This document shows, in pieces, positions 1 through 64,000 of a DNA stretch of 64,000 nt. The position numbers and the translations under genes were made by a program. Source of the stretch: an uncultured Gammaproteobacteria bacterium (GTDB taxonomy: Bacteria > Pseudomonadota > Gammaproteobacteria > UBA6429 > Thiohalophilaceae). The stretch is taken from positions 1 to 64,000 of the forward strand of contig CAJYAN010000011.1 of the NCBI GenBank assembly GCA_913064945.1, in the 5' to 3' direction. The notes below the pieces were generated by a model, which worked only from the letters and a program-made list of their open reading frames with translations, had not been told where the DNA came from and searched no databases. The stretch's first letter is position 1. Every line of letters begins with the position of its first letter.

Positions 1-150
1 GTCGTACGCAACGCGAGACACAGTGATAATACGGGGTATTCTCCAGTGAGACCTGGGTATAGCGGGGTTTTGGCATTGGTCAGCTCCTTTGACCTCAGTA
101 TTTCCAATACTTTTGAGCCTAGCTTCGACGGCGAACTTTGTCAACTTTAG
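1..150 (+). CDS. Possible 3' end of an unidentified gene (partial)
   Basis: Frame 1 is open from the first base to a TAG at 148-150, giving 49 residues that end in FDGELCQL. No family is recognisable, and an open run of this length can arise by chance. It is listed only because it may be the truncated end of a gene starting upstream of the window. The following 151-390 is very AT-rich and has no credible gene. Confidence 0.2.
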   Translation, partial: VVRNARHSDNTGYSPVRPGYSGVLALVSSFDLSISNTFEPSFDGELCQL

Positions 151-244
151 AGTGGCTGTCTATTTAATATTTTTAATATTAATATCATTTAATATCTACT
201 CTAATCTGGGTGTCCAATTAATAATATGTATTTTAATACATGGC

Positions 245-299
245 GAGCCATCATCAGCAGGCTCAAGGGAAATCCAGCGCCTGATGGTAGCGTTTTTTT
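245..299 (+). terminator. Putative Rho-independent terminator or leader hairpin
   Basis: An imperfect stem (CATCAG near 251 with CTGATG near 281, plus flanking partial pairing) is followed by GTAGCG and a run of seven T. It could end transcription from upstream, or act as a leader hairpin for the SelT/SelW-like gene that starts about 90 bases later. The stem is short and interrupted. Confidence 0.35.
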
Positions 300-390
300 A
301 AAGCATTTTATTTTTTTACTGAATTTTATTATTATATTTCCCTTTATCATTCTACGACAACTGAATAAAAAATGGTGGCACGAATTACAC

Positions 391-672
391 ATGACAAATA
401 AAATCACGATTACCTATTGTACCCAATGTCGCTGGCTTTTACGTACCGCCTGGATGGCACAGGAATTACTCACTACCTTTGATGGTGAGATTGCCGCCCT
501 CACTTTGATCCCAGGAACCGGTGGAATTTTTGAAGTCACCGCCAATGATCAAACGGTCTGGTCGCGCAAGGCCGAGGGGTGCTTTCCTGAGATTACGGAA
601 CTAAAACAACGTGTCCGTGATGTGATCGCCCCGGATAGAGATTTAGGTCACTCTGATAAAAAACTCATTTGA
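391..672 (+). CDS. SelT/SelW/SelH-family (Rdx) thioredoxin-fold protein
   Basis: The 93-residue product begins with a beta strand followed by a CxxC redox motif (Cys10-Thr-Gln-Cys13), then an amphipathic stretch (WLLRTAWMAQELL). It has the TLIPGTGGIFEV segment typical of the Rdx family, whose members are selenoproteins or Cys homologues thought to act in thiol redox. Here both positions are ordinary TGT cysteine codons, so no selenocysteine is involved. The ATG at 391 was chosen because it directly precedes the family fold; an upstream in-frame ATG at 226 would add an unlike, AT-rich hydrophobic extension. No clear Shine-Dalgarno sequence is visible. The substrate is unknown. Confidence 0.8.
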   Translation: MTNKITITYCTQCRWLLRTAWMAQELLTTFDGEIAALTLIPGTGGIFEVTANDQTVWSRKAEGCFPEITELKQRVRDVIAPDRDLGHSDKKLI

Positions 673-747
673 CGCAAAACTACAATGCAACCTCATAGAC
701 ATAGTATAAACTCGTCCCATAAATAAAGTCGGACATGGTATTGCATA

Positions 748-1671
748 ATGACAAGACCTGAGCCTATGTTGCTCGTTCAAACAAACACCTTGCTTATCGC
801 TGGGTTGACATCCCTGCTGTGGGGTCTCACTGGTATCTTTGTACGTCTGTTGCCTGCACTTCCGCCACTGACAGTTACAGCGGGACGACTGCTGGTGGCG
901 CTTCTGGTTATTTTGCCTATTCTTGGGCTCGTCCGTAGCGCTCGCCAGCAGTTTGCATCCATACTGGCGCACCCTATCGCTTATACTCTCGCCTTGTTAC
1001 TAACAGGATATTACTTATTAGCAACTACGGCTTTTCAATTGGCACCCGTCGCCGAAGTGGCTCTTTTACTAAGTACACCACCTCTATTTGTCTTATCGTT
1101 TCGCCGAATTCGTCACGATATTCCCAGTCGCACTGAAGTTAGCGGGGCCTTGCTTGCGGTTCTCGGAATATGTTTGATTCTCGCTCCCGCTCTCGCCTCT
1201 ACAGGCGAGAGCTCCATTAATCATCTCATAGGGAATATTCTTGCTGTCTGTGCCGCTGGGCTGACCGCGATCTACGCCTATACATATCGACTGCTACATG
1301 AGCGCGGCACCGCACCGGAGACAATAGGCGTATCTTTGCTGACATTTGTGTCGGGCAGTGCCGTGCTGGTATTAATGGTTATTTTTTCACCGACGCCTGC
1401 CATGCTTGAGACGTTGACGGGGAAAGACCTGCTAATATTTCTCGGCATCGGTGTATTTTCCACCGCCATACCATCGCTGGGTTTTGCCATTGCATCATCT
1501 CATTTGCCTGCTGTGGTGACTGCAACAACTTCACTTTTGATTCCATTGTTCGCAGGTCTATTCGCCTTCTTGATACTCGGTGAAACATTATCGCCTATGT
1601 TTATTCCAGGTGGCTTCCTTGTCCTCGCGGGTATCGCCATGATAATTCATCACGGAACGAATAAGTCCTAA
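748..1671 (+). CDS. EamA/DMT-superfamily transporter
   Basis: The 307-residue, highly hydrophobic protein has about ten predicted membrane segments in two repeats, the ten-helix EamA arrangement of drug/metabolite exporters. The first repeat opens with the characteristic LLWGLTGIFVRLL and the second with NILAVCAAGLTAIYAYTYRLL. Substrate specificity cannot be read from the sequence. The ribosome binding site is weak, and a second ATG lies six codons in. Base composition is lower in G+C than the housekeeping genes downstream, and the gene sits beside a decayed transposase, which fits an acquired segment. It stands alone as a transcription unit. Confidence 0.85.
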   Translation: MTRPEPMLLVQTNTLLIAGLTSLLWGLTGIFVRLLPALPPLTVTAGRLLVALLVILPILGLVRSARQQFASILAHPIAYTLALLLTGYYLLATTAFQLAPVAEVALLLSTPPLFVLSFRRIRHDIPSRTEVSGALLAVLGICLILAPALASTGESSINHLIGNILAVCAAGLTAIYAYTYRLLHERGTAPETIGVSLLTFVSGSAVLVLMVIFSPTPAMLETLTGKDLLIFLGIGVFSTAIPSLGFAIASSHLPAVVTATTSLLIPLFAGLFAFLILGETLSPMFIPGGFLVLAGIAMIIHHGTNKS

Positions 1672-1739
1672 TCCAGGGTATAATAGCTCTTCCGAAGACG
1701 ATACAATAATAAGCGGATACTCATTCAAACTTCGTACTA

Positions 1740-2115
1740 TCTAGATTCATACACACCACAAACGGGGCACTGTTAAGACACCGTAACTTTATACTACCTG
1801 ACATTCCTCAACATATTTTCCAGCACGGCCATTATCACGTGATTAATACGATAAGACTTCACATAAACTCCGACACAGAAAAGCACTATTTTCAAGCTGT
1901 CAGTAAGAAGATTTTAGAAAACGATGTGCACGTATCTCTGTAGATTTATCTACTAAAATTAATCGACTAATAGAATAGCTCTCGGCGCTTGTCCGTCTGC
2001 ATGATTTTGACATTCGTTTTTCAAGCAAGTCTGCGGGTATATACCACGTCTACAAATCATCACCCCACCGATTGCGAATGACCATGACAACAAATCAAAA
2101 TACTCAATACCTGCT
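1740..2115 (+). pseudogene. Remnant of a REP-associated tyrosine transposase (RAYT/Y1-type)
   Basis: Within the 520-base gap 1672-2194, the frame ending at the TAG at 1941 reads RHRNFILPDIPQHIFQHGH. This closely resembles the N-terminus of RAYT proteins (family pattern xRRxxLPGxPxHVxQRGxN). About 100 bases further on, a stretch reading roughly MTTNQ..YLLPTPT could be the eroded MTNHVHLLxTPT active-site segment. Stops and frame changes separate the two pieces, no start codon is evident, and the catalytic histidines are lost. The identification rests on visual similarity only. The rest of the gap shows nothing else. Confidence 0.45.
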
Positions 2116-2194
2116 GCCAACACCTACTTGCTGCAACAATACCAAGAAGCAATAGGGCAGCTGGTTCGTCGGCACAGGCTGGGGTGCCGCGACC

Positions 2195-3085
2195 TTAGAC
2201 TGCGGCAAGCTGCCGCCGTGGCAACGTCGCCACACTGACGGCTCCGATTACCAGCGCGCCGCCAATGAGTTGAGGCAGACTGGGTAAAATCCCGATTAAG
2301 GTATCGGCCAGCATTGCAAACACCGGCACCAGATTAAGAAACAACGCCGTCCTTCCTGCGCCCAGATGGGCAATGCCGGTCGTCCAGAACAGGTAGGCCA
2401 GCACCGTACCGCCGACCGCCATCGCCAATAGGGCCGCGCTCGCACTGGCACCAGGCATAGACAGGGTCTCTCCGCTGGCAGATGCCACAATGACCAGTAA
2501 GATCGTACCGCTAATCATCATCAAGGTCGTATTCGTCAGAGCGGAACCGATCGGCATGTAGCGACGTCCAAGGACATTGTAAATTGCCCAGGCAAGGTTG
2601 GCACCCAGCATCAACAAGTCACCGCTGGCGACATGCAGTGTGGCGAGTCGTTGCAGGTTACCGGCAGAAATCACTACGACCACACCGATAAGCGCAAAGG
2701 GTAGTGCCGCCAGGTGCCTTGAGGTCGCACGCTCACCCAGCACCAGGGCGGCAAGGATGGTGGTGAGAAGTGGATTGGTTGCCATGATCAGGGCGGCGTT
2801 GGCGGCGGAGGTATGCTGCAGGGCAAAGAAGAATAAGAGGTTAAAGGCCCCGATCCCCATCGCCCCCAACAGGGCATAAACCCCGGCATGCTGGCGGAAT
2901 GAACTCAGCAGTTCAACGCCATGCCAACGAACAATAACCAGCATGATGCTCGAACCGAGCATAAATCGTAGTGCCGCTGCCCATAGAGGGGAGAGATCCG
3001 TCATCACGACGCCGGCCAGGACAAAATTTGCGCCCCAGAACAGCGTTGACAGCATCACCAGCAGATACACGGTTCTTGTCTTCAT
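2195..3085 (-). CDS. EamA/DMT-superfamily transporter
   Basis: The 296-residue protein has ten predicted membrane helices in two EamA repeats, opening with LLVMLSTLFWGANFVLAGVV. It is an inner-membrane exporter family of unknown substrate (members move amino acids, metabolites or drugs). The ATG at 3085 has a good GGAGATGAG ribosome binding site. It is divergent from the LysR-type regulator gene 99 bases away, the usual arrangement in which the regulator controls the transporter. It differs clearly from the other EamA gene at 748-1671, so this is not a recent duplication. Confidence 0.9.
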   Translation of the reverse strand: MKTRTVYLLVMLSTLFWGANFVLAGVVMTDLSPLWAAALRFMLGSSIMLVIVRWHGVELLSSFRQHAGVYALLGAMGIGAFNLLFFFALQHTSAANAALIMATNPLLTTILAALVLGERATSRHLAALPFALIGVVVVISAGNLQRLATLHVASGDLLMLGANLAWAIYNVLGRRYMPIGSALTNTTLMMISGTILLVIVASASGETLSMPGASASAALLAMAVGGTVLAYLFWTTGIAHLGAGRTALFLNLVPVFAMLADTLIGILPSLPQLIGGALVIGAVSVATLPRRQLAAV

Positions 3086-3184
3086 TACTCATCTCCATTT
3101 AGAAATACTATTTTTATGAGATGCTAATTGACCTTATGCTACTGTACAAACTAGACTTTCTATAATCATGATTAAGATATTCTA

Positions 3185-4087
3185 ATGACTAGACGACTAC
3201 CTCCCCTCACGGCCCTGCGCGCCTTTGAGGCCGCCGCCCGGCAGCGCTCCTTTACACGTGCGGCCGCAGAGTTGCACGTTACTCCGGCGGCCATTAGCCA
3301 GCAAGTCAAACAACTGGAAGACTATTTTGGCCTACCCCTGTTCAAGCGCGGCAAGCGTCTGAGCCTGACCGAATCCGCCCACGTCAACCTGCCTTTCCTG
3401 AGTGAGGCCTTTGACCTGTTAGAGCGTGCGGCGGCTCGCCTGCGTATGGATCGGCAGGATGCTCCTCTCGTTGTCTCCGTCCCACCGACGTTTGCATCAC
3501 GCTGGCTGGTGGGACGCCTGGATGACTTCCAGACCCGTCACCCCGAGATTGAACTGCGACTACTCGCGACTCGTCGGCTGGTCGACTTCATGATCGAGGA
3601 TGTGGATATGGCGGTACGCTTTGGATCCGGTCCAAATACGGATCTGTCCGCCGAGCAGCTGATGCCCGAGGCCATTATCCCGGTCGCCGCGCCCCGTCTG
3701 GCCGCAAGCTTAAAGTCTGCCGATGACCTGCCTGCCTGCACGCTGTTACATGATGATGGTAATGCGTGGGACCCGGCATTCCCGGACTGGGAGCGCCTGC
3801 TCGCCACACTGGGTGTCAAACAGAATGGCCCTTTACGCATCCGTCACTTTGGTGATACCAATCTGGTGATCCAGGCCGCCTCGGCGGGACTGGGGGTGGC
3901 ACTCGCCTGGCATAGCCTGGTCGTCGATGACCTGGCGGCAGGTCGGCTGGTGCAACTGTTTGACAGTGCCCTGCCAACAGAGCACCGTTATCATCTGGTA
4001 ATGCCAGCAGATCGTCTGGTCATTCCCAAAGTCGCGGCGTTTCGTAACTGGCTACTCGAACAAGGGATGTTACAAGCGGCCCCCTAG
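3185..4087 (+). CDS. LysR-family transcriptional regulator, GcvA-like
   Basis: The 300-residue protein has an N-terminal winged helix-turn-helix (about residues 6-65, with ALRAFEAAARQRSFTRAA and PAAISQQVKQLE) and a type 2 periplasmic-binding-like effector domain. The N-terminus is that of the GcvA/AmpR-type subgroup. The gene is divergent from the EamA transporter at 2195-3085, so it probably regulates that gene and itself through the shared 99-base region. That region contains two CTAAT pentamers (about 3124 and 3182), the core reported for GcvA sites. The effector is unknown. Length is normal for the family. Confidence 0.9.
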   Translation: MTRRLPPLTALRAFEAAARQRSFTRAAAELHVTPAAISQQVKQLEDYFGLPLFKRGKRLSLTESAHVNLPFLSEAFDLLERAAARLRMDRQDAPLVVSVPPTFASRWLVGRLDDFQTRHPEIELRLLATRRLVDFMIEDVDMAVRFGSGPNTDLSAEQLMPEAIIPVAAPRLAASLKSADDLPACTLLHDDGNAWDPAFPDWERLLATLGVKQNGPLRIRHFGDTNLVIQAASAGLGVALAWHSLVVDDLAAGRLVQLFDSALPTEHRYHLVMPADRLVIPKVAAFRNWLLEQGMLQAAP

Positions 4088-4213
4088 TCAAGTAATAATG
4101 ATCGACTGCCAAATAAAACGGTGCATTTTATTAACGTCAACGATGCACATTGGTTTACTCTGACACCTACATGACACCACTACCCCACCCTGATCAAGAA
4201 AGGTGCGACGACC

Positions 4214-4903
4214 ATGCCACATACTGAACGACACCGAATACACCGCATTGGCTGGCTGCGTGCTGCCGTGCTTGGCGCCAACGATGGCATTGTCTCCACC
4301 GCCAGTTTAGTTCTGGGCGTCGCCGCCGCCGGTTCCAGTTCGGCAAATATTTTGCTGGCCGGTATCGCCGGTCTGGTCGCAGGTGCCATGTCCATGGCGG
4401 CCGGTGAATATGTCTCGGTCAGCTCACAGGCCGATACCGAGCGCGCCGATCTGGAGCGCGAACGGCGCGAACTTGCTAATGACCCGAAGCTGGAACATGC
4501 AGAACTGTCTGCTATTTATGTAAAACGCGGGCTTGCGCCTGATCTGGCACACGAAGTCGCCAGCCAGTTAACTGACCATGACGCCCTGGCGGCTCATGCG
4601 CGTGATGAGTTAGGTATCTCCGAAATAGTCAACGCGCGACCGGTACAGGCGGCGCTGGCCTCCGCCGGGACCTTTGCCGTCGGCGCAGTGCTACCACTCA
4701 TCGTGGTAATGTTAATTCCCCCCGCGCAACTAATGTGGACCGTATCAGCCAGCTCGCTCATTTTCCTCGCCCTGCTAGGTTCCCTATCGGCGCGCGCCGG
4801 TGGCGCACCCATCATGCTGGCCGCCACGCGTGTGACTTTTTGGGGGGCAATGGCGATGGCAATAACGGCCGGTGTAGGAAGCCTGTTTGGCGTGGCCGCC
4901 TGA
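4214..4903 (+). CDS. VIT1/CCC1-family membrane protein (putative Fe/Mn transporter)
   Basis: The 229-residue protein starts with the family signature: GWLRAAVLGANDGIVSTASL followed by a second glycine-rich helix and MSMAAGEYVSVSSQ. A cytosolic charged helical hairpin (about residues 75-140, rich in Glu, Arg and Asp) binds metal in characterised members, and three C-terminal membrane helices follow. Vacuolar and bacterial homologues move Fe2+ or Mn2+; the direction and metal here are inferred. The ATG is preceded by AAAGG. It is a single gene with 126 empty bases before it and 110 after it. Confidence 0.88.
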   Translation: MPHTERHRIHRIGWLRAAVLGANDGIVSTASLVLGVAAAGSSSANILLAGIAGLVAGAMSMAAGEYVSVSSQADTERADLERERRELANDPKLEHAELSAIYVKRGLAPDLAHEVASQLTDHDALAAHARDELGISEIVNARPVQAALASAGTFAVGAVLPLIVVMLIPPAQLMWTVSASSLIFLALLGSLSARAGGAPIMLAATRVTFWGAMAMAITAGVGSLFGVAA

Positions 4904-5013
4904 AACGCTCTACTAAAATCATATTCGTACACGGCGGACACTTAGCATCCGCCACAGCGTCATGACTGTCGCCTTCAGTACGATAACTCGATAGCGAAGA
5001 AATCCTTTTTATT

Positions 5014-5601
5014 ATGGAGTCCGTCGTGAGCACTGAACAACTCATCAGCCATTATGGTTACCTTGCCATTGTGCTTGGCACGTTCCTTGAGGGTGAGACC
5101 ATCGTCATTATTGCCGGTTTTCTCGCCCATCGAAGTTATTTAGCATTACCCCTCGTCATCGTCGCCGCCTTTATCGGTACCTTTCTCGGCGATCAGCTGT
5201 ATTTTTACATTGGCTATTTCAAGGGCAAGGCGTTTATTCATAAAAGACCGGCGTGGCAGGCCAAGACCGTGCGTGTCTTTAAGCTCCTCGATAAACATCA
5301 GACCCTGTTAATTCTTGGCTTTCGTTTTATCTATGGTATCCGCACTGTCACACCTTTTATCCTCGGTGCCAGCGGTATTTCACCACTACGCTATTTCCTG
5401 TTAAATTTTTGCGGCGCCCTGTTGTGGGCTACCGCCTTTGGCAGCATGGGTTACTATTTTGGTCAGGTACTGGAACTGGTGCTGGGAAAGATCAAGTCCG
5501 GTGAAAAGTGGGTTGTATTGGGGCTATTACTGTTTAGTGCCGTCGTATGGATTTTTTATAAATGGCGAGAACGAAAAAGTATCGTCACATCAAAAAAATA
5601 A
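5014..5601 (+). CDS. DedA/SNARE-associated (VTT) family membrane protein
   Basis: The 195-residue polytopic protein has the DedA core: GTFLEGETIVIIAGFLAHRS, GTFLGDQLYFYIGYFKGK and RFIYGIRTVTPFILGASGIS, ending in a hydrophobic helix and a basic tail. DedA proteins support membrane-potential homeostasis and lipid-carrier scrambling; a specific role cannot be assigned here. The ATG at 5014 lacks a ribosome binding site. A GTG at 5026, preceded by GGAG at six bases, is an equally good or better start. It lies between the VIT and SulP genes in the same direction but with gaps over 100 bases, so it is probably its own unit. Confidence 0.9.
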   Translation: MESVVSTEQLISHYGYLAIVLGTFLEGETIVIIAGFLAHRSYLALPLVIVAAFIGTFLGDQLYFYIGYFKGKAFIHKRPAWQAKTVRVFKLLDKHQTLLILGFRFIYGIRTVTPFILGASGISPLRYFLLNFCGALLWATAFGSMGYYFGQVLELVLGKIKSGEKWVVLGLLLFSAVVWIFYKWRERKSIVTSKK

Positions 5602-5757
5602 CTACCGTCTATTTTATTTAACTAAAACAGTCAGCCATATTATGCGCTATAATTAACGCGTTGCAATCGATAATGGCGCCTTGTGTCCTTAGGCAGCATC
5701 TCCTTTCGAAAAATTTTTTGAAATCATATTGATGTAAGAGGTAGAAGCAGTACTGTT

Positions 5758-7461
5758 ATGTTTAGCGCCGTCCGTAAATCCTTGCTTAGTGGAATTTCTT
5801 TAAACGATTTGCGCGCCAATCTTCTTGCCGGTTTAACCGTTGGTGTTATCGCCTTACCCCTGTCCATGGCATTGGCCATCGCCAGCGGTGTTGCTCCACA
5901 GCATGGTCTGTATACCGCCATGATTGCCGGTATCTTTATCGCCCTGACGGGTGGTTCCAAAGTCAACATTTCCGGTCCCACCGCAGCCTTTGTCGTGGTC
6001 CTGTTACCCATCGTACAACAATATGGCCTTAGCGGGCTGTTGCTAAGTGGCTTCATGGCGGGCGTTATATTGATCATTATGGGCCTGGCTCGGCTGGGAC
6101 GCCTTATTGAGTTCGTACCGTATCCCATTACGATTGGCTTTACTGCAGGTATCGGCGTGGTTATCGGTACGTTGCAAATCAAGGATTTTTTCGGTTTGCC
6201 TGTCGAACACCTCGATGGATATTTTCTACACAAGCTCATCATAATGCTGGAGGCCCTACCACGCCTTAATTGGCCCGAGACCTTTATTGGCATACTCACC
6301 TTTGCAATTTTGCTGGGCTGGGGCAAACGCAAGTCACGTATTCCAGGACATCTCGTTGCACTTCTGGTCAGCACCTTAGTGGCTATTTTTCTAACACACT
6401 TCAATAGCGATTATACGATCGCAACGCTCGGTTCACGTTTTCATTACACATTGGATGGTATCAGCGGAAATGGCATCCCGCCTTTACTGCCGGACTTTGC
6501 CTGGCCCTGGCAACAACCAGGGCCGGGAGGGAAACCTTTCCATTTGAATTTTGAGCTGATTCATAGTCTTATCGGCCCTGCCATCACCATTGCCTTGTTG
6601 GGCGCTCTGGAGTCACTGCTCTGCGCGGTAGTGGCCGATGGTATGTCGGGTAAAAAACATAATCCAAACGATGAACTTATTGGTCAGGGTATTGGCAATA
6701 TTATTGTACCGTTTTTTGGTGGTATCCCCGCAACTGCAGCGATTGCCCGGACCGCTGCCAGTATTCGTGCCGGTGCCAATTCACCACTGGCGTCGGTAAT
6801 CCACGGCCTGTTTATTCTTGCGACCTTGTTACTACTTGCACCCTATCTTTCGTATATCCCAATGTCTGCGCTGGCCGCCCTGCTCATCATGGTCGCCTGG
6901 AACATGAGCGAGGCCAGACACTTCGTGCGTATCCTGAAAATGGCACCGCGCGAGGATATTATTACCCTACTCACCTGTTTTTCCCTGACTGTATTTTTCG
7001 ATATGGTGATTGCCGTTGCCGTCGGCATGGGGCTTGCTGCCATGCTGTTTATTCGCCGCAGCGCCCAGCTAACCGAGATCAAACAGCAGGAAAGTCAGGA
7101 GGAATATCCTCATCTGGAAAACTTGCCTAAAGAAATTATTATTTATGATATCAATGGCCCCCTCTTTTTTGGCTCTGCGCAAAAAGCCCTGCGCAGTATT
7201 ACGACCGTCAACCGTGAAGTAAAAGTCATCATTCTTGATATGAGTGATGTCACCATGCTGGATATGAGTGCCATAACGGTCATGGAGGCCATCGTCGACA
7301 GTTTGCAGCGACAGAGGATCGGTCTGGTAATGAATAACCTGCGACCACGTTTGATTTTAAAAATTCGACACCTGGGGGCACGTCGCAAAGAAGGTAGCGT
7401 GGATTTCTCGCGCAATATCAACGAGGCCATAGAGATCGCACAAAAAAGCATGCTCGCATAA
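5758..7461 (+). CDS. SulP/SLC26-family anion transporter with STAS domain
   Basis: The 567-residue protein has an N-terminal membrane domain of the SulP family (LLAGLTVGVIALPLSMALAI, then HGLYTAMIAGIF and the GPTAAFVV segment). A C-terminal STAS domain begins near residue 455 (IIIYDINGPLFFGSAQ ... VIILDMSDVTMLDMSAI). Family members exchange or import sulfate, bicarbonate or other anions, and some form part of CO2-concentrating systems. With soxYZ about 10 kb away a sulfate role is tempting, but the sequence does not decide. No carbonic anhydrase or carboxysome gene adjoins it. It is a single gene with about 150 empty bases upstream. Confidence 0.92.
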   Translation: MFSAVRKSLLSGISLNDLRANLLAGLTVGVIALPLSMALAIASGVAPQHGLYTAMIAGIFIALTGGSKVNISGPTAAFVVVLLPIVQQYGLSGLLLSGFMAGVILIIMGLARLGRLIEFVPYPITIGFTAGIGVVIGTLQIKDFFGLPVEHLDGYFLHKLIIMLEALPRLNWPETFIGILTFAILLGWGKRKSRIPGHLVALLVSTLVAIFLTHFNSDYTIATLGSRFHYTLDGISGNGIPPLLPDFAWPWQQPGPGGKPFHLNFELIHSLIGPAITIALLGALESLLCAVVADGMSGKKHNPNDELIGQGIGNIIVPFFGGIPATAAIARTAASIRAGANSPLASVIHGLFILATLLLLAPYLSYIPMSALAALLIMVAWNMSEARHFVRILKMAPREDIITLLTCFSLTVFFDMVIAVAVGMGLAAMLFIRRSAQLTEIKQQESQEEYPHLENLPKEIIIYDINGPLFFGSAQKALRSITTVNREVKVIILDMSDVTMLDMSAITVMEAIVDSLQRQRIGLVMNNLRPRLILKIRHLGARRKEGSVDFSRNINEAIEIAQKSMLA

Positions 7462-7509
7462 TGTTGGCATCACGTCACGGTGAGCACTAACTCTAGGTCT
7501 ACTACTGAG

Positions 7510-8061
7510 CTATTGCCAGAGTTCCTTCAGGCGTCGTTCAATCATTTTTTGCCAGCCAGTATCTTCGGTCACCACTTGTAAACTGCGCAGTATCTGACGT
7601 TCGCCTGGACGTAAGACTTCTTCCACTTCAAACGTGCCTTTGCCCAGGAGACGACTCTTGGTAACGTGAACCCGATAACTGCCAACATACTTCAGTTCAC
7701 CTGGTTTGACGTGAATCACGTGCTGATACGCCTGCTGTCCACTTCGCACCAGATTGTATTGATTCTTTTCTCCGGAGCGAAAACCGGCAATGACATATTT
7801 TCCCGGCCGGATGTTTTCCGCCATAAAGGTACCATTATCGTAGACCAGCACCCTGGGTATCCGGGTAAACGGTCGAATATAGGTTTTGCCGTATTCAAAA
7901 AAATCGACTTCGGTGATTTTGTCATCCGCTAACACGCTGCCGTAGATCATGGCGTAGTTTTTCGAATAGACATCATCCGGCGGTGCCGGTGTACTACAGG
8001 CTACCAGCCCTGTTAATAACAGGACCAGCATAAAATTTCGTTGCCAGTGTCGTATGTTCAC
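7510..8061 (-). CDS. Lipoprotein of unknown function
   Basis: The 183-residue product has a lipoprotein signal: a basic N-terminus, hydrophobic FMLVLLLTGLVACS and an LVAC lipobox with Cys22. The mature part is mostly beta, with the pattern IYGSVLADD ... FMAENIRPGKYVIAGFRSG ... HVIHVKPGELKYVGSYRV. This resembles small periplasmic beta-sandwich lipoproteins, but I do not recognise a named family. The GTG at 8061 is chosen because GGAG lies six bases upstream; an in-frame TTG at 8073 overlaps that site. It lies downstream of pnp on the same strand, beyond a strong terminator, and converges with the SulP gene. Confidence 0.75.
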   Translation of the reverse strand: MNIRHWQRNFMLVLLLTGLVACSTPAPPDDVYSKNYAMIYGSVLADDKITEVDFFEYGKTYIRPFTRIPRVLVYDNGTFMAENIRPGKYVIAGFRSGEKNQYNLVRSGQQAYQHVIHVKPGELKYVGSYRVHVTKSRLLGKGTFEVEEVLRPGERQILRSLQVVTEDTGWQKMIERRLKELWQ

Positions 8062-8130
8062 TCCCGTCTCCAAGCGATGAGTTCTGAATAGACGGGAAAA
8101 TGCAACGATCGGGCCAGTTTACGTAAACAT

Positions 8131-8160
8131 GAAAAAAGGGGCCTTACGGCCCCCTTTTTT
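8131..8160 (-). terminator. Rho-independent terminator of the pnp operon
   Basis: A strong hairpin (GGGGCC with GGCCCC, four-base loop) is flanked by A and T runs on both sides. It follows the pnp stop by about 40 bases on the minus strand and lies before the lipoprotein gene. Confidence 0.85.
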
Positions 8161-8200
8161 CGTTCAATAACGGCAATAACTTGCCGCATCGGCGACTACA

Positions 8201-10279
8201 TCAGGCATTCACCGCCTTCATACTCAGGCGAATACGACCCTGCTTGTCGATTTCCAGGACCTTGACCTTGACGGTCTCGCCTTCGGTCAGTTTGTCGCTG
8301 ACATTCTCAACACGTTCCTCGGAGATCTGTGAGACGTGTACCAGACCGTCTTTACCCGGCAGGATGGTGACGAAGGCACCAAAGTCCATCAGCTTGGCTA
8401 CGCGACCCTCGTAGACCTTGCCCACTTCTACATCGGCGGTAATCTGTTCGACCTGACGCTGGGCCTCTTCGGCCGCCGCCTGATCGACCGAGGAAATCTT
8501 CACCAGACCATCGTCGGAGATATCGATGCCAACACCGGTCTCTTCCGTAATGGCACGAATCGTCGCACCACCCTTGCCGATGACGTCACGGATTTTTTCA
8601 GGATTGATCTTGAAGGTAATATAGCGCGGTGCATAGGCCGACATGTCGGTACGTGGTTCGGAAATAACGGCGTTCATTTTATCGAGAATAAACAGACGAC
8701 CGTCTTTGGCCTGTGACAGGGCGATTTCCATAATCTCTTTGGTAATCCCCTCAATCTTGATATCCATTTGCAGGGCGTTCACACCCTTGGCAGTACCGGC
8801 AACCTTGAAATCCATGTCGCCAAGATGATCTTCATCACCGAGGATGTCACTGAGTACGGCAAACTTTTCACCTTCCTTAACCAGACCCATGGCGATACCG
8901 GCGGTCGGCGCCTTAATCGGCACACCGGCATCCATCAACGCCAGTGAAGTACCACAAACCGAGGCCATGGAACTGGAACCATTCGATTCAGTAATTTCTG
9001 AGACGACGCGAATGGAATATGGGTATTCTTCCATGTCCGGCATACTACCCAGCACACCACGCTTGGCCAGGCGACCATGACCGATCTCACGGCGACCCGG
9101 GCTACCGGTACGACCAGTTTCACCAACGGAAAAAGGTGGAAAGTTGTATTGCAGCATGAAGGGTTCGCGGTAGGAACCTTCCAGCGCATCAATAATCTGT
9201 GAGTCACGCTCGGTACCCAGTGTTGTGACCACCAGGGCCTGGGTTTCACCACGGGTGAACAGTGCTGAACCGTGGGTACGGGGCAGTACGCCCACACGAA
9301 CGGTAATCGGGCGAACGGTCTTGGTATCACGACCATCGATACGTGGTTCGCCATCGATAATACGACTACGGACAACACGTTTTTTCAGGCTCTCAATAGC
9401 GCCTTGAACGGCTTCTTCACTATAACCATCTTCAGAGGCAACCGCCGCGACAATGGCTTTGGAAACTTCACCAACCTTTGTGTAGCGTTCCATTTTGTCG
9501 CTAATGGTATAGGCCTGTTGAATATCGGCTTCGCCGGCATCGGCCACCAGCTTGGCCAGGGTTTCATCTTTGACCGGTGCTTCCCAGGGCATCGATGTAA
9601 CACCCACTTCTTTGGTAAATTCGTTGATGGCACTAATCACAACCTGCATGGCGTCGTGACCGAAGACCACAGCACCCAGCATGACGTCTTCCTGCAATTC
9701 CTTGGCTTCAGATTCGACCATCAGTACCGCATTGGCGGTACCGGCAACCGTTAACTCCAGCTCAGACTCTTTGAGTTCAGAAAAGGTCGGGTTCAGGATA
9801 TAGGCACCCTCTTTGTAGCCGACCTTGGCGGCACCGATAGGGCCGTTGAAAGGTGCGCCGGTCAGGGCCAGTGCCGCCGAGGCACCAATCATGGCCGGGA
9901 TATCGCCATCAATCTCAGGGTCCATCGAGACCACGGTGGCGATGACCTGAACTTCATGGGTATAACCTTTAGGAAACAGGGGGCGAATCGGACGGTCGAT
10001 CAGACGACTGGTCAGGGTTTCTTTTTCACTGGGACGGCCCTCACGCTTGAGGAAACCACCCGGAATTTTACCGACGGCGTAGGTCTTTTCCTGATAGTTA
10101 ATGGTCATCGGGAAGAAGTCACGCCCCGGTTGGGCTTCTTTTTCTACCACAGCGGTTACCAGAACGACGGTGTCGCCCATGCTAACCATTACCGCGCCAG
10201 TGGCCTGGCGGGCAATTTCCCCCGTCTCTAGCCTTACAGTGTTATTACCAAACTGAAATTCTTTTACAACGGGGGTCAT
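8201..10279 (-). CDS. pnp: Polyribonucleotide nucleotidyltransferase (PNPase)
   Basis: The 692-residue 3'-to-5' phosphorolytic exoribonuclease is a core degradosome enzyme. Domains in order are: first RNase PH domain from residue 1 ([20 protein letters not shown]), the all-alpha linker, a second RNase PH domain with the catalytic region near [13 protein letters not shown], a KH domain with the GXXG loop VIGKGGATI, and a C-terminal S1 domain ([17 protein letters not shown]). Length is normal. It is the last gene of the metY-nusA operon, 29 bases after rpsO, the conserved rpsO-pnp pairing. A strong terminator follows. Confidence 0.98.
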
Positions 10280-10308
10280 GATGTTTCCTTTTTATGTCGT
10301 TGGTTGGA

Positions 10309-10578
10309 TTACTTACGCAGACCAAGTTTTTCGATGAGACTACGGTAGCGGTCTACATCTTTGCGCTTGAGATAGTCCAACAGCTTGCGACGCTTGCTTA
10401 CCATGCGCAGCAGGCCCTGACGTGAATGGAAATCATGTTTGTGTTCTTTGAAGTGACCGGAAAGGTCATTGATACGGGCAGACAAAATGGCTACCTGTAC
10501 TTCTGGGGAGCCAGTATCGCTGCCTCCACGTGCGTGATCTTTTACAATCGCTGACTTCTGCTCGGCATTAATCGCCAT
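10309..10578 (-). CDS. rpsO: 30S ribosomal protein S15
   Basis: The 89-residue primary 16S rRNA binding protein carries all family signatures, such as [16 protein letters not shown] and [16 protein letters not shown], and ends in [13 protein letters not shown]. It binds the central-domain three-way junction during 30S assembly, and in E. coli represses its own translation. The start ATG has a clear AGGAG site. It lies between truB and pnp, with its own candidate promoter in the 121-base truB-rpsO gap. Confidence 0.98.
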
Positions 10579-10626
10579 GAATTACTCCTGTTTACCTGTC
10601 TGATCTGTGGTGAAAAAAGCGGCGGT

Positions 10627-10656
10627 ATTGTAACTGTGACGGCAAGGTGTATACAA
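10627..10656 (-). promoter_or_regulatory. Candidate sigma-70 promoter for rpsO-pnp
   Basis: On the minus strand, TTGTAT (10651-10656) and TACAAT (10627-10632) are separated by 18 bases in the truB-rpsO gap. The -10 matches the consensus at five of six positions; the -35 is weak. An internal promoter here also exists in E. coli. Confidence 0.4.
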
Positions 10657-10699
10657 GCGACAGCCCTTGAAAATCACGATTTTTCCGCCAATCTGGTCA

Positions 10700-11620
10700 T
10701 TATCTGACCTTAAGCAGGCGCTTGGGTGCAACACGCCCATCTTCGAGAATCTGACCAACCCCTAAAAACTGCTCGTCGGGGCTAAACAGCCTGACCCAAC
10801 CCTCCGTGGGCGCCTGTGAAACCTGCACGGGCTGGCCCTGCTGAATATAAAAAGCCCCATTGTCCGTCAGGTGAATTTCGGGGAAGTCACCCAGCGCCGT
10901 CTCCATGGGCAGCAACAGGGCATCGAGGGCCTCAAAGCCGCCCTGTTGCAAGATTTCGCGTAACCGCTCCAGGGTATAGGCGTTTTCAATCGCAAATGGC
11001 CCAACTCCGGTGCGGCGCAGACCACCCAGATGCGCCCCACACCCCAGGTCACGCCCGATATCCTCGGCCAGGGTACGAATATAGGTCCCTTTGGAACACT
11101 TGACGTATATATCCAGCTCTTCGGCGCGTTGTCCATCCAGACGCAACTCATCAATACGGATCTGACGGGCCTGGCGCTCCACCTCGACCCCTTGCCGCGC
11201 CAACTTATATAATGGCTGGCCGTTTTGCTTAATGGCCGAATGCATGGGCGGAATCTGTTCAATATCACCGGTATAACGCTGCAACACGGTCTCGACATCG
11301 GTCCGGCTCAATGCTGGCACCGGCTTGCTGTCGATGACTTCACCCTCGGCATCGGCGGTAGTGGTCACGAGCCCCAGCTTGCAGGTACCGGCATAGCGTT
11401 TGTCGGAGTCGAGTAAAAAACTGGATAACTTGGTAGCCTCACCCAGACAAATCGGCAGCAGGCCACTGGCCAGGGGATCGAGGCTACCGGTATGTCCGGC
11501 CTTGCGGGCATTAAATAGCTGTTTGATTTCCTGCAGGGCCTTGTTCGAACTGATGCCAATGGCTTTATCGAGTAACAGGATGCCGTTTACCGGACGTCCC
11601 TTTTCATGTTTGCGCGCCAC
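10700..11620 (-). CDS. truB: tRNA pseudouridine(55) synthase
   Basis: The 306-residue enzyme makes pseudouridine 55 in the T-loop of tRNAs. It contains the catalytic motif AGHTGSLDPLASGLLPI with catalytic Asp48, the KGTYIRTLAEDIG segment and a C-terminal PUA-like region. The start codon is GTG, overlapping the rbfA stop as TAGTG, which implies translational coupling. Gene order rbfA-truB-rpsO is the conserved one. Confidence 0.97.
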   Translation of the reverse strand: MARKHEKGRPVNGILLLDKAIGISSNKALQEIKQLFNARKAGHTGSLDPLASGLLPICLGEATKLSSFLLDSDKRYAGTCKLGLVTTTADAEGEVIDSKPVPALSRTDVETVLQRYTGDIEQIPPMHSAIKQNGQPLYKLARQGVEVERQARQIRIDELRLDGQRAEELDIYVKCSKGTYIRTLAEDIGRDLGCGAHLGGLRRTGVGPFAIENAYTLERLREILQQGGFEALDALLLPMETALGDFPEIHLTDNGAFYIQQGQPVQVSQAPTEGWVRLFSPDEQFLGVGQILEDGRVAPKRLLKVR

Positions 11621-11994
11621 TATTCTTCCTCATCGTGCCGGGCACGGTCAGTGGCGACTGCCTCATCTATTAATTGCGACAGCGTAGCACCACGCACGAC
11701 GGAATCATCATATTTAAATACCAGCGAGGGCACATGCCGCATGATCAGGCGTTGACCCAGCTCATGCCGCAGGAAACCGGCAGACTTTTCCAGCCCCAGT
11801 TGCACTTCGGCTACTTCCTTATCACCCATAACGGTGTAAAAGACTTTCGCCACCGAGAGGTCTCTGCTGGGCTGGACCGCCTGCACCGTGACACCGGTAA
11901 CACGCGGGTCCTTGACCTCAAATTGCAGCAACTTGGCAAGTTCGCGCTGGAGCTGTTCTCCAACTCGACGACCGCGACTAAATTCTTTTGGCAT
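11620..11994 (-). CDS. rbfA: 30S ribosome-binding factor A
   Basis: The 124-residue KH-type protein helps mature the 5' end of 16S rRNA in the 30S subunit. Family features are RRVGEQLQRELAKLLQFEVKDPR and the helix-kink-helix region ending in VPSLVFKYDDSVVRG. Length is close to the usual 120-135 residues. Its stop overlaps the truB GTG by one base, and it follows infB by 44 bases. Confidence 0.96.
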   Translation of the reverse strand: MPKEFSRGRRVGEQLQRELAKLLQFEVKDPRVTGVTVQAVQPSRDLSVAKVFYTVMGDKEVAEVQLGLEKSAGFLRHELGQRLIMRHVPSLVFKYDDSVVRGATLSQLIDEAVATDRARHDEEE

Positions 11995-12038
11995 TAGAAA
12001 TGAATCGGTAAATTTTAGAGTGACAATGGAAGCTGATG

Positions 12039-14546
12039 TTAGAGCTCACGTTTGACCTGGGTGCGCTCGTAGACTTCGATCTGGTCACCGGGCTTAACGT
12101 CATTATAGTTCTTGACGCCAATACCACACTCCAGGCCCTGCTTGACTTCACCCGCATCATCTTTAAAGCGACGCAGGGACTCTAATTCACCTTCATAGAT
12201 GACGACATTTTCACGTAACACGCGGATTGGGTTGTTACGCTTGACGACACCATCGACCACCATACAACCGGCAATGGCACCAAACTTGGGTGAACGGAAT
12301 ACATCGCGGACTTCGGCCAGACCAATAATTTCTTCCTTGAATTCCGGTGCCAGCATACCGGTCATTGCGCTCTTCACTTCATCGATAAGATTATAAATAA
12401 CACTATAATAATGCAGGTCGACACTCTCATCATCGATCAGACGTTTGGCCGTTGCGTCGGCACGGACATTAAATCCGATAATGATTGCCTGCGAGGCAAC
12501 GGCGAGATTGACATCGGATTCCGTAATCCCACCAACACCACTGACGACAATCTTGACTTTGACTTCATCGGTCGAGAGTTTTTCCAGCGCTTCACTAATG
12601 GCCTCAACCGAACCCTGTACGTCCGCCTTAAGTACTATATTGAGAATACTGACTTCACCCTCGGCCATCTGGCTGAACATGTTTTCCAGTTTAGCGGCCT
12701 GTTGACGGGCCAGTTTCACATCACGGTATTTACCCTGACGGAACAGTGCCACTTCACGCGCCTTGCGTTCATTCTCAACCACGACGGCTTCATCACCGGC
12801 GCCAGGACTACCCGACAGACCCAGCACCTCGACCGGAATCGAAGGACCGGCTTCATTAATCGGCTGACCAAATTCGTTTAACAGGGCACGCACACGGCCA
12901 TACTCCAGACCAGCCAGCAGGATATCGCCCTTTTGCAGCGTACCCTTTTGTACCAGTACCGTCGCCACGGTACCGCGACCTTTGTCCAGCCGGGACTCAA
13001 TGACGGTGCCACGGGCATAACCATCTTTCACGGCCTTCAGTTCGAGGACTTCCGCCTGGAGTAAAATGGCGTCCAGCAGGGCATCAACGCCTTCACCCGT
13101 GTGGGCAGAGACGTTGGCAAACATGGTGTCACCACCCCAGTCTTCGGCGATAACATCAAACTGACTGAGTTCGTTTTTAATACGTTCCGGGTCGGCATCC
13201 GGCTTATCGATTTTATTGACCGCTATAATTAATGGTACGCCAGCCGCCTTGGCGTGCTGTACGGCTTCCTGCGTCTGCGGCATGACGCCGTCATCGGCCG
13301 CCACGACCAGAACAACAATGTCCGTAACCTGAGCACCGCGGGCACGCATGGCGGTAAACGCCGCATGGCCGGGAGTATCCAGAAAGGTAATGGAACCGCG
13401 ATCCAGGTCAACATGATAGGCGCCGATATGTTGTGTAATACCGCCCGCTTCTCCCGAAGCAACTTTACTCGCACGAATATAATCCAGCAGGGATGTCTTA
13501 CCATGGTCAACGTGGCCCATGATCGTCACCACCGGTGCACGTGTAATCGCCTCACCGTCATCTTGATCTGAAACGACAACACTATCTTCAATCGCATCTT
13601 CTTTGTGAAGCTTGGCGCGATGGCCCATTTCCTCGACCACGATTACGGCCGTGTCCTGGTCCAGCATCTGGTTAATGGTCACCATGCTGCCCATCTTGAT
13701 CATCACCTTGATGAGTTCGGCGGCCTTGACTGACATACGTTGCGCCAGGTCAGCAACGCTGATGGTCTCGGGGACCAGTACTTCATGGACAATGGGGGCC
13801 GTCGGCCGCGTAAAACCATGTTCGGATTGACCGGCAGCGGGTGTAGCAACACTGCGCTTTTTCTTCTTGCGACGACCGGACTTATCCGCCGTCACATGCA
13901 ATTCTTCACGACCATAACGGGTGCTGCGTTCTTCCTGTTCTTCCTTACGCGACTTCTTGCCTTTTCGGGCTTCTTTATTTTCTTTGGCCGGTGCCGTCGT
14001 CTCGGGCTTTTTGCTACGGGCTTCTTCTTCTGTCTTCTGGCGAGCGGCCTCTTCCTCTGCCGCCTTACGCTGCTCAACGGCCTTCTGCAGGGCGTCTTCT
14101 TCGGCTTTGCGCTGCGCCTCTTTTTCTTCAATCTTGCGCTTGGCTTCATCTTCCAGGCGTTTTTGTTCTGCCTCTAGCTCTTCGCGCTTGACACGTTCGG
14201 TTTCAACGCGTTCAGTTTCCTTTTCCAGGACAACACTGCGTTTCACATAGGTACGCTTTTTTCGCACTTCCACAGTAACGGATTTGCCCTTGCCATGTGA
14301 ACCGCTCAGCTTGAGTTCGCTGGTCGATTTTCGATTCAGGGTAATTTTTTTCGGTCCGCCTTCTGCGTTTGTCTCGTCTTTGCCATGTTTGCGGCGTAGA
14401 TGGCCCAGTAGCTCCATTTTTTCGCTATCAGTTAAATTGGCGTCAGCACCTTCTTTGCCTAATCCCGCTTCCTGTAATTGCTCCAAGAGGCGATCGATAG
14501 AGATCCCAACCACTTCGGCAAATTGTTTGACGGTTACATCAGCCAT
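12039..14546 (-). CDS. infB: Translation initiation factor IF-2
   Basis: The 835-residue GTPase positions initiator tRNA on the 30S subunit. It has an IF2N domain ([19 protein letters not shown]), a long highly charged Lys/Glu/Arg/Ala-rich helical linker (about residues 95-240), and a second IF2N-like segment. The GTPase domain has G1 [10 protein letters not shown]3 DTPGHAAF and G4 NKID, followed by the beta-barrel and C-terminal fMet-tRNA-binding domains. It is downstream of nusA and upstream of rbfA, as in E. coli. The initiator tRNA gene heading the same operon ties its substrate to it. Confidence 0.98.
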
Positions 14547-14569
14547 CTCGTTTCCCCTACTTACTACTC

Positions 14570-16057
14570 TTACTCTGCTTTCTCTTCAGCAAACCATGGC
14601 GCACGGGCCGTCATGATTAATTTTGCTGCGCGCTCTTCGTCGATACCTTCAATTTCCACCAGTTCGTCCACGGCCTGCTCGGCAAGGTCTTCCATCGACT
14701 TAATGCCTTTGGATGCCAGTCGTTTAGCGGTTTCTTCATCCATGCCTTCCATTTCGAGCAGGTCCTGCTCGGGTTCAGCCAGTTCTTCTGAGCTAATAGC
14801 ACGGGTCAGCAATACATCTTTGGCACGCTGGCGCAACTCTTCGATGATGCCTTCGTCAAACTCTTCGATTTCCAGCATTTCACTGACGGGCACATAAGCA
14901 ACCTCGTCAATGGTCGTAAAACCTTCCTGTACCAGGATGGCTGCCAGTTCTTCATCCACATCCAGCGCATCCATGAAGACCTTTTGTGCGCGTTCGGATT
15001 CCTCTTCGCTCTTGGCCTCAGCCGCGGATTCCGACATGATGTTCAGGGTCCAGCCGGTCAGGTCACTGGCCATTTTCACGTTCTGACCACCCCGACCAAT
15101 CGCCTGTGACAGCTGTTCTTCTGCCACGGCAATGTCCATGCTTTCGGACTCTTCATCCACAACTATCGATACGACATCCGCCGGTGCCATCGCGTTGATC
15201 ACAAACTGTGCCGGATTTTCATCCCACAACACAATATCAATACGCTCGCCAGCCAACTCATTAGAGACCGCCTGGACGCGTGAGCCACGCATACCAACAC
15301 AGGCGCCGATGGGGTCGATACGTGCCTCGATACTCTTGACGGCGATCTTGGCGCGTGAACCCGGATCGCGGGCAGCACCCAGAATTTCAATCAGGCCTTC
15401 ACCAATTTCAGGAACTTCAATTTTAAATAATTCCACCAGGAAACGCGGGTCAGTACGACTCACCATCAGCTGGGGGCCGCGACTTTCGGCCCGGACTTCC
15501 TTGAGGTAACCACGCAGGCGGTCACCGGGGCGAACGGATTCGCGCGGAATCATTTCTTCACGCGGGATAATGGCATCGACGTTATTGCCGAGGTCAATAA
15601 AAACATTGCCACGTTCAACACGCTTGACGATACCCATGACCAGTTCACCTTCGCGATCCTTGAAGGCGTCAAAGACCTGTTCACGTTCGGCTTCACGCAC
15701 TTTCTGCACAATCACCTGTTTGGCGGTTTGGGCGGCAATGCGACCGAACTCAATCGAGTCAACGGCTTCTTCGAGCACGTCATCTTCCTGGGCGTTCGGG
15801 TTTTCAAACTGGGCGGCACTTAACGTGGTCTGGCGTTCGGGTTGGTCCATGGCGTCATCGGCCACCACCGTCCAACGGCGAAACGTTTCATAGTTCCCCG
15901 TCGCCGGGTCGATGGCAACGCGAATATCAACATCAGAGTTGTAACGCTTTTTGGTAGCCATCGCTAACGCCGCTTCAATGGCTTCAAAGATAATACGCTT
16001 GTCCACACCTTTTTCGTTGGACACGGCATCTGCCACTAGCAGGATCTCTTTGTTCAT
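14570..16057 (-). CDS. nusA: Transcription termination/antitermination factor NusA
   Basis: The 495-residue RNA-polymerase-binding factor consists of a NusA N domain ([18 protein letters not shown]), an S1 domain ([20 protein letters not shown]), tandem KH domains ([18 protein letters not shown] and [18 protein letters not shown]) and two C-terminal acidic HhH repeats (autoinhibitory AR domains). Start: the ATG at 16057 has AGGAAAGAG upstream and matches the family N-terminus; an in-frame upstream start at 16075 would add six unlike residues. In E. coli NusA represses its own operon through leader terminators, and a terminator lies here between the tRNA and rimP. Confidence 0.98.
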
Positions 16058-16137
16058 TGTTCTCTTTCCTAACACTCAGGCTATCGTTAAGCTACTTCGA
16101 AGCCGACCGCGGCCGGATCCAACCAAATCTCACTAAC

Positions 16138-16596
16138 TTAAAACTCCGGGACCAGATTTGCTTTGTCGATATTGTCAAAGCGAACCATGATCTGTTCTCC
16201 ATCATCCAGTGACAAGGTAATCACCTCATCGACAACGCTCTCAATCGTACCTTTCATTTTTCGTCGCCCGTCTTGCATGTCGTGCAGACGCAGCCTGGCC
16301 TGCTGCCCACAAAAACGCTGGTAATCTGCCAGCGAAAAAAGGGGGCGATCCATTCCGGGTGACGACACTTCCAGTAAATACTGTCCCTTGATAGGGTCTT
16401 CTACATCGAGCACGCTGCTGAGCTGGCGACTGACCCGCTCACAGTCCTCGAGCACGATACCCTCTTCACCATCAATGAAGATACGTAGTATCGAGTTCTT
16501 CCCTTGCGGGATATACTCCACACCAACCAGCTCGTAGCCCAGAGACGCAACAACGGACTCGACTAATTCTGTTACCGTGGCACTTATACGGCCCAT
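16138..16596 (-). CDS. rimP: Ribosome maturation factor RimP
   Basis: The 152-residue 30S assembly factor has the RimP pattern VESVVASLGYELVGVEY, LRIFIDGEEGIVLEDCERVSR and VSSPGMDRPLF, followed by an SH3-like C-terminal domain. It is the first protein gene of the nusA operon, 80 bases before nusA. Its ATG lies just downstream of a terminator-like hairpin whose T-tract runs almost into the ribosome binding site. Confidence 0.97.
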   Translation of the reverse strand: MGRISATVTELVESVVASLGYELVGVEYIPQGKNSILRIFIDGEEGIVLEDCERVSRQLSSVLDVEDPIKGQYLLEVSSPGMDRPLFSLADYQRFCGQQARLRLHDMQDGRRKMKGTIESVVDEVITLSLDDGEQIMVRFDNIDKANLVPEF

Positions 16597-16607
16597 TCAT
16601 CAGCCCC

Positions 16608-16635
16608 AAAAATAAAAAATGGGCCACGGGGCCCA
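16608..16635 (-). terminator. Leader terminator between metY and rimP
   Basis: On the minus strand a TGGGCC/GGCCCA stem with a four-base loop is followed by ATTTTTTATTTTT. The T-tract ends about 11 bases before the rimP start codon. The 395-base leader from 16597 to 16991 otherwise holds one further small GC hairpin (16950-16967) and no credible gene. Terminators at this place take part in NusA autoregulation in E. coli. Confidence 0.75.
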
Positions 16636-16991
16636 CTTGTTAAATGCTCGAACAAGTCTGTAAAACAGGCGCGATTATAACACCTTATATATAAAATTCC
16701 AGTCTACAGGCGGCATGAAAGCCACATCTGGCGGGCTTATACGCGATCCACGCCGACTCACCAAAACTTCAATAACAGACAATACTTTACTTGGATCTTA
16801 CACCAGAAGACATCCTTTTCCAGCCTCAGCGACCTGACCTGTGTGCAGCACGATACGAATTCTGGATATCGGCTACACAGTGCTCAATATCAGCACCCAT
16901 AAATAGGAAAGGTCTATACAAGAAAATTTGTAGCACTACCGCCCGGCAGCCTGCCCCTGGTGGCAGGTACCGATCTGGCAGTAGATAGTTG

Positions 16992-17068
<77 letters not shown>

Positions 17069-17080
17069 TCAAGAGCGCGC

Positions 17081-17109
17081 ATTCTATACAAGCTATCCAG
17101 GGTCTTCAA
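17081..17109 (-). promoter_or_regulatory. Sigma-70 promoter of metY-nusA operon with GC discriminator
   Basis: TTGAAG (17104-17109) and TAGAAT (17081-17086) are spaced by 17 bases, followed directly by GCGCGC before the tRNA. A GC-rich discriminator is typical of stringently controlled stable-RNA promoters. Confidence 0.7.
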
Positions 17110-17201
17110 GCCATAAGGCTAAATTAGGGAAAATATGTTCAATAACTTAGTACCATCCTGTCATTTTATGCTGTAATTGCAATACCGCGCCATAGCCGCG
17201 G

Positions 17202-17212
17202 TGCAGACTGCA
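17202..17212. promoter_or_regulatory. Putative enhancer site upstream of soxY (TGCA-N3-TGCA)
   Basis: TGCAGACTGCA lies about 95 bases before the inferred soxY start point. The same palindrome pattern occurs upstream of the DsrE-like gene and twice upstream of the sensor kinase. It is proposed as a binding site for the NtrC-type regulator at 18970-20340. Confidence 0.5.
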
Positions 17213-17275
17213 ATCATTTTACGACATTATTTGTAGAGTTTTTTATAACATATTGTTTTATATGCTTTTGTATTC

Positions 17276-17291
17276 TGGTATAAGAATTGCT
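17276..17291 (+). promoter_or_regulatory. Sigma-54 (-24/-12) promoter for soxYZ
   Basis: TGGTATAAGAATTGCT has GG and GC separated by exactly ten bases and a perfect TTGCT -12 element. The -24 element (TGGTATA) keeps the essential TGG. The inferred start point is near 17302, and soxY starts at 17340. An NtrC-type activator gene lies 1.6 kb away. Confidence 0.6.
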
Positions 17292-17339
17292 CTGTATTTC
17301 ACTGGAATTTATAATAATTGAGTTTGAGGAGTCTTCCGA

Positions 17340-17810
17340 ATGAACCACCAACGTCGTACCTTATTAAAGTCCACTGTGGCGACTGGCACCATTGCCATTG
17401 CCATCAGTGCCGGCTTATTAACCCCACAGGCCGTTCTAGCCGCCTGGCCCAAGGCCGCCTTTAACGCCAAATCAGTCGGCGATGCACTCAATACCCTGAT
17501 GGGTGCCAAAGACGCTGTTGCTAGCAAGGACATCCAGGTTGACGCGCCGGACATCGCCGAGAACGGAGCCGTTGTATCGATTAGCATCAAGACCTCGATT
17601 GCCAATGCCGAGCAGATTTCTATCCTGGTAAAAGAAAACAGCTTGCCGTTAGCCGCCAGTTATGTCCTCTCACCGGATACCGAGGGTTATATCACTGGCC
17701 GCATCAAAATGGCGAAGACGTCTGACATTATTGCCGTCGTCAAGGCGGGGAACAAACTGTATATGGCCAAGAAATCCGTAAAAGTCACCCTGGGTGGCTG
17801 TGGCGGTTAA
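17340..17810 (+). CDS. soxY: Thiosulfate oxidation carrier protein SoxY
   Basis: The 156-residue periplasmic sulfur carrier begins with a Tat-type signal (RRTLLKS, hydrophobic region, cleavage near AVLA-AW). It ends in the swinging-arm motif GGCGG, with Cys154 as the covalent sulfur attachment site. The mature domain has the SoxY beta-sandwich pattern (AENGAVVSISIKTSI ... ISILVKENSLPLAASYVL). SoxY pairs with SoxZ, 37 bases downstream. The start ATG has a GAGGAG site. No soxXA, soxB or soxCD is near, so the carrier must work with partners encoded elsewhere or with another sulfur pathway. A sigma-54 promoter precedes it. Confidence 0.96.
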   Translation: MNHQRRTLLKSTVATGTIAIAISAGLLTPQAVLAAWPKAAFNAKSVGDALNTLMGAKDAVASKDIQVDAPDIAENGAVVSISIKTSIANAEQISILVKENSLPLAASYVLSPDTEGYITGRIKMAKTSDIIAVVKAGNKLYMAKKSVKVTLGGCGG

Positions 17811-17847
17811 TGCGGCAAGTTAAAGAATAACAACGAGGTTTAAGAAA

Positions 17848-18165
17848 ATGAGTCAAAAGAAAATGAAGATTCGCGCCTGGATGGACGATGGCCGTGCCAA
17901 TGTAAAGGCCATCATTTTTCATCCAATGGAAACAGGCCTGCGCAAAGACAAGGCCAGCGGTAAAATGATCCCCGCTCACTATATTACCGAGGTCGTCTGT
18001 ACGCATAATGGCAAATCAGTCCTCACCTGTTTATGGGGGCCACGAGTATCAAAGAACCCCTTTATCTCCTTTCGTTTCAGGAATGCCAAAGCTGGTGATA
18101 AACTGGAAATTAGCTGGGTCGATAATTTAGGTAATAGTGACAAGTCTGAGGCCAGTATTAGCTAA
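17848..18165 (+). CDS. soxZ: Thiosulfate oxidation carrier complex protein SoxZ
   Basis: The 105-residue partner of SoxY shows the SoxZ pattern VKAIIFHPMETGLRKDKASGKMIPAH at its start, then ITEVVCTHNGKSVL, and the KAGDKLEISWVDNLGN segment near the end. It has no signal peptide, as usual; it crosses the membrane folded with SoxY through the Tat system. It follows soxY by 37 bases and is followed by a strong terminator, so soxYZ is a two-gene unit. Confidence 0.96.
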   Translation: MSQKKMKIRAWMDDGRANVKAIIFHPMETGLRKDKASGKMIPAHYITEVVCTHNGKSVLTCLWGPRVSKNPFISFRFRNAKAGDKLEISWVDNLGNSDKSEASIS

Positions 18166-18192
18166 TCGTACAGGTTGATGTCCCATCATCAG

Positions 18193-18225
18193 AAACGCGG
18201 CTCACTTCGAGCCGCGTTTTTTTTT
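18193..18225 (+). terminator. Rho-independent terminator of soxYZ
   Basis: An 11-bp stem (AAACGCGGCTC with GAGCCGCGTTT, five-base loop) followed by a run of T begins 27 bases after the soxZ stop. Confidence 0.9.
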
Positions 18226-18238
18226 GCGATAAGCCTTA

Positions 18239-18271
18239 ATAAAAAAGCGGGCACAATCGGTGCCCGCTTTT
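18239..18271 (-). terminator. Rho-independent terminator of the DsrE-like gene
   Basis: A stem GCGGGCAC/GTGCCCGC with a five-base loop is followed by a T-run on the minus strand. It ends the convergent transcript 22 bases after the stop codon. Confidence 0.85.
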
Positions 18272-18292
18272 CCACTTACTCAACTTGAACAA

Positions 18293-18763
18293 TCAGGGCT
18301 TGATGTACAAATAGCCCTGCTGTTCCAGATCAGCAATCTGTGCCACACCTGAAGGCACAATTTCTGCGTTCACATTAATTTTGTTCTTATCAATTTTCTT
18401 ACCACGAATAGTATTGGCGCAAATCTGGAAACGTACCCCGCGATTGGCCAGCGAGGCAATTTGATCACCAAAGTCATACACCTTGCCGGTCTTGGGATTT
18501 TTCTTACCCATGGAACCATCAACCAGTGCGAAGGCACCTGTGCTGTGAGTGACAATAGTCATATTAATATTTTTTTCACCAACGGCATTGAGATGATTCT
18601 TGGCGTTGCGAAATGCCCCCGTTGCTTTGTTAATGTCATTGACGTGATAGACAACCTTTTGCTTGTTATAACCATTTTCCGCTTTTTCCATTGTGCTACA
18701 AGCGGCGGTTACCAAAATGAACGGCAGCATGGTTGCCATCAATGCTAGTTTACGTAACTTCAT
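18293..18763 (-). CDS. DsrE/DsrF-like family lipoprotein (putative periplasmic sulfur-relay protein)
   Basis: The 156-residue product starts with a lipoprotein-like signal (KLALMATMLPFILVTAACS, candidate lipid-attached Cys22). A DsrE/DsrF-type domain follows: KVVYHVNDINKATGAFRNAKN, then INMTIVTHSTGAFALVDG and VRFQICANTIRG, with the family's candidate active Cys115. Most DsrE proteins are cytoplasmic sulfur carriers, so export and lipidation put this one on the same side as SoxYZ. The ATG at 18763 has a perfect GGAGGAG site, which excludes the longer upstream frame. It converges with soxYZ, lies downstream of the two-component system, and has its own sigma-54 promoter. Its sulfur-transfer role is inferred. 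Confidence 0.85.
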   Translation of the reverse strand: MKLRKLALMATMLPFILVTAACSTMEKAENGYNKQKVVYHVNDINKATGAFRNAKNHLNAVGEKNINMTIVTHSTGAFALVDGSMGKKNPKTGKVYDFGDQIASLANRGVRFQICANTIRGKKIDKNKINVNAEIVPSGVAQIADLEQQGYLYIKP

Positions 18764-18829
18764 AATACTTACTCCTCCAGGTTGTTCTACTGATATTTTT
18801 GAATGCAGGTGCATCGCTTTAGATACTAA

Positions 18830-18845
18830 AGCAAATATCATTCCA
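18830..18845 (-). promoter_or_regulatory. Sigma-54 (-24/-12) promoter for the DsrE-like gene
   Basis: On the minus strand TGGAATGATATTTGCT has TGG, then ten bases between GG and GC, and a perfect TTGCT. The inferred start point is near 18819, about 55 bases before the ATG. Confidence 0.65.
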
Positions 18846-18923
18846 TACTGACAACCAAGTATTTTTTTATTCTTATTCATAAAGTTAAAACAGGTGACTT
18901 GAAATCCGCGTTGTCGAACGATG

Positions 18924-18950
18924 TTTTTCGCTGCAATCTGCAACGAAAAA
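18924..18950. promoter_or_regulatory. Palindromic enhancer-like site upstream of the DsrE-like gene
   Basis: Arms TTTTTCGCTGCA and TGCAACGAAAAA match at 11 of 12 positions around a three-base centre, giving the core TGCAATCTGCA (18932-18942). It is centred about 118 bases before the inferred sigma-54 start point, a normal distance for an enhancer-binding protein. It also lies just after the regulator's stop codon; with no T-run it is unlikely to be only a terminator. Confidence 0.55.
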
Positions 18951-18969
18951 CACATTAGATAAATGTAAT

Positions 18970-20340
18970 TTACACCATTTCAGATTGATCTTCATAACGC
19001 CGTAATTTCCGCCACAAGGTTGTCTTGTCTATTCCCAACAACCTTGCTGCCTGTGTTTTTTTACCATTACAGCAACGCAGTACATGACTAATATATTCCT
19101 GTTCCAACTGTTCCAGTGGCATGAAATCGTCATCCGAAAATTGGATGGGAAGCGCCAGAGCAGCGACCGATTCATCGTAGTGGGCATTCCAGTGTAGTAT
19201 AGGTCCATCCGCCAGAATCACACTGCGTTCAATCGTATTACGCAATTCGCGTATATTTCCAGGCCAGGCGGCTTCACAGAGATGTCGTAAAGAAGTGGTG
19301 TCAAATCCTTGCACACGACGAGTGTACTGAGTGGCGAATTCCTGCACATAGTGCTCCACCAGTGCGGGGATGTCCTCCCGACGCTCGGCCAGGCTTGGAA
19401 CACGAATGGTGACGACATTCAAGCGATGATAAAAATCATGACGGAACTTTTTTTCTTCAACCAGGCTGTCCAGATCCTGATTGCTGGCGACAATTATACG
19501 CACATCAATCGGAATCGTTGTCGTCCCGCCGACACGCGTAACGCTTTTGCTCTCAATTGCCCGCATAAGTTTTATTTGCATCGTATCCGAGATATTACAA
19601 ATCTCATCCAGAAACAGCGTACCACCATCTGCCTGCTCCATCAGACCATATTTACGCTGGGTCGCACCAGTGAAGGCACCCTTTTCATGTCCAAATAATT
19701 CACTTTCCAGTAAGGTATCGCTCAGTGCGCCACAGTCAATGGCAACAAAAGGAGCTTCTTTTCTTGGGCTATAATCATGTAGTGCACGCGCAACCAGTTC
19801 CTTACCTGTCCCCGATTCACCAGAGATAATGGCGTTGCAACTTACCTCAGCAAGTTTCTCGATGGTTGTGAATAACGTCTTCATGACAGGCGTATCACCA
19901 ATCATCCCGTAATGGTTCCGTTTACTGCCAAGCCGTTTCTTTAAAAGACGATTCTCATTTTTTAGTCGCACCCCCTTCATGGTGCGATCAAGTCGCAGAC
20001 GTAGCTCCTCAAAGTCAAAGGGTTTTTTGATAAAGTCGGTGGCACCGCGACGCATGGCCTCGACAGCATTTTCAACCGAAGAATACCCCGTCATGACCAG
20101 CACCGGTACTTCCGTATCGACCTCGCGAATATTGCTCAGCAAATCAAAGCCATTCATACCGGGCATGCGTAAATCAGTAATCAATATATCGGCACCATCG
20201 GCCTGAAATGCCTTGAGACAACTTTCGGCATCCTGAAATACTTCACAACGATACTTTGCATGATCACAGTTCCGCTTCATAATCTTGCCGGTCACGAGAT
20301 CATCATCGACAAACATAATACGAATCGGTTTAGATGACAT
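18970..20340 (-). CDS. Sigma-54-dependent response regulator (NtrC type)
   Basis: The 456-residue regulator has three domains. The receiver has an acidic pocket VDDD (11-14) and phosphorylation site Asp56 in DILITDLRMP. The AAA+ domain has Walker A GESGTGKE, the sigma-54-contacting GAFTGA loop in FGHEKGAFTGATQRKYG, and Walker B GGTLFLDEI. The C-terminal Fis-type helix-turn-helix contains KKTQAARLLGIDKTTLWRKL. The ATG at 20340 overlaps the kinase stop by 11 bases, so the two are translationally coupled. The intact GAFTGA means it should activate sigma-54 promoters, and two candidates lie in the same island, at soxY and at the DsrE-like gene. Confidence 0.95.
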   Translation of the reverse strand: MSSKPIRIMFVDDDLVTGKIMKRNCDHAKYRCEVFQDAESCLKAFQADGADILITDLRMPGMNGFDLLSNIREVDTEVPVLVMTGYSSVENAVEAMRRGATDFIKKPFDFEELRLRLDRTMKGVRLKNENRLLKKRLGSKRNHYGMIGDTPVMKTLFTTIEKLAEVSCNAIISGESGTGKELVARALHDYSPRKEAPFVAIDCGALSDTLLESELFGHEKGAFTGATQRKYGLMEQADGGTLFLDEICNISDTMQIKLMRAIESKSVTRVGGTTTIPIDVRIIVASNQDLDSLVEEKKFRHDFYHRLNVVTIRVPSLAERREDIPALVEHYVQEFATQYTRRVQGFDTTSLRHLCEAAWPGNIRELRNTIERSVILADGPILHWNAHYDESVAALALPIQFSDDDFMPLEQLEQEYISHVLRCCNGKKTQAARLLGIDKTTLWRKLRRYEDQSEMV

Positions 20341-22297
20341 TTGCTGCCTCCAAAACAGATGTTTCTGAAATGTTCTGATTAGCCTTAACAGGCAACAGCA
20401 TTCTGACACATACCCCGCCAGCGTTATTGTTGCCCAGGTGAATCGTGCCGCCATGATCTTTCACAATGCCATAGCTCACTGACAAACCCAGCCCGGTCCC
20501 TTCACCCTCTTCTTTGGTGGTAAAAAACGGGTCGAATATCCTGGCCAAATGTTCTTCAGCAATCCCCATGCCCTCATCCTGTATTTCAATATGTAACTGT
20601 TTATTAATATCATCAGAATGAGCATCCAGCCTAATGGTGCTGCCTTCTTTTGATGCCTGTATGGCGTTAAATAGAATATTGACTAACACCTGCTGCAACA
20701 ATTTGTCATCACCGTGCAGCATGAGTGATTTCTGTATAGATGATTGCAGCTCAATATTTTTCATTTCAAAACGGTGATGCAGTAACGACAGGGTTTCTTC
20801 AATGAGACAGCTCATATCAAATAGTCGATGACAGGGCTTGGTTTCACGTGCAAAACTTAAAATACCCTGCACGATTCCCGCACAACGCTCACCCTCGTTT
20901 TTTAATAGCTTGATGTCGCTGAGAAGTTGCTCATCCTTATCTTTGACAGAGTCTTCGATCAACGCCGCCAATGACATAATGTTCATCAAAGGATTATTGA
21001 TCTCATGGCCGATGCCCGCCGCCATTTGACCGACCGAAGCAAGCCGCTCCGATTGCTGCGCGGCCTTTTCCGCCATATCGCGCTCTGACTCAGCCTGCTG
21101 CAGCTTTCGGGTAAGGTAATTGAAGGCCTTCCCTGCCAGACCAATTTCATCGCGGCGTTTTCCGGTATAGCGCACTGTGGCGTCGCCATCTGCATAACGC
21201 GTGATCATCTCAGCCAGTGCATGCACTGGCCGGGTTAACTGGTATGCCGCCCACACGGCCAATAGCAAACTGATCACCAGTAATATGCCCATTAACCACC
21301 ATATCGAGTGGCGCATTTTATTAATGGGGGAGAATATGACCTGTGAATCTGCTTCGACAATCAATAACCACTTCGTGGCTCGATCTTTAAATGGCGATAT
21401 TTTACGGAAGAACAGCATGCGTCCGTTATCACGATATAAGGCACCATGTTCCTGTACTTCAGATACCTGTCTCCATTCGGCCGGATTAAGCTCATTAGAC
21501 AGACGATATTGAGAATGCATCTGGTCGGCAAAGCGTCGACGTGAATCAGGATGATAGAGATAGATACCATCTCGCGGTGTCCCCGGATTCAGTTCGACAA
21601 TATAGGCGGTACCGGGATAGCCCTGTAGTGATGCCTCCATGGCCGCATCTACCCGTGAGCCCCACATATTGACCGTTAGCAAGCCTTCAATATGATCCAG
21701 TTCGTCTTTCACAATGACCGAATACCGAACCATGGCCGGGCAAAAGTCTGCCCTACCGGTCACCTGTCCAAGTTCAAAATCTGACATCGCCACATCGGTG
21801 CGGTCTGACATGGCGATTTTAAAGAACCGTTTAGACGATTGATCGGCAATATAAAGCCGTGAGGCCGTCGCATCTTCAAGCTTGGGCTCAATGGGCTTAC
21901 CTTCTTTGATCTTGACCAGAGTCTTACCACTCGGGTCGATAAAGCGTAATGCCTGGATACTGCCGACGACGTGCTGGTAGTTGAGAAAAAACTGTTCCAG
22001 GTCATCGGCACTTTGTTTGTATTCGAGATTGGAAATCTTCCCGTCGGCATACGCCATTGAGGCGGCCGCAAATTGCTTCACGGCAGGGACCCGTGAGAGC
22101 CCCTTGGCGATGGATTTTTGATTTTGCAGGATAAGGTTCAGTTCGGCCGCAATCTTGTCCAGCGTGCCATGCAATTCCTGCTCAGTACGACTACGGACCT
22201 CATTTTCCATACGCTCAACCACCCCAAAGAGGAGTATCAGCAAAGGAATCGCTGTGAGCAGGCTTAAGGAAATGAAAAATTTATGTCGTAGCTGCAT
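20330..22297 (-). CDS. Membrane sensor histidine kinase with periplasmic sensor domain
   Basis: The 655-residue protein has a first membrane helix (about 7-27), a large periplasmic region (about 30-325) with the layout of a double-Cache sensor (SIQALRFIDPSGKTLVKI ... DRTDVAMSDFELG), and a second membrane helix (about 331-353). A HAMP domain, then HisKA with phospho-accepting His431 in GIGHEINNPL, and an ATPase domain (N box NILFNAIQAS, DEGMGIA, TGLGLSVSYG) follow. Three or more Cys lie in the sensor and kinase parts, including Cys186 in the sensor. The ligand is unknown; the location beside soxYZ suggests a sulfur compound or a redox cue, by inference only. Confidence 0.93.
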   Translation of the reverse strand: MQLRHKFFISLSLLTAIPLLILLFGVVERMENEVRSRTEQELHGTLDKIAAELNLILQNQKSIAKGLSRVPAVKQFAAASMAYADGKISNLEYKQSADDLEQFFLNYQHVVGSIQALRFIDPSGKTLVKIKEGKPIEPKLEDATASRLYIADQSSKRFFKIAMSDRTDVAMSDFELGQVTGRADFCPAMVRYSVIVKDELDHIEGLLTVNMWGSRVDAAMEASLQGYPGTAYIVELNPGTPRDGIYLYHPDSRRRFADQMHSQYRLSNELNPAEWRQVSEVQEHGALYRDNGRMLFFRKISPFKDRATKWLLIVEADSQVIFSPINKMRHSIWWLMGILLVISLLLAVWAAYQLTRPVHALAEMITRYADGDATVRYTGKRRDEIGLAGKAFNYLTRKLQQAESERDMAEKAAQQSERLASVGQMAAGIGHEINNPLMNIMSLAALIEDSVKDKDEQLLSDIKLLKNEGERCAGIVQGILSFARETKPCHRLFDMSCLIEETLSLLHHRFEMKNIELQSSIQKSLMLHGDDKLLQQVLVNILFNAIQASKEGSTIRLDAHSDDINKQLHIEIQDEGMGIAEEHLARIFDPFFTTKEEGEGTGLGLSVSYGIVKDHGGTIHLGNNNAGGVCVRMLLPVKANQNISETSVLEAANVI

Positions 22298-22322
22298 TTG
22301 ACTACATATCGCACCATATCAT

Positions 22323-22410
22323 TGCAATATGCAGACTAACAAATACGAATTGGCTAGTCTATATCCACTCTACATATAAGTTTTTAATTATATACTAATT
22401 GCATAATGCA
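22323..22410. promoter_or_regulatory. Two TGCA-N3-TGCA sites in the kinase upstream region
   Basis: TGCAATATGCA (22323-22333) and TGCATAATGCA (22400-22410) lie in the 132-base gap before the kinase gene. The first is one base from the core at 18932-18942. A weak sigma-54-like element (TGG-N9-GC type, 22351-22368, minus strand) lies between them. They suggest autoregulation of the two-component system. Confidence 0.4.
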
Positions 22411-22429
22411 GACAGGACTGCAAAGTGAA

Positions 22430-22750
22430 TCATTTTTTGCGCTGTACCAATAGCTGCTTCACATTGTAACGAAAGACAAAACCCGGCAAAGCAAATACCA
22501 GGAACAGACACAGAGTGACTACATAAAATTCCCAGCCTTGTGCATGCCGCTCGCCGGTGGCCTTGAACTCCAGACCGACCGCCATAAACCCTACCAGGAA
22601 ATAATAGCTCAGCCATTCCGCCCAGCGTATCCACACACGCTTGCCCAGCGGCGGCGTCGACATAAAAATAAAAACCCGGTCACTTAACCAGGGTAAATTA
22701 GCGGCAATCAGTGCGACCAGCACCAGCAGTACGACAGAAAAACTTAGCAT
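22430..22750 (-). CDS. DUF2818 family membrane protein
   Basis: The 106-residue protein has three or four membrane helices (FSVVLLVLVALIAANLPWL, WLSYYFLVGFMAVGLEF, FYVVTLCLFLVFALPGFVF) and the DUF2818 pattern with LPWLSDR and GFVFRY. In many beta- and gammaproteobacteria this family sits directly after nuoN, as here, 21 bases downstream on the same strand. The position suggests a role in complex I assembly or function, but none is established. It ends with a basic tail. Confidence 0.85.
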   Translation of the reverse strand: MLSFSVVLLVLVALIAANLPWLSDRVFIFMSTPPLGKRVWIRWAEWLSYYFLVGFMAVGLEFKATGERHAQGWEFYVVTLCLFLVFALPGFVFRYNVKQLLVQRKK

Positions 22751-22771
22751 TGGCGATATCTATTGAATTAT

Positions 22772-24214
22772 TTATGGGCTGACGATGGTAGCCAGACAAA
22801 AGGCTAATAGCAAGCCGGGATAGAGACCCAGACCCAATACGAGCAGTCCATTCGCGCTAAGCACCACCCGCATATCGTTACTGGCAATCAGTGCGGAGCT
22901 ATCTTCCGCCTTGTCAAAGTACATCATTTTGATAACACGTAAATAGTAAAAGGCGCCAATAATGGAGAAAACCACGGCGGTAATCGCCAGCCAGAGCAAC
23001 CCCGTACTTTGCACAAGGGCTTGTAATACCGACAATTTTGCCCAAAAACCCAGGAATGGTGGTACCCCGGCCATAGAAAACATCAATATCATCATGATAA
23101 AGGCGAACCAGGGACTGCGCTCATTCAAGCCTTTAAAATCCTCTAATCGATCGGCCTCAAAACCCTGGCGGCTCATGAGCATAATCATGCCAAAGGCACC
23201 CAGTGTCATCAGCACATAGGTCAGGGCGTAAAACATAGAAGCCGCGTAACCTTCTGTCGTCCCGGTCAGCACGCCTAAGAGCAGATAACCCACGTGTGAG
23301 ATCGCCGAATAGGCCAGTAGCCGCTTAAGATTGGCCTGTGCAATGGCGATAATATTACCGATGGCCATCGAGGCCACCGCCAGGAGGATCAAAATATCCT
23401 GCCACTGGCCATGCAAGGATGCCATGCCATCTACCAGCAAGCGCATTAACATGGCAAAGGCTGCCAGCTTGGGGGCCGCTGCCAGATAGAGTGTCACGGC
23501 GGTAGGAGCGCCCTCATAGACATCTGGAACCCACATATGAAAAGGCACGGCACCAAGTTTAAAAGCGATGCCGACAATCAAGAAAACCATGCCAAAAGAG
23601 AGCAATATCTTATCCTGAACATTCGGCAGGCGTTCATTGATCAAGCCCAGATCCAGGGTCCCGGTGACACCATAGAGGATCGACATCCCATAAAGCAGCA
23701 TCCCGGAGGCAATCGCCCCCAGCACAAAATATTTCATCGCCGCCTCAGAGGCGATGGCGGAATCACGTTGCATCGCGACCATGGCATACATACACAGGGA
23801 CAGTAGCTCCAAACCAAGGTAAACGGTTAAGAAATTATGCGCCGAGACCAGGATCATCATGCCGAGGACACCAAACAGTCCCAGAATATAAAACTCCCCC
23901 TTAAACATGCCGTGTTCACGCAAATAATCCTTGGCATAGAGAAAGCTCACCATGGCGGCAATCATAATTCCCATTTTCAGGGCATCGGCCATCGGGTCGC
24001 GGACGAAGGTATCACTAAAGGTCAGAATGCGGCTATGTGAGAAGCTTAATGCAATCAGCACACACACACCAAGCAGGCTGGCCATGGCGAGAATATAGGT
24101 CGCACCACGAGATCGGTCCGTGAGGAAAAGGTCAACCAGTAATACCACGCAGGCCATCGTGAGTAAAAATATCTCCGGCAACGCGGGAAGAAAATTCGGT
24201 AGTGGAAAGTTCAT
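22772..24214 (-). CDS. nuoN: NADH-quinone oxidoreductase subunit N
   Basis: The 480-residue antiporter-like membrane subunit of complex I has about 14 helices, with the conserved Lys-containing segment IAFKLGAVPFHMWVPDVYEG and the half-channel region NIIAIAQANLKRLLAYSAIS. It contributes one proton path in the membrane arm. It follows nuoM by 14 bases. Length is normal. Confidence 0.97.
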   Translation of the reverse strand: MNFPLPNFLPALPEIFLLTMACVVLLVDLFLTDRSRGATYILAMASLLGVCVLIALSFSHSRILTFSDTFVRDPMADALKMGIMIAAMVSFLYAKDYLREHGMFKGEFYILGLFGVLGMMILVSAHNFLTVYLGLELLSLCMYAMVAMQRDSAIASEAAMKYFVLGAIASGMLLYGMSILYGVTGTLDLGLINERLPNVQDKILLSFGMVFLIVGIAFKLGAVPFHMWVPDVYEGAPTAVTLYLAAAPKLAAFAMLMRLLVDGMASLHGQWQDILILLAVASMAIGNIIAIAQANLKRLLAYSAISHVGYLLLGVLTGTTEGYAASMFYALTYVLMTLGAFGMIMLMSRQGFEADRLEDFKGLNERSPWFAFIMMILMFSMAGVPPFLGFWAKLSVLQALVQSTGLLWLAITAVVFSIIGAFYYLRVIKMMYFDKAEDSSALIASNDMRVVLSANGLLVLGLGLYPGLLLAFCLATIVSP

Positions 24215-24228
24215 GCGTATTACGCCCT

Positions 24229-25749
24229 TTACTTCAATTTGCTTATGGTGACGTGGTGTACCAGATTACTGACACTCGCATCCATGACGTTGAGTAATGG
24301 TGCCGGATATAAACCAAAAAACAGCACCGTAATGGCGAGGATTGCCAGAATGAAAAACTCGCGCCGATTAATATCTTTTAAACTCCTGACGGCTTCATTC
24401 GTCACTTCCCCAAAGATCACACGTTTGACCATCCAAAGAGTATAGGCAGCCCCCAGGATCAGCGTGATCGCCGCCAGAAAGGCAATCCAGAAATTCGCCT
24501 TAAAAGCGGTCAGGATGACAATAAATTCACCGACAAAACCCGAGGTGCCCGGCAGGCCCGCATTGGCCATAGCAAATAACACCATAAAGGCGGCAAAGGT
24601 CGGCATGCTATTGACCACACCACCGTAATCTTTAATCATGCGCGTATGCATGCGGTCGTACATCACACCGACGCAGAGGAACATGGCGCCGGAAATAAAA
24701 CCGTGCGAGATCATTTGTACCATCGCCCCTTCAATACCCATCACCGCACCTTTATATGAGCCGGTGTTGGTTGCAATACTCCAGATAATGAAAAAACCCA
24801 GCGTCACAAAACCCATGTGAGAAATTGATGAGTAGGCAATGAGTTTTTTCATGTCCTGCTGTGCCAGTGCGACAAAACCAATATAGACCACGGCAATCAG
24901 CGACAGAGTAATCATCAAACCATCATAGGCATGACTGGCATCCGGGGTGATCGGCAGGGAAAAACGTAAAAACCCATAGGCACCCAGCTTCAGCATAATC
25001 GCCGCCAGAATAACCGAGCCACCGGTTGGTGCCTCGACGTGGGCATCGGGCAGCCAGGTGTGTACTGGCCACATCGGGATTTTTACCGCGAACGCCACCA
25101 GAAAAGCGAGGAAGATCATTTTTTGTACATCCAGCGCCAGCGGTAATTTCTGAAACTCCAGAATAGAGAAACTGCCGGTATGGAAGAAGAGATACAACAA
25201 CGCAATCAACATGAAGACTGAGCCGAAGAAGGTATACAAAAAGAACTTGATGGTGGCGTAGACACGATTCGGACCACCCCAGACACCAATGACAATAAAC
25301 ATGGGAATCAACATGGCTTCCCAGAAGACATAAAAGAGAGCTGCATCCAACGAAGCAAACACTCCGTTCATCAAGCCTTCCATGATCAGGAAGGCCGCCA
25401 TGTACTGCGCCGCCTTGAATTGAATAACTTCCCAGCCGGCAATAATCACCAGAACCGTCATAAAGGTCGTCAGCAAAATCAACGGCATGGAGATACCATC
25501 AACGCCCAGGTGGTAATTAACTTTGAAGGTTTCGATCCAGGGATGCAGTTCAACAAACTGCATATTAGACGTATGCATTTGAAAATTGGTGTACAACGGT
25601 ATCGACAACAGAAAACTGACGACGGCCACAATCAGAGCCAGCATGCGTGCCTCGGGGGCATTTTTATCACCACCGGTAGCCAATACCAACAGGCCACCGA
25701 ATACCGGTACCCAAATCACTAAACTTAGTAATGGCCAATCAGCAAACAT
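24229..25749 (-). CDS. nuoM: NADH-quinone oxidoreductase subunit M
   Basis: The 506-residue antiporter-like subunit has the conserved Glu of helix 5 in YVFWEAMLIPMF, the Lys-bearing FAVKIPMWPVHTWLPDAHVE, and MKKLIAYSSISHMGFVTLG. It forms a proton-translocating unit next to NuoL and NuoN. It lies between nuoL and nuoN, with 20 and 14 bases between genes. Confidence 0.98.
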   Translation of the reverse strand: MFADWPLLSLVIWVPVFGGLLVLATGGDKNAPEARMLALIVAVVSFLLSIPLYTNFQMHTSNMQFVELHPWIETFKVNYHLGVDGISMPLILLTTFMTVLVIIAGWEVIQFKAAQYMAAFLIMEGLMNGVFASLDAALFYVFWEAMLIPMFIVIGVWGGPNRVYATIKFFLYTFFGSVFMLIALLYLFFHTGSFSILEFQKLPLALDVQKMIFLAFLVAFAVKIPMWPVHTWLPDAHVEAPTGGSVILAAIMLKLGAYGFLRFSLPITPDASHAYDGLMITLSLIAVVYIGFVALAQQDMKKLIAYSSISHMGFVTLGFFIIWSIATNTGSYKGAVMGIEGAMVQMISHGFISGAMFLCVGVMYDRMHTRMIKDYGGVVNSMPTFAAFMVLFAMANAGLPGTSGFVGEFIVILTAFKANFWIAFLAAITLILGAAYTLWMVKRVIFGEVTNEAVRSLKDINRREFFILAILAITVLFFGLYPAPLLNVMDASVSNLVHHVTISKLK

Positions 25750-25769
25750 TTACACTAACCCTTTTCTTC

Positions 25770-27734
25770 TTATATCCAGCCCAAGACATACGTCGCCAGC
25801 AAAAACATCAAACCCAGAATCATGGCAAACGCATAATGGTATAAATACCCGGTCTGCACGCGACGTACGACTCCCGACACCCAACCGACCGTGCGGGCCG
25901 TGCCATTGATAATCATACCATCGATGAGTTTTGCATCCCCTGTCTGCCACAATAGACGGCCGATACCACGACTGCCACCGGCAAAAAATATTTCATTGAA
26001 ACGATCAAAATAGTATTTGTTATCAAGCAACGTATACAGAAACTGTACTCTGGCTTGAATCTTTGCCGGCAACGCCGTATTCACCATATATAAATAATAG
26101 GCTATCACCACACCACTCAACGCCAGCCAGAAGGGTGCCGTAGAAAAGGCATGTATTGCCATTGGCCAGGCACCGTGAAACTCCCTGGCCAGTTCACCCA
26201 GGACATTATGCTGCGGCAATACAAAAATGGCATCGCCGAAGAAATTACCGAAGGCCATGGAGCCTACATAATAGGCACCGATGAATACCGAGGGTATCGC
26301 CAGAAGTATTAGCGGCAATGTCACCACCCAAGGTGTCTCGTGCAAATGGGCACGGGTATGTTCATCCATGCGTTCCTTACCATGAAACACCAGAAAATAC
26401 AGACGAAAACTATATAACGCCGTCACCAGTACACCCGCCAGCACGGCAAAGTAGGCAAACTGGTGACCTGGTAAGGTTGATAGCTGTACAGCTTCAATAA
26501 TCGAGTCCTTGGAATAAAAACCGGCGAAACCGGGAGTCCCGATAAGTGCCAATGAACCAATTAAGAACGTAATCCAGGTAATCGGCATATATTTTCGCAG
26601 GCCACCCATCTGGCGAATGTCCTGCACGTGATGCATGGCGATGATCACCGAACCTGCACCAAGGAACAGCAGAGCCTTGAAAAAGGCATGTGTCATGAGA
26701 TGAAAAATTCCGGCGGCATAGGCCGAAGCACCTAATGCTACCGTCATATAACCCAGTTGTGAGAGCGTGGAATAGGCAATGACGCGTTTGATGTCGTTCT
26801 GAATTAGACCAAGAAAGCCCATGAACAAAGCAGTAATTGCACCAATGACCATGACGACACTCAATGCCGTTTCGGACATTTCAAATAATGGTGACATTCG
26901 TGCCACCATAAAGATCCCGGCGGTGACCATGGTCGCGGCATGAATCAGTGCCGAGATAGGCGTCGGACCTTCCATCGAATCCGGCAACCAGACATGTAAC
27001 GGTACCTGTGCCGATTTACCCATGGCACCGATAAACAACAAAATACAAATGACCGTCAGGACCGACCAGGGAGTACTGCCAAGGATGGTCATAGTCTTGC
27101 CATCAACCTTATCGACATTGGCAAATACGGTAGCGTAATCCAGAGTACCAAAATACATCAGTACCCCGGCGATACCCAGCAGGAAACCAAAGTCACCGAC
27201 ACGATTGACCAGGAAGGCCTTCAGGTTCGCATAGATGGCACTTTCACGGGTATACCAGAAGCCAATAAGTAGATACGACACCAGGCCCACCGCTTCCCAG
27301 CCAAAGAAAAGCTGCATGAAGTTATTCGACATGACCAGTATCAACATGGAGAACGTAAACAACGAGATATAACTGAAAAAACGCTGATAGCCCGGGTCAT
27401 CCCGCATATAGCCCACGGTGTAGATATGGACCATGAGCGAGACAAACGTCACCACGACCATCATCATGACCGAGAGTTTATCGATCAGGAAACCGACTTC
27501 GAAATGAATGCCTTCTGACACCAGCCAGGTATAGACCGTACCGTTAAAGCCGTCGGCACCATCGATGACAATCGCCTTAAAGACATACAGTGATAGCAGA
27601 CAGGAGACCGCCACACCGATGATGGTTACCCAGTGGGCACCTGAACGCCCCACCATCTTGCCGAATAAACCGGCGATCACCGCACCGATCAGAGGCGACA
27701 ACGCAATCCAGAGATAGAGGCTTTTCATTTCCAT
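25770..27734 (-). CDS. nuoL: NADH-quinone oxidoreductase subunit L
   Basis: The 654-residue distal membrane-arm subunit contains FFGWEAVGLVSYLLIGFWY, MGKSAQVPLHVWLPDSMEGP and VIAYSTLSQLGYM. It ends in the long lateral helix and a final membrane anchor (ILGLMFLLATYVLGWI). It forms the outermost proton channel. Length is slightly above the usual 610-650 residues. It follows nuoK by 4 bases. Confidence 0.98.
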   Translation of the reverse strand: MEMKSLYLWIALSPLIGAVIAGLFGKMVGRSGAHWVTIIGVAVSCLLSLYVFKAIVIDGADGFNGTVYTWLVSEGIHFEVGFLIDKLSVMMMVVVTFVSLMVHIYTVGYMRDDPGYQRFFSYISLFTFSMLILVMSNNFMQLFFGWEAVGLVSYLLIGFWYTRESAIYANLKAFLVNRVGDFGFLLGIAGVLMYFGTLDYATVFANVDKVDGKTMTILGSTPWSVLTVICILLFIGAMGKSAQVPLHVWLPDSMEGPTPISALIHAATMVTAGIFMVARMSPLFEMSETALSVVMVIGAITALFMGFLGLIQNDIKRVIAYSTLSQLGYMTVALGASAYAAGIFHLMTHAFFKALLFLGAGSVIIAMHHVQDIRQMGGLRKYMPITWITFLIGSLALIGTPGFAGFYSKDSIIEAVQLSTLPGHQFAYFAVLAGVLVTALYSFRLYFLVFHGKERMDEHTRAHLHETPWVVTLPLILLAIPSVFIGAYYVGSMAFGNFFGDAIFVLPQHNVLGELAREFHGAWPMAIHAFSTAPFWLALSGVVIAYYLYMVNTALPAKIQARVQFLYTLLDNKYYFDRFNEIFFAGGSRGIGRLLWQTGDAKLIDGMIINGTARTVGWVSGVVRRVQTGYLYHYAFAMILGLMFLLATYVLGWI

Positions 27735-27738
27735 ACGC

Positions 27739-28044
27739 TCAACCTTTCAGACTATCGAGGTCATCGACATTAATGGTGCGTTTATTGCGAAACAGAACCA
27801 CCAGGATGGCCAGGCCAATGGCCGCCTCTGCCGCGGCCACGGTCAGGATAAAAAAGACAAACACCTGGCCATAGTTATTGCCCCAATAATGTGAAAAGGC
27901 AACGAAGTTCATATTGACGGCCAGCAGCATCAATTCAATCGACATAAGCAGGACGATTATATTCTTCCGATTAAGAAAAATACCCGCCACACTGAGGCAA
28001 AAGAGAATTGCCCCTAATATTAGATAATCGGATAAGGCCACCAT
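27739..28044 (-). CDS. nuoK: NADH-quinone oxidoreductase subunit K
   Basis: The 101-residue three-helix subunit contains the two conserved membrane glutamates ([18 protein letters not shown] and [18 protein letters not shown]), part of the connecting proton path. It lies 14 bases after nuoJ and 4 before nuoL. Confidence 0.98.
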
Positions 28045-28058
28045 AACTATTCTCCTGC

Positions 28059-28658
28059 CTACTTGCGCTTTTCCGCGTCCATCTTGACCATACGGAGTCG
28101 ATCATTACGTTGCACAGCAACTTGTATATCCGGGTCCTGGTACTTGGTTTGTGGACGACGTCTCAGGGTCAGGGCAATCGCCGCCACAATCGCAACCAAT
28201 AGAATCACGGCGGCAATCTCAAAGGGATAAAGATAAACGGTATACAACACCATCCCCAGTTCACGAGTATTACTATAACTTGCCGCCTGACGCGCCGGTG
28301 CTTCAAACTTGTCGAGGCCAAAATGTTCCGGGCCTACCAACATGCCCAACATTATCGCCAGCATAATCACTACGACGGCACCTATGGGCAGATAACGGGT
28401 AAAGCCTTCACGCAAGCGGGCAAGATTTATATCCAGCATCATGACCACAAACAGGAATAACACCATCACCGCACCGACATACACGAGGACAAGGACGATG
28501 GCGAGAAATTCTGCCTCCAGTAATAACCAGATGGCCGAACTGCAAAAGAACGTCACTACCAGGAACAACACCGCACGCACCGGGTTGCGCACCGTAATTA
28601 CCATCGTGGCGCTAAGGACCACCATTGTTGCAAATATATAAAAGAGTATCTGTTCCAT
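28059..28658 (-). CDS. nuoJ: NADH-quinone oxidoreductase subunit J
   Basis: The 199-residue five-helix subunit has the conserved [14 protein letters not shown] and [18 protein letters not shown] (the helix with the pi-bulge in solved structures). A charged C-terminal tail of about 30 residues follows, typical of proteobacterial NuoJ. It lies between nuoI and nuoK. Confidence 0.97.
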
Positions 28659-28670
28659 AGTCTGTTATGT

Positions 28671-29159
28671 TTACCGGTAGTTAGCATCTTCCTGGCGGGC
28701 AAGGGCAATTTCTGCCTCGTATTTGTCGCCGATAGCGAGTAGTTTTTCCTTGGTCATCAGTAGATCACCACGTTGCTCGCCGTGATATTCAAAAATATGC
28801 GTCTCGACAATGGAGTCGACGGGGCAGGATTCTTCACAGTATCCACAAAAAATACACTTGGTCAGGTCAATGTCATATCGGGTGGTACGTCGCGATCCAT
28901 CGGCACGTTGTTCCGATTCAATCGTAATCGCCAGTGCCGGGCAGACCACCTCACACAACTTACAGGCAATACAGCGTTCTTCGCCATTGGGATAACGACG
29001 CAGTGCATGCAGGCCTCGAAAACGTGGTGACAGCGGCGTCTTTTCTTCTGGATAACGTTGGGTCACTTTACGTTTAAAAAAATGACGCAGCGTGACACCC
29101 AGGCCGGTACGCAGTTCCGACAGGAACAGGCTCTTGAATCGGCGGCTAAAATTACTCAT
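28671..29159 (-). CDS. nuoI: NADH-quinone oxidoreductase subunit I
   Basis: The 162-residue peripheral ferredoxin-like subunit carries two [4Fe-4S] clusters (N6a and N6b). Both binding motifs are complete: [13 protein letters not shown] and [13 protein letters not shown]. It passes electrons from NuoG towards NuoB. It has the [22 protein letters not shown]-type N-terminal anchor of proteobacterial homologues. It lies 17 bases after nuoH. Confidence 0.98.
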
Positions 29160-29176
29160 GTCCGTTACTCCTCACG

Positions 29177-30253
29177 TTATGCGCCCCACCAGGGCGGCAA
29201 CTTCGCCAGGACGGCTATACCGACAACGATCAACCAGACAATCGTAATTGGGATAAAGACCTTCCAGCCCAGGCGCATAATCTGGTCATACCGATAACGA
29301 GGAAATGTTGCGCGTAGCCACAAAAAGACAAACAGAAAAAATGAAATCTTAATCAATAACCAGTGCACACCGGAATCAAGTATGGGGCCTATCAAAGGCA
29401 GTGTCGTCGCCGCATCCCAACCGGCCAGGGGTGACAGCCAGCCGCCCAGGAATAGAATACTCGCCAGTCCTGAAATCAGAATCATGTTGGCGTATTCGGC
29501 CAGGAAAAACACGGCGAAGGCCATACCAGAATATTCAACATGGAAGCCGGCAACAATTTCGGATTCGCCTTCCGCAACATCAAAAGGCGCGCGATTGGTC
29601 TCGGCAACACCGGAGATAAAGTAGACGACGAATAAGGGTAGCAAAGGCCAGACAAACCAATGACCTATATTGCCTTTTTGTGCGGCGACAATTTCCCCCA
29701 GATTCAAACTCCCAGCCGCCATCAACACACCCACCAGTGCAAACCCCATGGCAATTTCATAGGCCACAATCTGTGCAGCAGAGCGCATGGCACCGAGCAG
29801 AGCATATTTCGAGTTCGAGGCCCAGCCCGCAATAATGACCCCGTAGACACCAATCGAGGTGACGGCCAGTACATATAAGAGCCCCGCATTGATATCGGCA
29901 AAGACAACCCCCTTATCAAAGGGGATGACGGCCCAGGCCGCCAGGGCTGGAGCAATAGAAAGAATCGGGCTGATGATAAACAGATATTTATTTGCACCGG
30001 TCGGGATGATAATCTCTTTGAACATCAGCTTTACGGCATCGGCAATCGGTTGCCCCAGGCCCCACAGGCTAAATCCAAAAAAACCGACACGATTGGGTCC
30101 CATGCGGACCTGCATAGCGCCGATAATTTTACGTTCCGCATACGTCAAATAGGCTACGCTCAACATCAGGGGAATTAAAAAGAGCGCGATCAAAATCACT
30201 GTCCGTACCACGACAGGCAAATGTCCCAATGTTGTTATGACCCAGTCAATCAT
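29177..30253 (-). CDS. nuoH: NADH-quinone oxidoreductase subunit H
   Basis: The 358-residue membrane subunit forms the floor of the quinone chamber. Conserved loops include [39 protein letters not shown] and the E-rich [11 protein letters not shown]. It starts three bases after the nuoG stop. Length is slightly above the E. coli protein. Confidence 0.98.
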
Positions 30254-30256
30254 TCT

Positions 30257-32635
30257 TTAAACCTTTGCAAGTTCAATACTACCGTAGGCGTCGCCCAACA
30301 CGGCACCACCGACACCCATGGGCAGGAATACACAATTTTCGGGTACGGCATCAGCAACCGCGATGCTAATCGTGACGCTCTCACCACCCTGACTCACACG
30401 AACAGTGTCTCCGGCGACAAGACCCTGCTGCTTTGCCGTCACACTATGCACAATAGCCGTTTCGATCTGTGCATCCGCCGTTGCCTGCAAGGGCGCTGAG
30501 CGCCTGACCACCATATCGATGGAATACATGCCCAGGTGACCAATACGGGTCAGGTCCTTTGAAACTTTTGTCGGCATCACCGCGGGACACTGCCATTGAT
30601 ACTTCAGTGTCGGGGTGAGCGTTTCAAACTGACCCTTTAATTCATCCCGAACATCTTCCGATGTCAGATAATCAAAGCCACCAACGTCCAGTAAATTCCC
30701 CATCACCCGCAGGACCTTCCAGGCAGGTTTAATATCATCCGCGGTAGAGGCACTGGCCGCAAAACTCTGCCACTTGCCTTCGGCATTGACGTAGGTTCCC
30801 GATGTCTCGGCAAAGGTCGCTACCGGTAACAGCACATCGGCATAAGCCCGCATGTCATCAGTTATGTAAGGTGTCAGACTAACGACAAAATCTGCCTCGT
30901 GAACGGCCCGCACAGCCGCTGCCGGATTTGCACAATCCTGTTCCGGCTCGACATTTAGCAGCAGGTAGGCGCTCATGCCGGTATTCAACATCTCGCGAGT
31001 ATGAAGACCTGTTAGTGGCGAGTGCTCACCAGCGTGCCGGCGGTGTGGCACAGCACCGGCAATCCAGGCACCGGCGGCATTGGCGCCTTCCGTCAAGTAA
31101 CCCAGACTCGCGCCGGCAAGCTCACTAATGGCCAGCGCCAGGGCTCGCAGGGTTGATAACTGTGGATGACTCATCGCCTGCGTACCGATCAGGACACTCG
31201 CATTGGATGCCGTCTGCAGATGTCGGGCAATGGTGAGATGCGCATCACCGCTCTCGACATTTTCCAGTAACACGTTCAGGCCTGCCGGGGCCGCATTAGC
31301 GGTCAGCGTTAGTAATGCCTTGGCGATCGATGCCAGCTCCCTGGCCATCAGTTCAGGATGGACGACAATATTTTCGTCAACCGGAAAATTAAACGCGTAG
31401 TCTACCGGATTGACACACATGATGTGGGCACCACGGCGACTCGCCTTGCGTAAACGGTGGCCGGCAATGGGTTGATCCTTACGAATATTCGAACCAATTA
31501 ATAATACAGCATCACGGTCTTCCAGCTCAGCCACACTACAGCCCAGAGCAGGAAATAACGGCTGGCCATCGTCATCACTAAAATCAGACTGACGTAACCG
31601 ATGGTCAATATTGGCCGAGCCAACACCGCGCATCAGCTTTTGTAGCAAATACATTTCTTCGATTGTTGAAGACGGTGAAATCAGGGCAGCCAGTTTCTCC
31701 GCACCATCAACTTTCCTGACACGCTGCAGGCCATCGATGGCGTAGGCCAGAGCCGTCTCCCAGTCGACCTGCCGCCATTCACTACCCTGCTTGATTAAGG
31801 GCTGTTGCAAACGTTCTTCATGCTGCAGCGCCGTATAACTAAAACGATCACGGTCTGATAACCACATCTCATTGATGGCTTCATTCTCACGCGGCAGGAC
31901 GCGCATTACCTGGTGGCGACGGGTCTCAATCTGCAGGTTAGAACCCAGGCAATCATGTGGTGAGACATGGGCGTGCGACTCATTTTCCCAGGGCCGACCG
32001 GTATAGCGATAGGGTTTAGAGGTCAGCGCCCCGACCGGGCAAAGGTCGATGACATTGCCGGACAACTCAGAGCTGACGGCGCGTTCCATATAGGTACCGA
32101 TCTCGGTGAATTCACCCCGCCCCGGCGCGCCCAATTCCATAATACCGGCGACTTCCTGACCAAAACGTACACAGCGGGTACAGTGAATACAACGCGTCAT
32201 ATCCGTGGAAATGAGTGAGCCCAGATTCTTATTACGCACTACACGCTTGCTTTCATTATAGCGCGAGGCGTCCTTCCCAAAACCAATCGCAATATCCTGC
32301 AGGTCACATTCACCACCCTGATCACAAATAGGGCAATCGAGGGGATGATTGATTAACAGAAATTCCATGACGCTCTGTTGCGCGTCCAGAGCCAGAGGCG
32401 ATTTAGTGAAGACCTTCATGCCATCGGTGACCGGAGTCGCACAGGCAGGTACAGGTTTTGGGGCCTTCTCCACTTCTATCAAACACATACGACAGTTCGC
32501 CGCGACCGACAGTTTTTTGTGATAGCAGAAACGTGGAATGGTAATTCCCGCCTCATCAGCGGCTTCGATCACCATCGCACCGGTGCGGACTTCGACCGGG
32601 ATGCCATTGATTTCGATGTTGATTGTGTCGCTCAT
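30257..32635 (-). CDS. nuoG: NADH-quinone oxidoreductase subunit G
   Basis: The 792-residue iron-sulfur subunit has an N-terminal [2Fe-2S] domain (FCYHKKLSVAANCRMCLIEV and a later Cys at PACATPV), a His/Cys [4Fe-4S] motif (HPLDCPICDQGGECDLQD) and a further [4Fe-4S] motif (CIHCTRCVRFGQEVAG). A molybdopterin-oxidoreductase-like domain follows, no longer catalytic in this family. The ATG at 32635 is preceded by CGGAG and gives the usual MSDTINIEINGI start; the longer frame from 32680 would overlap the nuoF end. The C-terminal domain is the most divergent part of the operon. Confidence 0.97.
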   Translation of the reverse strand: MSDTINIEINGIPVEVRTGAMVIEAADEAGITIPRFCYHKKLSVAANCRMCLIEVEKAPKPVPACATPVTDGMKVFTKSPLALDAQQSVMEFLLINHPLDCPICDQGGECDLQDIAIGFGKDASRYNESKRVVRNKNLGSLISTDMTRCIHCTRCVRFGQEVAGIMELGAPGRGEFTEIGTYMERAVSSELSGNVIDLCPVGALTSKPYRYTGRPWENESHAHVSPHDCLGSNLQIETRRHQVMRVLPRENEAINEMWLSDRDRFSYTALQHEERLQQPLIKQGSEWRQVDWETALAYAIDGLQRVRKVDGAEKLAALISPSSTIEEMYLLQKLMRGVGSANIDHRLRQSDFSDDDGQPLFPALGCSVAELEDRDAVLLIGSNIRKDQPIAGHRLRKASRRGAHIMCVNPVDYAFNFPVDENIVVHPELMARELASIAKALLTLTANAAPAGLNVLLENVESGDAHLTIARHLQTASNASVLIGTQAMSHPQLSTLRALALAISELAGASLGYLTEGANAAGAWIAGAVPHRRHAGEHSPLTGLHTREMLNTGMSAYLLLNVEPEQDCANPAAAVRAVHEADFVVSLTPYITDDMRAYADVLLPVATFAETSGTYVNAEGKWQSFAASASTADDIKPAWKVLRVMGNLLDVGGFDYLTSEDVRDELKGQFETLTPTLKYQWQCPAVMPTKVSKDLTRIGHLGMYSIDMVVRRSAPLQATADAQIETAIVHSVTAKQQGLVAGDTVRVSQGGESVTISIAVADAVPENCVFLPMGVGGAVLGDAYGSIELAKV

Positions 32636-32654
32636 ATTGCTCCGTCTACTCCTA

Positions 32655-33920
32655 TCACACCATGCACTTGCCATGGTCAATGTGATACTGAAACTCGTCG
32701 CGATAGTGTTTCATAAAACTGGTTACCGGCATGGCCGCCGCATCACCGAGGGCACAAATTGTGCGTCCACCGATACGCCTGGCAACATCCGTTAACAGGT
32801 CCAGGTCTTCCTGCTGCCCCTGACCATGTTCAATACGATGCACCACCCGCGCCAACCAGCCCGTACCTTCACGACACGGGGTACACTGGCCACAAGACTC
32901 TTCAAAATAAAAGTGTGAGATGCGCGCCAGGGCTCGCACCATGCAGGTCGTTTCATCCATTATGATCACGGAACCCGCGCCAAGCATACTGCCGGCCTTG
33001 GCAATACCGTCATAATCCATGGTCACATCCATCATGACATCGCCTGGAATGACCGGCGTCGACGAGCCACCGGGGATCACCGCTTTCAGTTTGTGACCAT
33101 TACGCATGCCACCCGCCATTTCCAATAACTCAGAAAACGGCGTACCGAGCGGCACTTCAAAGTTGCCTGGATTATTCACATGCCCGGAGACACAAAAGAG
33201 TTTTTCGCCACCATTATTGGGTTTGCCCTGTTCCAGGAACCACTGACCACCCTTTTGCAGGATTACCGGGATCGAGGCCAGACTCTCGGTATTATTAATG
33301 GTAGTAGGACGACCATATAGTCCAAAGCCCGCTGGGAAAGGTGGTTTAAAACGCGGCTGGCCTTTCTTGCCTTCGAGCGACTCAAGCAGGGCTGTTTCCT
33401 CACCACAGATATAGGCACCTGCACCCAGGTGACTATGCAGCTGGAAATCAAAACCCGAACCGAAAATATTGTCGCCAAGAAAACCGGCCTTACGGGCCTC
33501 TTCCAGGGCCGCCTCGAAACGTTCATAGGGCTCCCAAAATTCACCACGGATATAGTTATAACCCACGGTAGCACCAATACAATAACCGGCAATTGCCATA
33601 CCCTCGATCAACTGATGCGGGTTATAGCGCAGAATATCGCGGTCTTTACAAGTCCCCGGCTCCCCTTCGTCCGAATTACAGACAATATATTTCTGCCCTG
33701 GGGCATGACGCGGCATAAAGCTCCACTTCAGTCCGGTCGGGAACCCGGCGCCACCACGACCCCGCAGGGCCGACAGCTTGATTTCCTCAATAACCTTTTC
33801 CGGCGGGATCTTCTCGGTGAGAATTTTTTTCAACATGTCGTAGCCGCCAAGACTCTGATAGTTCTTCAGACTCCACGGCTTATCCAGATGCAGGGTGCGA
33901 AAACAGACTTGATTAGTCAT
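32655..33920 (-). CDS. nuoF: NADH-quinone oxidoreductase subunit F
   Basis: The 421-residue NADH-oxidising subunit has the FMN/NADH-binding region [18 protein letters not shown] and the [11 protein letters not shown] segment. The [4Fe-4S] N3 motif is [12 protein letters not shown] with a later Cys in [12 protein letters not shown]. It hands electrons from FMN to NuoE and NuoG. It follows nuoE by 58 bases, the largest gap inside this operon, with no signal recognised in it. Confidence 0.98.
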
Positions 33921-33978
33921 GACGGTTCGCCCCCGCCACCTGGCATCGCATTATGTTTATGATTGGTTGGTACATAAC

Positions 33979-34491
33979 TTAATCCAACTCATCCAGAATC
34001 TTGTCGATCTTATCAGGTGTCAGGTTGCCGTGATAAGTCTTGGCCACCTCAAACATCGGCGCCTCAACACAGGCACCCAGACACTCCACTTCTTTCAGCG
34101 TGAAGCGACCATCGTCTGAAGTCTCGCCCAGCTTAATGCCCAGGCGTTTTTCCAGGTGCGCGACAACGTCATCAGAGCCGCACAACATGCAGGAGATATT
34201 GGTACAGACGCTTATCTTATGACGCCCGACCGGATCACGATCATACATCGAATAAAAGGTGGCGACTTCATAGGCCGCAATCGCCTCCATCTCCAGATAT
34301 TCGGCGACCGCCTCGATCAAATCATTACTCAGGTAGCCTGCATTTTGTTCCTGTGCAATGCGCAGCGCCGCCATCACCGCGGATGACTTGCGATCGGCGG
34401 GATACTTGGCCACCCAGCGATCAATATCCTGACGCGATTCAGCATTGAGTAAGTGTGTCTTGCTTGCTTGTCGTTGTTGTAACAGGCTCAT
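33979..34491 (-). CDS. nuoE: NADH-quinone oxidoreductase subunit E
   Basis: The 170-residue thioredoxin-like [2Fe-2S] subunit (cluster N1a) has cluster ligands in [10 protein letters not shown] (first and last Cys) and in [11 protein letters not shown]. Its ATG overlaps the nuoD stop by four bases (ATGA), implying coupling. Length is usual. Confidence 0.97.
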
Positions 34492-35741
34492 CGGTCAATC
34501 TCTCCGAAGACAATATCCATGGTACCGATAATCGCGACCACGTCGGCCAGCATATGACCTTTGGCCATTTCATCCATGGCCGCCAGATGCGGAAAACCCG
34601 GCGCCCTGATCTTCAGTCGGTACGGCTTGTTAGCACCATCGGAAACCAGATAGATACCAAACTCGCCCTTAGGATGTTCTATCGCAGCATAGGCTTCGCC
34701 AACGGGCAGGTTATAACCCTCGGTAAACAGCTTGAAGTGATGGATAAGTGATTCCATATCATGCTTCATGGTTTCACGCTTCGGTGGTGCCAGCTTATGG
34801 TCATCCAGCATCACGGAGCCGGGGTTCTGTCGTAGCCAGTCAACGCACTGTTTAATGATCCGGGTGGACTGACGCATTTCTTCGACGCGCACCAGATAAC
34901 GATCATAACAATCACCATTGGTACCAACTGGAATATCGAAATCCATCCGCTCGTAGACTTCATAGGGCTGTTTCTTACGCAGGTCCCACTCAATACCCGA
35001 GCCGCGCAACATCGGGCCGGTAAAAGACAATTGCATGGCACGTTCGGGACTGACGACACCGATACCCACTGTACGCTGTTTCCAGATTCGGTTATCCGTC
35101 AACAGGGTTTCATATTCATCTACATAACCGGGAAAACGAGAAATAAAGTTTTCAATAAAATCGAGCAACGAACCCTGGCGATTTTCATTCTGGCGCTTGA
35201 CGTCTTTTGCCGATTTGTATTTGTTGGTAGCGTACTGCGGCATCTGTTCAGGCAGGTCACGATACAGTCCACCGGGACGATAATAGGCCGCATGCATGCG
35301 CGCCCCCGATACCGCCTCATACATATCCATCAGGTCTTCACGTTCACGAAAACAATATAAAAATACTGTCATGGCACCGACGTCAAGCGCATGCGTTCCC
35401 AGCCACATGAGGTGATTGAGAATACGAGTAATCTCATCAAACATGACACGGATATACTGGGCACGTAACGGCGCTTCAATACCCAGTAGTCGTTCCAGTG
35501 CCAGGACATAACCATGTTCGTTACACATCATGGAAACGTAGTCGAGCCGGTCCATGTAAGGGATGCTCTGGTTATAAGGTTTGTACTCGGCCAGTTTTTC
35601 CGTGGCACGGTGCAGTAAACCGACATGGGGATCAGCGCGTTGAATTACCTCACCATCCATTTCCAGCACCAGGCGCAAGACGCCATGTGCCGCCGGATGC
35701 TGTGGTCCGAAGTTGAGTGTGTAATTACGAATTTCAGCCAT
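34488..35741 (-). CDS. nuoD: NADH-quinone oxidoreductase subunit D
   Basis: The 417-residue 49-kDa-type subunit lines the quinone site and is related to [NiFe] hydrogenase large subunits. Diagnostic segments are [26 protein letters not shown]-like [11 protein letters not shown] and [20 protein letters not shown]. It is separate from nuoC, unlike the fused NuoCD of E. coli. It overlaps nuoC by eight bases and nuoE by four. Confidence 0.98.
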
Positions 35742-36357
35742 CGACTACACCTTCATCTTTATGGCGGTTGGCATACCGATGGTCATCAGGGATCGTGCGC
35801 GGTTGATTGATACGCAACTCAATACTTACAGGTTCATAAATGACACGTTGCTGTTCAGGGTCATAACGCATTTCGACATTCCCACTCAGCGGAAAATCCT
35901 TGCGAAAAGGATGACCGATAAAACCGTAATCCGTCAGGATGCGTCGCAGATCGGGGTGCCCGGCAAAAACAATTCCATAGAGATCGAATGCCTCACGCTC
36001 GTACCAGTTAGCCCCTGCCCAGACACCAATGACCGAATCCAGGATTGGCGGTTCACCATCGACAAAGACTTTTAAACGAATACGGTGATTATTTTTCAGC
36101 GAGATTAATTGATACGCTACAGCAAAACGTGGGCCTTCCCATGCACCATTACCGAAATCCAGGTAGTCAACACCACAGACATCCATGACTTCTTCACAGG
36201 CGAAATCCGCTTCATCACGCAATGCCGTGGCCACGTCAATCAGGTCAACCTTATCCACGACCAGGGTGAGTTCGCCATAGGCCACATGACAATCGCTGAC
36301 GGCATGACCGAAGCGGTCACGTATTTTGCTGGCCAGATTTTTATAATACTCGGACAT
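35734..36357 (-). CDS. nuoC: NADH-quinone oxidoreductase subunit C
   Basis: The 207-residue 30-kDa subunit contains the signature ERE.FDLYGI (here [20 protein letters not shown]) and [12 protein letters not shown]. The ATG at 36357, just after the nuoB stop, gives the usual MSEYYKNLA-type start; the longer frame reaches into nuoB and is rejected. Its end overlaps nuoD by eight bases. Confidence 0.97.
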
Positions 36358-36371
36358 CTTCTTTAATAACC

Positions 36372-36848
36372 TTAGCGGGCAATCGTATTGGTGCGGCGAA
36401 TCTTGTTTTGAAGCTGAATAATGCCGTATAACAGCGCCTCCGCCGTTGGTGGGCAACCCGGGACATAGACATCCACCGGCACAATACGGTCACAACCACG
36501 CACCACGGAATAGGAATAGTGATAGTAACCACCACCATTGGCACAGGAACCCATGGAAATCACCCAGCGTGGCTCGGCCATCTGGTCATAAACTTTACGC
36601 AAGGCGGGGGCCATTTTGTTGACCAGGGTGCCCGCAACAATCATCACATCTGATTGTCGGGGACTGGGGCGAAAAATAATGCCCATACGGTCCATATCGT
36701 AGCGGGAGGCCGCCGCATGCATCATCTCCACCGCACAGCAGGCGAGACCAAAGGTCATGGGCCACATTGATCCGGTGCGTGCCCAGTTGATCAGGCCATC
36801 CAGCGAGGTCGTCACAAAACCTTCTTTTAAAATACCTTCAATTGGCAT
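36372..36848 (-). CDS. nuoB: NADH-quinone oxidoreductase subunit B
   Basis: The 158-residue subunit carries the terminal [4Fe-4S] cluster N2, which reduces quinone. The ligands are visible: adjacent Cys in [10 protein letters not shown], Cys in MGSCANGGG, and Cys in VPGCPPTAE. Length is normal. It lies 82 bases after nuoA, a gap holding a GC-poor stretch without an evident signal. Confidence 0.98.
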
Positions 36849-36930
36849 TACTCACCCCCTCCAGACATTACTGAAGACAAACAGTGTATCGGGCTTTTTA
36901 CCGAAAAATAGGGCTGTATGATTCGCATTG

Positions 36931-37287
36931 CTACTCCCATTCCAGCGCCCCTTTTTTCCACTCATAGACAAAGCCCACGACCAGAATGCCGAGGAACACC
37001 AGCATGGCAAGAAAACCGAAGAGCCCAATATCCTTCAGGACAATGGCCCAGGGGAACAGAAAGGCAATCTCAAGATCGAAAATAATAAATAGAATCGCGA
37101 CCAGATAATAACGCACATCAAACTTCATGCGGGCGTCCTCAAACGCCTCAAAGCCACATTCATAGGGGGATAATTTTTCACTGTCCGGCTTGTGCGGTGC
37201 CAGCACAAAACCCAAAGCAATCATGACGGTGCCAACCAATAGACCGACACAGATAAAGATTAATACTGGCAAGTAGTTCTCTAACAT
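36931..37287 (-). CDS. nuoA: NADH-quinone oxidoreductase subunit A
   Basis: The 118-residue three-helix subunit is the first gene of the complex I operon. It contains [19 protein letters not shown], the quinone-site loop with its conserved Cys, and the conserved membrane segment [20 protein letters not shown] promoter about 100 bases upstream and an AGGAG-like site support the start. Confidence 0.98.
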
Positions 37288-37386
37288 GCCTCTCCTCTTC
37301 CCCTTAGTAGCTATCTGAACACAATGGTTCTGATGATGGTATTTCTATTTGTTATTGTTTTAGTTGTAATTTTTTTAGCGAGAGTC

Positions 37387-37416
37387 AGTCTAGGTCAGTC
37401 TTGAACAAAGTGTCAA
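37387..37416 (-). promoter_or_regulatory. Sigma-70 promoter of the nuo operon
   Basis: On the minus strand a perfect TTGACA (37411-37416) is followed after 18 bases by TAGACT (37387-37392). It leaves a leader of roughly 90 bases before nuoA. It lies downstream of the tRNA-Leu terminator, so the nuo operon should be transcribed independently. The remaining AT-rich gap shows no gene. Confidence 0.6.
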
Positions 37417-37529
37417 GTTTATAAACTTTTGCTTTATCCATATAAAACAGTAGCTTACTTTTGATTTTGGGGGGTATAAAAAATTTCGCTGTAGAAAATA
37501 TGTTTATTTTTTTATGTCTTCACACAATA

Positions 37530-37561
37530 AAAAAGCCGATATGTCAGCATATCGGCTTTTT
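37530..37561 (-). terminator. Rho-independent terminator after tRNA-Leu
   Basis: A perfect 14-bp stem (AAAAAGCCGATATG with its complement, four-base loop) with T-runs lies 40 bases after the tRNA. It ends the secG-tRNA transcript before the nuo promoter. Confidence 0.92.
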
Positions 37562-37600
37562 CTCAGTACCGGGTAGCGAGTACCTGGAAACTGTCATTGA

Positions 37601-37685
37601 TGGTGCCCAGAGCCGGACTCGAACCGGCACGGCTTGCGCCACTACCCCCTCAAGATAGCGTGTCTACCAATTTCACCACCTGGGC
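37601..37685 (-). tRNA. leuU: tRNA-Leu (GAG)
   Basis: The 85-base class II tRNA has a GCCCAGG/CTCTGGGC acceptor stem (with the G at 66-69 region forming a G-T pair), D-loop GGTAGACAC, and anticodon GAG in loop TTGAGGG. It has a long variable arm and an encoded CCA. The place after secG is the same as E. coli leuU. Confidence 0.95.
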
Positions 37686-37699
37686 TTTATTGACGTTAC

Positions 37700-38047
37700 T
37701 TACTCTGCGACCGGAACTTCCGAGGCAGGTTTGGCAGGTTTTTTCGTCGGTGCGGGTTTTTGTACCGCTTGTACAGGGGTGCTGATCTTTTCAACCACAC
37801 TCTTTGGTACAACACGCTGATTCGCCAGATAGGCCAGCGACAGACTGGTAATAAAAAACAGCGTCGCCAGGATTGCCGTAGTTCTGGTAAGAAACGAGGC
37901 AGAGCCTTTACTACCAAAAACGGTGCCCGATGCCCCGCTACCAAAGGCGGCGCCCGCATCGGCACCTTTACCCTGTTGCAATAATACCAACACGATCAGG
38001 CCGACGGAGATCAGGACATGAAAAACCAGAATAATATTTTGCAGCAT
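37700..38047 (-). CDS. secG: Protein translocase subunit SecG
   Basis: The 115-residue SecYEG accessory subunit has two membrane helices: [20 protein letters not shown], and a second after the conserved [20 protein letters not shown] loop with [20 protein letters not shown]. The C-terminal tail is Lys/Pro/Ala-rich. It starts two bases after the tpiA stop and precedes tRNA-Leu by 14 bases. Confidence 0.97.
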
Positions 38048-38049
38048 AA

Positions 38050-38802
38050 TTAACCTGCAGCCTTACATATTGTTAAAAAGTCAGATGCCTTTAACGAGGC
38101 ACCACCAATCAAACCGCCATCAATATCATCCATCGCCAGAAGTTCTGCCGCATTGGCGGCATTCATGCTGCCACCGTACTGAATACGCACCTTGGCCGCG
38201 ACCCCGGCGTCGTGCTCGGCGATCATGTTACGAATTGAGGCGTGTACATCCTGGGCCTGCTGTGGCGTGGCCGTTTTGCCCGTACCAATAGCCCAGACCG
38301 GCTCATAGGCAATCACGCCATCACCGAGCGCCTGTATCCCCACAGCATCAATCACGGCCTTGGTCTGACGCGCCACGACCTGTTCCGTAATGCCTTTTTC
38401 CCGCTCTTCCAGGGTCTCACCAATACAGAGAATTGGGATCAGGCCCGCGTCGCGCGCCACGGCAAACTTCTTCGCAACCAGGGCATCGTCTTCGCCATAG
38501 TAACTCCGTCGCTCGGAGTGACCGACAATAACGTATTTGCAGTGAAAATCGAGCAGCATTGCCGTGGAAATTTCGCCGGTATAGGCGCCACTGGCCTCAG
38601 TGCTCAGATTCTGACCACCCCAGGCAAGCTTGGTTCCTGTCAATTGTTGTTCGACATCGGCGAGATAAACATACGGTGCGCACACGGCGACTTCGGCCAG
38701 GTTCACTTCTGCCATACCGGCCTTAATTCCATCCAAAAGTTCACGAATGCTGTCACGTGAACCGTTCATTTTCCAGTTGCCTGCAATTATCGGCTGGCGC
38801 AT
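38050..38802 (-). CDS. tpiA: Triosephosphate isomerase
   Basis: The 250-residue TIM barrel interconverts glyceraldehyde-3-phosphate and dihydroxyacetone phosphate. Catalytic residues are visible: Lys in GNWKMNGS, His in [14 protein letters not shown] and Glu in [16 protein letters not shown]; the phosphate loop is YGGSMN. It pairs with secG (two bases apart), the common tpiA-secG arrangement. A 127-base gap separates it from glmM. Confidence 0.98.
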
Positions 38803-38929
38803 CTTAAACCTCGCTATTTCCTGCTAATACGACTCGATGTCAAAATAGCGCGCAAGCTTACCGCCGCCGTCTCTGAAAATCAATGGCAAAGCGCCGGGCT
38901 TTATGGGATTTTCTTGAGATTACAGAAAC

Positions 38930-40267
38930 TTACAATATTGACGTGCGCACCACATCGGCCAGTTCGTTCGCGACCAGCAGCACCTGATGCTCATCCTGTC
39001 CCTCGACCATGACCCGAATCAATGGCTCCGTACCGGAAGGTCGTAGCAGGACGCGACCACGACTACCCAGCCGCTGTTCGGCGTCTTTCACCGCTCTCTG
39101 GATTGGCTGATTGGCTGTAATATCAATCCGTTGGGAGATTTTAACGTTCACCATGGTCTGCGGATATTTGGACATGCCCACACGCAACTCTGCCAGTGGC
39201 TTGCCGGAATGCTGCATCGCGGCAATGACCTGTAAGGCGGAAATCAGGCCATCCCCTGTGGTGGTCCGATCCAGACAGATAATATGACCCGATGACTCAC
39301 CACCCAGCAACCAGTTTTCCTGTTGCAGCATTTCCATCACATAACGGTCACCGACCGCGGCACGCTTGAAGGGGATATCCGCACTCATCATTGCATGTTC
39401 AAAACCTAGGTTACTCATCACTGTCCCGACCACACCACCCGTCATGTGGCCCGAGCCCTTGCGTTCCATCGCTATAATATAGAGCAGCTCGTCGCCATCA
39501 ATGATCGAGCCTGTGTGATCTACCATAATCAGACGGTCACCATCGCCATCCAGAGCCACACCGGCATCCGCCTGGTGTTTTAACACGGCCGCTTGCAGTG
39601 CCTCGGGGCTGGTTGAGCCAAAGCCTTCGTTGATATTCAGCCCATTCGGTTCGACACCAATACTAATGACCTCGGCACCCAGTTCACGAAAGACACAGGG
39701 AGCAACTTTATAGGTCGCACCATGGGCACCATCGACGACAATCTTCATCCCCTTGAGACGCGTCGCATAGGGAATCGTCGACTTACAAAATTCGATATAA
39801 CGGCCTTCGGCATCACTAATACGGACAGCCTTACCCAGTTCCGCAGGATCGGTACAGACCAGTTCCTGATCAATCATGTCCTCAATGGCGTGTTCAACCT
39901 CATCGGCAAGCTTGGTGCCATCGGCAGAAAAAAACTTGATACCATTATCATAATAGGGGTTGTGCGAGGCGCTTATGACAATCCCCGCACAGGCATGCAG
40001 GGTACGTGTGAGGTAGGCAATGGCCGGCGTTGGCATCGGACCAAGCAACAGGATTTCAACGCCAGCGGCAGAAAGTCCGGCCTCCAGTGCCGATTCAAAC
40101 ATATAACCCGAGATACGCGTATCTTTGCCAATCACAACCTTTCGTCCATTACTACAGGCCAGGACTTTACCGGCGGCCCAGCCCAGCTTCATGACAAATT
40201 CCGGTGTAATCGGAAATTGGCCGACACGACCACGTATTCCATCTGTACCAAAATATTTTCGTGCCAT
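38930..40267 (-). CDS. glmM: Phosphoglucosamine mutase
   Basis: The 445-residue enzyme converts glucosamine-6-phosphate to glucosamine-1-phosphate for cell-wall synthesis. The start [13 protein letters not shown], the phosphoserine loop [13 protein letters not shown] (Ser101), the metal loop DGDGDR and the C-terminal phosphate-binding [15 protein letters not shown] are all present. It follows folP by 20 bases, as in most gammaproteobacteria. Confidence 0.98.
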
Positions 40268-40287
40268 TCTGACTCCCTTAATTTTCT

Positions 40288-41142
40288 TCAGGCAAGTCCA
40301 TTAACGGCTTGCCACATCGCCAACGCATCAACGGTGGCTTTGACATCATGGACACGTACAATGTTCGCGCCCGATTGCGTCGCTATCAACGCCAGCGCCA
40401 GACTCGCCGGCAGACGCTCTGTTACCGGCGCATTGTTTAACAGGGCACCGATCATGGATTTTCGGGACAGGCCCACCAGTAGTGGAAAGCCTAGCCTCTT
40501 GAATTCAGTTAAGTGACGCAGCAGATGCAGGTTGTGCGTCACCGTCTTGCCAAAACCAAAACCCGGGTCAAGCCACAGCTTGTCTCGACTCATCCCCGCC
40601 GCAAGACAGGCATCGACACGGGCCTCTAAAAACGTCTTTACCTCGTGAACCACATCACTGTATATCGGTGCCGATTGCATGGTATGGGGCTCGCCCTGCA
40701 TGTGCATCAAACACACGGGGACCTTCAATTCTGCGGCGACACTCAGTGCGCCTTCCGCCCTCAGTGCCATGACATCATTGATGATATTGGCACCCGCTGT
40801 CACCGCCTCACGCATGACCACGGCCTTGCTGGTATCGATAGAAATCATCACTTCGGAGTGCTGGCGTATTGCCTCAATCACCGGGATGACCCGGTCCAGC
40901 TCTTCCTGTTCCGCGACGGGGGCGGCATTCGGACGTGTCGATTCACCACCGATATCAATAATATCGGCACCCTCTTCCAATATCTGTAGTGCATGCTGAC
41001 GCGCCGGTGTCAGCTGATTGAAGCGACCTCCATCAGAAAAAGAGTCCGGGGTCACATTGAGGATCCCCATCACCAGGGGCTTTGAAAAATCCAGTCGTGT
41101 TAACGTATGAGCGTTGGCAGGCATAGTCCGCTTTTTTGACAC
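40288..41142 (-). CDS. folP: Dihydropteroate synthase
   Basis: The 284-residue enzyme joins p-aminobenzoate to the pterin in folate synthesis. It contains [18 protein letters not shown], the pterin-binding [18 protein letters not shown] and the phosphate loop [12 protein letters not shown]. The start is a GTG at 41142 with AAGGGA upstream; an ATG six codons in is an alternative. The usual upstream neighbour, ftsH, is separated from it here by two extra genes. Confidence 0.97.
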
Positions 41143-41305
41143 AATTTCGATTCCCTTGATCGCAATACCCAGACCTCGCTGCAGGCGTGCTATCCGAGGC
41201 CAAGTCTAAGCTCTTTTCACGCATTTGAGAACACATAGTTCCCGGGCGTCGGCCTGGCCCTTAAGGCAAGCTCCATGTTTAATTTGTTTCAAATATTCAG
41301 ACCAG

Positions 41306-42022
41306 CTAAAAACTATACACCAGTGTAATGGCCATTTCCCTGTCAGTCTTTTCAACTCCGACCGGGACTTTCGAAACATGCCTGATGGTGTAAGTAATTT
41401 TTGAGGCCAGTGAACTGTTTATTTTTGCTTTCAGGCCCGTCACAGATTTTGTGACTGTCGAGTCCGCACCTGATTCAACGGTGAGTTTTTCATTAAAACC
41501 AGCAGACTCACTGACTTTCCAGCCAAGGTCCATAGCGCCATAGACAATACCTTCGTTACTGGTCGTGTTGGTAAGCGTTTCACTGCGTCGTACACCGCCA
41601 CCCACCTCGACGGCCAAATTAATCCTGTCACTTTTGATTAGTTTATGGCCATAACCCGCAATCAAATTTGCCTGATAGTGATAGCCGCTAAAACGGTCAT
41701 CTTCATATTTCAGCAAACCAAAAATATAGGAGACCTCACTGAACTTGTAATCGGTTTTACCACTAAGGATATAACGCTCCGCCGTCACCACATTTTTATC
41801 CAGGGCGCGTATGCCCTCAGCGATGGCCGTATGTTTCCATTTTTCTCTTTCATTGCTCAGCTTTAGTTTCGCATTAAGCGTTTGCGTAGCCGTATTTCCC
41901 GATGTCGAAATAAAGCCTAACTCACCCTCACCTTTCCATACGGCAGGAAGTTTTTCATCGGCTGCAAAAACCTGTGTTGATATCAAGGTGATGCCCAACA
42001 CCATGGCATATTGAATTCTCAT
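41306..42022 (-). CDS. DUF481 family outer-membrane beta-barrel protein
   Basis: The 238-residue product has a Sec signal (MVLGITLISTQVFAADE). The mature part has alternating beta strands typical of DUF481 proteins: WKGEGELGFISTSGNTATQTL, YILSGKTDYKFSEVSYIFGL and ending MAITLVYSF with the C-terminal Phe used by the BAM machinery. DUF481 proteins are often salt- or osmotic-stress related. Here the gene directly follows an MscS channel gene (44 bases), which hints at a joint osmotic role. The function is not established. A 163-base gap to folP holds no gene. Confidence 0.88.
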   Translation of the reverse strand: MRIQYAMVLGITLISTQVFAADEKLPAVWKGEGELGFISTSGNTATQTLNAKLKLSNEREKWKHTAIAEGIRALDKNVVTAERYILSGKTDYKFSEVSYIFGLLKYEDDRFSGYHYQANLIAGYGHKLIKSDRINLAVEVGGGVRRSETLTNTTSNEGIVYGAMDLGWKVSESAGFNEKLTVESGADSTVTKSVTGLKAKINSSLASKITYTIRHVSKVPVGVEKTDREMAITLVYSF

Positions 42023-42066
42023 TCGATACTCCGCTAGAATTTACTTTTGTGTTAAAATAATTTGAC

Positions 42067-42891
42067 TCAACCGGCAAGCTGAAACAAGTGTATATCGCGT
42101 TGCGGATAGGGGATTGATATATTAGCTTCATCAAATTGCAGTTTAATCATTTCCAATAAATCCGAGCGAACAGCCCAGTAATCCGTGGCATTCACCCATG
42201 GACGAAAGGCCAGATCAATACTGCTTTCACCGAGATCACTCACTGTAATGGCCACCACAGGTTCTTTTAAAATACGCGAATCATTCGCCGCGATATCAGC
42301 AAGAATTTTTTTGGCGCTTTGAATATTATCGTCGTAACCAATACCAATCACCAGGTCGATACGGCGGGTTTTACGCGCACTGAAATTTGTAATCACACCG
42401 CCATAAATATGTGCATTTGGAACGGTGATTTCACGATTGTCACCTGTACGCATAACCGTATTAAAAATGCCGATCATGTCCACAACACCGCTGATACCCG
42501 CAGCCTCAATAAAATCACCGATTTTAAAGGGTTTGAATACCACCAACATCACACCAGCGGCCAAGTTTGATAAAGAGTCTTTTAGTGCCAGACCAACAGC
42601 CAAACCGGCGGCGGCAAAAATTGCCAATACCGAGTTGGTATCAACACCCAGGCGATCAAGTGCCGCAATAACAACCACAACCATCAGCATGGCGTTAAGG
42701 ATGCTGCCCAGAAAGGTTATCAATACGCCATCAAGCTTTGATTTTGTCATCAAGTGCTTGGCGGTATTAACGACCTTCCTGGCCAGCCACTTACCAATAA
42801 AAAGAATCGCCAGCGCAAAAATTAAATTGACTCCCCATGGCGTCACATAATCGATAATAATATGCTGATAAGTTTCGGTATTCCATTTCAT
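42067..42891 (-). CDS. Small-conductance mechanosensitive channel, MscS family
   Basis: The 274-residue protein is about the length of E. coli MscS. An N-terminal helix region (GVNLIFALAILFIGKWLARKV) is followed by the pore helix ALKDSLSNLAAGVMLVVFKPFKIGDFIEAAGISG and the beta domain (ITVPNAHIYGGVITNFSARKTRR). It opens under hypo-osmotic membrane tension. The ATG has a GAGAGGAAA site. It lies between ftsH and the DUF481 gene and likely forms a two-gene unit with the latter. Confidence 0.95.
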   Translation of the reverse strand: MKWNTETYQHIIIDYVTPWGVNLIFALAILFIGKWLARKVVNTAKHLMTKSKLDGVLITFLGSILNAMLMVVVVIAALDRLGVDTNSVLAIFAAAGLAVGLALKDSLSNLAAGVMLVVFKPFKIGDFIEAAGISGVVDMIGIFNTVMRTGDNREITVPNAHIYGGVITNFSARKTRRIDLVIGIGYDDNIQSAKKILADIAANDSRILKEPVVAITVSDLGESSIDLAFRPWVNATDYWAVRSDLLEMIKLQFDEANISIPYPQRDIHLFQLAG

Positions 42892-42935
42892 GGGAATTTC
42901 CTCTCTTATTTTAGAGTTCTTGATGAGCCCGGCTT

Positions 42936-42941
42936 ATTATA
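42936..42941 (-). promoter_or_regulatory. Candidate -10 element for mscS
   Basis: A perfect TATAAT on the minus strand lies 45 bases before the mscS ATG; the upstream -35 is poor. The rest of the 230-base gap to ftsH contains only the ftsH terminator. Confidence 0.3.
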
Positions 42942-43073
42942 AAACGAAGCTTCAAGCCTGTAGCTTTCAGCCACAAAAATTTACAGTTACTAAAATATTA
43001 GAAAAATCTCGCATGACGCTGAACAAAGAAATCGTACCCCCATCAGGACTGACGATGACGAGCAGCCATCTAT

Positions 43074-43103
43074 AAAAAAAACGCCTCAGATGAGGCGTTT
43101 TTT
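43074..43103 (-). terminator. Rho-independent terminator of rlmE-ftsH
   Basis: An ACGCCTCA/TGAGGCGT stem with flanking A and T runs begins about 18 bases after the ftsH stop. It separates ftsH from mscS and therefore from folP, unlike the usual ftsH-folP operon. Confidence 0.9.
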
Positions 43104-43121
43104 GCACAGGATTAATACACT

Positions 43122-45047
43122 TTAGTGTTCGCTGGCAGGGCCACCGATACTGCCTTCCGGCTTATCTTTGTTATCAGCGGAGTTCGGGGTTGCCGACCCG
43201 GAACCATTGCGAGGTTCATGGTCATCCCAACCTTTTGGTGCCCCTGGAGTTTTACCATCCATGATGTCTTTGATCTGTATTTCATCAATGGTTTCATATT
43301 TAATCAGGGTCTTCGCCATGAGGTGCAATTTATCCATATTCTCAACCAGGATAGCCTTGGCCCGCTTGTAATTGCGATCGACAATGGAACGAATCTCTTC
43401 ATCGATAATATGCGCCGTTTCATCAGAGACATTCTTGTGTTGTGTTACCGAGTGCCCCAAAAAGACTTCACCTTCCTCTTCACTGTAAGTCAGCGGTCCC
43501 AGCTTCTCAGACAGTCCCCACTTGGTGACCATACTACGTGCCAGTTCAGTCGTACGCTGAATGTCGTTAGAGGCACCCGTCGTCACGGCTTCACTACCAA
43601 AGATCAACTCCTCCGCCAGGCGACCACCAAACAGGCTGGAAATTGAACTCTCGAGGCGTTCTTTACTATAGCTATAGCGATCTTCTTCCGGCAGGAACAT
43701 CGTCACGCCCAACGCGCGACCGCGCGGGATGATCGTGACTTTATAGACCGGGTCATGAGAGGGGACTGACAGGCCCACAATGGCATGGCCCGCTTCGTGA
43801 TAGGCCGTCAACTTTTTCTCGTCTTCATTCATAACCATGGACTTACGTTCGGCACCCATCAGAATCTTGTCCTTGGCCTTTTCAAATTCGGTCATACCCA
43901 CCAGACGACGATTGGCCCGCGCCGCAAACAGGGCCGCTTCATTCACCAGGTTAGCAAGGTCCGCACCGGAAAACCCCGGCGTACCACGGGCAATAATTCT
44001 TGGTTTAACGTCATCATCCAGAGGTACCTTACGCATATGTACTTTGAGGATTTGCTCACGTCCACGTAAATCCGGTAACGGCACAACGACCTGGCGATCA
44101 AAACGACCCGGGCGCAATAAGGCGGGATCCAGGACATCAGGACGGTTAGTCGCGGCAATGACAATAACGCCTTCATTGCCTTCAAAGCCATCCATCTCAA
44201 CCAGTAGCTGGTTCAGGGTCTGTTCGCGTTCATCATGTCCACCACCCAGACCGGCGCCACGGTGGCGACCCACGGCATCGATTTCATCAATAAATATAAT
44301 ACAGGGCGCATGTTTCTTGGCCTGCTCAAACATGTCGCGTACCCGCGAGGCACCGACACCAACGAACATCTCGACAAAGTCTGAACCTGAAATGGTGAAA
44401 AAAGGAACTTTGGCCTCACCGGCAATGGCCCTGGCCAGCAGGGTCTTACCCGTACCTGGCGAACCGACCATTAAGACACCCTGTGGAATCTTGCCACCCA
44501 GTTTTTGAAATCGACTCGGGTCACGCAGAAAATCCACCAGTTCGGATACCTCTTCCTTGGCTTCATCACAACCGGCAACATCACCGAAATTGACCTTGAC
44601 CTGATCTTCTCCCAGCATACGGGCACGGCTCTTACCGAAAGACATAGCCCCCCGGCCACCGCCGCCGCCCTGCATCTGACGCATGAAAAATACCCATAGG
44701 CCAATAATCAGCAGGAAGGGAAACCAGGAAATGAATATCTGGGTCCAGATAGACTGTTCCAGTGGCTTGGCATTGATCTTAACGCCATATTTAATCAGGT
44801 CACCAATCAACGCCGTGTTATCGGTTTCAGGACTATACGTACTGAAACGACTATTCGACTGGGTCATACCCGTAATATTACGACCGGTAATCAGGACTTC
44901 ACTCACCTGATTTTGCTTCACCTGCTCAATAAAGTCAGAGTAAGCGATTTTGGATTCGGTCTTGGTGGATGTCAGATTGTTAAATACCGTCATCAGAATA
45001 ACGGCAACGATCACCCATAAAATAATGTTCTTGGCTAAGTCGTTCAA
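43122..45047 (-). CDS. ftsH: ATP-dependent zinc metalloprotease FtsH
   Basis: The 641-residue membrane AAA+ protease has two membrane helices ([16 protein letters not shown] and [17 protein letters not shown]), Walker A GSPGTGKT near residue 200, Walker [11 protein letters not shown] and the pore motif [13 protein letters not shown]. The zinc site is HEAGH, near residue 420. It degrades membrane proteins and, in E. coli, LpxC and sigma-32, which is relevant to the heat-shock genes nearby. The start is proposed as TTG at 45047: GAGG lies seven bases upstream and it gives the family N-terminus (M)NDLAKN. The GTG at 45071 has no site. Confidence 0.96.
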
Positions 45048-45105
45048 GGTACGGCCTCGTTGTTGTCTCACATTCGTTTACTATCGGCACATGGCCCGAT
45101 TTACG

Positions 45106-45729
45106 TTATACCATATTGTAGTCTCTGGCGAGCAAATACACCTCACGGGAGCGTGACCGCGAGGCCTGGGGTTTGCGAACCAGGACCTTGTTAAAGGACT
45201 TTCTCAGCGCTGCGAGATAGGCATCAAAACCCTCACCCTGAAAGACCTTGACCAGAAAATCCCCGCCGGGCTTGAGTGTCTTTTGCGCCAGTTCCAGCGC
45301 CAGTTCAGCCAGATACATCGCCCGCGGCTGATCCACAGCCTTTATACCACTAGTATTGGGGGCCATATCCGACATTACAAGGTCTACCGGCGCACCGTCG
45401 AGGCATTTAAGTACAGCCTCGTAAACAGCCTCCTCCCGGAAATCACCCAGGATAAATGTCACATCTGCCAGGGCATCCATAGGCAAAATATCCAGGGCAA
45501 TTAACCGCCCATGATCCCCCAGACGCCTGGCCGCCACCTGGGCCCAACCTCCTGGCGCCGCCCCCAGGTCAACCACTATCATACCGGGTTTGAGAAGCCG
45601 ATCTCGATCATCAATTTCCAGCAGCTTATACACGGCACGCGAGCGATAACCATCTTTTTGTGCCTGCTGCACATAGGGGTCGTCAAAGTGCTCTTTGAGC
45701 CAGCGTTTACTTTGTTTGGAACGTGCCAT
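45106..45729 (-). CDS. rlmE: 23S rRNA (uridine(2552)-2'-O)-methyltransferase
   Basis: The 207-residue heat-shock methyltransferase (also called FtsJ/RrmJ) modifies U2552 of the A-loop. It contains [20 protein letters not shown], the SAM motif [20 protein letters not shown], catalytic Asp in [11 protein letters not shown] and Lys in [13 protein letters not shown]. It is upstream of ftsH on the same strand, the conserved pairing. No sigma-32 promoter was recognised before it. Confidence 0.97.
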
Positions 45730-45864
45730 CAGCTGCCATTCATTATTGAAACTGTGTAATAACGCTCTCGGCTCGACAAATCACACCGAGTCTGAGATTG
45801 TGTATGGTCTAGACTGCCCGTTACGCGGTACACTACGCGCCCGCGCCACTACTGGAATAACACG

Positions 45865-46161
45865 ATGCCATTGTCAGCAAAACAAAAACGCCACCTCAAA
45901 CAACTCGCACACGACAAGAAACCGGTTGTCATCGTTGGCAGCGCTGGTCTGACAGAAAATGTCATCACCGAAATTGATTCCAGCATTGCCCACCATGAGC
46001 TGATTAAGGTAAGACTAAATGCCGGGGATCGTGCTGCCAAACAGACGATGGCGCAACATATTGCAACAACACTAAAAGCGGAATTAATCCAGACTATTGG
46101 TCATATCGCCATTTACTATCGTGCCGCAGAAAAACCCGTCATCGTATTGCCGAAACCTTAA
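45865..46161 (+). CDS. yhbY: Ribosome assembly RNA-binding protein YhbY
   Basis: The 98-residue single CRM-domain protein associates with pre-50S subunits. The family pattern LSAKQKRHLKQLAHDKKPVV, VGSAGLTENVITEID and the GTIAIYYR-like HIAIYYRAAEKPVIVLP are clear. It is divergent from rlmE (135 bases) and convergent with the DUF4149 gene, whose end overlaps it by four bases. Confidence 0.95.
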   Translation: MPLSAKQKRHLKQLAHDKKPVVIVGSAGLTENVITEIDSSIAHHELIKVRLNAGDRAAKQTMAQHIATTLKAELIQTIGHIAIYYRAAEKPVIVLPKP

Positions 46162-46616
46162 TCCTGTACCTGTTTTGCCCCTGAGCCGCCCCAGACCAGT
46201 AGTGCGATGCCCAGAATACTATTCACCAGAAACAAAATAGACGACACCCCATGCAAGGTTGCAAACTGTCTGGCGTTTTCCCCTTGCAGACCTGCTGCTT
46301 TTAATTCCGTCATCATGGGATGCAGTAAAAATTGACCGATCACAAGCACCAGTAACATCAGTAATATAATTCGTTGTCGCCACTGCTGCAGACTACGCAG
46401 CCCCTCCTGCACCAGAGTCAGGAGTAGCACCACCAGCAGGACAAACAGGCCCATGTAACTCACAATGGTAAAAAGCTGTCCGGCGATATGACCCGCTGTA
46501 ATACGATCCAGTTGTTTAAACAACAAAGGGGCGACGATATACCCACTCGTCCACAGGCTACCGACCCAGAGACTCAGCAGAATGCGCTCAGCCATCGTTT
46601 TATTCAACATGCTCAC
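46158..46616 (-). CDS. DUF4149 family membrane protein
   Basis: The 152-residue protein has four membrane helices, beginning ILLSLWVGSLWTSGYIVAPLLF, with the conserved VSSILFLVNSILGIALL at the end. The family is common beside greA and yhbY in gammaproteobacteria, but its function is unknown. A GTG start lies directly after the greA stop; an ATG two codons later is an alternative. It is the last gene of the carAB-greA unit. Confidence 0.85.
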   Translation of the reverse strand: MSMLNKTMAERILLSLWVGSLWTSGYIVAPLLFKQLDRITAGHIAGQLFTIVSYMGLFVLLVVLLLTLVQEGLRSLQQWRQRIILLMLLVLVIGQFLLHPMMTELKAAGLQGENARQFATLHGVSSILFLVNSILGIALLVWGGSGAKQVQD

Positions 46617-47099
46617 TTAGCGATACTTCACAGAAACAATCTCATAAATACGATCACCCGCCGGTGCCTTGACGACGACTTCATCATCCTGTTTTTTACC
46701 AATCAGTGCGCGAGCAATAGGCGACGTTACTGATATCATATTCTGTTTAATGTCTGCCTCAAGTTCACCAACGATCTGGTACGTGACCTCTTTCTCTTCG
46801 TCCACATCGAACAATTCAACGGTTGCCCCAAATACCACTTTGCCACCGGCCGAGGCCGCCAGTTTCGTAATATCAATAATTTCGGCATTAGAAAGACTGC
46901 CTTCAATTTCCTGAATACGGCCTTCAATAAAACCCTGCTGTTCACGTGCGGCGTGATACTCAGCATTTTCTTTCAGGTCACCGTGTTCACGTGCCTCGGC
47001 AATGGCCTGAATTACCGCCGGACGCTGTACGCCTTTAAGATCCTTTAATTCGATGCGGAGTTTTTCTGCACCAGCCATAGTCATCGGAACTCTACTCAT
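46617..47099 (-). CDS. greA: Transcription elongation factor GreA
   Basis: The 160-residue factor rescues backtracked RNA polymerase by stimulating transcript cleavage. It has the N-terminal coiled coil ([17 protein letters not shown]) with tip acidic residues in [13 protein letters not shown], and a C-terminal FKBP-like domain ([21 protein letters not shown]). The ATG at 47099 overlaps the carB stop as ATGA and gives the family start; the longer frame reaches into carB. Confidence 0.97.
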
Positions 47100-50000
47100 G
47101 CCTCTATCTCCTGAAGTAAATCCTGTAGACAATTTACTTCATTGGTTTCTTTCTGGCTTAATGCCTCACACATCGCCTCGGCACCGGCGATCGTAGTCGT
47201 ATAGGTCACTTTGTGTTGCAAGGCCTTGCTACGGATGGTGGCCGACTCGGCCACGGCCTTTCGACCTTCGGTCGTATTGACGATTAAACGAATTTCATTA
47301 TTCGTTATCATATCGACAATATGTGGCCGACCTTCCGTTACTTTATTGACACGCTCACAATCAAGGCCGGCATCCATGATGATCTTTGCCGTACCGTCGG
47401 TGGCAACTAATTTAAAGCCTAGCACACTCAGCTGCTCTGCCACCGCGGCGATACTCTTTTTGTCCGTGTCGCGCACGCTTAGAAAGGCCTTGCCATTCCT
47501 CGGTAGATTCACACCGGCACCGAGTTGTGATTTGGCAAAGGCCTCACCAAAGCTGCGGCCGACACCCATTACTTCACCGGTGGATTTCATTTCCGGGCCC
47601 AGTTGTGGGTCAATTCCCGGGAACTTGTTAAACGGGAATACCGCTTCTTTCACCGAAAAATAGCCTGGAATGAGTTCGCGGGTAATCCCTTGCTGAACCA
47701 GCGTCTGGCCCACCATACAGCGCGCCGAAATTTTGGCCAGCGGTCGACCTGTTGCCTTGGAGACAAACGGTACAGTGCGCGAGGCGCGAGGATTCACTTC
47801 CAGGACATAAACCGTCTCACCCTGGATGGCGAACTGGGTATTCATCAGGCCGACAACGTTCAGACCCCTGGCCATTTTGCGGATTTGCTCGCGCATCTCA
47901 TCCTGTAATGCTTTTGAGATGCTATAGGGTGGCAGTGAACAGGCGGAGTCACCCGAGTGTACACCGGCCTGTTCGATATGCTGCATGATGCCGCCAATGA
48001 GTACATCCTCGCCATCACAGATGGCATCGACGTCCACTTCGACGGCATCATCTAAAAACCGATCCAGCAATACCGGCGATTCATTCGAGACCTGCACCGC
48101 CTCGTTCATGTAACGCCGTAGTTCATCTTCGCCATAGACGATTTCCATGGCACGTCCACCCAGGACATAGGAAGGACGTACGACCAACGGGTAACCAATC
48201 TCCTCCGCCAGGCGTACCGCATCTTCTTCAGTTCGCGCCGTTCGATTCGGCGGTTGTTTCAGACCCAGTTTTTCGATGAGCTGCTGAAAGCGTTCGCGGT
48301 CTTCTGCCAGATCGATGGAATCAGGTGTCGTGCCAATAATGGGGGCACCGGCTTTTTCCAGGTCACGCGCCAGCTTCAGCGGCGTCTGACCACCATACTG
48401 AACGATCACTCCCCTGGGTTTCTCCAGGTCGATAAGTTCCAGCACGTCTTCGAGCGTCAGCGGTTCGAAGTACAGACGATCAGAGGTATCATAATCCGTG
48501 GAAACTGTCTCCGGATTACAGTTGACCATAATAGTCTCGTAACCATCGTCGCGCATGGCAAAGGCGGCGTGACAACAGCAATAATCAAATTCGATGCCCT
48601 GGCCGATGCGGTTAGGACCGCCACCCAGCACCATAATCTTTTCCCGATTGGTCGGTTGTGCCTCACACTCTTCTTCGTAAGTGGAATACATATAGGCAGT
48701 ACTGGTGGCAAACTCCGCCGCGCAGGTATCGACCCGTTTGTAAACCGGGCGCACGTTATTGTCATGGCGCAACTTGCGGACGGCATGTTCATCGGTACCC
48801 AGTAGCCGGGCCAGACGGCGGTCAGAAAACCCTTTGCGTTTGAGTTTAAACAGACGTTTGGCATCCAGCCCATTAATTCCCTGCTCACGAACCTCCGCTT
48901 CCAGTTGAATCAATTCTTCAATCTGCACCAGGAACCAGGGGTCGATCTTGGTATGGTCATGGATCTCGGCCATGCTCATGCCAAAACGAAAGGCATCGCC
49001 CAGATACCACAGTCGATGTGCGCCGGGGATGCGTAGTTCCTGAATGAGTCTGTCTTTGGCATCTTTTGCCGTCAGGTCCAGAATTTCGTCAAAACCATCC
49101 ACACCGGTTTCCAGACCACGCATGGCCTTTTGCAAAGATTCCTGCTGCGTGCGACCAATCGCCATGACCTCACCCACCGACTTCATTTGTGTCGTCAGGC
49201 GGGCATCCGCCCTCGGAAATTTCTCGAAGGTAAAGCGTGGTACTTTGGTCACCACGTAATCGATACTCGGCTCAAACGATGCCGGCGTGGCCCCGCCGGT
49301 TATCTCGTTTTGCAGTTCATCCAGGGTGTAGCCAATCGCAAGCTTCGCCGCCACTTTGGCAATGGGAAAACCGGTCGCTTTAGACGCCAGTGCCGAGGAA
49401 CGGGAGACACGTGGGTTCATCTCAATAATGATCATGCGACCATTGTCGGGATTAATCGCAAACTGAACATTCGAGCCGCCAGTCTCCACACCGATTTCAC
49501 GTAACACGGCAAGACTGGCATCGCGCATGATTTGATATTCTTTATCGGTCAGGGTCTGTGCCGGGGCGACGGTGATCGAGTCACCGGTATGGACACCCAT
49601 GGGATCCAGATTTTCAATGGAACAAATAATAATGCAGTTGTCCTTGCGATCCCGCACCACTTCCATTTCATATTCTTTCCAACCGAGAATCGATTCCTCG
49701 ATCAACAATTCCCTGGTCGGTGACAGGTCCAGGCCACGCTCGCAAATTTCGACGAACTCATCCTTGTTATAGGCGATACCGCCACCGGAGCCACCCATGG
49801 TAAACGAGGGCCGGATTATGGTCGGATAACCGACCTGTGCCTGGACCTGAAAGGCCTCTTCCAGACTATGCGCGACGGCCGAGCGCGGCATATCCAGACC
49901 AATCTTGATCATCGCGGTACGAAATTTATCGCGGTCTTCGGCCTTGTCGATGGCCTCACGCTTGGCGCCAATCATCTCGACGCCATACTTTTCCAGCACA

Positions 50001-50317
50001 CCTTCACGATCCAGGTCCAGGGCACAGTTCAGCGCCGTCTGCCCCCCCATGGTGGGCAGCAGGACATCGGGACGTTCTTTTTCAATAATTTTAGCGACGG
50101 TCTGCCAGCGGATAGGTTCGATATACGTCGCATCGGCCATTTCCGGGTCAGTCATAATCGTCGCCGGGTTGGAGTTGACCAGAATGACGCGGTAACCCTC
50201 TTCCTTCAGCGCCTTACAGGCCTGTGCCCCGGAGTAGTCAAACTCACAGGCCTGACCAATGACAATCGGGCCGGCACCAATAATCAGGATACTTTTTATG
50301 TCGGTTCTTTTAGGCAT
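47096..50317 (-). CDS. carB: Carbamoyl-phosphate synthase large subunit
   Basis: The 1073-residue enzyme makes carbamoyl phosphate for arginine and pyrimidine synthesis. It has two homologous halves, each with a preATP-grasp and an ATP-grasp domain ([18 protein letters not shown] in the first, [17 protein letters not shown] in the second). A C-terminal MGS-like allosteric domain ([19 protein letters not shown]) binds regulators such as UMP and ornithine in E. coli. Its stop overlaps greA; it starts 88 bases after carA. Confidence 0.98.
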
Positions 50318-50405
50318 AATTTAACCAGTGTCGAGTAACGCGTGTCGAGTGTCGAGGTTCACTACCTCACTGCATTACCCTGTTGTTAATGTTTCAAAAA
50401 CCTCG

Positions 50406-51563
50406 TTACCCGTTACTTGCACCCCGGCCCTGTTTGATAAGTTCAATGAACTTATCAAACAGTGGCGCGACATCGTGCGGGCCAGGGCTGGCCTCAGGGT
50501 GGCCCTGAAAACTAAACGCCGGGATATCGGTACGTTCAACCCCCTGCAGCGAACCATCGAATAACGATTTGTGCGTGGCGCGCATGTTGGCTGGCAAGGT
50601 AGCTTCATCTACTGCAAAACCGTGATTCTGACTGGTGATCATCACCTGTCGGGTCTGCATGTCCTGGACCGGGTGATTGGCACCATGATGGCCAAACTTC
50701 ATTTTCACGGTTTTGGCACCCGAAGCGAGGGCCAGCAGCTGATGGCCCAGGCAGATGCCAAATATTGGTTTGCCTGAACTGGCAATCTCCTGAATCGCCC
50801 GGATGGCGTAATCGCAGGGCTCCGGGTCTCCCGGGCCATTTGAGAGAAATATACCGTCTGGATCCATCGCCAGGACTTCACTGGCAGGGGTTTTTGCCGG
50901 TACCACGGTAACGAGACAGCCACGATCAACCAGCAGACGCAAAATATTGCGCTTCACACCGAAATCATAGGCGGCTACACGATAAGGCAAATTTTCCTCC
51001 AGCATCGGTGGTGGTAAAGGATGTCCCTCTTCGATGCCCCAACAACCTTCGACCCAGTCATAGGCATGATCGGTGGTGACCTCCTGCGCCAGGTCCATCC
51101 CTTTGATCCCGGCAAATCCTCGGGCAGCCGCCAGCGCGGCGGCCTCATCAGGATTATCGCCGGCAATGAGGCAACCATTTTGCGCGCCCTTTTCACGCAG
51201 AATACGGGTCAGCTTGCGGGTATCAATATCGGCAATGGCCACCACATGACGCCGTGACAGGTAATCCGGCAGGCTTTCACGACAACGCCAACTACTGGCA
51301 ATGGCTGGGAGATCGCGAATGACCAGACCACTGGCAAACAGGTGGCTGGATTCTTCGTCTTCAGGATTAACGCCGACATTACCAATATGGGGGCAGGTCA
51401 GTGTGACGATTTGTTGTGCATAAGAGGGGTCGGTGAGAATTTCCTGATAGCCGGTCATCGCGGTATTAAACACCACCTCGCCCACGCTCTGACCATCGGC
51501 ACCGATGGATTCTCCGTGGAAAACCGTGCCATCTGCCAGGACCAAAATTGCTGATTTTCTCAA
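50406..51563 (-). CDS. carA: Carbamoyl-phosphate synthase small subunit
   Basis: The 385-residue glutamine amidotransferase subunit feeds ammonia to CarB. It has the N-terminal CPSase domain ([17 protein letters not shown]) and the class I GATase triad: Cys in [12 protein letters not shown], and His and Glu in [13 protein letters not shown]. The start is proposed as TTG at 51563: GGAGG lies five bases upstream and it aligns with the family start (M)RKSAILVL. The GTG at 51602 lies inside a terminator hairpin and is rejected. The final codons ([11 protein letters not shown]) form a perfect 33-base palindrome. Confidence 0.97.
50430..50462. repeat. Perfect 33-base palindrome in the 3' end of carA
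   Basis: Two 16-base arms, CTGTTTGATAAGTTCA and its exact complement, flank a single central base. It lies 24 bases before the carA stop and could form a strong mRNA hairpin between carA and carB. There is no T-run, so it is not a simple terminator. Confidence 0.9.
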
Positions 51564-51586
51564 GCTGCCCTCCGTATGACGCGTGT

Positions 51587-51617
51587 AAAAAACGGGAGAC
51601 ACCTGTTGGGCTCCCGT
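51587..51617 (-). terminator. Intrinsic terminator in the carAB leader (candidate attenuator)
   Basis: On the minus strand an ACGGGAG/CTCCCGT stem (12-base loop) is followed by six T, about 24 bases before the carA start. A good promoter lies upstream, so the hairpin is inside the leader transcript. Confidence 0.75.
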
Positions 51618-51661
51618 CTGTGAATTTGGATGGCCTGGAGATTTTTGTTCAGACCAAGGGG

Positions 51662-51691
51662 ATCATACAAAAGATCAAGCATACTTGTCCA
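51662..51691 (-). promoter_or_regulatory. Sigma-70 promoter of carAB
   Basis: TGGACA (51686-51691) and TATGAT (51662-51667) match the consensus at five of six positions each and are 18 bases apart. The inferred start point near 51655 lies in a pyrimidine-rich CCCCTT stretch. Confidence 0.6.
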
Positions 51692-51766
51692 TTTTAAGCA
51701 GAAAACGGACTCGCCAGTATCTGCTGCCACATCACAAGTTCAGCTAAATATGGCGTTTTTCAGCAG

Positions 51767-52291
51767 TTACTGCTTCCGGCCATATTTTTTGTTGAGCCAT
51801 TTTCTGAGAAATGCCGGATTATCACAATCCGCTTCATGCGCAGCCTCACATTGTGCAACCCGTGCCGCTGTTTGCGCCTCTAACCGCTTACGCTGCATTT
51901 TATTGCGCTGTTCCTGTGCATTTTTATATGCTTTCTGGCGATTGATTTGCTCCTGGCGCTGTTTTTTTCTCCGCTCCTCGGCCTCAAGTCTCCTTAACCT
52001 GGCCTGCGGGCCGTACTTGCGGTTGTAGGCCTCAGCGGCTCGTTGTGCGTCACTTGAGGAGACCTGAATAAAATACGTATCGTTTTTTCTGTAAAGTCTC
52101 TGTGAGTGTGAACTCGGTCTGTGTTCTCTAGCCGGAGTCTGGCCCTGAGCGCTAGCAGGCATACGGACTTTTTCAGTCTCCAGGGACCGTAGCAAAAGGC
52201 TGGAATAATGCACCTGCCCCTCAGTCTCGTGCCATTGATAGACATTCTCAGCAGCAACCGATGTTACGCACCCCGCAAAGCACAAGTTCAA
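51767..52291 (-). CDS. DUF4124-like periplasmic protein with charged coiled region
   Basis: The roughly 174-residue product has a short hydrophobic leader (LCFAGCVTSVAAE) and then the DUF4124 start ENVYQWHETEGQVHYS. A long Arg/Lys/Glu/Gln-rich helical stretch follows (RLRRLEAEERRKKQRQEQ onwards) and a C-terminal pair of Cys (QCEAAHEADC). The function is unknown. The start is unusual: only TTG is available in frame (52291) without a ribosome binding site. A GTG after a strong GGGGGAG, 17 bases upstream, is in another frame that runs into a stop after six codons. This may be a frameshift in the signal peptide. It follows dapB by 50 bases. Confidence 0.7.
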   Translation of the reverse strand: MNLCFAGCVTSVAAENVYQWHETEGQVHYSSLLLRSLETEKVRMPASAQGQTPAREHRPSSHSQRLYRKNDTYFIQVSSSDAQRAAEAYNRKYGPQARLRRLEAEERRKKQRQEQINRQKAYKNAQEQRNKMQRKRLEAQTAARVAQCEAAHEADCDNPAFLRKWLNKKYGRKQ

Positions 52292-52341
52292 GAGAAAACC
52301 TGCTGCACAGCCTTCTCCCCCTTCAGCGATGATTTACTACT

Positions 52342-53211
<870 letters not shown>

Positions 53212-54354
53212 CTAAGGTTTCATATCTTCAAAGAATTTTTTCACCCCGTCCAGCCAGGAGGTTTCTCGCGGGCTGTGCTTAACACTGTCGCCCTGCATCG
53301 ATTTACCAAATTCTTCGAGTATTTCTTTTTGCTTTTTCGTCAGATTGACCGGCGTCTCGACATCGACTTTACACAATAAGTCACCAGCCTGGCCACTGCG
53401 AACAGACTTGACGCCCTTGCTACGCAAACGGAACAACTTGCCGGATTGTGTTTCAGGAGGAATTTTGAGTTTGACCTTGCCGCCCAGCGTCGGCACCTCC
53501 AGTTCACCACCCAGACCGGCAGTGACAATGTTGATCGGGACTTCACAATAGAGGTCATTACCGTCACGCTTGAAGATCGCATGTGGCTTGACCCGAATCT
53601 GCACATACAGGTCACCGGCCGGTCCGCCATTTTCACCCGCCTCGCCTTCACCAGACAGACGAATACGGTCGCCATTATCCACGCCGGCCGGTACTTTGAC
53701 CGAGAGCGTCTTTTGTTTTTCGACACGGCCATGGCCATGGCACTTGCCACAGGGGCTGTCGATCATCTTGCCGCTACCATGACAGCGTGGACAGGTCTGT
53801 TGCAGGGAAAAGAAACCCTGTTGCATACGCACCTGGCCGTGACCACCACAGGTGCTACAGGTAGTAGCAGAGGTGCCCTTTTTGGCACCACTACCGTCGC
53901 ACTCCTCACAGGTAATCTGCGTTGGCACACGAATATTGACCGAGGTGCCACCTACCGCCTCTTCCAGGGTTAACTCAAGGTTGTATTGCAGGTCAGCACC
54001 GCGGTAAACACGTTCGCGTGAACGACCGCCGCCACCGCCGCCGCCGCCACCAAATATATCGCCAAAGACATCGCCAAAGATGTCGGAGAAACTGGCACCA
54101 CCAGCCGCGCCCCCCATACCCGCCGAGTGATCGACACCGGCATGCCCAAACTGATCATAGGCGGCGCGTTTCTGGGCGTCGCTCAAAACGTCATAGGCCT
54201 CTTTGGCCTCTTTGAACTTGTCTTCTGATTCTTTGCTATCCGGATTACGATCCGGATGATGCTTCATTGCCAGCCGTTTGAAGGCCTTTTTAATATCGGC
54301 TTCGCTGGCATTTTTTGATACCCCGAGAACTTCGTAAAAATCACGCTTAGACAT
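53212..54354 (-). CDS. dnaJ: Chaperone protein DnaJ
   Basis: The 380-residue Hsp40 delivers substrates to DnaK. It has a J domain with HPD ([12 protein letters not shown]), a Gly/Phe linker with a GGGGGGGGG stretch, and four CxxCxGxG zinc repeats ([32 protein letters not shown]). The C-terminal substrate-binding domain follows. The ATG at 54354 gives the usual [12 protein letters not shown] start; another in-frame ATG is two codons upstream. It follows dnaK by 121 bases. Confidence 0.98.
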
Positions 54355-54456
54355 AATCATTTCTGTATCGAGTTGCGAATAAAAAGTTACCTGCCGACAA
54401 ACGACAGAAAACCGCCAATAGCGCTGTTATGCTATTGCCGGTCTGCCTTGTCACGG

Positions 54457-54475
54457 GTAACTCGCGGTGAGTTAC
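54457..54475. repeat. Inverted repeat after dnaK
   Basis: GTAACTC and GAGTTAC are separated by five bases, directly after the dnaK stop. A second hairpin (CAATAGC/GCTATTG) lies at about 54414-54438. Neither has a T-run; they may partly terminate or stabilise the dnaK transcript before dnaJ. Confidence 0.6.
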
Positions 54476-56404
54476 TTATTTTTTATCATCGACTTCTTCG
54501 AATTCGGCATCGACGACATCGTCATTCGCCTTATTCTGCTGCTGACCGGCTTCGGCATCGCCCGCCGCCGCACCTTCAGCGCCACCTTTTTGTGCATACA
54601 GGCGTTCGGCCATTTTCGCCGAGGCTTCTGATAATACCTTGCTCTTGGCTTCAATGGCATCCTTGTCATCGCCTTTGAGTACGGCTTCCAGATCCGTAAT
54701 GGCCGCTTCAATGCTTTCCTTCTCGCCGGACTCCATTTTGTCACCCAGTTCCGTCATTGACTTTCTGGTCGCATGGATTAAGTTTTCCGCCTGGTTACGG
54801 GTGTCGACCATGGCATGGAATTTCTTGTCCTCTTCGGCATGGGCCTCTGCATCCTTGACCATACGATCAATCTCAGCATCATCCAGACCACTGGAGGCCT
54901 TGATTACAATGGATTGCTGCTTACCGGTCGCCTTGTCCTTGGCCGAGACATTTAAAATACCGTTGGCATCGATATCCAGTGAGACCTCGATCTGTGGTGT
55001 ACCACGCGGTGCCGGTGGTATATCGCTCAGGTCAAAACGACCCAGCGACTTGTTGGCATCAGCACGTTCGCGCTCACCCTGCAGTACGTGTACCGTGACG
55101 GCGTTCTGGTTATCGTCCGCCGTTGAGAACACCTGAGTCGCCTTGGTCGGGATGGTGGTGTTTTTCTCGATCAGCTTGGTCATCACGCCACCCAGGGTTT
55201 CGATACCCAGTGACAGCGGCGTAACATCAAGCAGTAAGACGTCTTTGACGTCACCACCGAGAACACCACCCTGAATCGAGGCACCGGCAGCCACGGCTTC
55301 ATCCGGATTCACATCCTTACGTGGCTCTTTGCCAAAGAAGTCTTTGACCGCTTCCTGGACTTTCGGCATACGGGTCTGGCCGCCGACGAGAATGACATCA
55401 TCCACTTCGGAGGCTGACATGCCGGCGTCTTTCAGGGCCATCTTGCAGGGCTCAATCGAACGGGCAATCAGGTCTTCGACCAGCGACTCCAGCTTGGCGC
55501 GTGTCAGCTTCACATTTAAGTGTTTTGGACCTGAGGCATCGGCGGTGACATAAGGTAAATTAATTTCGGTCTGCGACGAGGACGACAGCTCGATCTTGGC
55601 CTTTTCTGCTGCCTCTTTCAGGCGCTGCATTGCCAGTGGATCACCCTTGAGGTCCATTCCCTGATCTTTCTTAAACTCGCCGGCCAGGTAATCAATAATA
55701 CGCATATCAAAGTCTTCACCACCGAGGAACGTGTCCCCGTTAGTTGACAACACTTCGATCTGGTGTTCGCCATCGATGTCGGCAATTTCGATAATCGAGA
55801 TATCGAAGGTACCACCACCCAAATCGTAAACGGCAATCTTGCGATCACCTTCCTTCTTGTCCATACCAAAGGCCAGCGCCGCGGCGGTTGGCTCATTGAT
55901 AATTCGTTTAACTTCCAGGCCGGCAATCTTGCCTGCATCCTTGGTCGCCTGACGCTGGGAATCATTAAAATAAGCGGGAACAGTAATGACTGCCTCGGTG
56001 ACAGGCTCACCCAGATAGTCTTCCGCCGTCTTTTTCATTTTCATCAGGACACGGGCAGAGACTTCTGGTGGTGCCATTTTTTTGCCATTGGCCTCGACCC
56101 AGGCATCGCCGTTGTCGGCCTTGACAATCTTGTAGGCCACCATGTCGATATCTTTCTGCACTTCGGCATCGGTAAACTTGCGACCAATCAGACGTTTGAC
56201 GGCAAACAGTGTATTCGCCGGATTGGTGACTGCCTGGCGCTTGGCCGACTGGCCAACCAGCACTTCATCGTCCTTAGTGAACGCGACAATCGAAGGTGTT
56301 GTACGATCGCCTTCGCTATTTTCAATGACCTTGGGGCTGCCCCCCTCCATGACGGCCACGCAAGAGTTTGTGGTGCCGAGGTCGATGCCGATGATTTTAC
56401 CCAT
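54476..56404 (-). CDS. dnaK: Chaperone protein DnaK (Hsp70)
   Basis: The 642-residue chaperone has an N-terminal ATPase domain ([17 protein letters not shown], the phosphate loop [12 protein letters not shown]), the interdomain linker [18 protein letters not shown], and a substrate-binding domain and lid. It ends in the acidic tail [14 protein letters not shown], typical of Gram-negative DnaK. The ATG at 56404 gives the family start [10 protein letters not shown] with GGAG nine bases upstream. Its neighbours are grpE upstream and dnaJ downstream; a second sigma-32-like promoter lies at the end of grpE. Confidence 0.99.
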
Positions 56405-56465
56405 GCCTGTATTCTCCAACCGTTAAATTTTACAATGTGTTCAATAAACCTTGTGTTGCTTAGGT

Positions 56466-56493
56466 TAATAGGGACAGATTTTTCAGGTTCAAG
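56466..56493 (-). promoter_or_regulatory. Candidate sigma-32 promoter for dnaK
   Basis: CTTGAA (56488-56493) is a perfect sigma-32 -35 element, followed after 14 bases by CCCTATTA (56466-56473), a partial match to CCCCATnT. It overlaps the grpE stop codon. Confidence 0.45.
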
Positions 56494-57097
56494 CCTGTTC
56501 ATCCATATTTGTGCCTGTTTCTGCCTCGTCAGCCGCCGCCTTGGAGACAACCACCATGGCCGGACGTACCAGGCGGTCATTCAGGGTATAACCCTTTTGT
56601 AAAACATTGATCACCGTGTTCGGCGCCTTATCCGGCACTTCGACCATAGTCATGGCCTGATGTAACTCCGGGTTAAAGGGCTCATCCAGGGGGTCGACGG
56701 TCTTAATGTTGAATTTTGTCAAGGCGGAATCCAGCATACGCAGGGTCATTTCACTACCCTCACGCAGCTTGTCGATATCAGCGGCTTCGTCCTGTGCCGC
56801 GGCCACCCCCATTTCGAGACTGTCTTTGACGGGCAATAACTCCTGAGCGAAACGCTCTAACGCATATTTGTGGGCATTTTCCAGGTCGCGTTCGGCGCGA
56901 CGGCGCATATTGTCCATCTCGGCCTTGGTGCGGACAAAGTGATCCCAGTTTTCTTCCGCCTTGGCCTCGAGGGCTTCAATTTTAGAAGCCAGGTCTTCGA
57001 CACTGGTCTCGGTGGGCTCATCCTGGCTCGTCTCTGCCTGTCCGCTAGTCTCGACAACTTCATCCTGGGGAGGCTGCACCTCGTCTTTTTCACTCAT
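56489..57097 (-). CDS. grpE: Nucleotide exchange factor GrpE
   Basis: The 202-residue co-chaperone releases ADP from DnaK. It has an acidic disordered N-terminus (about 50 residues), a long dimerising helix (SKIEALEAKAEENWDHFVRT) and the C-terminal beta domain (PFNPELHQAMTMVEVPD ... LQKGYTLNDRLVRPAMVVV). The ATG at 57097 with AAGG upstream is preferred; the longer frame starts next to the hrcA stop and is not GrpE-like. A strong sigma-32 promoter lies about 80 bases upstream. Confidence 0.97.
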   Translation of the reverse strand: MSEKDEVQPPQDEVVETSGQAETSQDEPTETSVEDLASKIEALEAKAEENWDHFVRTKAEMDNMRRRAERDLENAHKYALERFAQELLPVKDSLEMGVAAAQDEAADIDKLREGSEMTLRMLDSALTKFNIKTVDPLDEPFNPELHQAMTMVEVPDKAPNTVINVLQKGYTLNDRLVRPAMVVVSKAAADEAETGTNMDEQA

Positions 57098-57174
57098 ACA
57101 AATAACCTTTTCTCTGACGTTTTGAAAATCATTAAGAAGTCTATCGGCACACTGCCGACCCTGAATATTGCTCT

Positions 57175-57203
57175 TATATGGGGTCAATTACTCCGGGCTC
57201 AAG
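57175..57203 (-). promoter_or_regulatory. Sigma-32 heat-shock promoter for grpE-dnaK-dnaJ
   Basis: CTTGAG (57198-57203) is followed after 14 bases by CCCCATATA (57175-57183), a perfect match to the sigma-32 -10 consensus. It overlaps the 3' end of hrcA and leaves a leader of about 70 bases before grpE. Confidence 0.75.
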
Positions 57204-58222
57204 ACTGAACTCAACAAGCGGGCCGTGACATCGACGATCGGAATGACTCGATCATAGGCCATGCGCGTCGGCCCAATCACACCAAGGACGCCAATGATAT
57301 CGTCTTTGGCCCGATAAGGAGCCGTAATCACCGAACAGTCACCGAGGGCCTCGTAGCCAGACTCCTCGCCAATAAAGATTTGAATACCTTCGGCATGAAT
57401 TGACTGATCGAGTAAATGCAAAATATCCTGCTTGGTATTAAAGGCCTCAAACAAGTGCTTGAGTTTATCCACATCACCCATTTCGGCATAACTCATAAGA
57501 TTGGTCTGACCGGCCAGGATAAAATCATCGTTTTTACTGGTCTCCAGCACCTGATCCGCCATTTGAATCGCGGTCATCATCACATTGCGCATATCCTCGC
57601 GCGTCGCCTGCATGGTATTGACCAGACTGGTCCGGATCGCTAATAAGTCCTGACCAGTAAATTCACGGTTGAGATAGTTCGCGGCCTGCTGCAATTCCGA
57701 TTCACTGAAGCTACGTGCCGTCTGTATAACCCGGTTTTGAACCTCCTGTTCATTAATAACAATAATCACCAGTACGCGATTGCTCCCGAGCGGCAGAAAC
57801 TCGACATGCCTTAATTTGATCTGTCCACGCTTTGGCACCGTGACAACCCCGGCCATCCGGGTGAAAGAAGACAACAGGCTGGAGGCATAATTAATAACAT
57901 TTTCAGAGTTTTGGCCAATATTGAACTCCAGTTGCAGCTTGTCGATATCCTTGCTGTGAAGTGGCTTGACCCGCAGCAGGCTATCGACAAACAGGCGATA
58001 CCCCTGCACGGTCGGGATCCGGCCAGCCGAGGTATGTGGTGCCTTGATAAAACCCAGTTCCTCCAGGTCTGACATGACATTGCGGATCGTGGCAGGACTT
58101 AGTCCCAGCTCCATTTCCTTGGCGAGGGTGCGCGAGCCGACCGGCTGACCATCGCGAATATAGCGCTCAACCAGGCACTTGAGTAAGGTTCGTGCACGTT
58201 CATTTATCACCGGTTTTGTCAC
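57188..58222 (-). CDS. hrcA: Heat-inducible transcription repressor HrcA
   Basis: The 344-residue repressor of heat-shock genes binds CIRCE operators and needs GroEL for folding. It has an N-terminal winged helix (RARTLLKCLVERYIRDGQPV, GLSPATIRNVMSDLEELG), a GAF-like domain and the family segments GRIPTVQGYRLFVD and IGPTRMAYDRVIPIVD. The GTG at 58222 is chosen because it gives the family start (VTKPVINERAR); a GTG at 58276 would lie inside the CIRCE operator. It is the first gene of hrcA-grpE-dnaK-dnaJ. Confidence 0.96.
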   Translation of the reverse strand: MTKPVINERARTLLKCLVERYIRDGQPVGSRTLAKEMELGLSPATIRNVMSDLEELGFIKAPHTSAGRIPTVQGYRLFVDSLLRVKPLHSKDIDKLQLEFNIGQNSENVINYASSLLSSFTRMAGVVTVPKRGQIKLRHVEFLPLGSNRVLVIIVINEQEVQNRVIQTARSFSESELQQAANYLNREFTGQDLLAIRTSLVNTMQATREDMRNVMMTAIQMADQVLETSKNDDFILAGQTNLMSYAEMGDVDKLKHLFEAFNTKQDILHLLDQSIHAEGIQIFIGEESGYEALGDCSVITAPYRAKDDIIGVLGVIGPTRMAYDRVIPIVDVTARLLSSVLSPE

Positions 58223-58269
58223 GACGTTACTGCTCTCAATAATTGGAAAGAGGACCCTGGAGCGAAATA

Positions 58270-58296
58270 TTGGCACTCACCATAATGGAGTGCCAG
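58270..58296. promoter_or_regulatory. CIRCE operator (HrcA binding site)
   Basis: TTGGCACTC, nine bases, GAGTGCCAG: the two nine-base arms are complementary at eight positions and match the CIRCE consensus TTAGCACTC-N9-GAGTGCTAA with two changes per arm or fewer. It lies 48 bases before hrcA, just downstream of its promoter. Confidence 0.88.
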
Positions 58297-58300
58297 ACGA

Positions 58301-58330
58301 AAAGTAGCAAGGCTCTCGAAACAGTGTCAA
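58301..58330 (-). promoter_or_regulatory. Sigma-70 promoter of hrcA
   Basis: A perfect TTGACA (58325-58330) is followed after 18 bases by TACTTT (58301-58306). The start point would fall at the edge of the CIRCE operator, so HrcA binding should block it. Confidence 0.6.
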
Positions 58331-58395
58331 GTCAGGGCGTAATTGGCGAGCAGCTGTATACCTGTGCTAACGTTGTGCCCTTCGGAGGATTTTTA

Positions 58396-59274
58396 ATGAG
58401 CCGCACGTTTTCGACCATAGGCCTGATTGGCAAATACGCAGACCCGAGCGTACGCGAGACCTTACTCCACGTTAGTCGGGTACTAGCGGCACAAGGCGTC
58501 GAGGTCCTGCTGGATGAACACACCGCCGAGGTCCTGGAAAACCATGGCCTGAGCACCGCCACCCGCCATGAAATTGGCAGCCGTTGCGACCTGGCCATTA
58601 CGGTCGGTGGTGATGGCACACTGCTGAACGCCGCCCGCAGCCTGGTCAATTATGACGTCCCCCTGCTGGGCATTAATCTAGGCCGCCTGGGTTTTCTGGT
58701 GGATATCCCCCCGCACGGTATTGAGAAACATCTCAGTGATATCCTCAAAGGACAGTTCCTCGAAGAAAAACGCATACTGCTGTCGGCCCAGGTCTGCCAT
58801 GAAGGCGAACTACTCAGTGAGAGCGATGCCTTTAATGATGTGGTCATCCACAAGTGGGAAGTGGCTCGTATGATCGAGACCGAGACCTATATCGATGGCA
58901 ATCTGCTCAATAGTATGCGTTCAGATGGTCTGATTGTGTCGACGCCGACCGGCTCCACCGCCTATGCCCTGTCCGGTGGAGGCCCTATCCTGCAACCCAG
59001 CCTGGATGCCATGGTGTTGGTGCCCATTTGTCCCCATACCATGAGCTACCGGCCCATTGTCATCGATGGCGGTAGCAAGATTGAGATCACGGTTACCGAC
59101 CGGCCCCACGCCCATGCACAGGTAACCTGTGATGGACAGATTAACCTCGGCGTCGTCTCTGGCGATAAGGTCATTATCCGGCGTCACGCCAAACGGGTCT
59201 GTCTGATCCACCCGGTCGACCATGACTATTCAGAAATCCTCCGCGCCAAACTGCATTGGGGGGAGCATTTCTGA
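58396..59274 (+). CDS. nadK: NAD kinase
   Basis: The 292-residue enzyme phosphorylates NAD+ to NADP+. It contains the GGDGT motif (residues 71-75, with the catalytic Asp), GINLGRLGFLVDI and the substrate loop SDGLIVSTPTGSTAYALSGG. The ATG at 58396 has a perfect GGAGGA site; the longer in-frame start at 58243 would run through the CIRCE element and is rejected. It is divergent from hrcA and upstream of recN, a common order. Confidence 0.97.
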   Translation: MSRTFSTIGLIGKYADPSVRETLLHVSRVLAAQGVEVLLDEHTAEVLENHGLSTATRHEIGSRCDLAITVGGDGTLLNAARSLVNYDVPLLGINLGRLGFLVDIPPHGIEKHLSDILKGQFLEEKRILLSAQVCHEGELLSESDAFNDVVIHKWEVARMIETETYIDGNLLNSMRSDGLIVSTPTGSTAYALSGGGPILQPSLDAMVLVPICPHTMSYRPIVIDGGSKIEITVTDRPHAHAQVTCDGQINLGVVSGDKVIIRRHAKRVCLIHPVDHDYSEILRAKLHWGEHF

Positions 59275-59350
59275 AAAGTATCGAGTGGCAAGAGGCCAGT
59301 AACGAGGTAAAATTCCGCAGAACCCAATCTCTACCGGATGACCACACCGT

Positions 59351-59391
59351 ATGCTAAATCACATCCTACCTGGAACTTTGACAATTCAGTC
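59351..59391 (+). repeat. Degenerate partial copy of the recN 5' end
   Basis: The sequence from 59351 resembles the start of recN at 59454: ATG, then AATCA, ATCC and an identical CTGGAACTT nine-mer, about 22 of 29 aligned bases with one deletion. It reads MLNHI like recN before diverging. It sits 103 bases upstream of the true start, in the 179-base nadK-recN gap. Confidence 0.5.
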
Positions 59392-59400
59392 TGGCGCTTT

Positions 59401-59444
59401 CCTCATACTCCCCGCCCGCCCTTCGGGAACGGTTTGGGGTGAGG
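59401..59444 (+). promoter_or_regulatory. Hairpin covering the recN ribosome binding site
   Basis: CCTCA (59401-59405) can pair with TGAGG (59440-59444) and inner CCCC with GGGG. The 3' arm contains part of the GAGGGG ribosome binding site of recN, so it could mask translation. Confidence 0.4.
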
Positions 59445-59453
59445 GGATATAGC

Positions 59454-61127
59454 ATGTTGAATCATATCCACATCTGGAACTTCGCTATCGTTGAGCAACT
59501 CGACCTCGCCCTGGATTCAGGCCTGACGGTCATGACCGGCGAGACCGGGGCCGGGAAATCCATTTTACTGGATGCCCTGAGCCTGGCACTGGGCGACCGG
59601 GCAGAGAGCAATGTGATTCGCCATGGTGCCGATAAGGCCGAAGTCAGCGTCACCTTTGATACTCGCCATAACCCCGATGCCGAGGCGTGGTTACAGGAAC
59701 GGGAAATGGCCAGTGAAAATGAGTGCATCATTCGGCGCGTGGTCTATCGCAACAGCGCCTCCAAGGCCTTCATTAATGGCGTACCATCACCTGCCACTGC
59801 CTTACGGGAACTTGGTGAGATGCTGGTCGATCTGCATGGCCAGCATGAACACCAGTCGCTGCTAAAAAAGGAGCATCAACGTGAACTGCTGGATGCCTAT
59901 GCAGGTCATGCCGATCTGCTTGACCTGTTACAGCAGCACTATCAGAACTGGAAGAAAAAAAATACTGAATACCAAACGCTGCGTCAGGCACAAAAAGACA
60001 GAGATGCTCGCCTGGAGATTTTACGCTACCAGGTTCAGGAACTCGAAAGCCTGGCCCTAAAACCGGGTGAAACAAGTGAACTGGAACAGGAACATAAACG
60101 CCTCGCCAACGCCAAAGACCTGATACAAAACTGTGATTCTATTTTGCAGCAGTTGAGCGATGCCGAGCAACAAACCGTCAACGACATTCTCAACCATAGT
60201 CAGGTCGAGCTCAGCGATATGGCCAGGACCGACCCACAACTGACGGCCATTGCTGAACTGATTAATAACGCCCTGATACAGACCCAGGAAGCCAGCAGTG
60301 AGCTGCGTCACTATCTCGATAATATGGAACTGGACCCCGAACGTCTTGGCTGGATCGATCAGCGCCTGGCAGATATCCATGAACTCTCGCGGAAACACCA
60401 TGTGGATGGCGAGGCATTACCTGCCCTGCTGCCGGAATTACAGCGGGAACTCGAGCAACTGGAAAATGCCGATGAATCACTGTCGCGGTTAAAAACGGAT
60501 ATCGATAGTGTCGCCAAACAGTATCAACAAACCGCGACGAAACTGGGCAAAAGCCGCACGAAATCTGCCGGGCAGCTTAGCCAGCAAGTCAGCGAGAGCA
60601 TGCAAACGCTCGGTATGGATGGCGGTGTTTTCGAGATCGCTTTAATCACGGAAGAAGATGCCGCCTTTTCGGCGCACGGCATGGAGAAGATCGAATTCAG
60701 GGTGAGCGCCAACCCCGGTCAGCCCCCCAAGTCTCTGACCAAGGTGGCCTCCGGTGGTGAACTATCGCGTATTAGTCTAGCGATACAGGTTATTACCGCA
60801 CAGAACTCACGGATCCCCACCTTGATCTTCGACGAGGTCGATGTGGGCATCGGCGGTCGCGTCGCAGAAATTGTCGGTCGACTGCTGCGCGAGCTGGGTG
60901 ATCACCGTCAGGTGATTTGTGTGACCCATCTGCCGCAGGTCGCCGCCCTCGGTCACCATCACCTTCAGGTACGCAAACTCAAGGCCACCGATACCACCAT
61001 CAGCCACATCGTTGCCCTGCAGGCGCCACAGCGTGTCGATGAAATTGCCCGCATGCTCGGTGGTATTGAGATTACCAGCCAAACCCTGTCCCACGCAGAA
61101 GAAATGTTGGACAGGGTGAGTCGCTAA
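59454..61127 (+). CDS. recN: DNA repair protein RecN
   Basis: The 557-residue SMC-like ATPase acts in double-strand break repair. It has Walker A GETGAGKS (residues 29-36), a central coiled-coil region with long Gln/Glu/Leu-rich helices, the ABC signature ASGGELSRISLAIQV and Walker B TLIFDEVDVGIGG. Length is normal for the family. The ATG at 59454 has GAGGGG upstream. No LexA-type CTG-N10-CAG box was seen before it, although recN is an SOS gene in E. coli. Confidence 0.97.
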   Translation: MLNHIHIWNFAIVEQLDLALDSGLTVMTGETGAGKSILLDALSLALGDRAESNVIRHGADKAEVSVTFDTRHNPDAEAWLQEREMASENECIIRRVVYRNSASKAFINGVPSPATALRELGEMLVDLHGQHEHQSLLKKEHQRELLDAYAGHADLLDLLQQHYQNWKKKNTEYQTLRQAQKDRDARLEILRYQVQELESLALKPGETSELEQEHKRLANAKDLIQNCDSILQQLSDAEQQTVNDILNHSQVELSDMARTDPQLTAIAELINNALIQTQEASSELRHYLDNMELDPERLGWIDQRLADIHELSRKHHVDGEALPALLPELQRELEQLENADESLSRLKTDIDSVAKQYQQTATKLGKSRTKSAGQLSQQVSESMQTLGMDGGVFEIALITEEDAAFSAHGMEKIEFRVSANPGQPPKSLTKVASGGELSRISLAIQVITAQNSRIPTLIFDEVDVGIGGRVAEIVGRLLRELGDHRQVICVTHLPQVAALGHHHLQVRKLKATDTTISHIVALQAPQRVDEIARMLGGIEITSQTLSHAEEMLDRVSR

Positions 61128-61245
61128 CGAGCAACGCAAACGCCATTTTTTCACGACGTCCATGGCCTTCACATCGGGCCATCAACCCCTATTATTTGCG
61201 CACCTTCTGCACCATCACCGCCAAATACCCCTATCAAATGAACAT

Positions 61246-61272
61246 TAAATAACCACCCAAAGACGCCGATAT
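61246..61272 (+). promoter_or_regulatory. FliA (sigma-28) promoter of the chemoreceptor gene
   Basis: TAAA (61246-61249), exactly 15 bases, then GCCGATAT (61265-61272), one base from the sigma-28 consensus TAAA-N15-GCCGATAA. The chemoreceptor starts at 61333. Confidence 0.8.
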
Positions 61273-61332
61273 CTGTACTGCGAATGCACCCGTTCTGCTA
61301 AATCGACGGCAGTTCTTTTTGGAGATTTTATT

Positions 61333-62955
61333 ATGTTTAGCAAGCTCAGTATTAAAAACAAACTCATCATGGCCAATGGGCTGGTGATATTCCTGTTTTC
61401 CGTGTCACTCTGGCTGGCGCTGGAGGGGATGTTCTCCAGCAAGAATGCATCGGAGGCATTTTTTTCTGAAAACCTTGTACGACAACAGGCGTATCAGAAC
61501 ATGTTCGCAAATGGCCTGCTGTCCGGTGTCGCCTTGCGAAACATGGTAATGAATCCGGCCTTAAAGAAAGGCTATACCGTTGTACCAGCATCGATTAAAC
61601 GATTCGATGATGCCTTTGCTGTCGCCAAAGCAGCGCCGATTGGGGACGCCTCAGTCCAGGAGAGTTACGACTCGATTCAGAAGCACTGGCAGAAAAGCCG
61701 TCAGGCCAAACTGCAAATCCTTGAACTCCTGAAAGCAGGCGATATCGAGGGTGCAAAGAATCTGCTGGTCAAGGAAGAACATCCCAACTGGCAGAAAGTT
61801 CGTATCGAAGTACAAAAACTCACTAATGCAGAACAACAAAATAATAAGACGATTCAGCAGGAATTTTTATCGAATAGTAATGCCACACTCTTTAAGAGTC
61901 TGATTACCGCCGTAATCGCCATCGTTATCAGCCTGCTGATTGGATTTCTCATTACACGGAGTATTCGCAACGCCTTTGGCAGCGTAATCGAATCCCTCAA
62001 TGATATCGCCAGTGGTGAAGGTGATTTAACCCGCCGCCTTGATGAAAAAGGTGAACGTGAAGTCAGCGAACTGGCCGCCGCCTTTAATCGCTTTGTTAAT
62101 AAAATACAGGATATGGTCCGCCAGGTAGGAACCTCCACTGACTACTTAATCACTTCACTACAACACCTGACGCAATTGAGCGTCGACACCAAGTTGAATG
62201 TCAACCAGCAGGAAACGCAGATCGACCAGGTCGCCACCGCCATGAACGAAATGACCTCGACAGTCCAGGAAGTTGCGCATAACGCGAGCGAGGCATCCAA
62301 CTCGGCACAGTCAGCGGACAAGGAAGCAGGAAACGGACAGGATGTTGTCAGCGAAGTTATCCAGGCCATCAATGAACTGGCAAATGAGGTAGGCCACACC
62401 TCGGCCACGATCAATACGCTAAATAAGGATACTGAAGAAATAGGGGGTGTCCTTGATGTCATCAAGGGGATTGCTGAACAGACCAATTTGCTGGCGCTAA
62501 ATGCCGCTATAGAGGCGGCGCGCGCCGGTGAACAGGGCCGCGGTTTTGCCGTCGTCGCCGATGAAGTACGCACCCTGGCCAGCAAGACGCAGGAATCGAC
62601 GCAGGTCATCCAGGGTATGATAGAACGCCTGCAGTCGGGTGCCAAAGACGCGGTGCAGGCAATGGAAAAGGGCCAGCAAAAAACCACCGCCACCGTCGAC
62701 AAGGCGGAACTGGCCGGTCAGGCACTCTCGGCCATCACGCAGGCGGTATCCAATATCGCCATGCAAAACACCCAGATTGCAACCGCCGCCGAAGAACAGT
62801 CCGCCGTGGCAGAGGATATCAACAAGAACGTGGTCGGCATCAGCAATCTGGCCATCCAGAGTGCACAGGATGCTGAAAACGCCGCCGCCTCTAGTCAGGA
62901 GCTGGAACGGATTGCCAGCGATTTACAGAAAATGGTGAGTGTCTTTAAAGTGTAG
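61333..62955 (+). CDS. Methyl-accepting chemotaxis protein
   Basis: The 540-residue transmembrane chemoreceptor has a first helix (about 10-30), a periplasmic ligand domain of roughly 150 residues, mostly helical (four-helix-bundle type), a second helix (about 188-208) and a HAMP domain ([20 protein letters not shown]). The signalling domain has the conserved tip [20 protein letters not shown]. Methylation helices are rich in Glu, Gln and Ala. No CheR-binding pentapeptide is seen at the end. The ligand is unknown. A GGAG site and an upstream FliA promoter tie it to a motility regulon not in this window. Confidence 0.95.
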
Positions 62956-63022
62956 CGCCACAACCGCCGCGAAGCCGAGCGTCGACCGATAAATATCGTA
63001 CGGAACGCCGCCGGGAATCAGT

Positions 63023-63058
63023 AATAAAAAAGGCATCTTCGCGGATGCCTTTTTTATT
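63023..63058. terminator. Bidirectional Rho-independent terminator
   Basis: AAAAAAGGCATC and GATGCCTTTTTT flank a six-base loop, with A and T runs on both sides. It serves both the chemoreceptor gene and the convergent fur-DUF2007 unit. Confidence 0.92.
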
Positions 63059-63077
63059 GTCGAGGATAAGGGAGAAA

Positions 63078-63311
63078 TTACTCTGCAATGGGCGTCTCAG
63101 GCGTCGCCCGGTCATACTCCTCAATCAGCTTTTTCGCATGCCGGTACTGCTCATCCGCGACACTCACCGTAATCAAATCAATCACCGGCAATTCGCCAAA
63201 ACCACCTTGTAAATAGGCACCATCGACCTGTGCCGGGATACCAAAACTTTCCAGCATACCTTTGACAATATGGGCCTCGGTAATATCTTTGGCGGAAAAG
63301 ACACGCTGCAT
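63078..63311 (-). CDS. DUF2007 family protein
   Basis: The 77-residue protein matches the DUF2007 pattern of a small ferredoxin-like signal-transducing domain: EAHIVKGMLESFGIPAQVDG, GELPVIDLITVSVADEQYRH, AKKLIEEYD. The family often sits beside regulatory or metal-related genes, but its role is unknown. It lies 18 bases after fur on the same strand and is probably co-transcribed with it. Confidence 0.85.
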   Translation of the reverse strand: MQRVFSAKDITEAHIVKGMLESFGIPAQVDGAYLQGGFGELPVIDLITVSVADEQYRHAKKLIEEYDRATPETPIAE

Positions 63312-63329
63312 CGAGGACGATTTCTTAAA

Positions 63330-63746
63330 TTAAGATTTTTTCTGGCAGCTGCTACAGATGCCGTAAATATAGAGCGCATGGTCTGTCATGGCATAGCCCT
63401 TTTCATCGGCGATTTTGCGCTGACGGGATTCAATGGTCTCATCGACAAACTCATCCACTCGCCCGCATTTAACACAGAGAATATGGTCGTGGTGTTTACC
63501 GCTCTCAATTTCAAAGACGGAGTTACCCCCCTCAAAGTGGTGACGTGAGACCAGGCCCGCGGCTTCAAACTGTGTCAATACCCGATAGACGGTCGCCAGA
63601 CCGATATCTTCGCCCGCCTCCAGCAGGGCCTTGTAGACCTCCTCGGCACTCATGTGGCGCACCTTGCTGGTCTCCAGAAAACTGAGAATTTTCATCCGTG
63701 GTGCCGTGGCCTTTAAGCCAAGCTTTTTTAAGTCTTCACTCTCCAC
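63330..63746 (-). CDS. fur: Ferric uptake regulator Fur
   Basis: The 138-residue metal-responsive regulator has an N-terminal winged helix (LGLKATAPRMKILSFLETSK, STATVYR-like GLATVYRVLTQFEAAGLV) and the metal-binding HHDHILCVKCGRVDEF. A C-terminal CSSCQKKS gives a second Cys pair for structural zinc. The GTG at 63746 is preferred, with AGGAG six bases upstream; a TTG one codon earlier is too close to that site. It is divergent from bamE, the usual arrangement. No clear Fur box was seen in the 86-base gap. Confidence 0.96.
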   Translation of the reverse strand: MESEDLKKLGLKATAPRMKILSFLETSKVRHMSAEEVYKALLEAGEDIGLATVYRVLTQFEAAGLVSRHHFEGGNSVFEIESGKHHDHILCVKCGRVDEFVDETIESRQRKIADEKGYAMTDHALYIYGICSSCQKKS

Positions 63747-63832
63747 CAATTTCTCCTGCTGTATCTACACGCGTGCCTGGGGTATGATTCGCTTCGTCCT
63801 GATTGCCGAGTATACCCAAAAAGAGTCACTAA

Positions 63833-64000
63833 ATGCGAAAGATTCTCATTCTTCTCTGCCTGTTCACGTTAACGAGTTGCTCGGTCTATAAGATCGATAT
63901 TCAGCAAGGTAATGCACTGGATAGTCAAAAAGTACAGCAACTGCGTCTGGGCATGACAAAACAGCAAGTCAGTTTTCTCCTGGGGAGTGCCATGCTCCAG
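63833..64000 (+). CDS. bamE: Outer membrane assembly factor BamE (partial, 5' end)
   Basis: The first 56 residues are inside the window, and the gene runs off its end. A lipoprotein signal ([14 protein letters not shown], lipid-attached Cys16) is followed by the BamE start [12 protein letters not shown] and the SmpA/OmlA pattern [16 protein letters not shown]. BamE is a small lipoprotein of the BAM complex that inserts outer-membrane proteins. The position divergent from fur matches fur-omlA in Pseudomonas. Confidence 0.93.

Follow-up and report, generated by a model that had tools for sequence, protein, structure and literature searches.

A predicted exported DsrE-family protein beside soxYZ, with candidate sigma54-type sites in common and an adjoining two-component system

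The characterised DsrE and TusD proteins are cytoplasmic. DsrE of DsrEFH and TusD of TusBCD reside in the cytoplasm as parts of heterohexamers, and each uses a single reactive cysteine to act as a sulfur carrier (PMC3397948). DsrE3A of Metallosphaera cuprina binds thiosulfate on a cysteine and passes it to TusA; it is encoded beside Hdr-like genes and has TusA as its working partner, and the abstract of that paper mentions neither an export signal nor a two-component system (PMC4175335). Two questions concern the periplasmic side of sulfur metabolism, as sulfur leaves SoxYZ 'by unknown means' and the sensing of external sulfur is 'poorly understood' (PMC11582611). Two-component sensors have been described for thiosulfate (ThsS/ThsR) and tetrathionate (TtrS/TtrR) (PMC5408782). 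In Acidithiobacillus caldus the sigma54-dependent two-component system TspS/TspR lies upstream of the sox cluster and has the activator site TGTCCCAAATGGGACA; the model of this system given in that review contains no exported DsrE (PMC6335251). Our search of largely open-access literature for an exported, periplasmic or lipoprotein DsrE found none.

Here we describe a dsrE gene located in a stretch of 64,000 nucleotides, referred to below as the window, whose product carries a predicted export signal. The features of the locus are collected in Table 1. Genes for a sensor histidine kinase and a response regulator (HK-RR) lie upstream of dsrE on the same strand, and soxYZ lies downstream in convergent orientation. 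This arrangement differs from that of DsrEFH in two respects: the gene setting of dsrAB, dsrF and dsrH is replaced by a position after HK-RR, and the cytoplasmic location is replaced, judging from the N-terminus, by export. It resembles TspS/TspR, by description, in that a sigma54-dependent two-component system adjoins sox genes. The sigma54 two-component system next to dsrE does not appear in the preliminary description of this DNA; it probably controls both dsrE and soxYZ, and with it in place sensing becomes a serious alternative to the plain sulfur acceptor or donor role considered there. Starting the response regulator at the upstream ATG would make its open reading frame overlap that of the kinase by about 125 nt, and the internal start MSSKPIRIMFVDDD looks more probable.

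Table 1. Coordinates of genes and candidate regulatory sites in the window, and of anti-sigma-like DsrE fusions in other loci
Feature	Coordinates	Strand	Basis or remarks
Candidate activator site TGCAGACTGCA, soxY upstream	17202..17212	(+)	Pattern search
Predicted sigma54-type promoter TGGTATAAGAATTGCT, soxY upstream	17276..17291	(+)	Pattern search
soxY	17340..17810	(+)	Tat-like signal, C-terminal GGCGG; TIGR04488 (SoxY_true) 2e-46, 158 against 125 bits
soxZ	17848..18165	(+)	TIGR04490 (SoxZ_true) 7e-38, 128 against 76 bits
Two perfect hairpins with T/A runs	18193..18271		In the gap where soxZ and dsrE converge; probable terminators
dsrE, exported DsrE-family protein, 156 aa	18293..18763	(-)	Predicted signal 1-21, lipobox Cys22, DsrE domain about 35-156, Cys115
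Predicted sigma54-type promoter TGGAATGATATTTGCT	18830..18845	(-)	82 nt upstream of dsrE start
Palindrome TGCAGATTGCA, candidate activator site, dsrE upstream	18932..18942	(-)	97 nt before -24 element
NtrC-type response regulator	18970..20454	(-)	Pfam: receiver, sigma54 activation, Fis-type HTH
Sensor histidine kinase	20330..22297	(-)	dCache-type periplasmic domain, Cys186; Pfam, AlphaFold model, Foldseek
Candidate activator site TGCA-N3-TGCA, kinase gene upstream	22323..22333	(-)	Pattern search
Second candidate activator site TGCA-N3-TGCA, kinase gene upstream	22400..22410	(-)	Pattern search
Anti-sigma-like DsrE fusion	L110:7162-7884		About 240 aa
Anti-sigma-like DsrE fusion	L095:4541-5266		About 240 aa
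Anti-sigma-like DsrE fusion	L103:8745-9473	(-)	About 240 aa
Anti-sigma-like DsrE fusion	L094:3896-4633	(-)	About 240 aa
Anti-sigma-like DsrE fusion	L106:966-1691	(-)	About 240 aa

Export signals, fold, cysteine conservation, gene order and common sites were computed. The comparison set comprised 81 sequences, that of the window and those of 80 further loci, the relatives being mostly metagenome-assembled with start codons set by rule. The window gene starts with an ATG preceded by a GGAGGAG Shine-Dalgarno sequence. A longer reading of 220 aa is unlikely, as its added N-terminus would cover the sigma54-type promoter at 18830-18845. Assignment of the product to the DsrE family, as first proposed, is borne out by a match to Pfam DsrE (PF02635; E=1.3e-8, 35.5 bits against a curated cut-off of 22.7) and by an AlphaFold model that displays the DsrE fold (56 input sequences, mean pLDDT 90); a scan against NCBIfam returned nothing above cut-offs. 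Comparison of the model with solved structures gave Z-scores of 13-19, with ST0148 (19.0) and MTH1491 (18.6) ahead of YchN (15.0), TusD (13.7) and DsrE of DsrEFH (13.0). MTH1491 and ST0148, two solved DsrE-like proteins of unknown function, are also the closest solved relatives in profile comparison (E=1.3e-15 and 5e-12, respectively), and their chains of 113 and 108 aa begin at about the start of the window DsrE domain. The window protein thus has its fold in common with the DsrEFH and TusBCD subunits, whereas its export signal and its occurrence alone set it apart from them.

Cys115 lies within VRFQICANTIRG, at the end of the strand formed by residues 111-115 and directly before a helix in the model. 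Together with Cys22 it is the only cysteine of the mature window protein. The preliminary description had named it as a candidate active residue whose conservation among homologues would be telling, and we find it retained in 81/81 sequences, in most of which it is the sole cysteine of the mature protein. It aligns with a cysteine in both MTH1491 and ST0148. These observations make Cys115 the candidate reactive cysteine typical of the DsrE/DsrF-like family.

The N-terminus reads as an export signal in all 81 sequences, as judged from sequence, and most of these signals terminate in a standard SPase I site (for example TAQA or SAYA). The lipobox is distributed differently. By the general lipobox rule, the MKLRKLALMATMLPFILVTAAC-S segment of the window protein conforms at Cys22 (V-T-A-A-C, with Thr at -3), and SPase I cleavage between VTA and AC is a conceivable alternative. 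A lipobox is found in 26 of the 81 sequences, including that of the window, and is missing from the other 55. About six changes of the lipobox state are needed on an 80-row tree, and the window is the sole lipobox member of a well supported clade of 35 rows with otherwise ordinary Sec signals. The lipobox of the window is a recent acquisition of its own lineage. Given these counts and the tree placement, export is a family trait and the lipid anchor a variable add-on, which rules out lipoprotein status as a trait of the family. Of the earlier suggestion of an exported lipoprotein, the export part therefore stands throughout the set, and the lipoprotein part applies to the window protein, which is probably lipid-anchored in the source species. 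Among Proteobacteria, predicted export of this type of DsrE is widespread.

The placement beside SoxYZ is more than local. A close dsrE orthologue is present in 27 of 37 genomes of the window's family, and in every family genome whose contig is long enough, 24 in all, dsrE and soxY are no more than 3 kb apart. Across the full set, a sigma54-type response regulator immediately precedes dsrE in 47/81 loci, of which 29 also contain soxYZ. In 12 loci HK-RR-dsrE occurs with no soxYZ nearby, which indicates that dsrE is tied more tightly to the sensor than to SoxYZ. Exported dsrE-type genes are present in several copies per genome, and many of the distant ones have neither HK-RR nor soxYZ beside them.

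Analysis of the upstream regions revealed a small set of recurrent sites. A sigma54 promoter of the form TGG-N8-TTGC is located 58-121 nt before dsrE in 33/49 loci with an upstream response regulator (mean of 0.8 and maximum of 4 in shuffles), and the palindrome TGCA-N3-TGCA lies upstream of the dsrE promoter in 41/49, mostly at 95-101 nt (maximum of 4 in shuffles). Sequence clusters defined these 49 loci, among them a few TtrS-like ones, whereas similarity to the regulator of the window defined the 47 given above. The palindrome also precedes soxY in 19/25 loci, in 10/25 with a sigma54 promoter, and the kinase gene in 22/44. None was found upstream of soxZ, nusA, infB or truB in the compared loci. 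The four matches among 26 rimP upstream regions may reflect those loci that have soxY as a divergent neighbour of rimP. The window as a whole contains four palindromes, all at the dsrE/soxYZ/kinase locus; since 21/100 shuffles reach four in 64 kb, their number alone is no excess and it is their placement that carries weight. A promoter pattern with N9 spacing had no matches, the sigma54 promoters being obtained with N8, and a sigma70 scan gave no excess over shuffles. The TspR site (TGTCCC-N4-GGGACA, with up to 2 mismatches) had 0 matches in the window.

A search of the regulon by pattern only, in which the palindrome had to be followed by TGG-N8-TTGC at 58-88 nt, gave three matches in the 3.2-Mb genome, one preceding soxY, one preceding dsrE and the third at C16:181-270, against 0 for the reversed control pattern. 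This third match comes after a paralogous HK-RR pair and immediately precedes a second soxY, which is truncated by the contig end. When 58 genomes were searched, the combined motif had 65 matches and the control 0. Of the matches, 38 immediately precede dsrE (15) or soxY (23), and at least 3 others lie in front of a soxY truncated at a contig end. The genome contains rpoN. From the position of the sites, and from the paralogous modules that have the same site, we infer that the response regulator of the window binds TGCA-N3-TGCA. The sigma54-type sites that dsrE and soxYZ have in common form a small, conserved set. The contig fragment C16:1-3589 (L115) holds the second HK-RR, the palindrome, the sigma54 promoter and the second soxY, which encodes a Tat-like signal and was missed by a whole-genome search with the SoxY profile.

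The most economical function for the exported DsrE, and the one that we favour with modest confidence, is that of a periplasmic one-cysteine sulfur carrier in the thiosulfate step, co-induced with SoxYZ by the adjoining sigma54 system. The protein would be exported and face the periplasm, probably with a lipid anchor in the source species, and its single conserved Cys115 would take on a sulfur species, either sulfane sulfur or thiosulfate. On detecting a reduced sulfur compound on the periplasmic side, the histidine kinase would activate the adjoining response regulator, which would act through TGCA-N3-TGCA on the sigma54 promoters of dsrE and soxYZ and probably also on its own kinase gene. 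Induced DsrE would then serve as sulfur acceptor or donor in the same periplasmic step as SoxYZ. Both the co-regulation and the sensing in this scheme we infer from the sites and the layout of the genes. The genome also encodes SoxB, SoxC and DsrA, with dsrE- and dsrF-like genes adjoining dsrA on contig C2. The SoxC match rules out an absence of SoxCD as the reason for an additional acceptor and counts against the carrier reading, as SoxYZ-bound sulfur could be oxidised without one. With these enzymes and the DsrE-family genes beside DsrA, an additional carrier may not be needed physiologically.

The main rival is a sensory role, and the two roles are not mutually exclusive. Exported DsrE may be a periplasmic signalling module whose charged cysteine reports sulfane sulfur to a transmembrane regulator. 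Three kinds of regulator would qualify: dCache kinases whose cysteine matches, as in the window, kinases resembling TtrS, and ECF anti-sigma factors to which a DsrE domain is fused. We hold this as a tentative possibility, an estimate that covers all forms of signalling by exported DsrE, also signalling by a DsrE that is a sulfur carrier as well. The particular form in which the recipient of the signal is the dCache domain of the window kinase, perhaps through exchange between sulfur-loaded DsrE and Cys186, we consider less likely than not. The periplasmic part of the kinase is a double Cache according to Pfam (below the curated cut-off), an AlphaFold model (pLDDT 90) and Foldseek. Of 41 readable dsrE-linked kinases, 40 have a particular sensor-domain cysteine (Cys186 of the window kinase, in D-F-C-P-A-M), versus 0 of 9 sister kinases, which come from HK-RR modules followed by soxY, or by the same candidate activator site, but by no dsrE. 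However, the two kinase groups appear to form separate clades, which makes this contrast a single evolutionary event, and in L068, the exception, dsrE is kept although the kinase lacks the cysteine; this dsrE also lacks both regulatory sites. Signalling is further favoured by the 12 HK-RR-dsrE loci without soxYZ, by the TtrS-like kinases that adjoin exported dsrE in Alphaproteobacteria, and by an ECF-linked, anti-sigma-like partner that contains a DsrE domain with the same cysteine. Against this, a gene beside its own regulator may be a mere target of it, and the fusions come from a different branch of the family.

Two further readings depart from both roles. That DsrE is an envelope thiol protein for polysulfide, metal or oxidant detoxification, merely co-induced by thiosulfate and moving no sulfur in energy metabolism, we consider improbable; it would suit the single cysteine, the several copies per genome and the arsenite response of DsrE/F-like genes in Thioalkalivibrio (PMC6620896), but leaves the conserved soxYZ coupling and the near-exclusive common motif unexplained. 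A cytoplasmic DsrE like those of DsrEFH and TusBCD, with an N-terminus that is hydrophobic by chance, would agree with the location of the characterised DsrE and TusD proteins (PMC3397948). This is very hard to reconcile with signal-like N-termini of two types in 81/81 sequences, and the genome already has separate, adjacent dsrE- and dsrF-like genes just beyond dsrA on C2.

The preferred carrier reading and its sensory rival both make the locus a defined candidate for the questions of how sulfur leaves SoxYZ and how it is sensed, as it offers one cysteine, a candidate promoter and a candidate regulator. A named and deposited relative is Thiohalophilus thiocyanatoxydans DSM 16326 (L054).

Other regulators were found beside exported dsrE. 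In five alphaproteobacterial loci (L092, L098, L105, L108 and L111), three of which contain soxYZ, exported dsrE adjoins a regulator whose sensor domain is Phosphonate-bd. Three of the five were scanned against NCBIfam and are TtrS-like kinases, with TtrS as the best model (E between about 1e-104 and 1e-112, short of the equivalog cut-off). The one response regulator scanned from these loci is FixJ/TtrR-like, and the neighbour in L105 is a one-piece regulator of Phosphonate-bd and LuxR type. These TtrS-like neighbours combine a Phosphonate-bd sensor with a FixJ-type regulator, in contrast to the dCache sensor and NtrC-type regulator of the window.

An ECF sigma gene adjoins exported dsrE in seven gammaproteobacterial loci. 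In six of these seven a similarity search found another protein, which is anti-sigma-like at its N-terminus, crosses the membrane once and has a DsrE domain at its C-terminus; L094 has one as well. Further such fusions were found in L170-L189, often with an exported dsrE nearby. Assignment of the C-terminal domain is based on similarity to MTH1491 (E=6.8e-11, hhalign probability 97), as Pfam and NCBIfam scans of the fusions gave none above cut-off and one sub-threshold DsrE match. The N-terminus is termed anti-sigma-like because of gene overlap, layout and motif; a profile match is not the basis of the label. The DsrE cysteine is kept in all five aligned fusions and in the further readable ones, and an ECF gene is directly upstream in 20/20 of the best fusion loci inspected. 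Matches to the fusion protein occur in 98/369 genomes of the class (E<=1e-10), many of them full-length and others covering the DsrE part only. A search of largely open-access literature for a DsrE-anti-sigma fusion found none, and no such link appears in the titles and abstracts of papers that name both 'anti-sigma factor' and DsrE. The occurrence of these fusions in many gammaproteobacterial genomes suggests sulfur sensing by a fold so far described as a cytoplasmic carrier. With membrane-bound regulators that have a built-in DsrE domain present in many other bacteria, it is suggested that cells use this domain outside the cytoplasm to handle, and perhaps sense, sulfur.

The genome of the window encodes a second exported DsrE-family protein of 150 aa on contig C6 (224953-225369; L002:1468-1920). 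It has an ordinary Sec-like signal and a cysteine in FDACGNTM, and is 31% identical to the window protein; paralogues resembling it are present in many relatives. A clade of exported DsrE proteins from L058, L059, L067 and L072 has two additional cysteines right behind the signal (C-P-x-G...N-G-Y-C), which may form a disulfide.

Follow-up and report, generated by a model that had tools for sequence, protein, structure and literature searches.

The window, as the whole 64,000-nucleotide stretch of DNA analysed here is called, contains a sulfur-oxidation island that includes soxYZ, a dsrE-family gene and the genes of a two-component system. The features of the island are as follows:

17202..17212, predicted upstream activating site for soxYZ, 138 bp 5' of the soxY ATG; present as an exact match in 21 of 23 orthologous soxY regions
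17276..17291, plus strand, sigma54 -24/-12 box TGGTATAAGAATTGCT for soxYZ, placed 74 bp from where the site starts
17340..17810, plus strand, soxY (PF13501; TIGR04488 over cut-off)
17848..18165, plus strand, soxZ (PF08770; TIGR04490 over cut-off)
18293..18763, minus strand, dsrE-family gene (PF02635; N terminus lipoprotein-like by eye)
18830..18845, minus strand, sigma54 box TGGAATGATATTTGCT for dsrE, placed 97 bp from where the site starts
18932..18942, predicted upstream activating site for dsrE; present as an exact match in 37 of 42 orthologous dsrE regions
18970..20340, minus strand, NtrC-family response regulator, RR1 (PF00072, PF00158 and PF02954, all over cut-offs)
20330..22297, minus strand, sensor histidine kinase (HAMP, HisKA, HATPase_c; a Cache match is below the Pfam cut-off)
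22323..22333, predicted kinase-proximal operator, 36 bp 5' of the kinase start; exact site in 34 of 39 orthologous regions
22400..22410, predicted kinase-distal operator, at -113; 11 distal sites in 39 orthologous regions

RR1 consists of a receiver, an AAA+ sigma54-activation domain and a Fis-type helix-turn-helix (HTH), and its GAFTGA sigma54-contact loop, Walker A and B motifs and receiver aspartate are all intact. The genome of origin (G000) also encodes rpoN (PF04552 match). The dsrE-family product is given no family by NCBIfam. The start of its gene was read as 18763 because of a ribosome-binding-like GGAGGAG and the starts of the orthologues; a mechanical frame that starts instead from an ATG farther upstream (18955, in frame with dsrE) overlaps the site at 18932. 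A second mechanical frame, a 79-residue ORF at 22395-22634, overlaps the distal kinase site.

The palindrome TGCA-N3-TGCA is found in the window only four times, with cores at 17202, 18932, 22323 and 22400, exactly where a previous sequence-only reading had placed them. All four lie between genes of the island, as that reading also held: the 18932 core is located between the RR1 stop codon (18970) and the conserved dsrE start (18763), and the 22323 and 22400 cores between the kinase start (22297) and the stop codon of a DUF2818 gene (22430). The motif had been described as confined to the island, which is true of the window but not of the genome, where a count found 46 other places (35 of them within ORFs and 11 intergenic by a crude ORF call). 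In total, there are 50 motif places in 3.215 Mb, or about 1.0 per 64 kb, near the base-composition expectation. The earlier estimate of about one copy per 64 kb thus fits the genome, whereas dinucleotide shuffles of the window itself contain 2.19 motifs on average. Because 21 of 100 shuffles reach four or more, the window count is not significant by itself and was not used as proof. Four motifs inside 5,209 bp have a Poisson P of 1.7e-6, and about 0.004 such clusters are expected per genome. Since the genome-wide count is at background, a large regulon is excluded. One of the intergenic motifs outside the island is found upstream of soxB, and the module of a paralogous regulator, described below, also has the motif. 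The others, whose neighbours include GFA-domain, NMT1-like, thiamine-binding and lysine-decarboxylase-like genes, were considered as regulon members; no sulfur link was seen among them, and they were treated as background.

Orthologous loci were collected into a set of 42, made up of the window, 25 loci mostly from the same family with regulators 61-73% identical, and 16 loci with regulators 60-71% identical. They provide 104 usable upstream regions (20.5 kb in all), namely those of 23 soxY, 42 dsrE and 39 kinase genes. Regions truncated at a contig end, or belonging to alignments starting past residue 40, were left out, as was L103, which has a 57% identical regulator in another neighbourhood. 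The paralogue loci L231-L234 were handled separately, and a search of named relatives gave only 36-43% identical proteins, which were set aside.

The upstream DNA contains 103 copies of TGCA-N3-TGCA, distributed over 92 of the 104 regions, and the 308 kb of coding sequence of the same loci contains 18. As controls, 15 other 4-base palindromes with a spacing of 3 were found 0-4 times each in the 104 upstream regions, and none of the other spacings of TGCA pairs between 0 and 20 gave more than 11 copies. The soxY sites are 132-172 bp 5' of the gene (typically about 145) and the dsrE sites 147-216 bp (typically about 180), while in the 39 kinase regions there are 34 proximal sites at -28 to -36 (typically about 31 bp) and 11 distal sites at -100 to -138. 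The recognition helix of the regulator starts with KTTLWRKL in 43 of 43 aligned orthologues. Two further features that had drawn attention in the window do not share in this conservation. The extended arms of the 18924-18950 copy are real in the window, but only 1 of 37 dsrE sites has them (10 flanking pairs when one mismatch is tolerated; at most 3 pairs in the others). The proposed continuation of the motif as TGCAGAC differs in register from one window copy to another and is not conserved as a flank.

The sites upstream of soxY and dsrE are followed by sigma54 boxes. Among promoters that have both a box and an exact site, the distance from site to box is 74-77 bp in all 15 soxY promoters and 95-101 bp in 22 of 29 dsrE promoters, the remaining seven having distances of 84, 87, 110, 111, 116, 120 and 120 bp. 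A box is present in 47 of 53 soxY and dsrE promoters of loci whose regulator has a GAFTGA or GSFTGA loop, against 0.9% in shuffles; the loops of L225 and L226 were identified as GAFTGA by alignment. Six of the 53 promoters lack a good box in spite of the intact loop; G006, with exact sites, accounts for two. Four loci with intact loops (L102, L222, L224 and L228) have no dsrE box over the threshold. Because of their fixed positions and the constrained spacing of the soxY and dsrE boxes, the sites are taken to be upstream activating sequences and autoregulatory operators. Helical phasing of the spacings, of which 16 are distinct, is only suggestive (p of about 0.075 at 10.5 bp and 0.013 at 11 bp, both periods chosen post hoc). 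A T-rich stretch resembling TTGTTTTTA recurs by eye between the soxY operator and the box, for example at 17250-17270 in the window, and could be a site for a bending protein (IHF).

The kinase-regulator operon is arranged differently. In the window, there is no convincing sigma54 box between the sites at 22323 and 22400 and the kinase start. A -10-like hexamer is found 2-4 bp 5' of the proximal site in 20 of 34 loci, against 8.4 expected, although it is absent in the window. The placement of the proximal site just past this hexamer suggests repression, and RR1 most likely represses its own kinase-regulator operon. Autoregulation, which had been suggested from the letters of the window, is strongly supported by the conservation of this site before the kinase gene. 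The distal site has an extra TGCA 8 bp past the palindrome (TGCA-N3-TGCA-N8-TGCA, 22400-22422), and a similar arrangement is seen beside the paralogue sites of L105, L108, L232 and L234.

It is very probable that the four palindromes are sites for RR1, serving as enhancers for soxYZ and dsrE via sigma54 and as operators through which its own operon is autoregulated. The kinase would phosphorylate RR1 in response to a signal that is most likely a reduced sulfur compound. RR1 would then bind at 17202 and 18932 as an enhancer-binding protein and activate soxYZ and dsrE by driving sigma54 polymerase at the boxes that follow 74 and 97 bp farther on. In front of its own operon, RR1 would occupy 22323 and 22400, most likely with a repressing effect. 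At the sequence level, this reading draws on the presence, conservation and placement of the sites, on the boxes and the distances at which they follow, and on the joint loss of the boxes and the GAFTGA loop. The attribution of the sites to the local regulator, already made from the window, is strongly supported by their recurrence at the same positions in 42 loci that have RR1. The system is well supported: the sites and the idea of the sequence-only reading were right, and the long arms and TGCAGAC are incidental.

The joint loss is seen in two genera, g14 and g15. The loop of the g14 regulators is NAFSGA in five genomes and deleted in one (L095, L096, L098, L101, L230 and L075), and that of g15 is KGVNDA or HGVNDA (L099 and L100). 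In the loci with changed loops, a sigma54 box is present in 0 of 12 soxY and dsrE promoters (seven loci), compared to the 47 of 53 where the loop is intact (Fisher p = 5e-9, a value that overstates independence because the changes represent one or two events on the regulator tree). Both genera retain the palindromes and the recognition helix without change. rpoN was found in seven of the eight g14 and g15 genomes, the eighth, G058, having been outside the rpoN search. L097 (G006) has degraded soxY and dsrE boxes even though its loop is GSFTGA, and G006 is perhaps an early stage of sigma54 loss.

The same genera also have a second regulator. RR2 is a paralogue 53% identical to RR1, and in the genome of the window and in others RR2 and its kinase precede a second soxY with the same motif. 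TGCA-N3-TGCA is found 12-111 bp after RR2 in 12 of 17 readable loci, most of which have a box before this soxY. In g14 and g15, RR2 retains GAFTGA in seven of seven loci read, and in each of the six readable RR2 promoters 76-78 bp separate a TGCA-N3-TGCA site from a GG-N10-GC box ahead of the second soxY (the boxes of L300 and L302 were judged by eye). These loci show, within a single family, an apparent change of sigma partner on unchanged operators. The balance of the evidence tips towards an enhancer-binding sox regulator that in g14 and g15 has lost both its loop and its boxes but kept its operators, next to a sister module that is still of the sigma54 type; the family would thereby offer a before-and-after series leading to a sigma70-type regulator on unchanged sites. 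NtrC-type proteins that lack GAFTGA and act at sigma70 promoters are known from other bacteria, as described in the available part of PMC10274813.

In many assemblies, contigs break about 80-330 bp inside the second soxY after RR2 (G000:C16:1-1674, which is L105, as well as L108, L232, L234, L297-L299 and L302-L304), and only one SoxY was found in the genome of the window. The breaks suggest that a second, near-identical soxYZ copy was collapsed by assembly.

Copies of soxY away from the RR1 island served as a control. There were 30 matches, of which 19 were taken and 18 were readable, L306 being left out with its 14 bp of upstream sequence. An exact site is present in four of the 18 (G197, G328, G059 and G026) and no exact site in the other 14. 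In G197 and G328, soxYZ stands alone on contigs away from the kinase-regulator pair, and site and box are 77 bp apart; G059, which belongs to g14, has a site without a box, and G026 has a site with a degenerate box. Four of the 14 siteless copies, including those of G011 and G022, follow what by eye is a SoxX-like end, and the best regulator matches in these two genomes are weak (E no better than 4e-94). Another three of the 14, from family f2, come immediately after RR2; they have a box yet lack an exact site, and this speaks against a universal rule.

In the genome of the window, soxB is on a different contig, and an exact site precedes it by 196 bp. Of 29 usable soxB upstream regions, 13 contain an exact site, and other palindromes are present in at most 3 of 29. 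The set left out L250, with 10 bp of upstream sequence, and a second G032 copy that has no locus. Most of the soxB sites have no convincing sigma54 box. One-mismatch sites, which are the sole site in five of the 29 regions, are near chance by our own estimate and were not counted. In g14 and g15 (L242, L245, L246 and L259), the soxB site is farther out, at -282 to -343, and a sigma54-like TGGCATA... is found about 200 bp downstream of it, an arrangement unlike that of soxY and dsrE.

Because RR2 uses the same core, some of the sites could be shared with RR2 or bound by it. A stronger form of this idea, that the sites belong mainly to RR2 or are common to both proteins in a shared regulon, appears unlikely, although it can draw on the RR2 modules described above and on the similarity of the recognition helices (KTTLWRKL in RR1 and KSTLWRKL in RR2). 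The boxes of the first soxY and of dsrE vanish where RR1 has lost GAFTGA, while RR2 keeps both GAFTGA and its own box. In addition, CGTGCA/TGCACG flanks are frequent at RR2-type sites but rare at window-type sites.

That the hairpin at 18924-18950 serves chiefly to terminate transcription of the regulator gene is improbable. It is indeed a long inverted repeat that comes soon after the regulator stop codon; however, no T-run follows it, and the long arms are nearly unique among the orthologous sites, whereas the core is kept in most of the dsrE regions.

More doubtful still is the proposal that an unrelated global factor binds the motif and that its adjacency to the regulator is a coincidence. 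Other proteins can evidently read such a sequence, since TGCA-N3-TGCA is the core of the site TTGCA-N3-TGCAA that LuxO of Vibrio recognises, according to the available part of PMC3352281. However, the background-level genome count leaves no large regulon for such a factor, and the conserved sites cluster at genes linked to the regulator. Chance occurrence of a short palindrome, despite the shuffles that reach four copies, is refuted by the positional conservation in 42 loci and by the palindrome and spacing controls.

RR1, as the predicted regulator at these sites, invites comparison with several known systems. As far as the accessible accounts describe it, the LuxO/qrr system likewise combines an NtrC-family response regulator, a TGCA-N3-TGCA core and sigma54 promoters downstream, and the LuxO regulon of V. 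cholerae is very small, with 5 ChIP peaks (PMC10328515). RR1 is not LuxO, an identity ruled out by the NCBIfam model, for which RR1 scores 329 bits against a cut-off of 800 (NF041946). The targets also differ, being sox and dsrE genes here and small RNAs in the case of LuxO as described, and, compared to the LuxO site as reported there, the outer bases vary in window-type sites.

Another parallel, similar in function, is TspS-TspR of the sox-II cluster of Acidithiobacillus caldus, described as a sigma54-dependent two-component system by sox genes with an upstream activating site (PMC6335251). Its reported upstream activating site, TGTCCCAAATGGGACA, differs from the TGCA-N3-TGCA of the window; the two systems were compared by site only. 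In having lost the sigma54-contact loop, the g14 and g15 orthologues resemble the unconventional NtrC of Caulobacter and Rhodobacter capsulatus and similar Vibrio regulators, as the same partial source on such proteins (PMC10274813) presents them. Unlike in those cases as described, the operators are kept here while the boxes are gone, and a paralogue retains both. The gene neighbourhood itself, with soxYZ beside a sigma-54 regulator and a histidine kinase, was already noted in Thiohalomonadales genomes of lucinid symbionts (PMC11237559); the part of that description available gives no operator or regulon analysis of the kind presented here. A literature search in which subscription papers were mostly out of reach found no paper on TGCA-N3-TGCA as the operator of a sox regulator.

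The island may provide a testable circuit of Sox control for many sulfur oxidisers of the gammaproteobacterial type, in which the operator and the promoters are defined and the regulon is small. Since the same operators serve a sigma54-type regulator and, in the paired genomes, an apparently sigma54-independent one, the change of sigma partner is directly testable.
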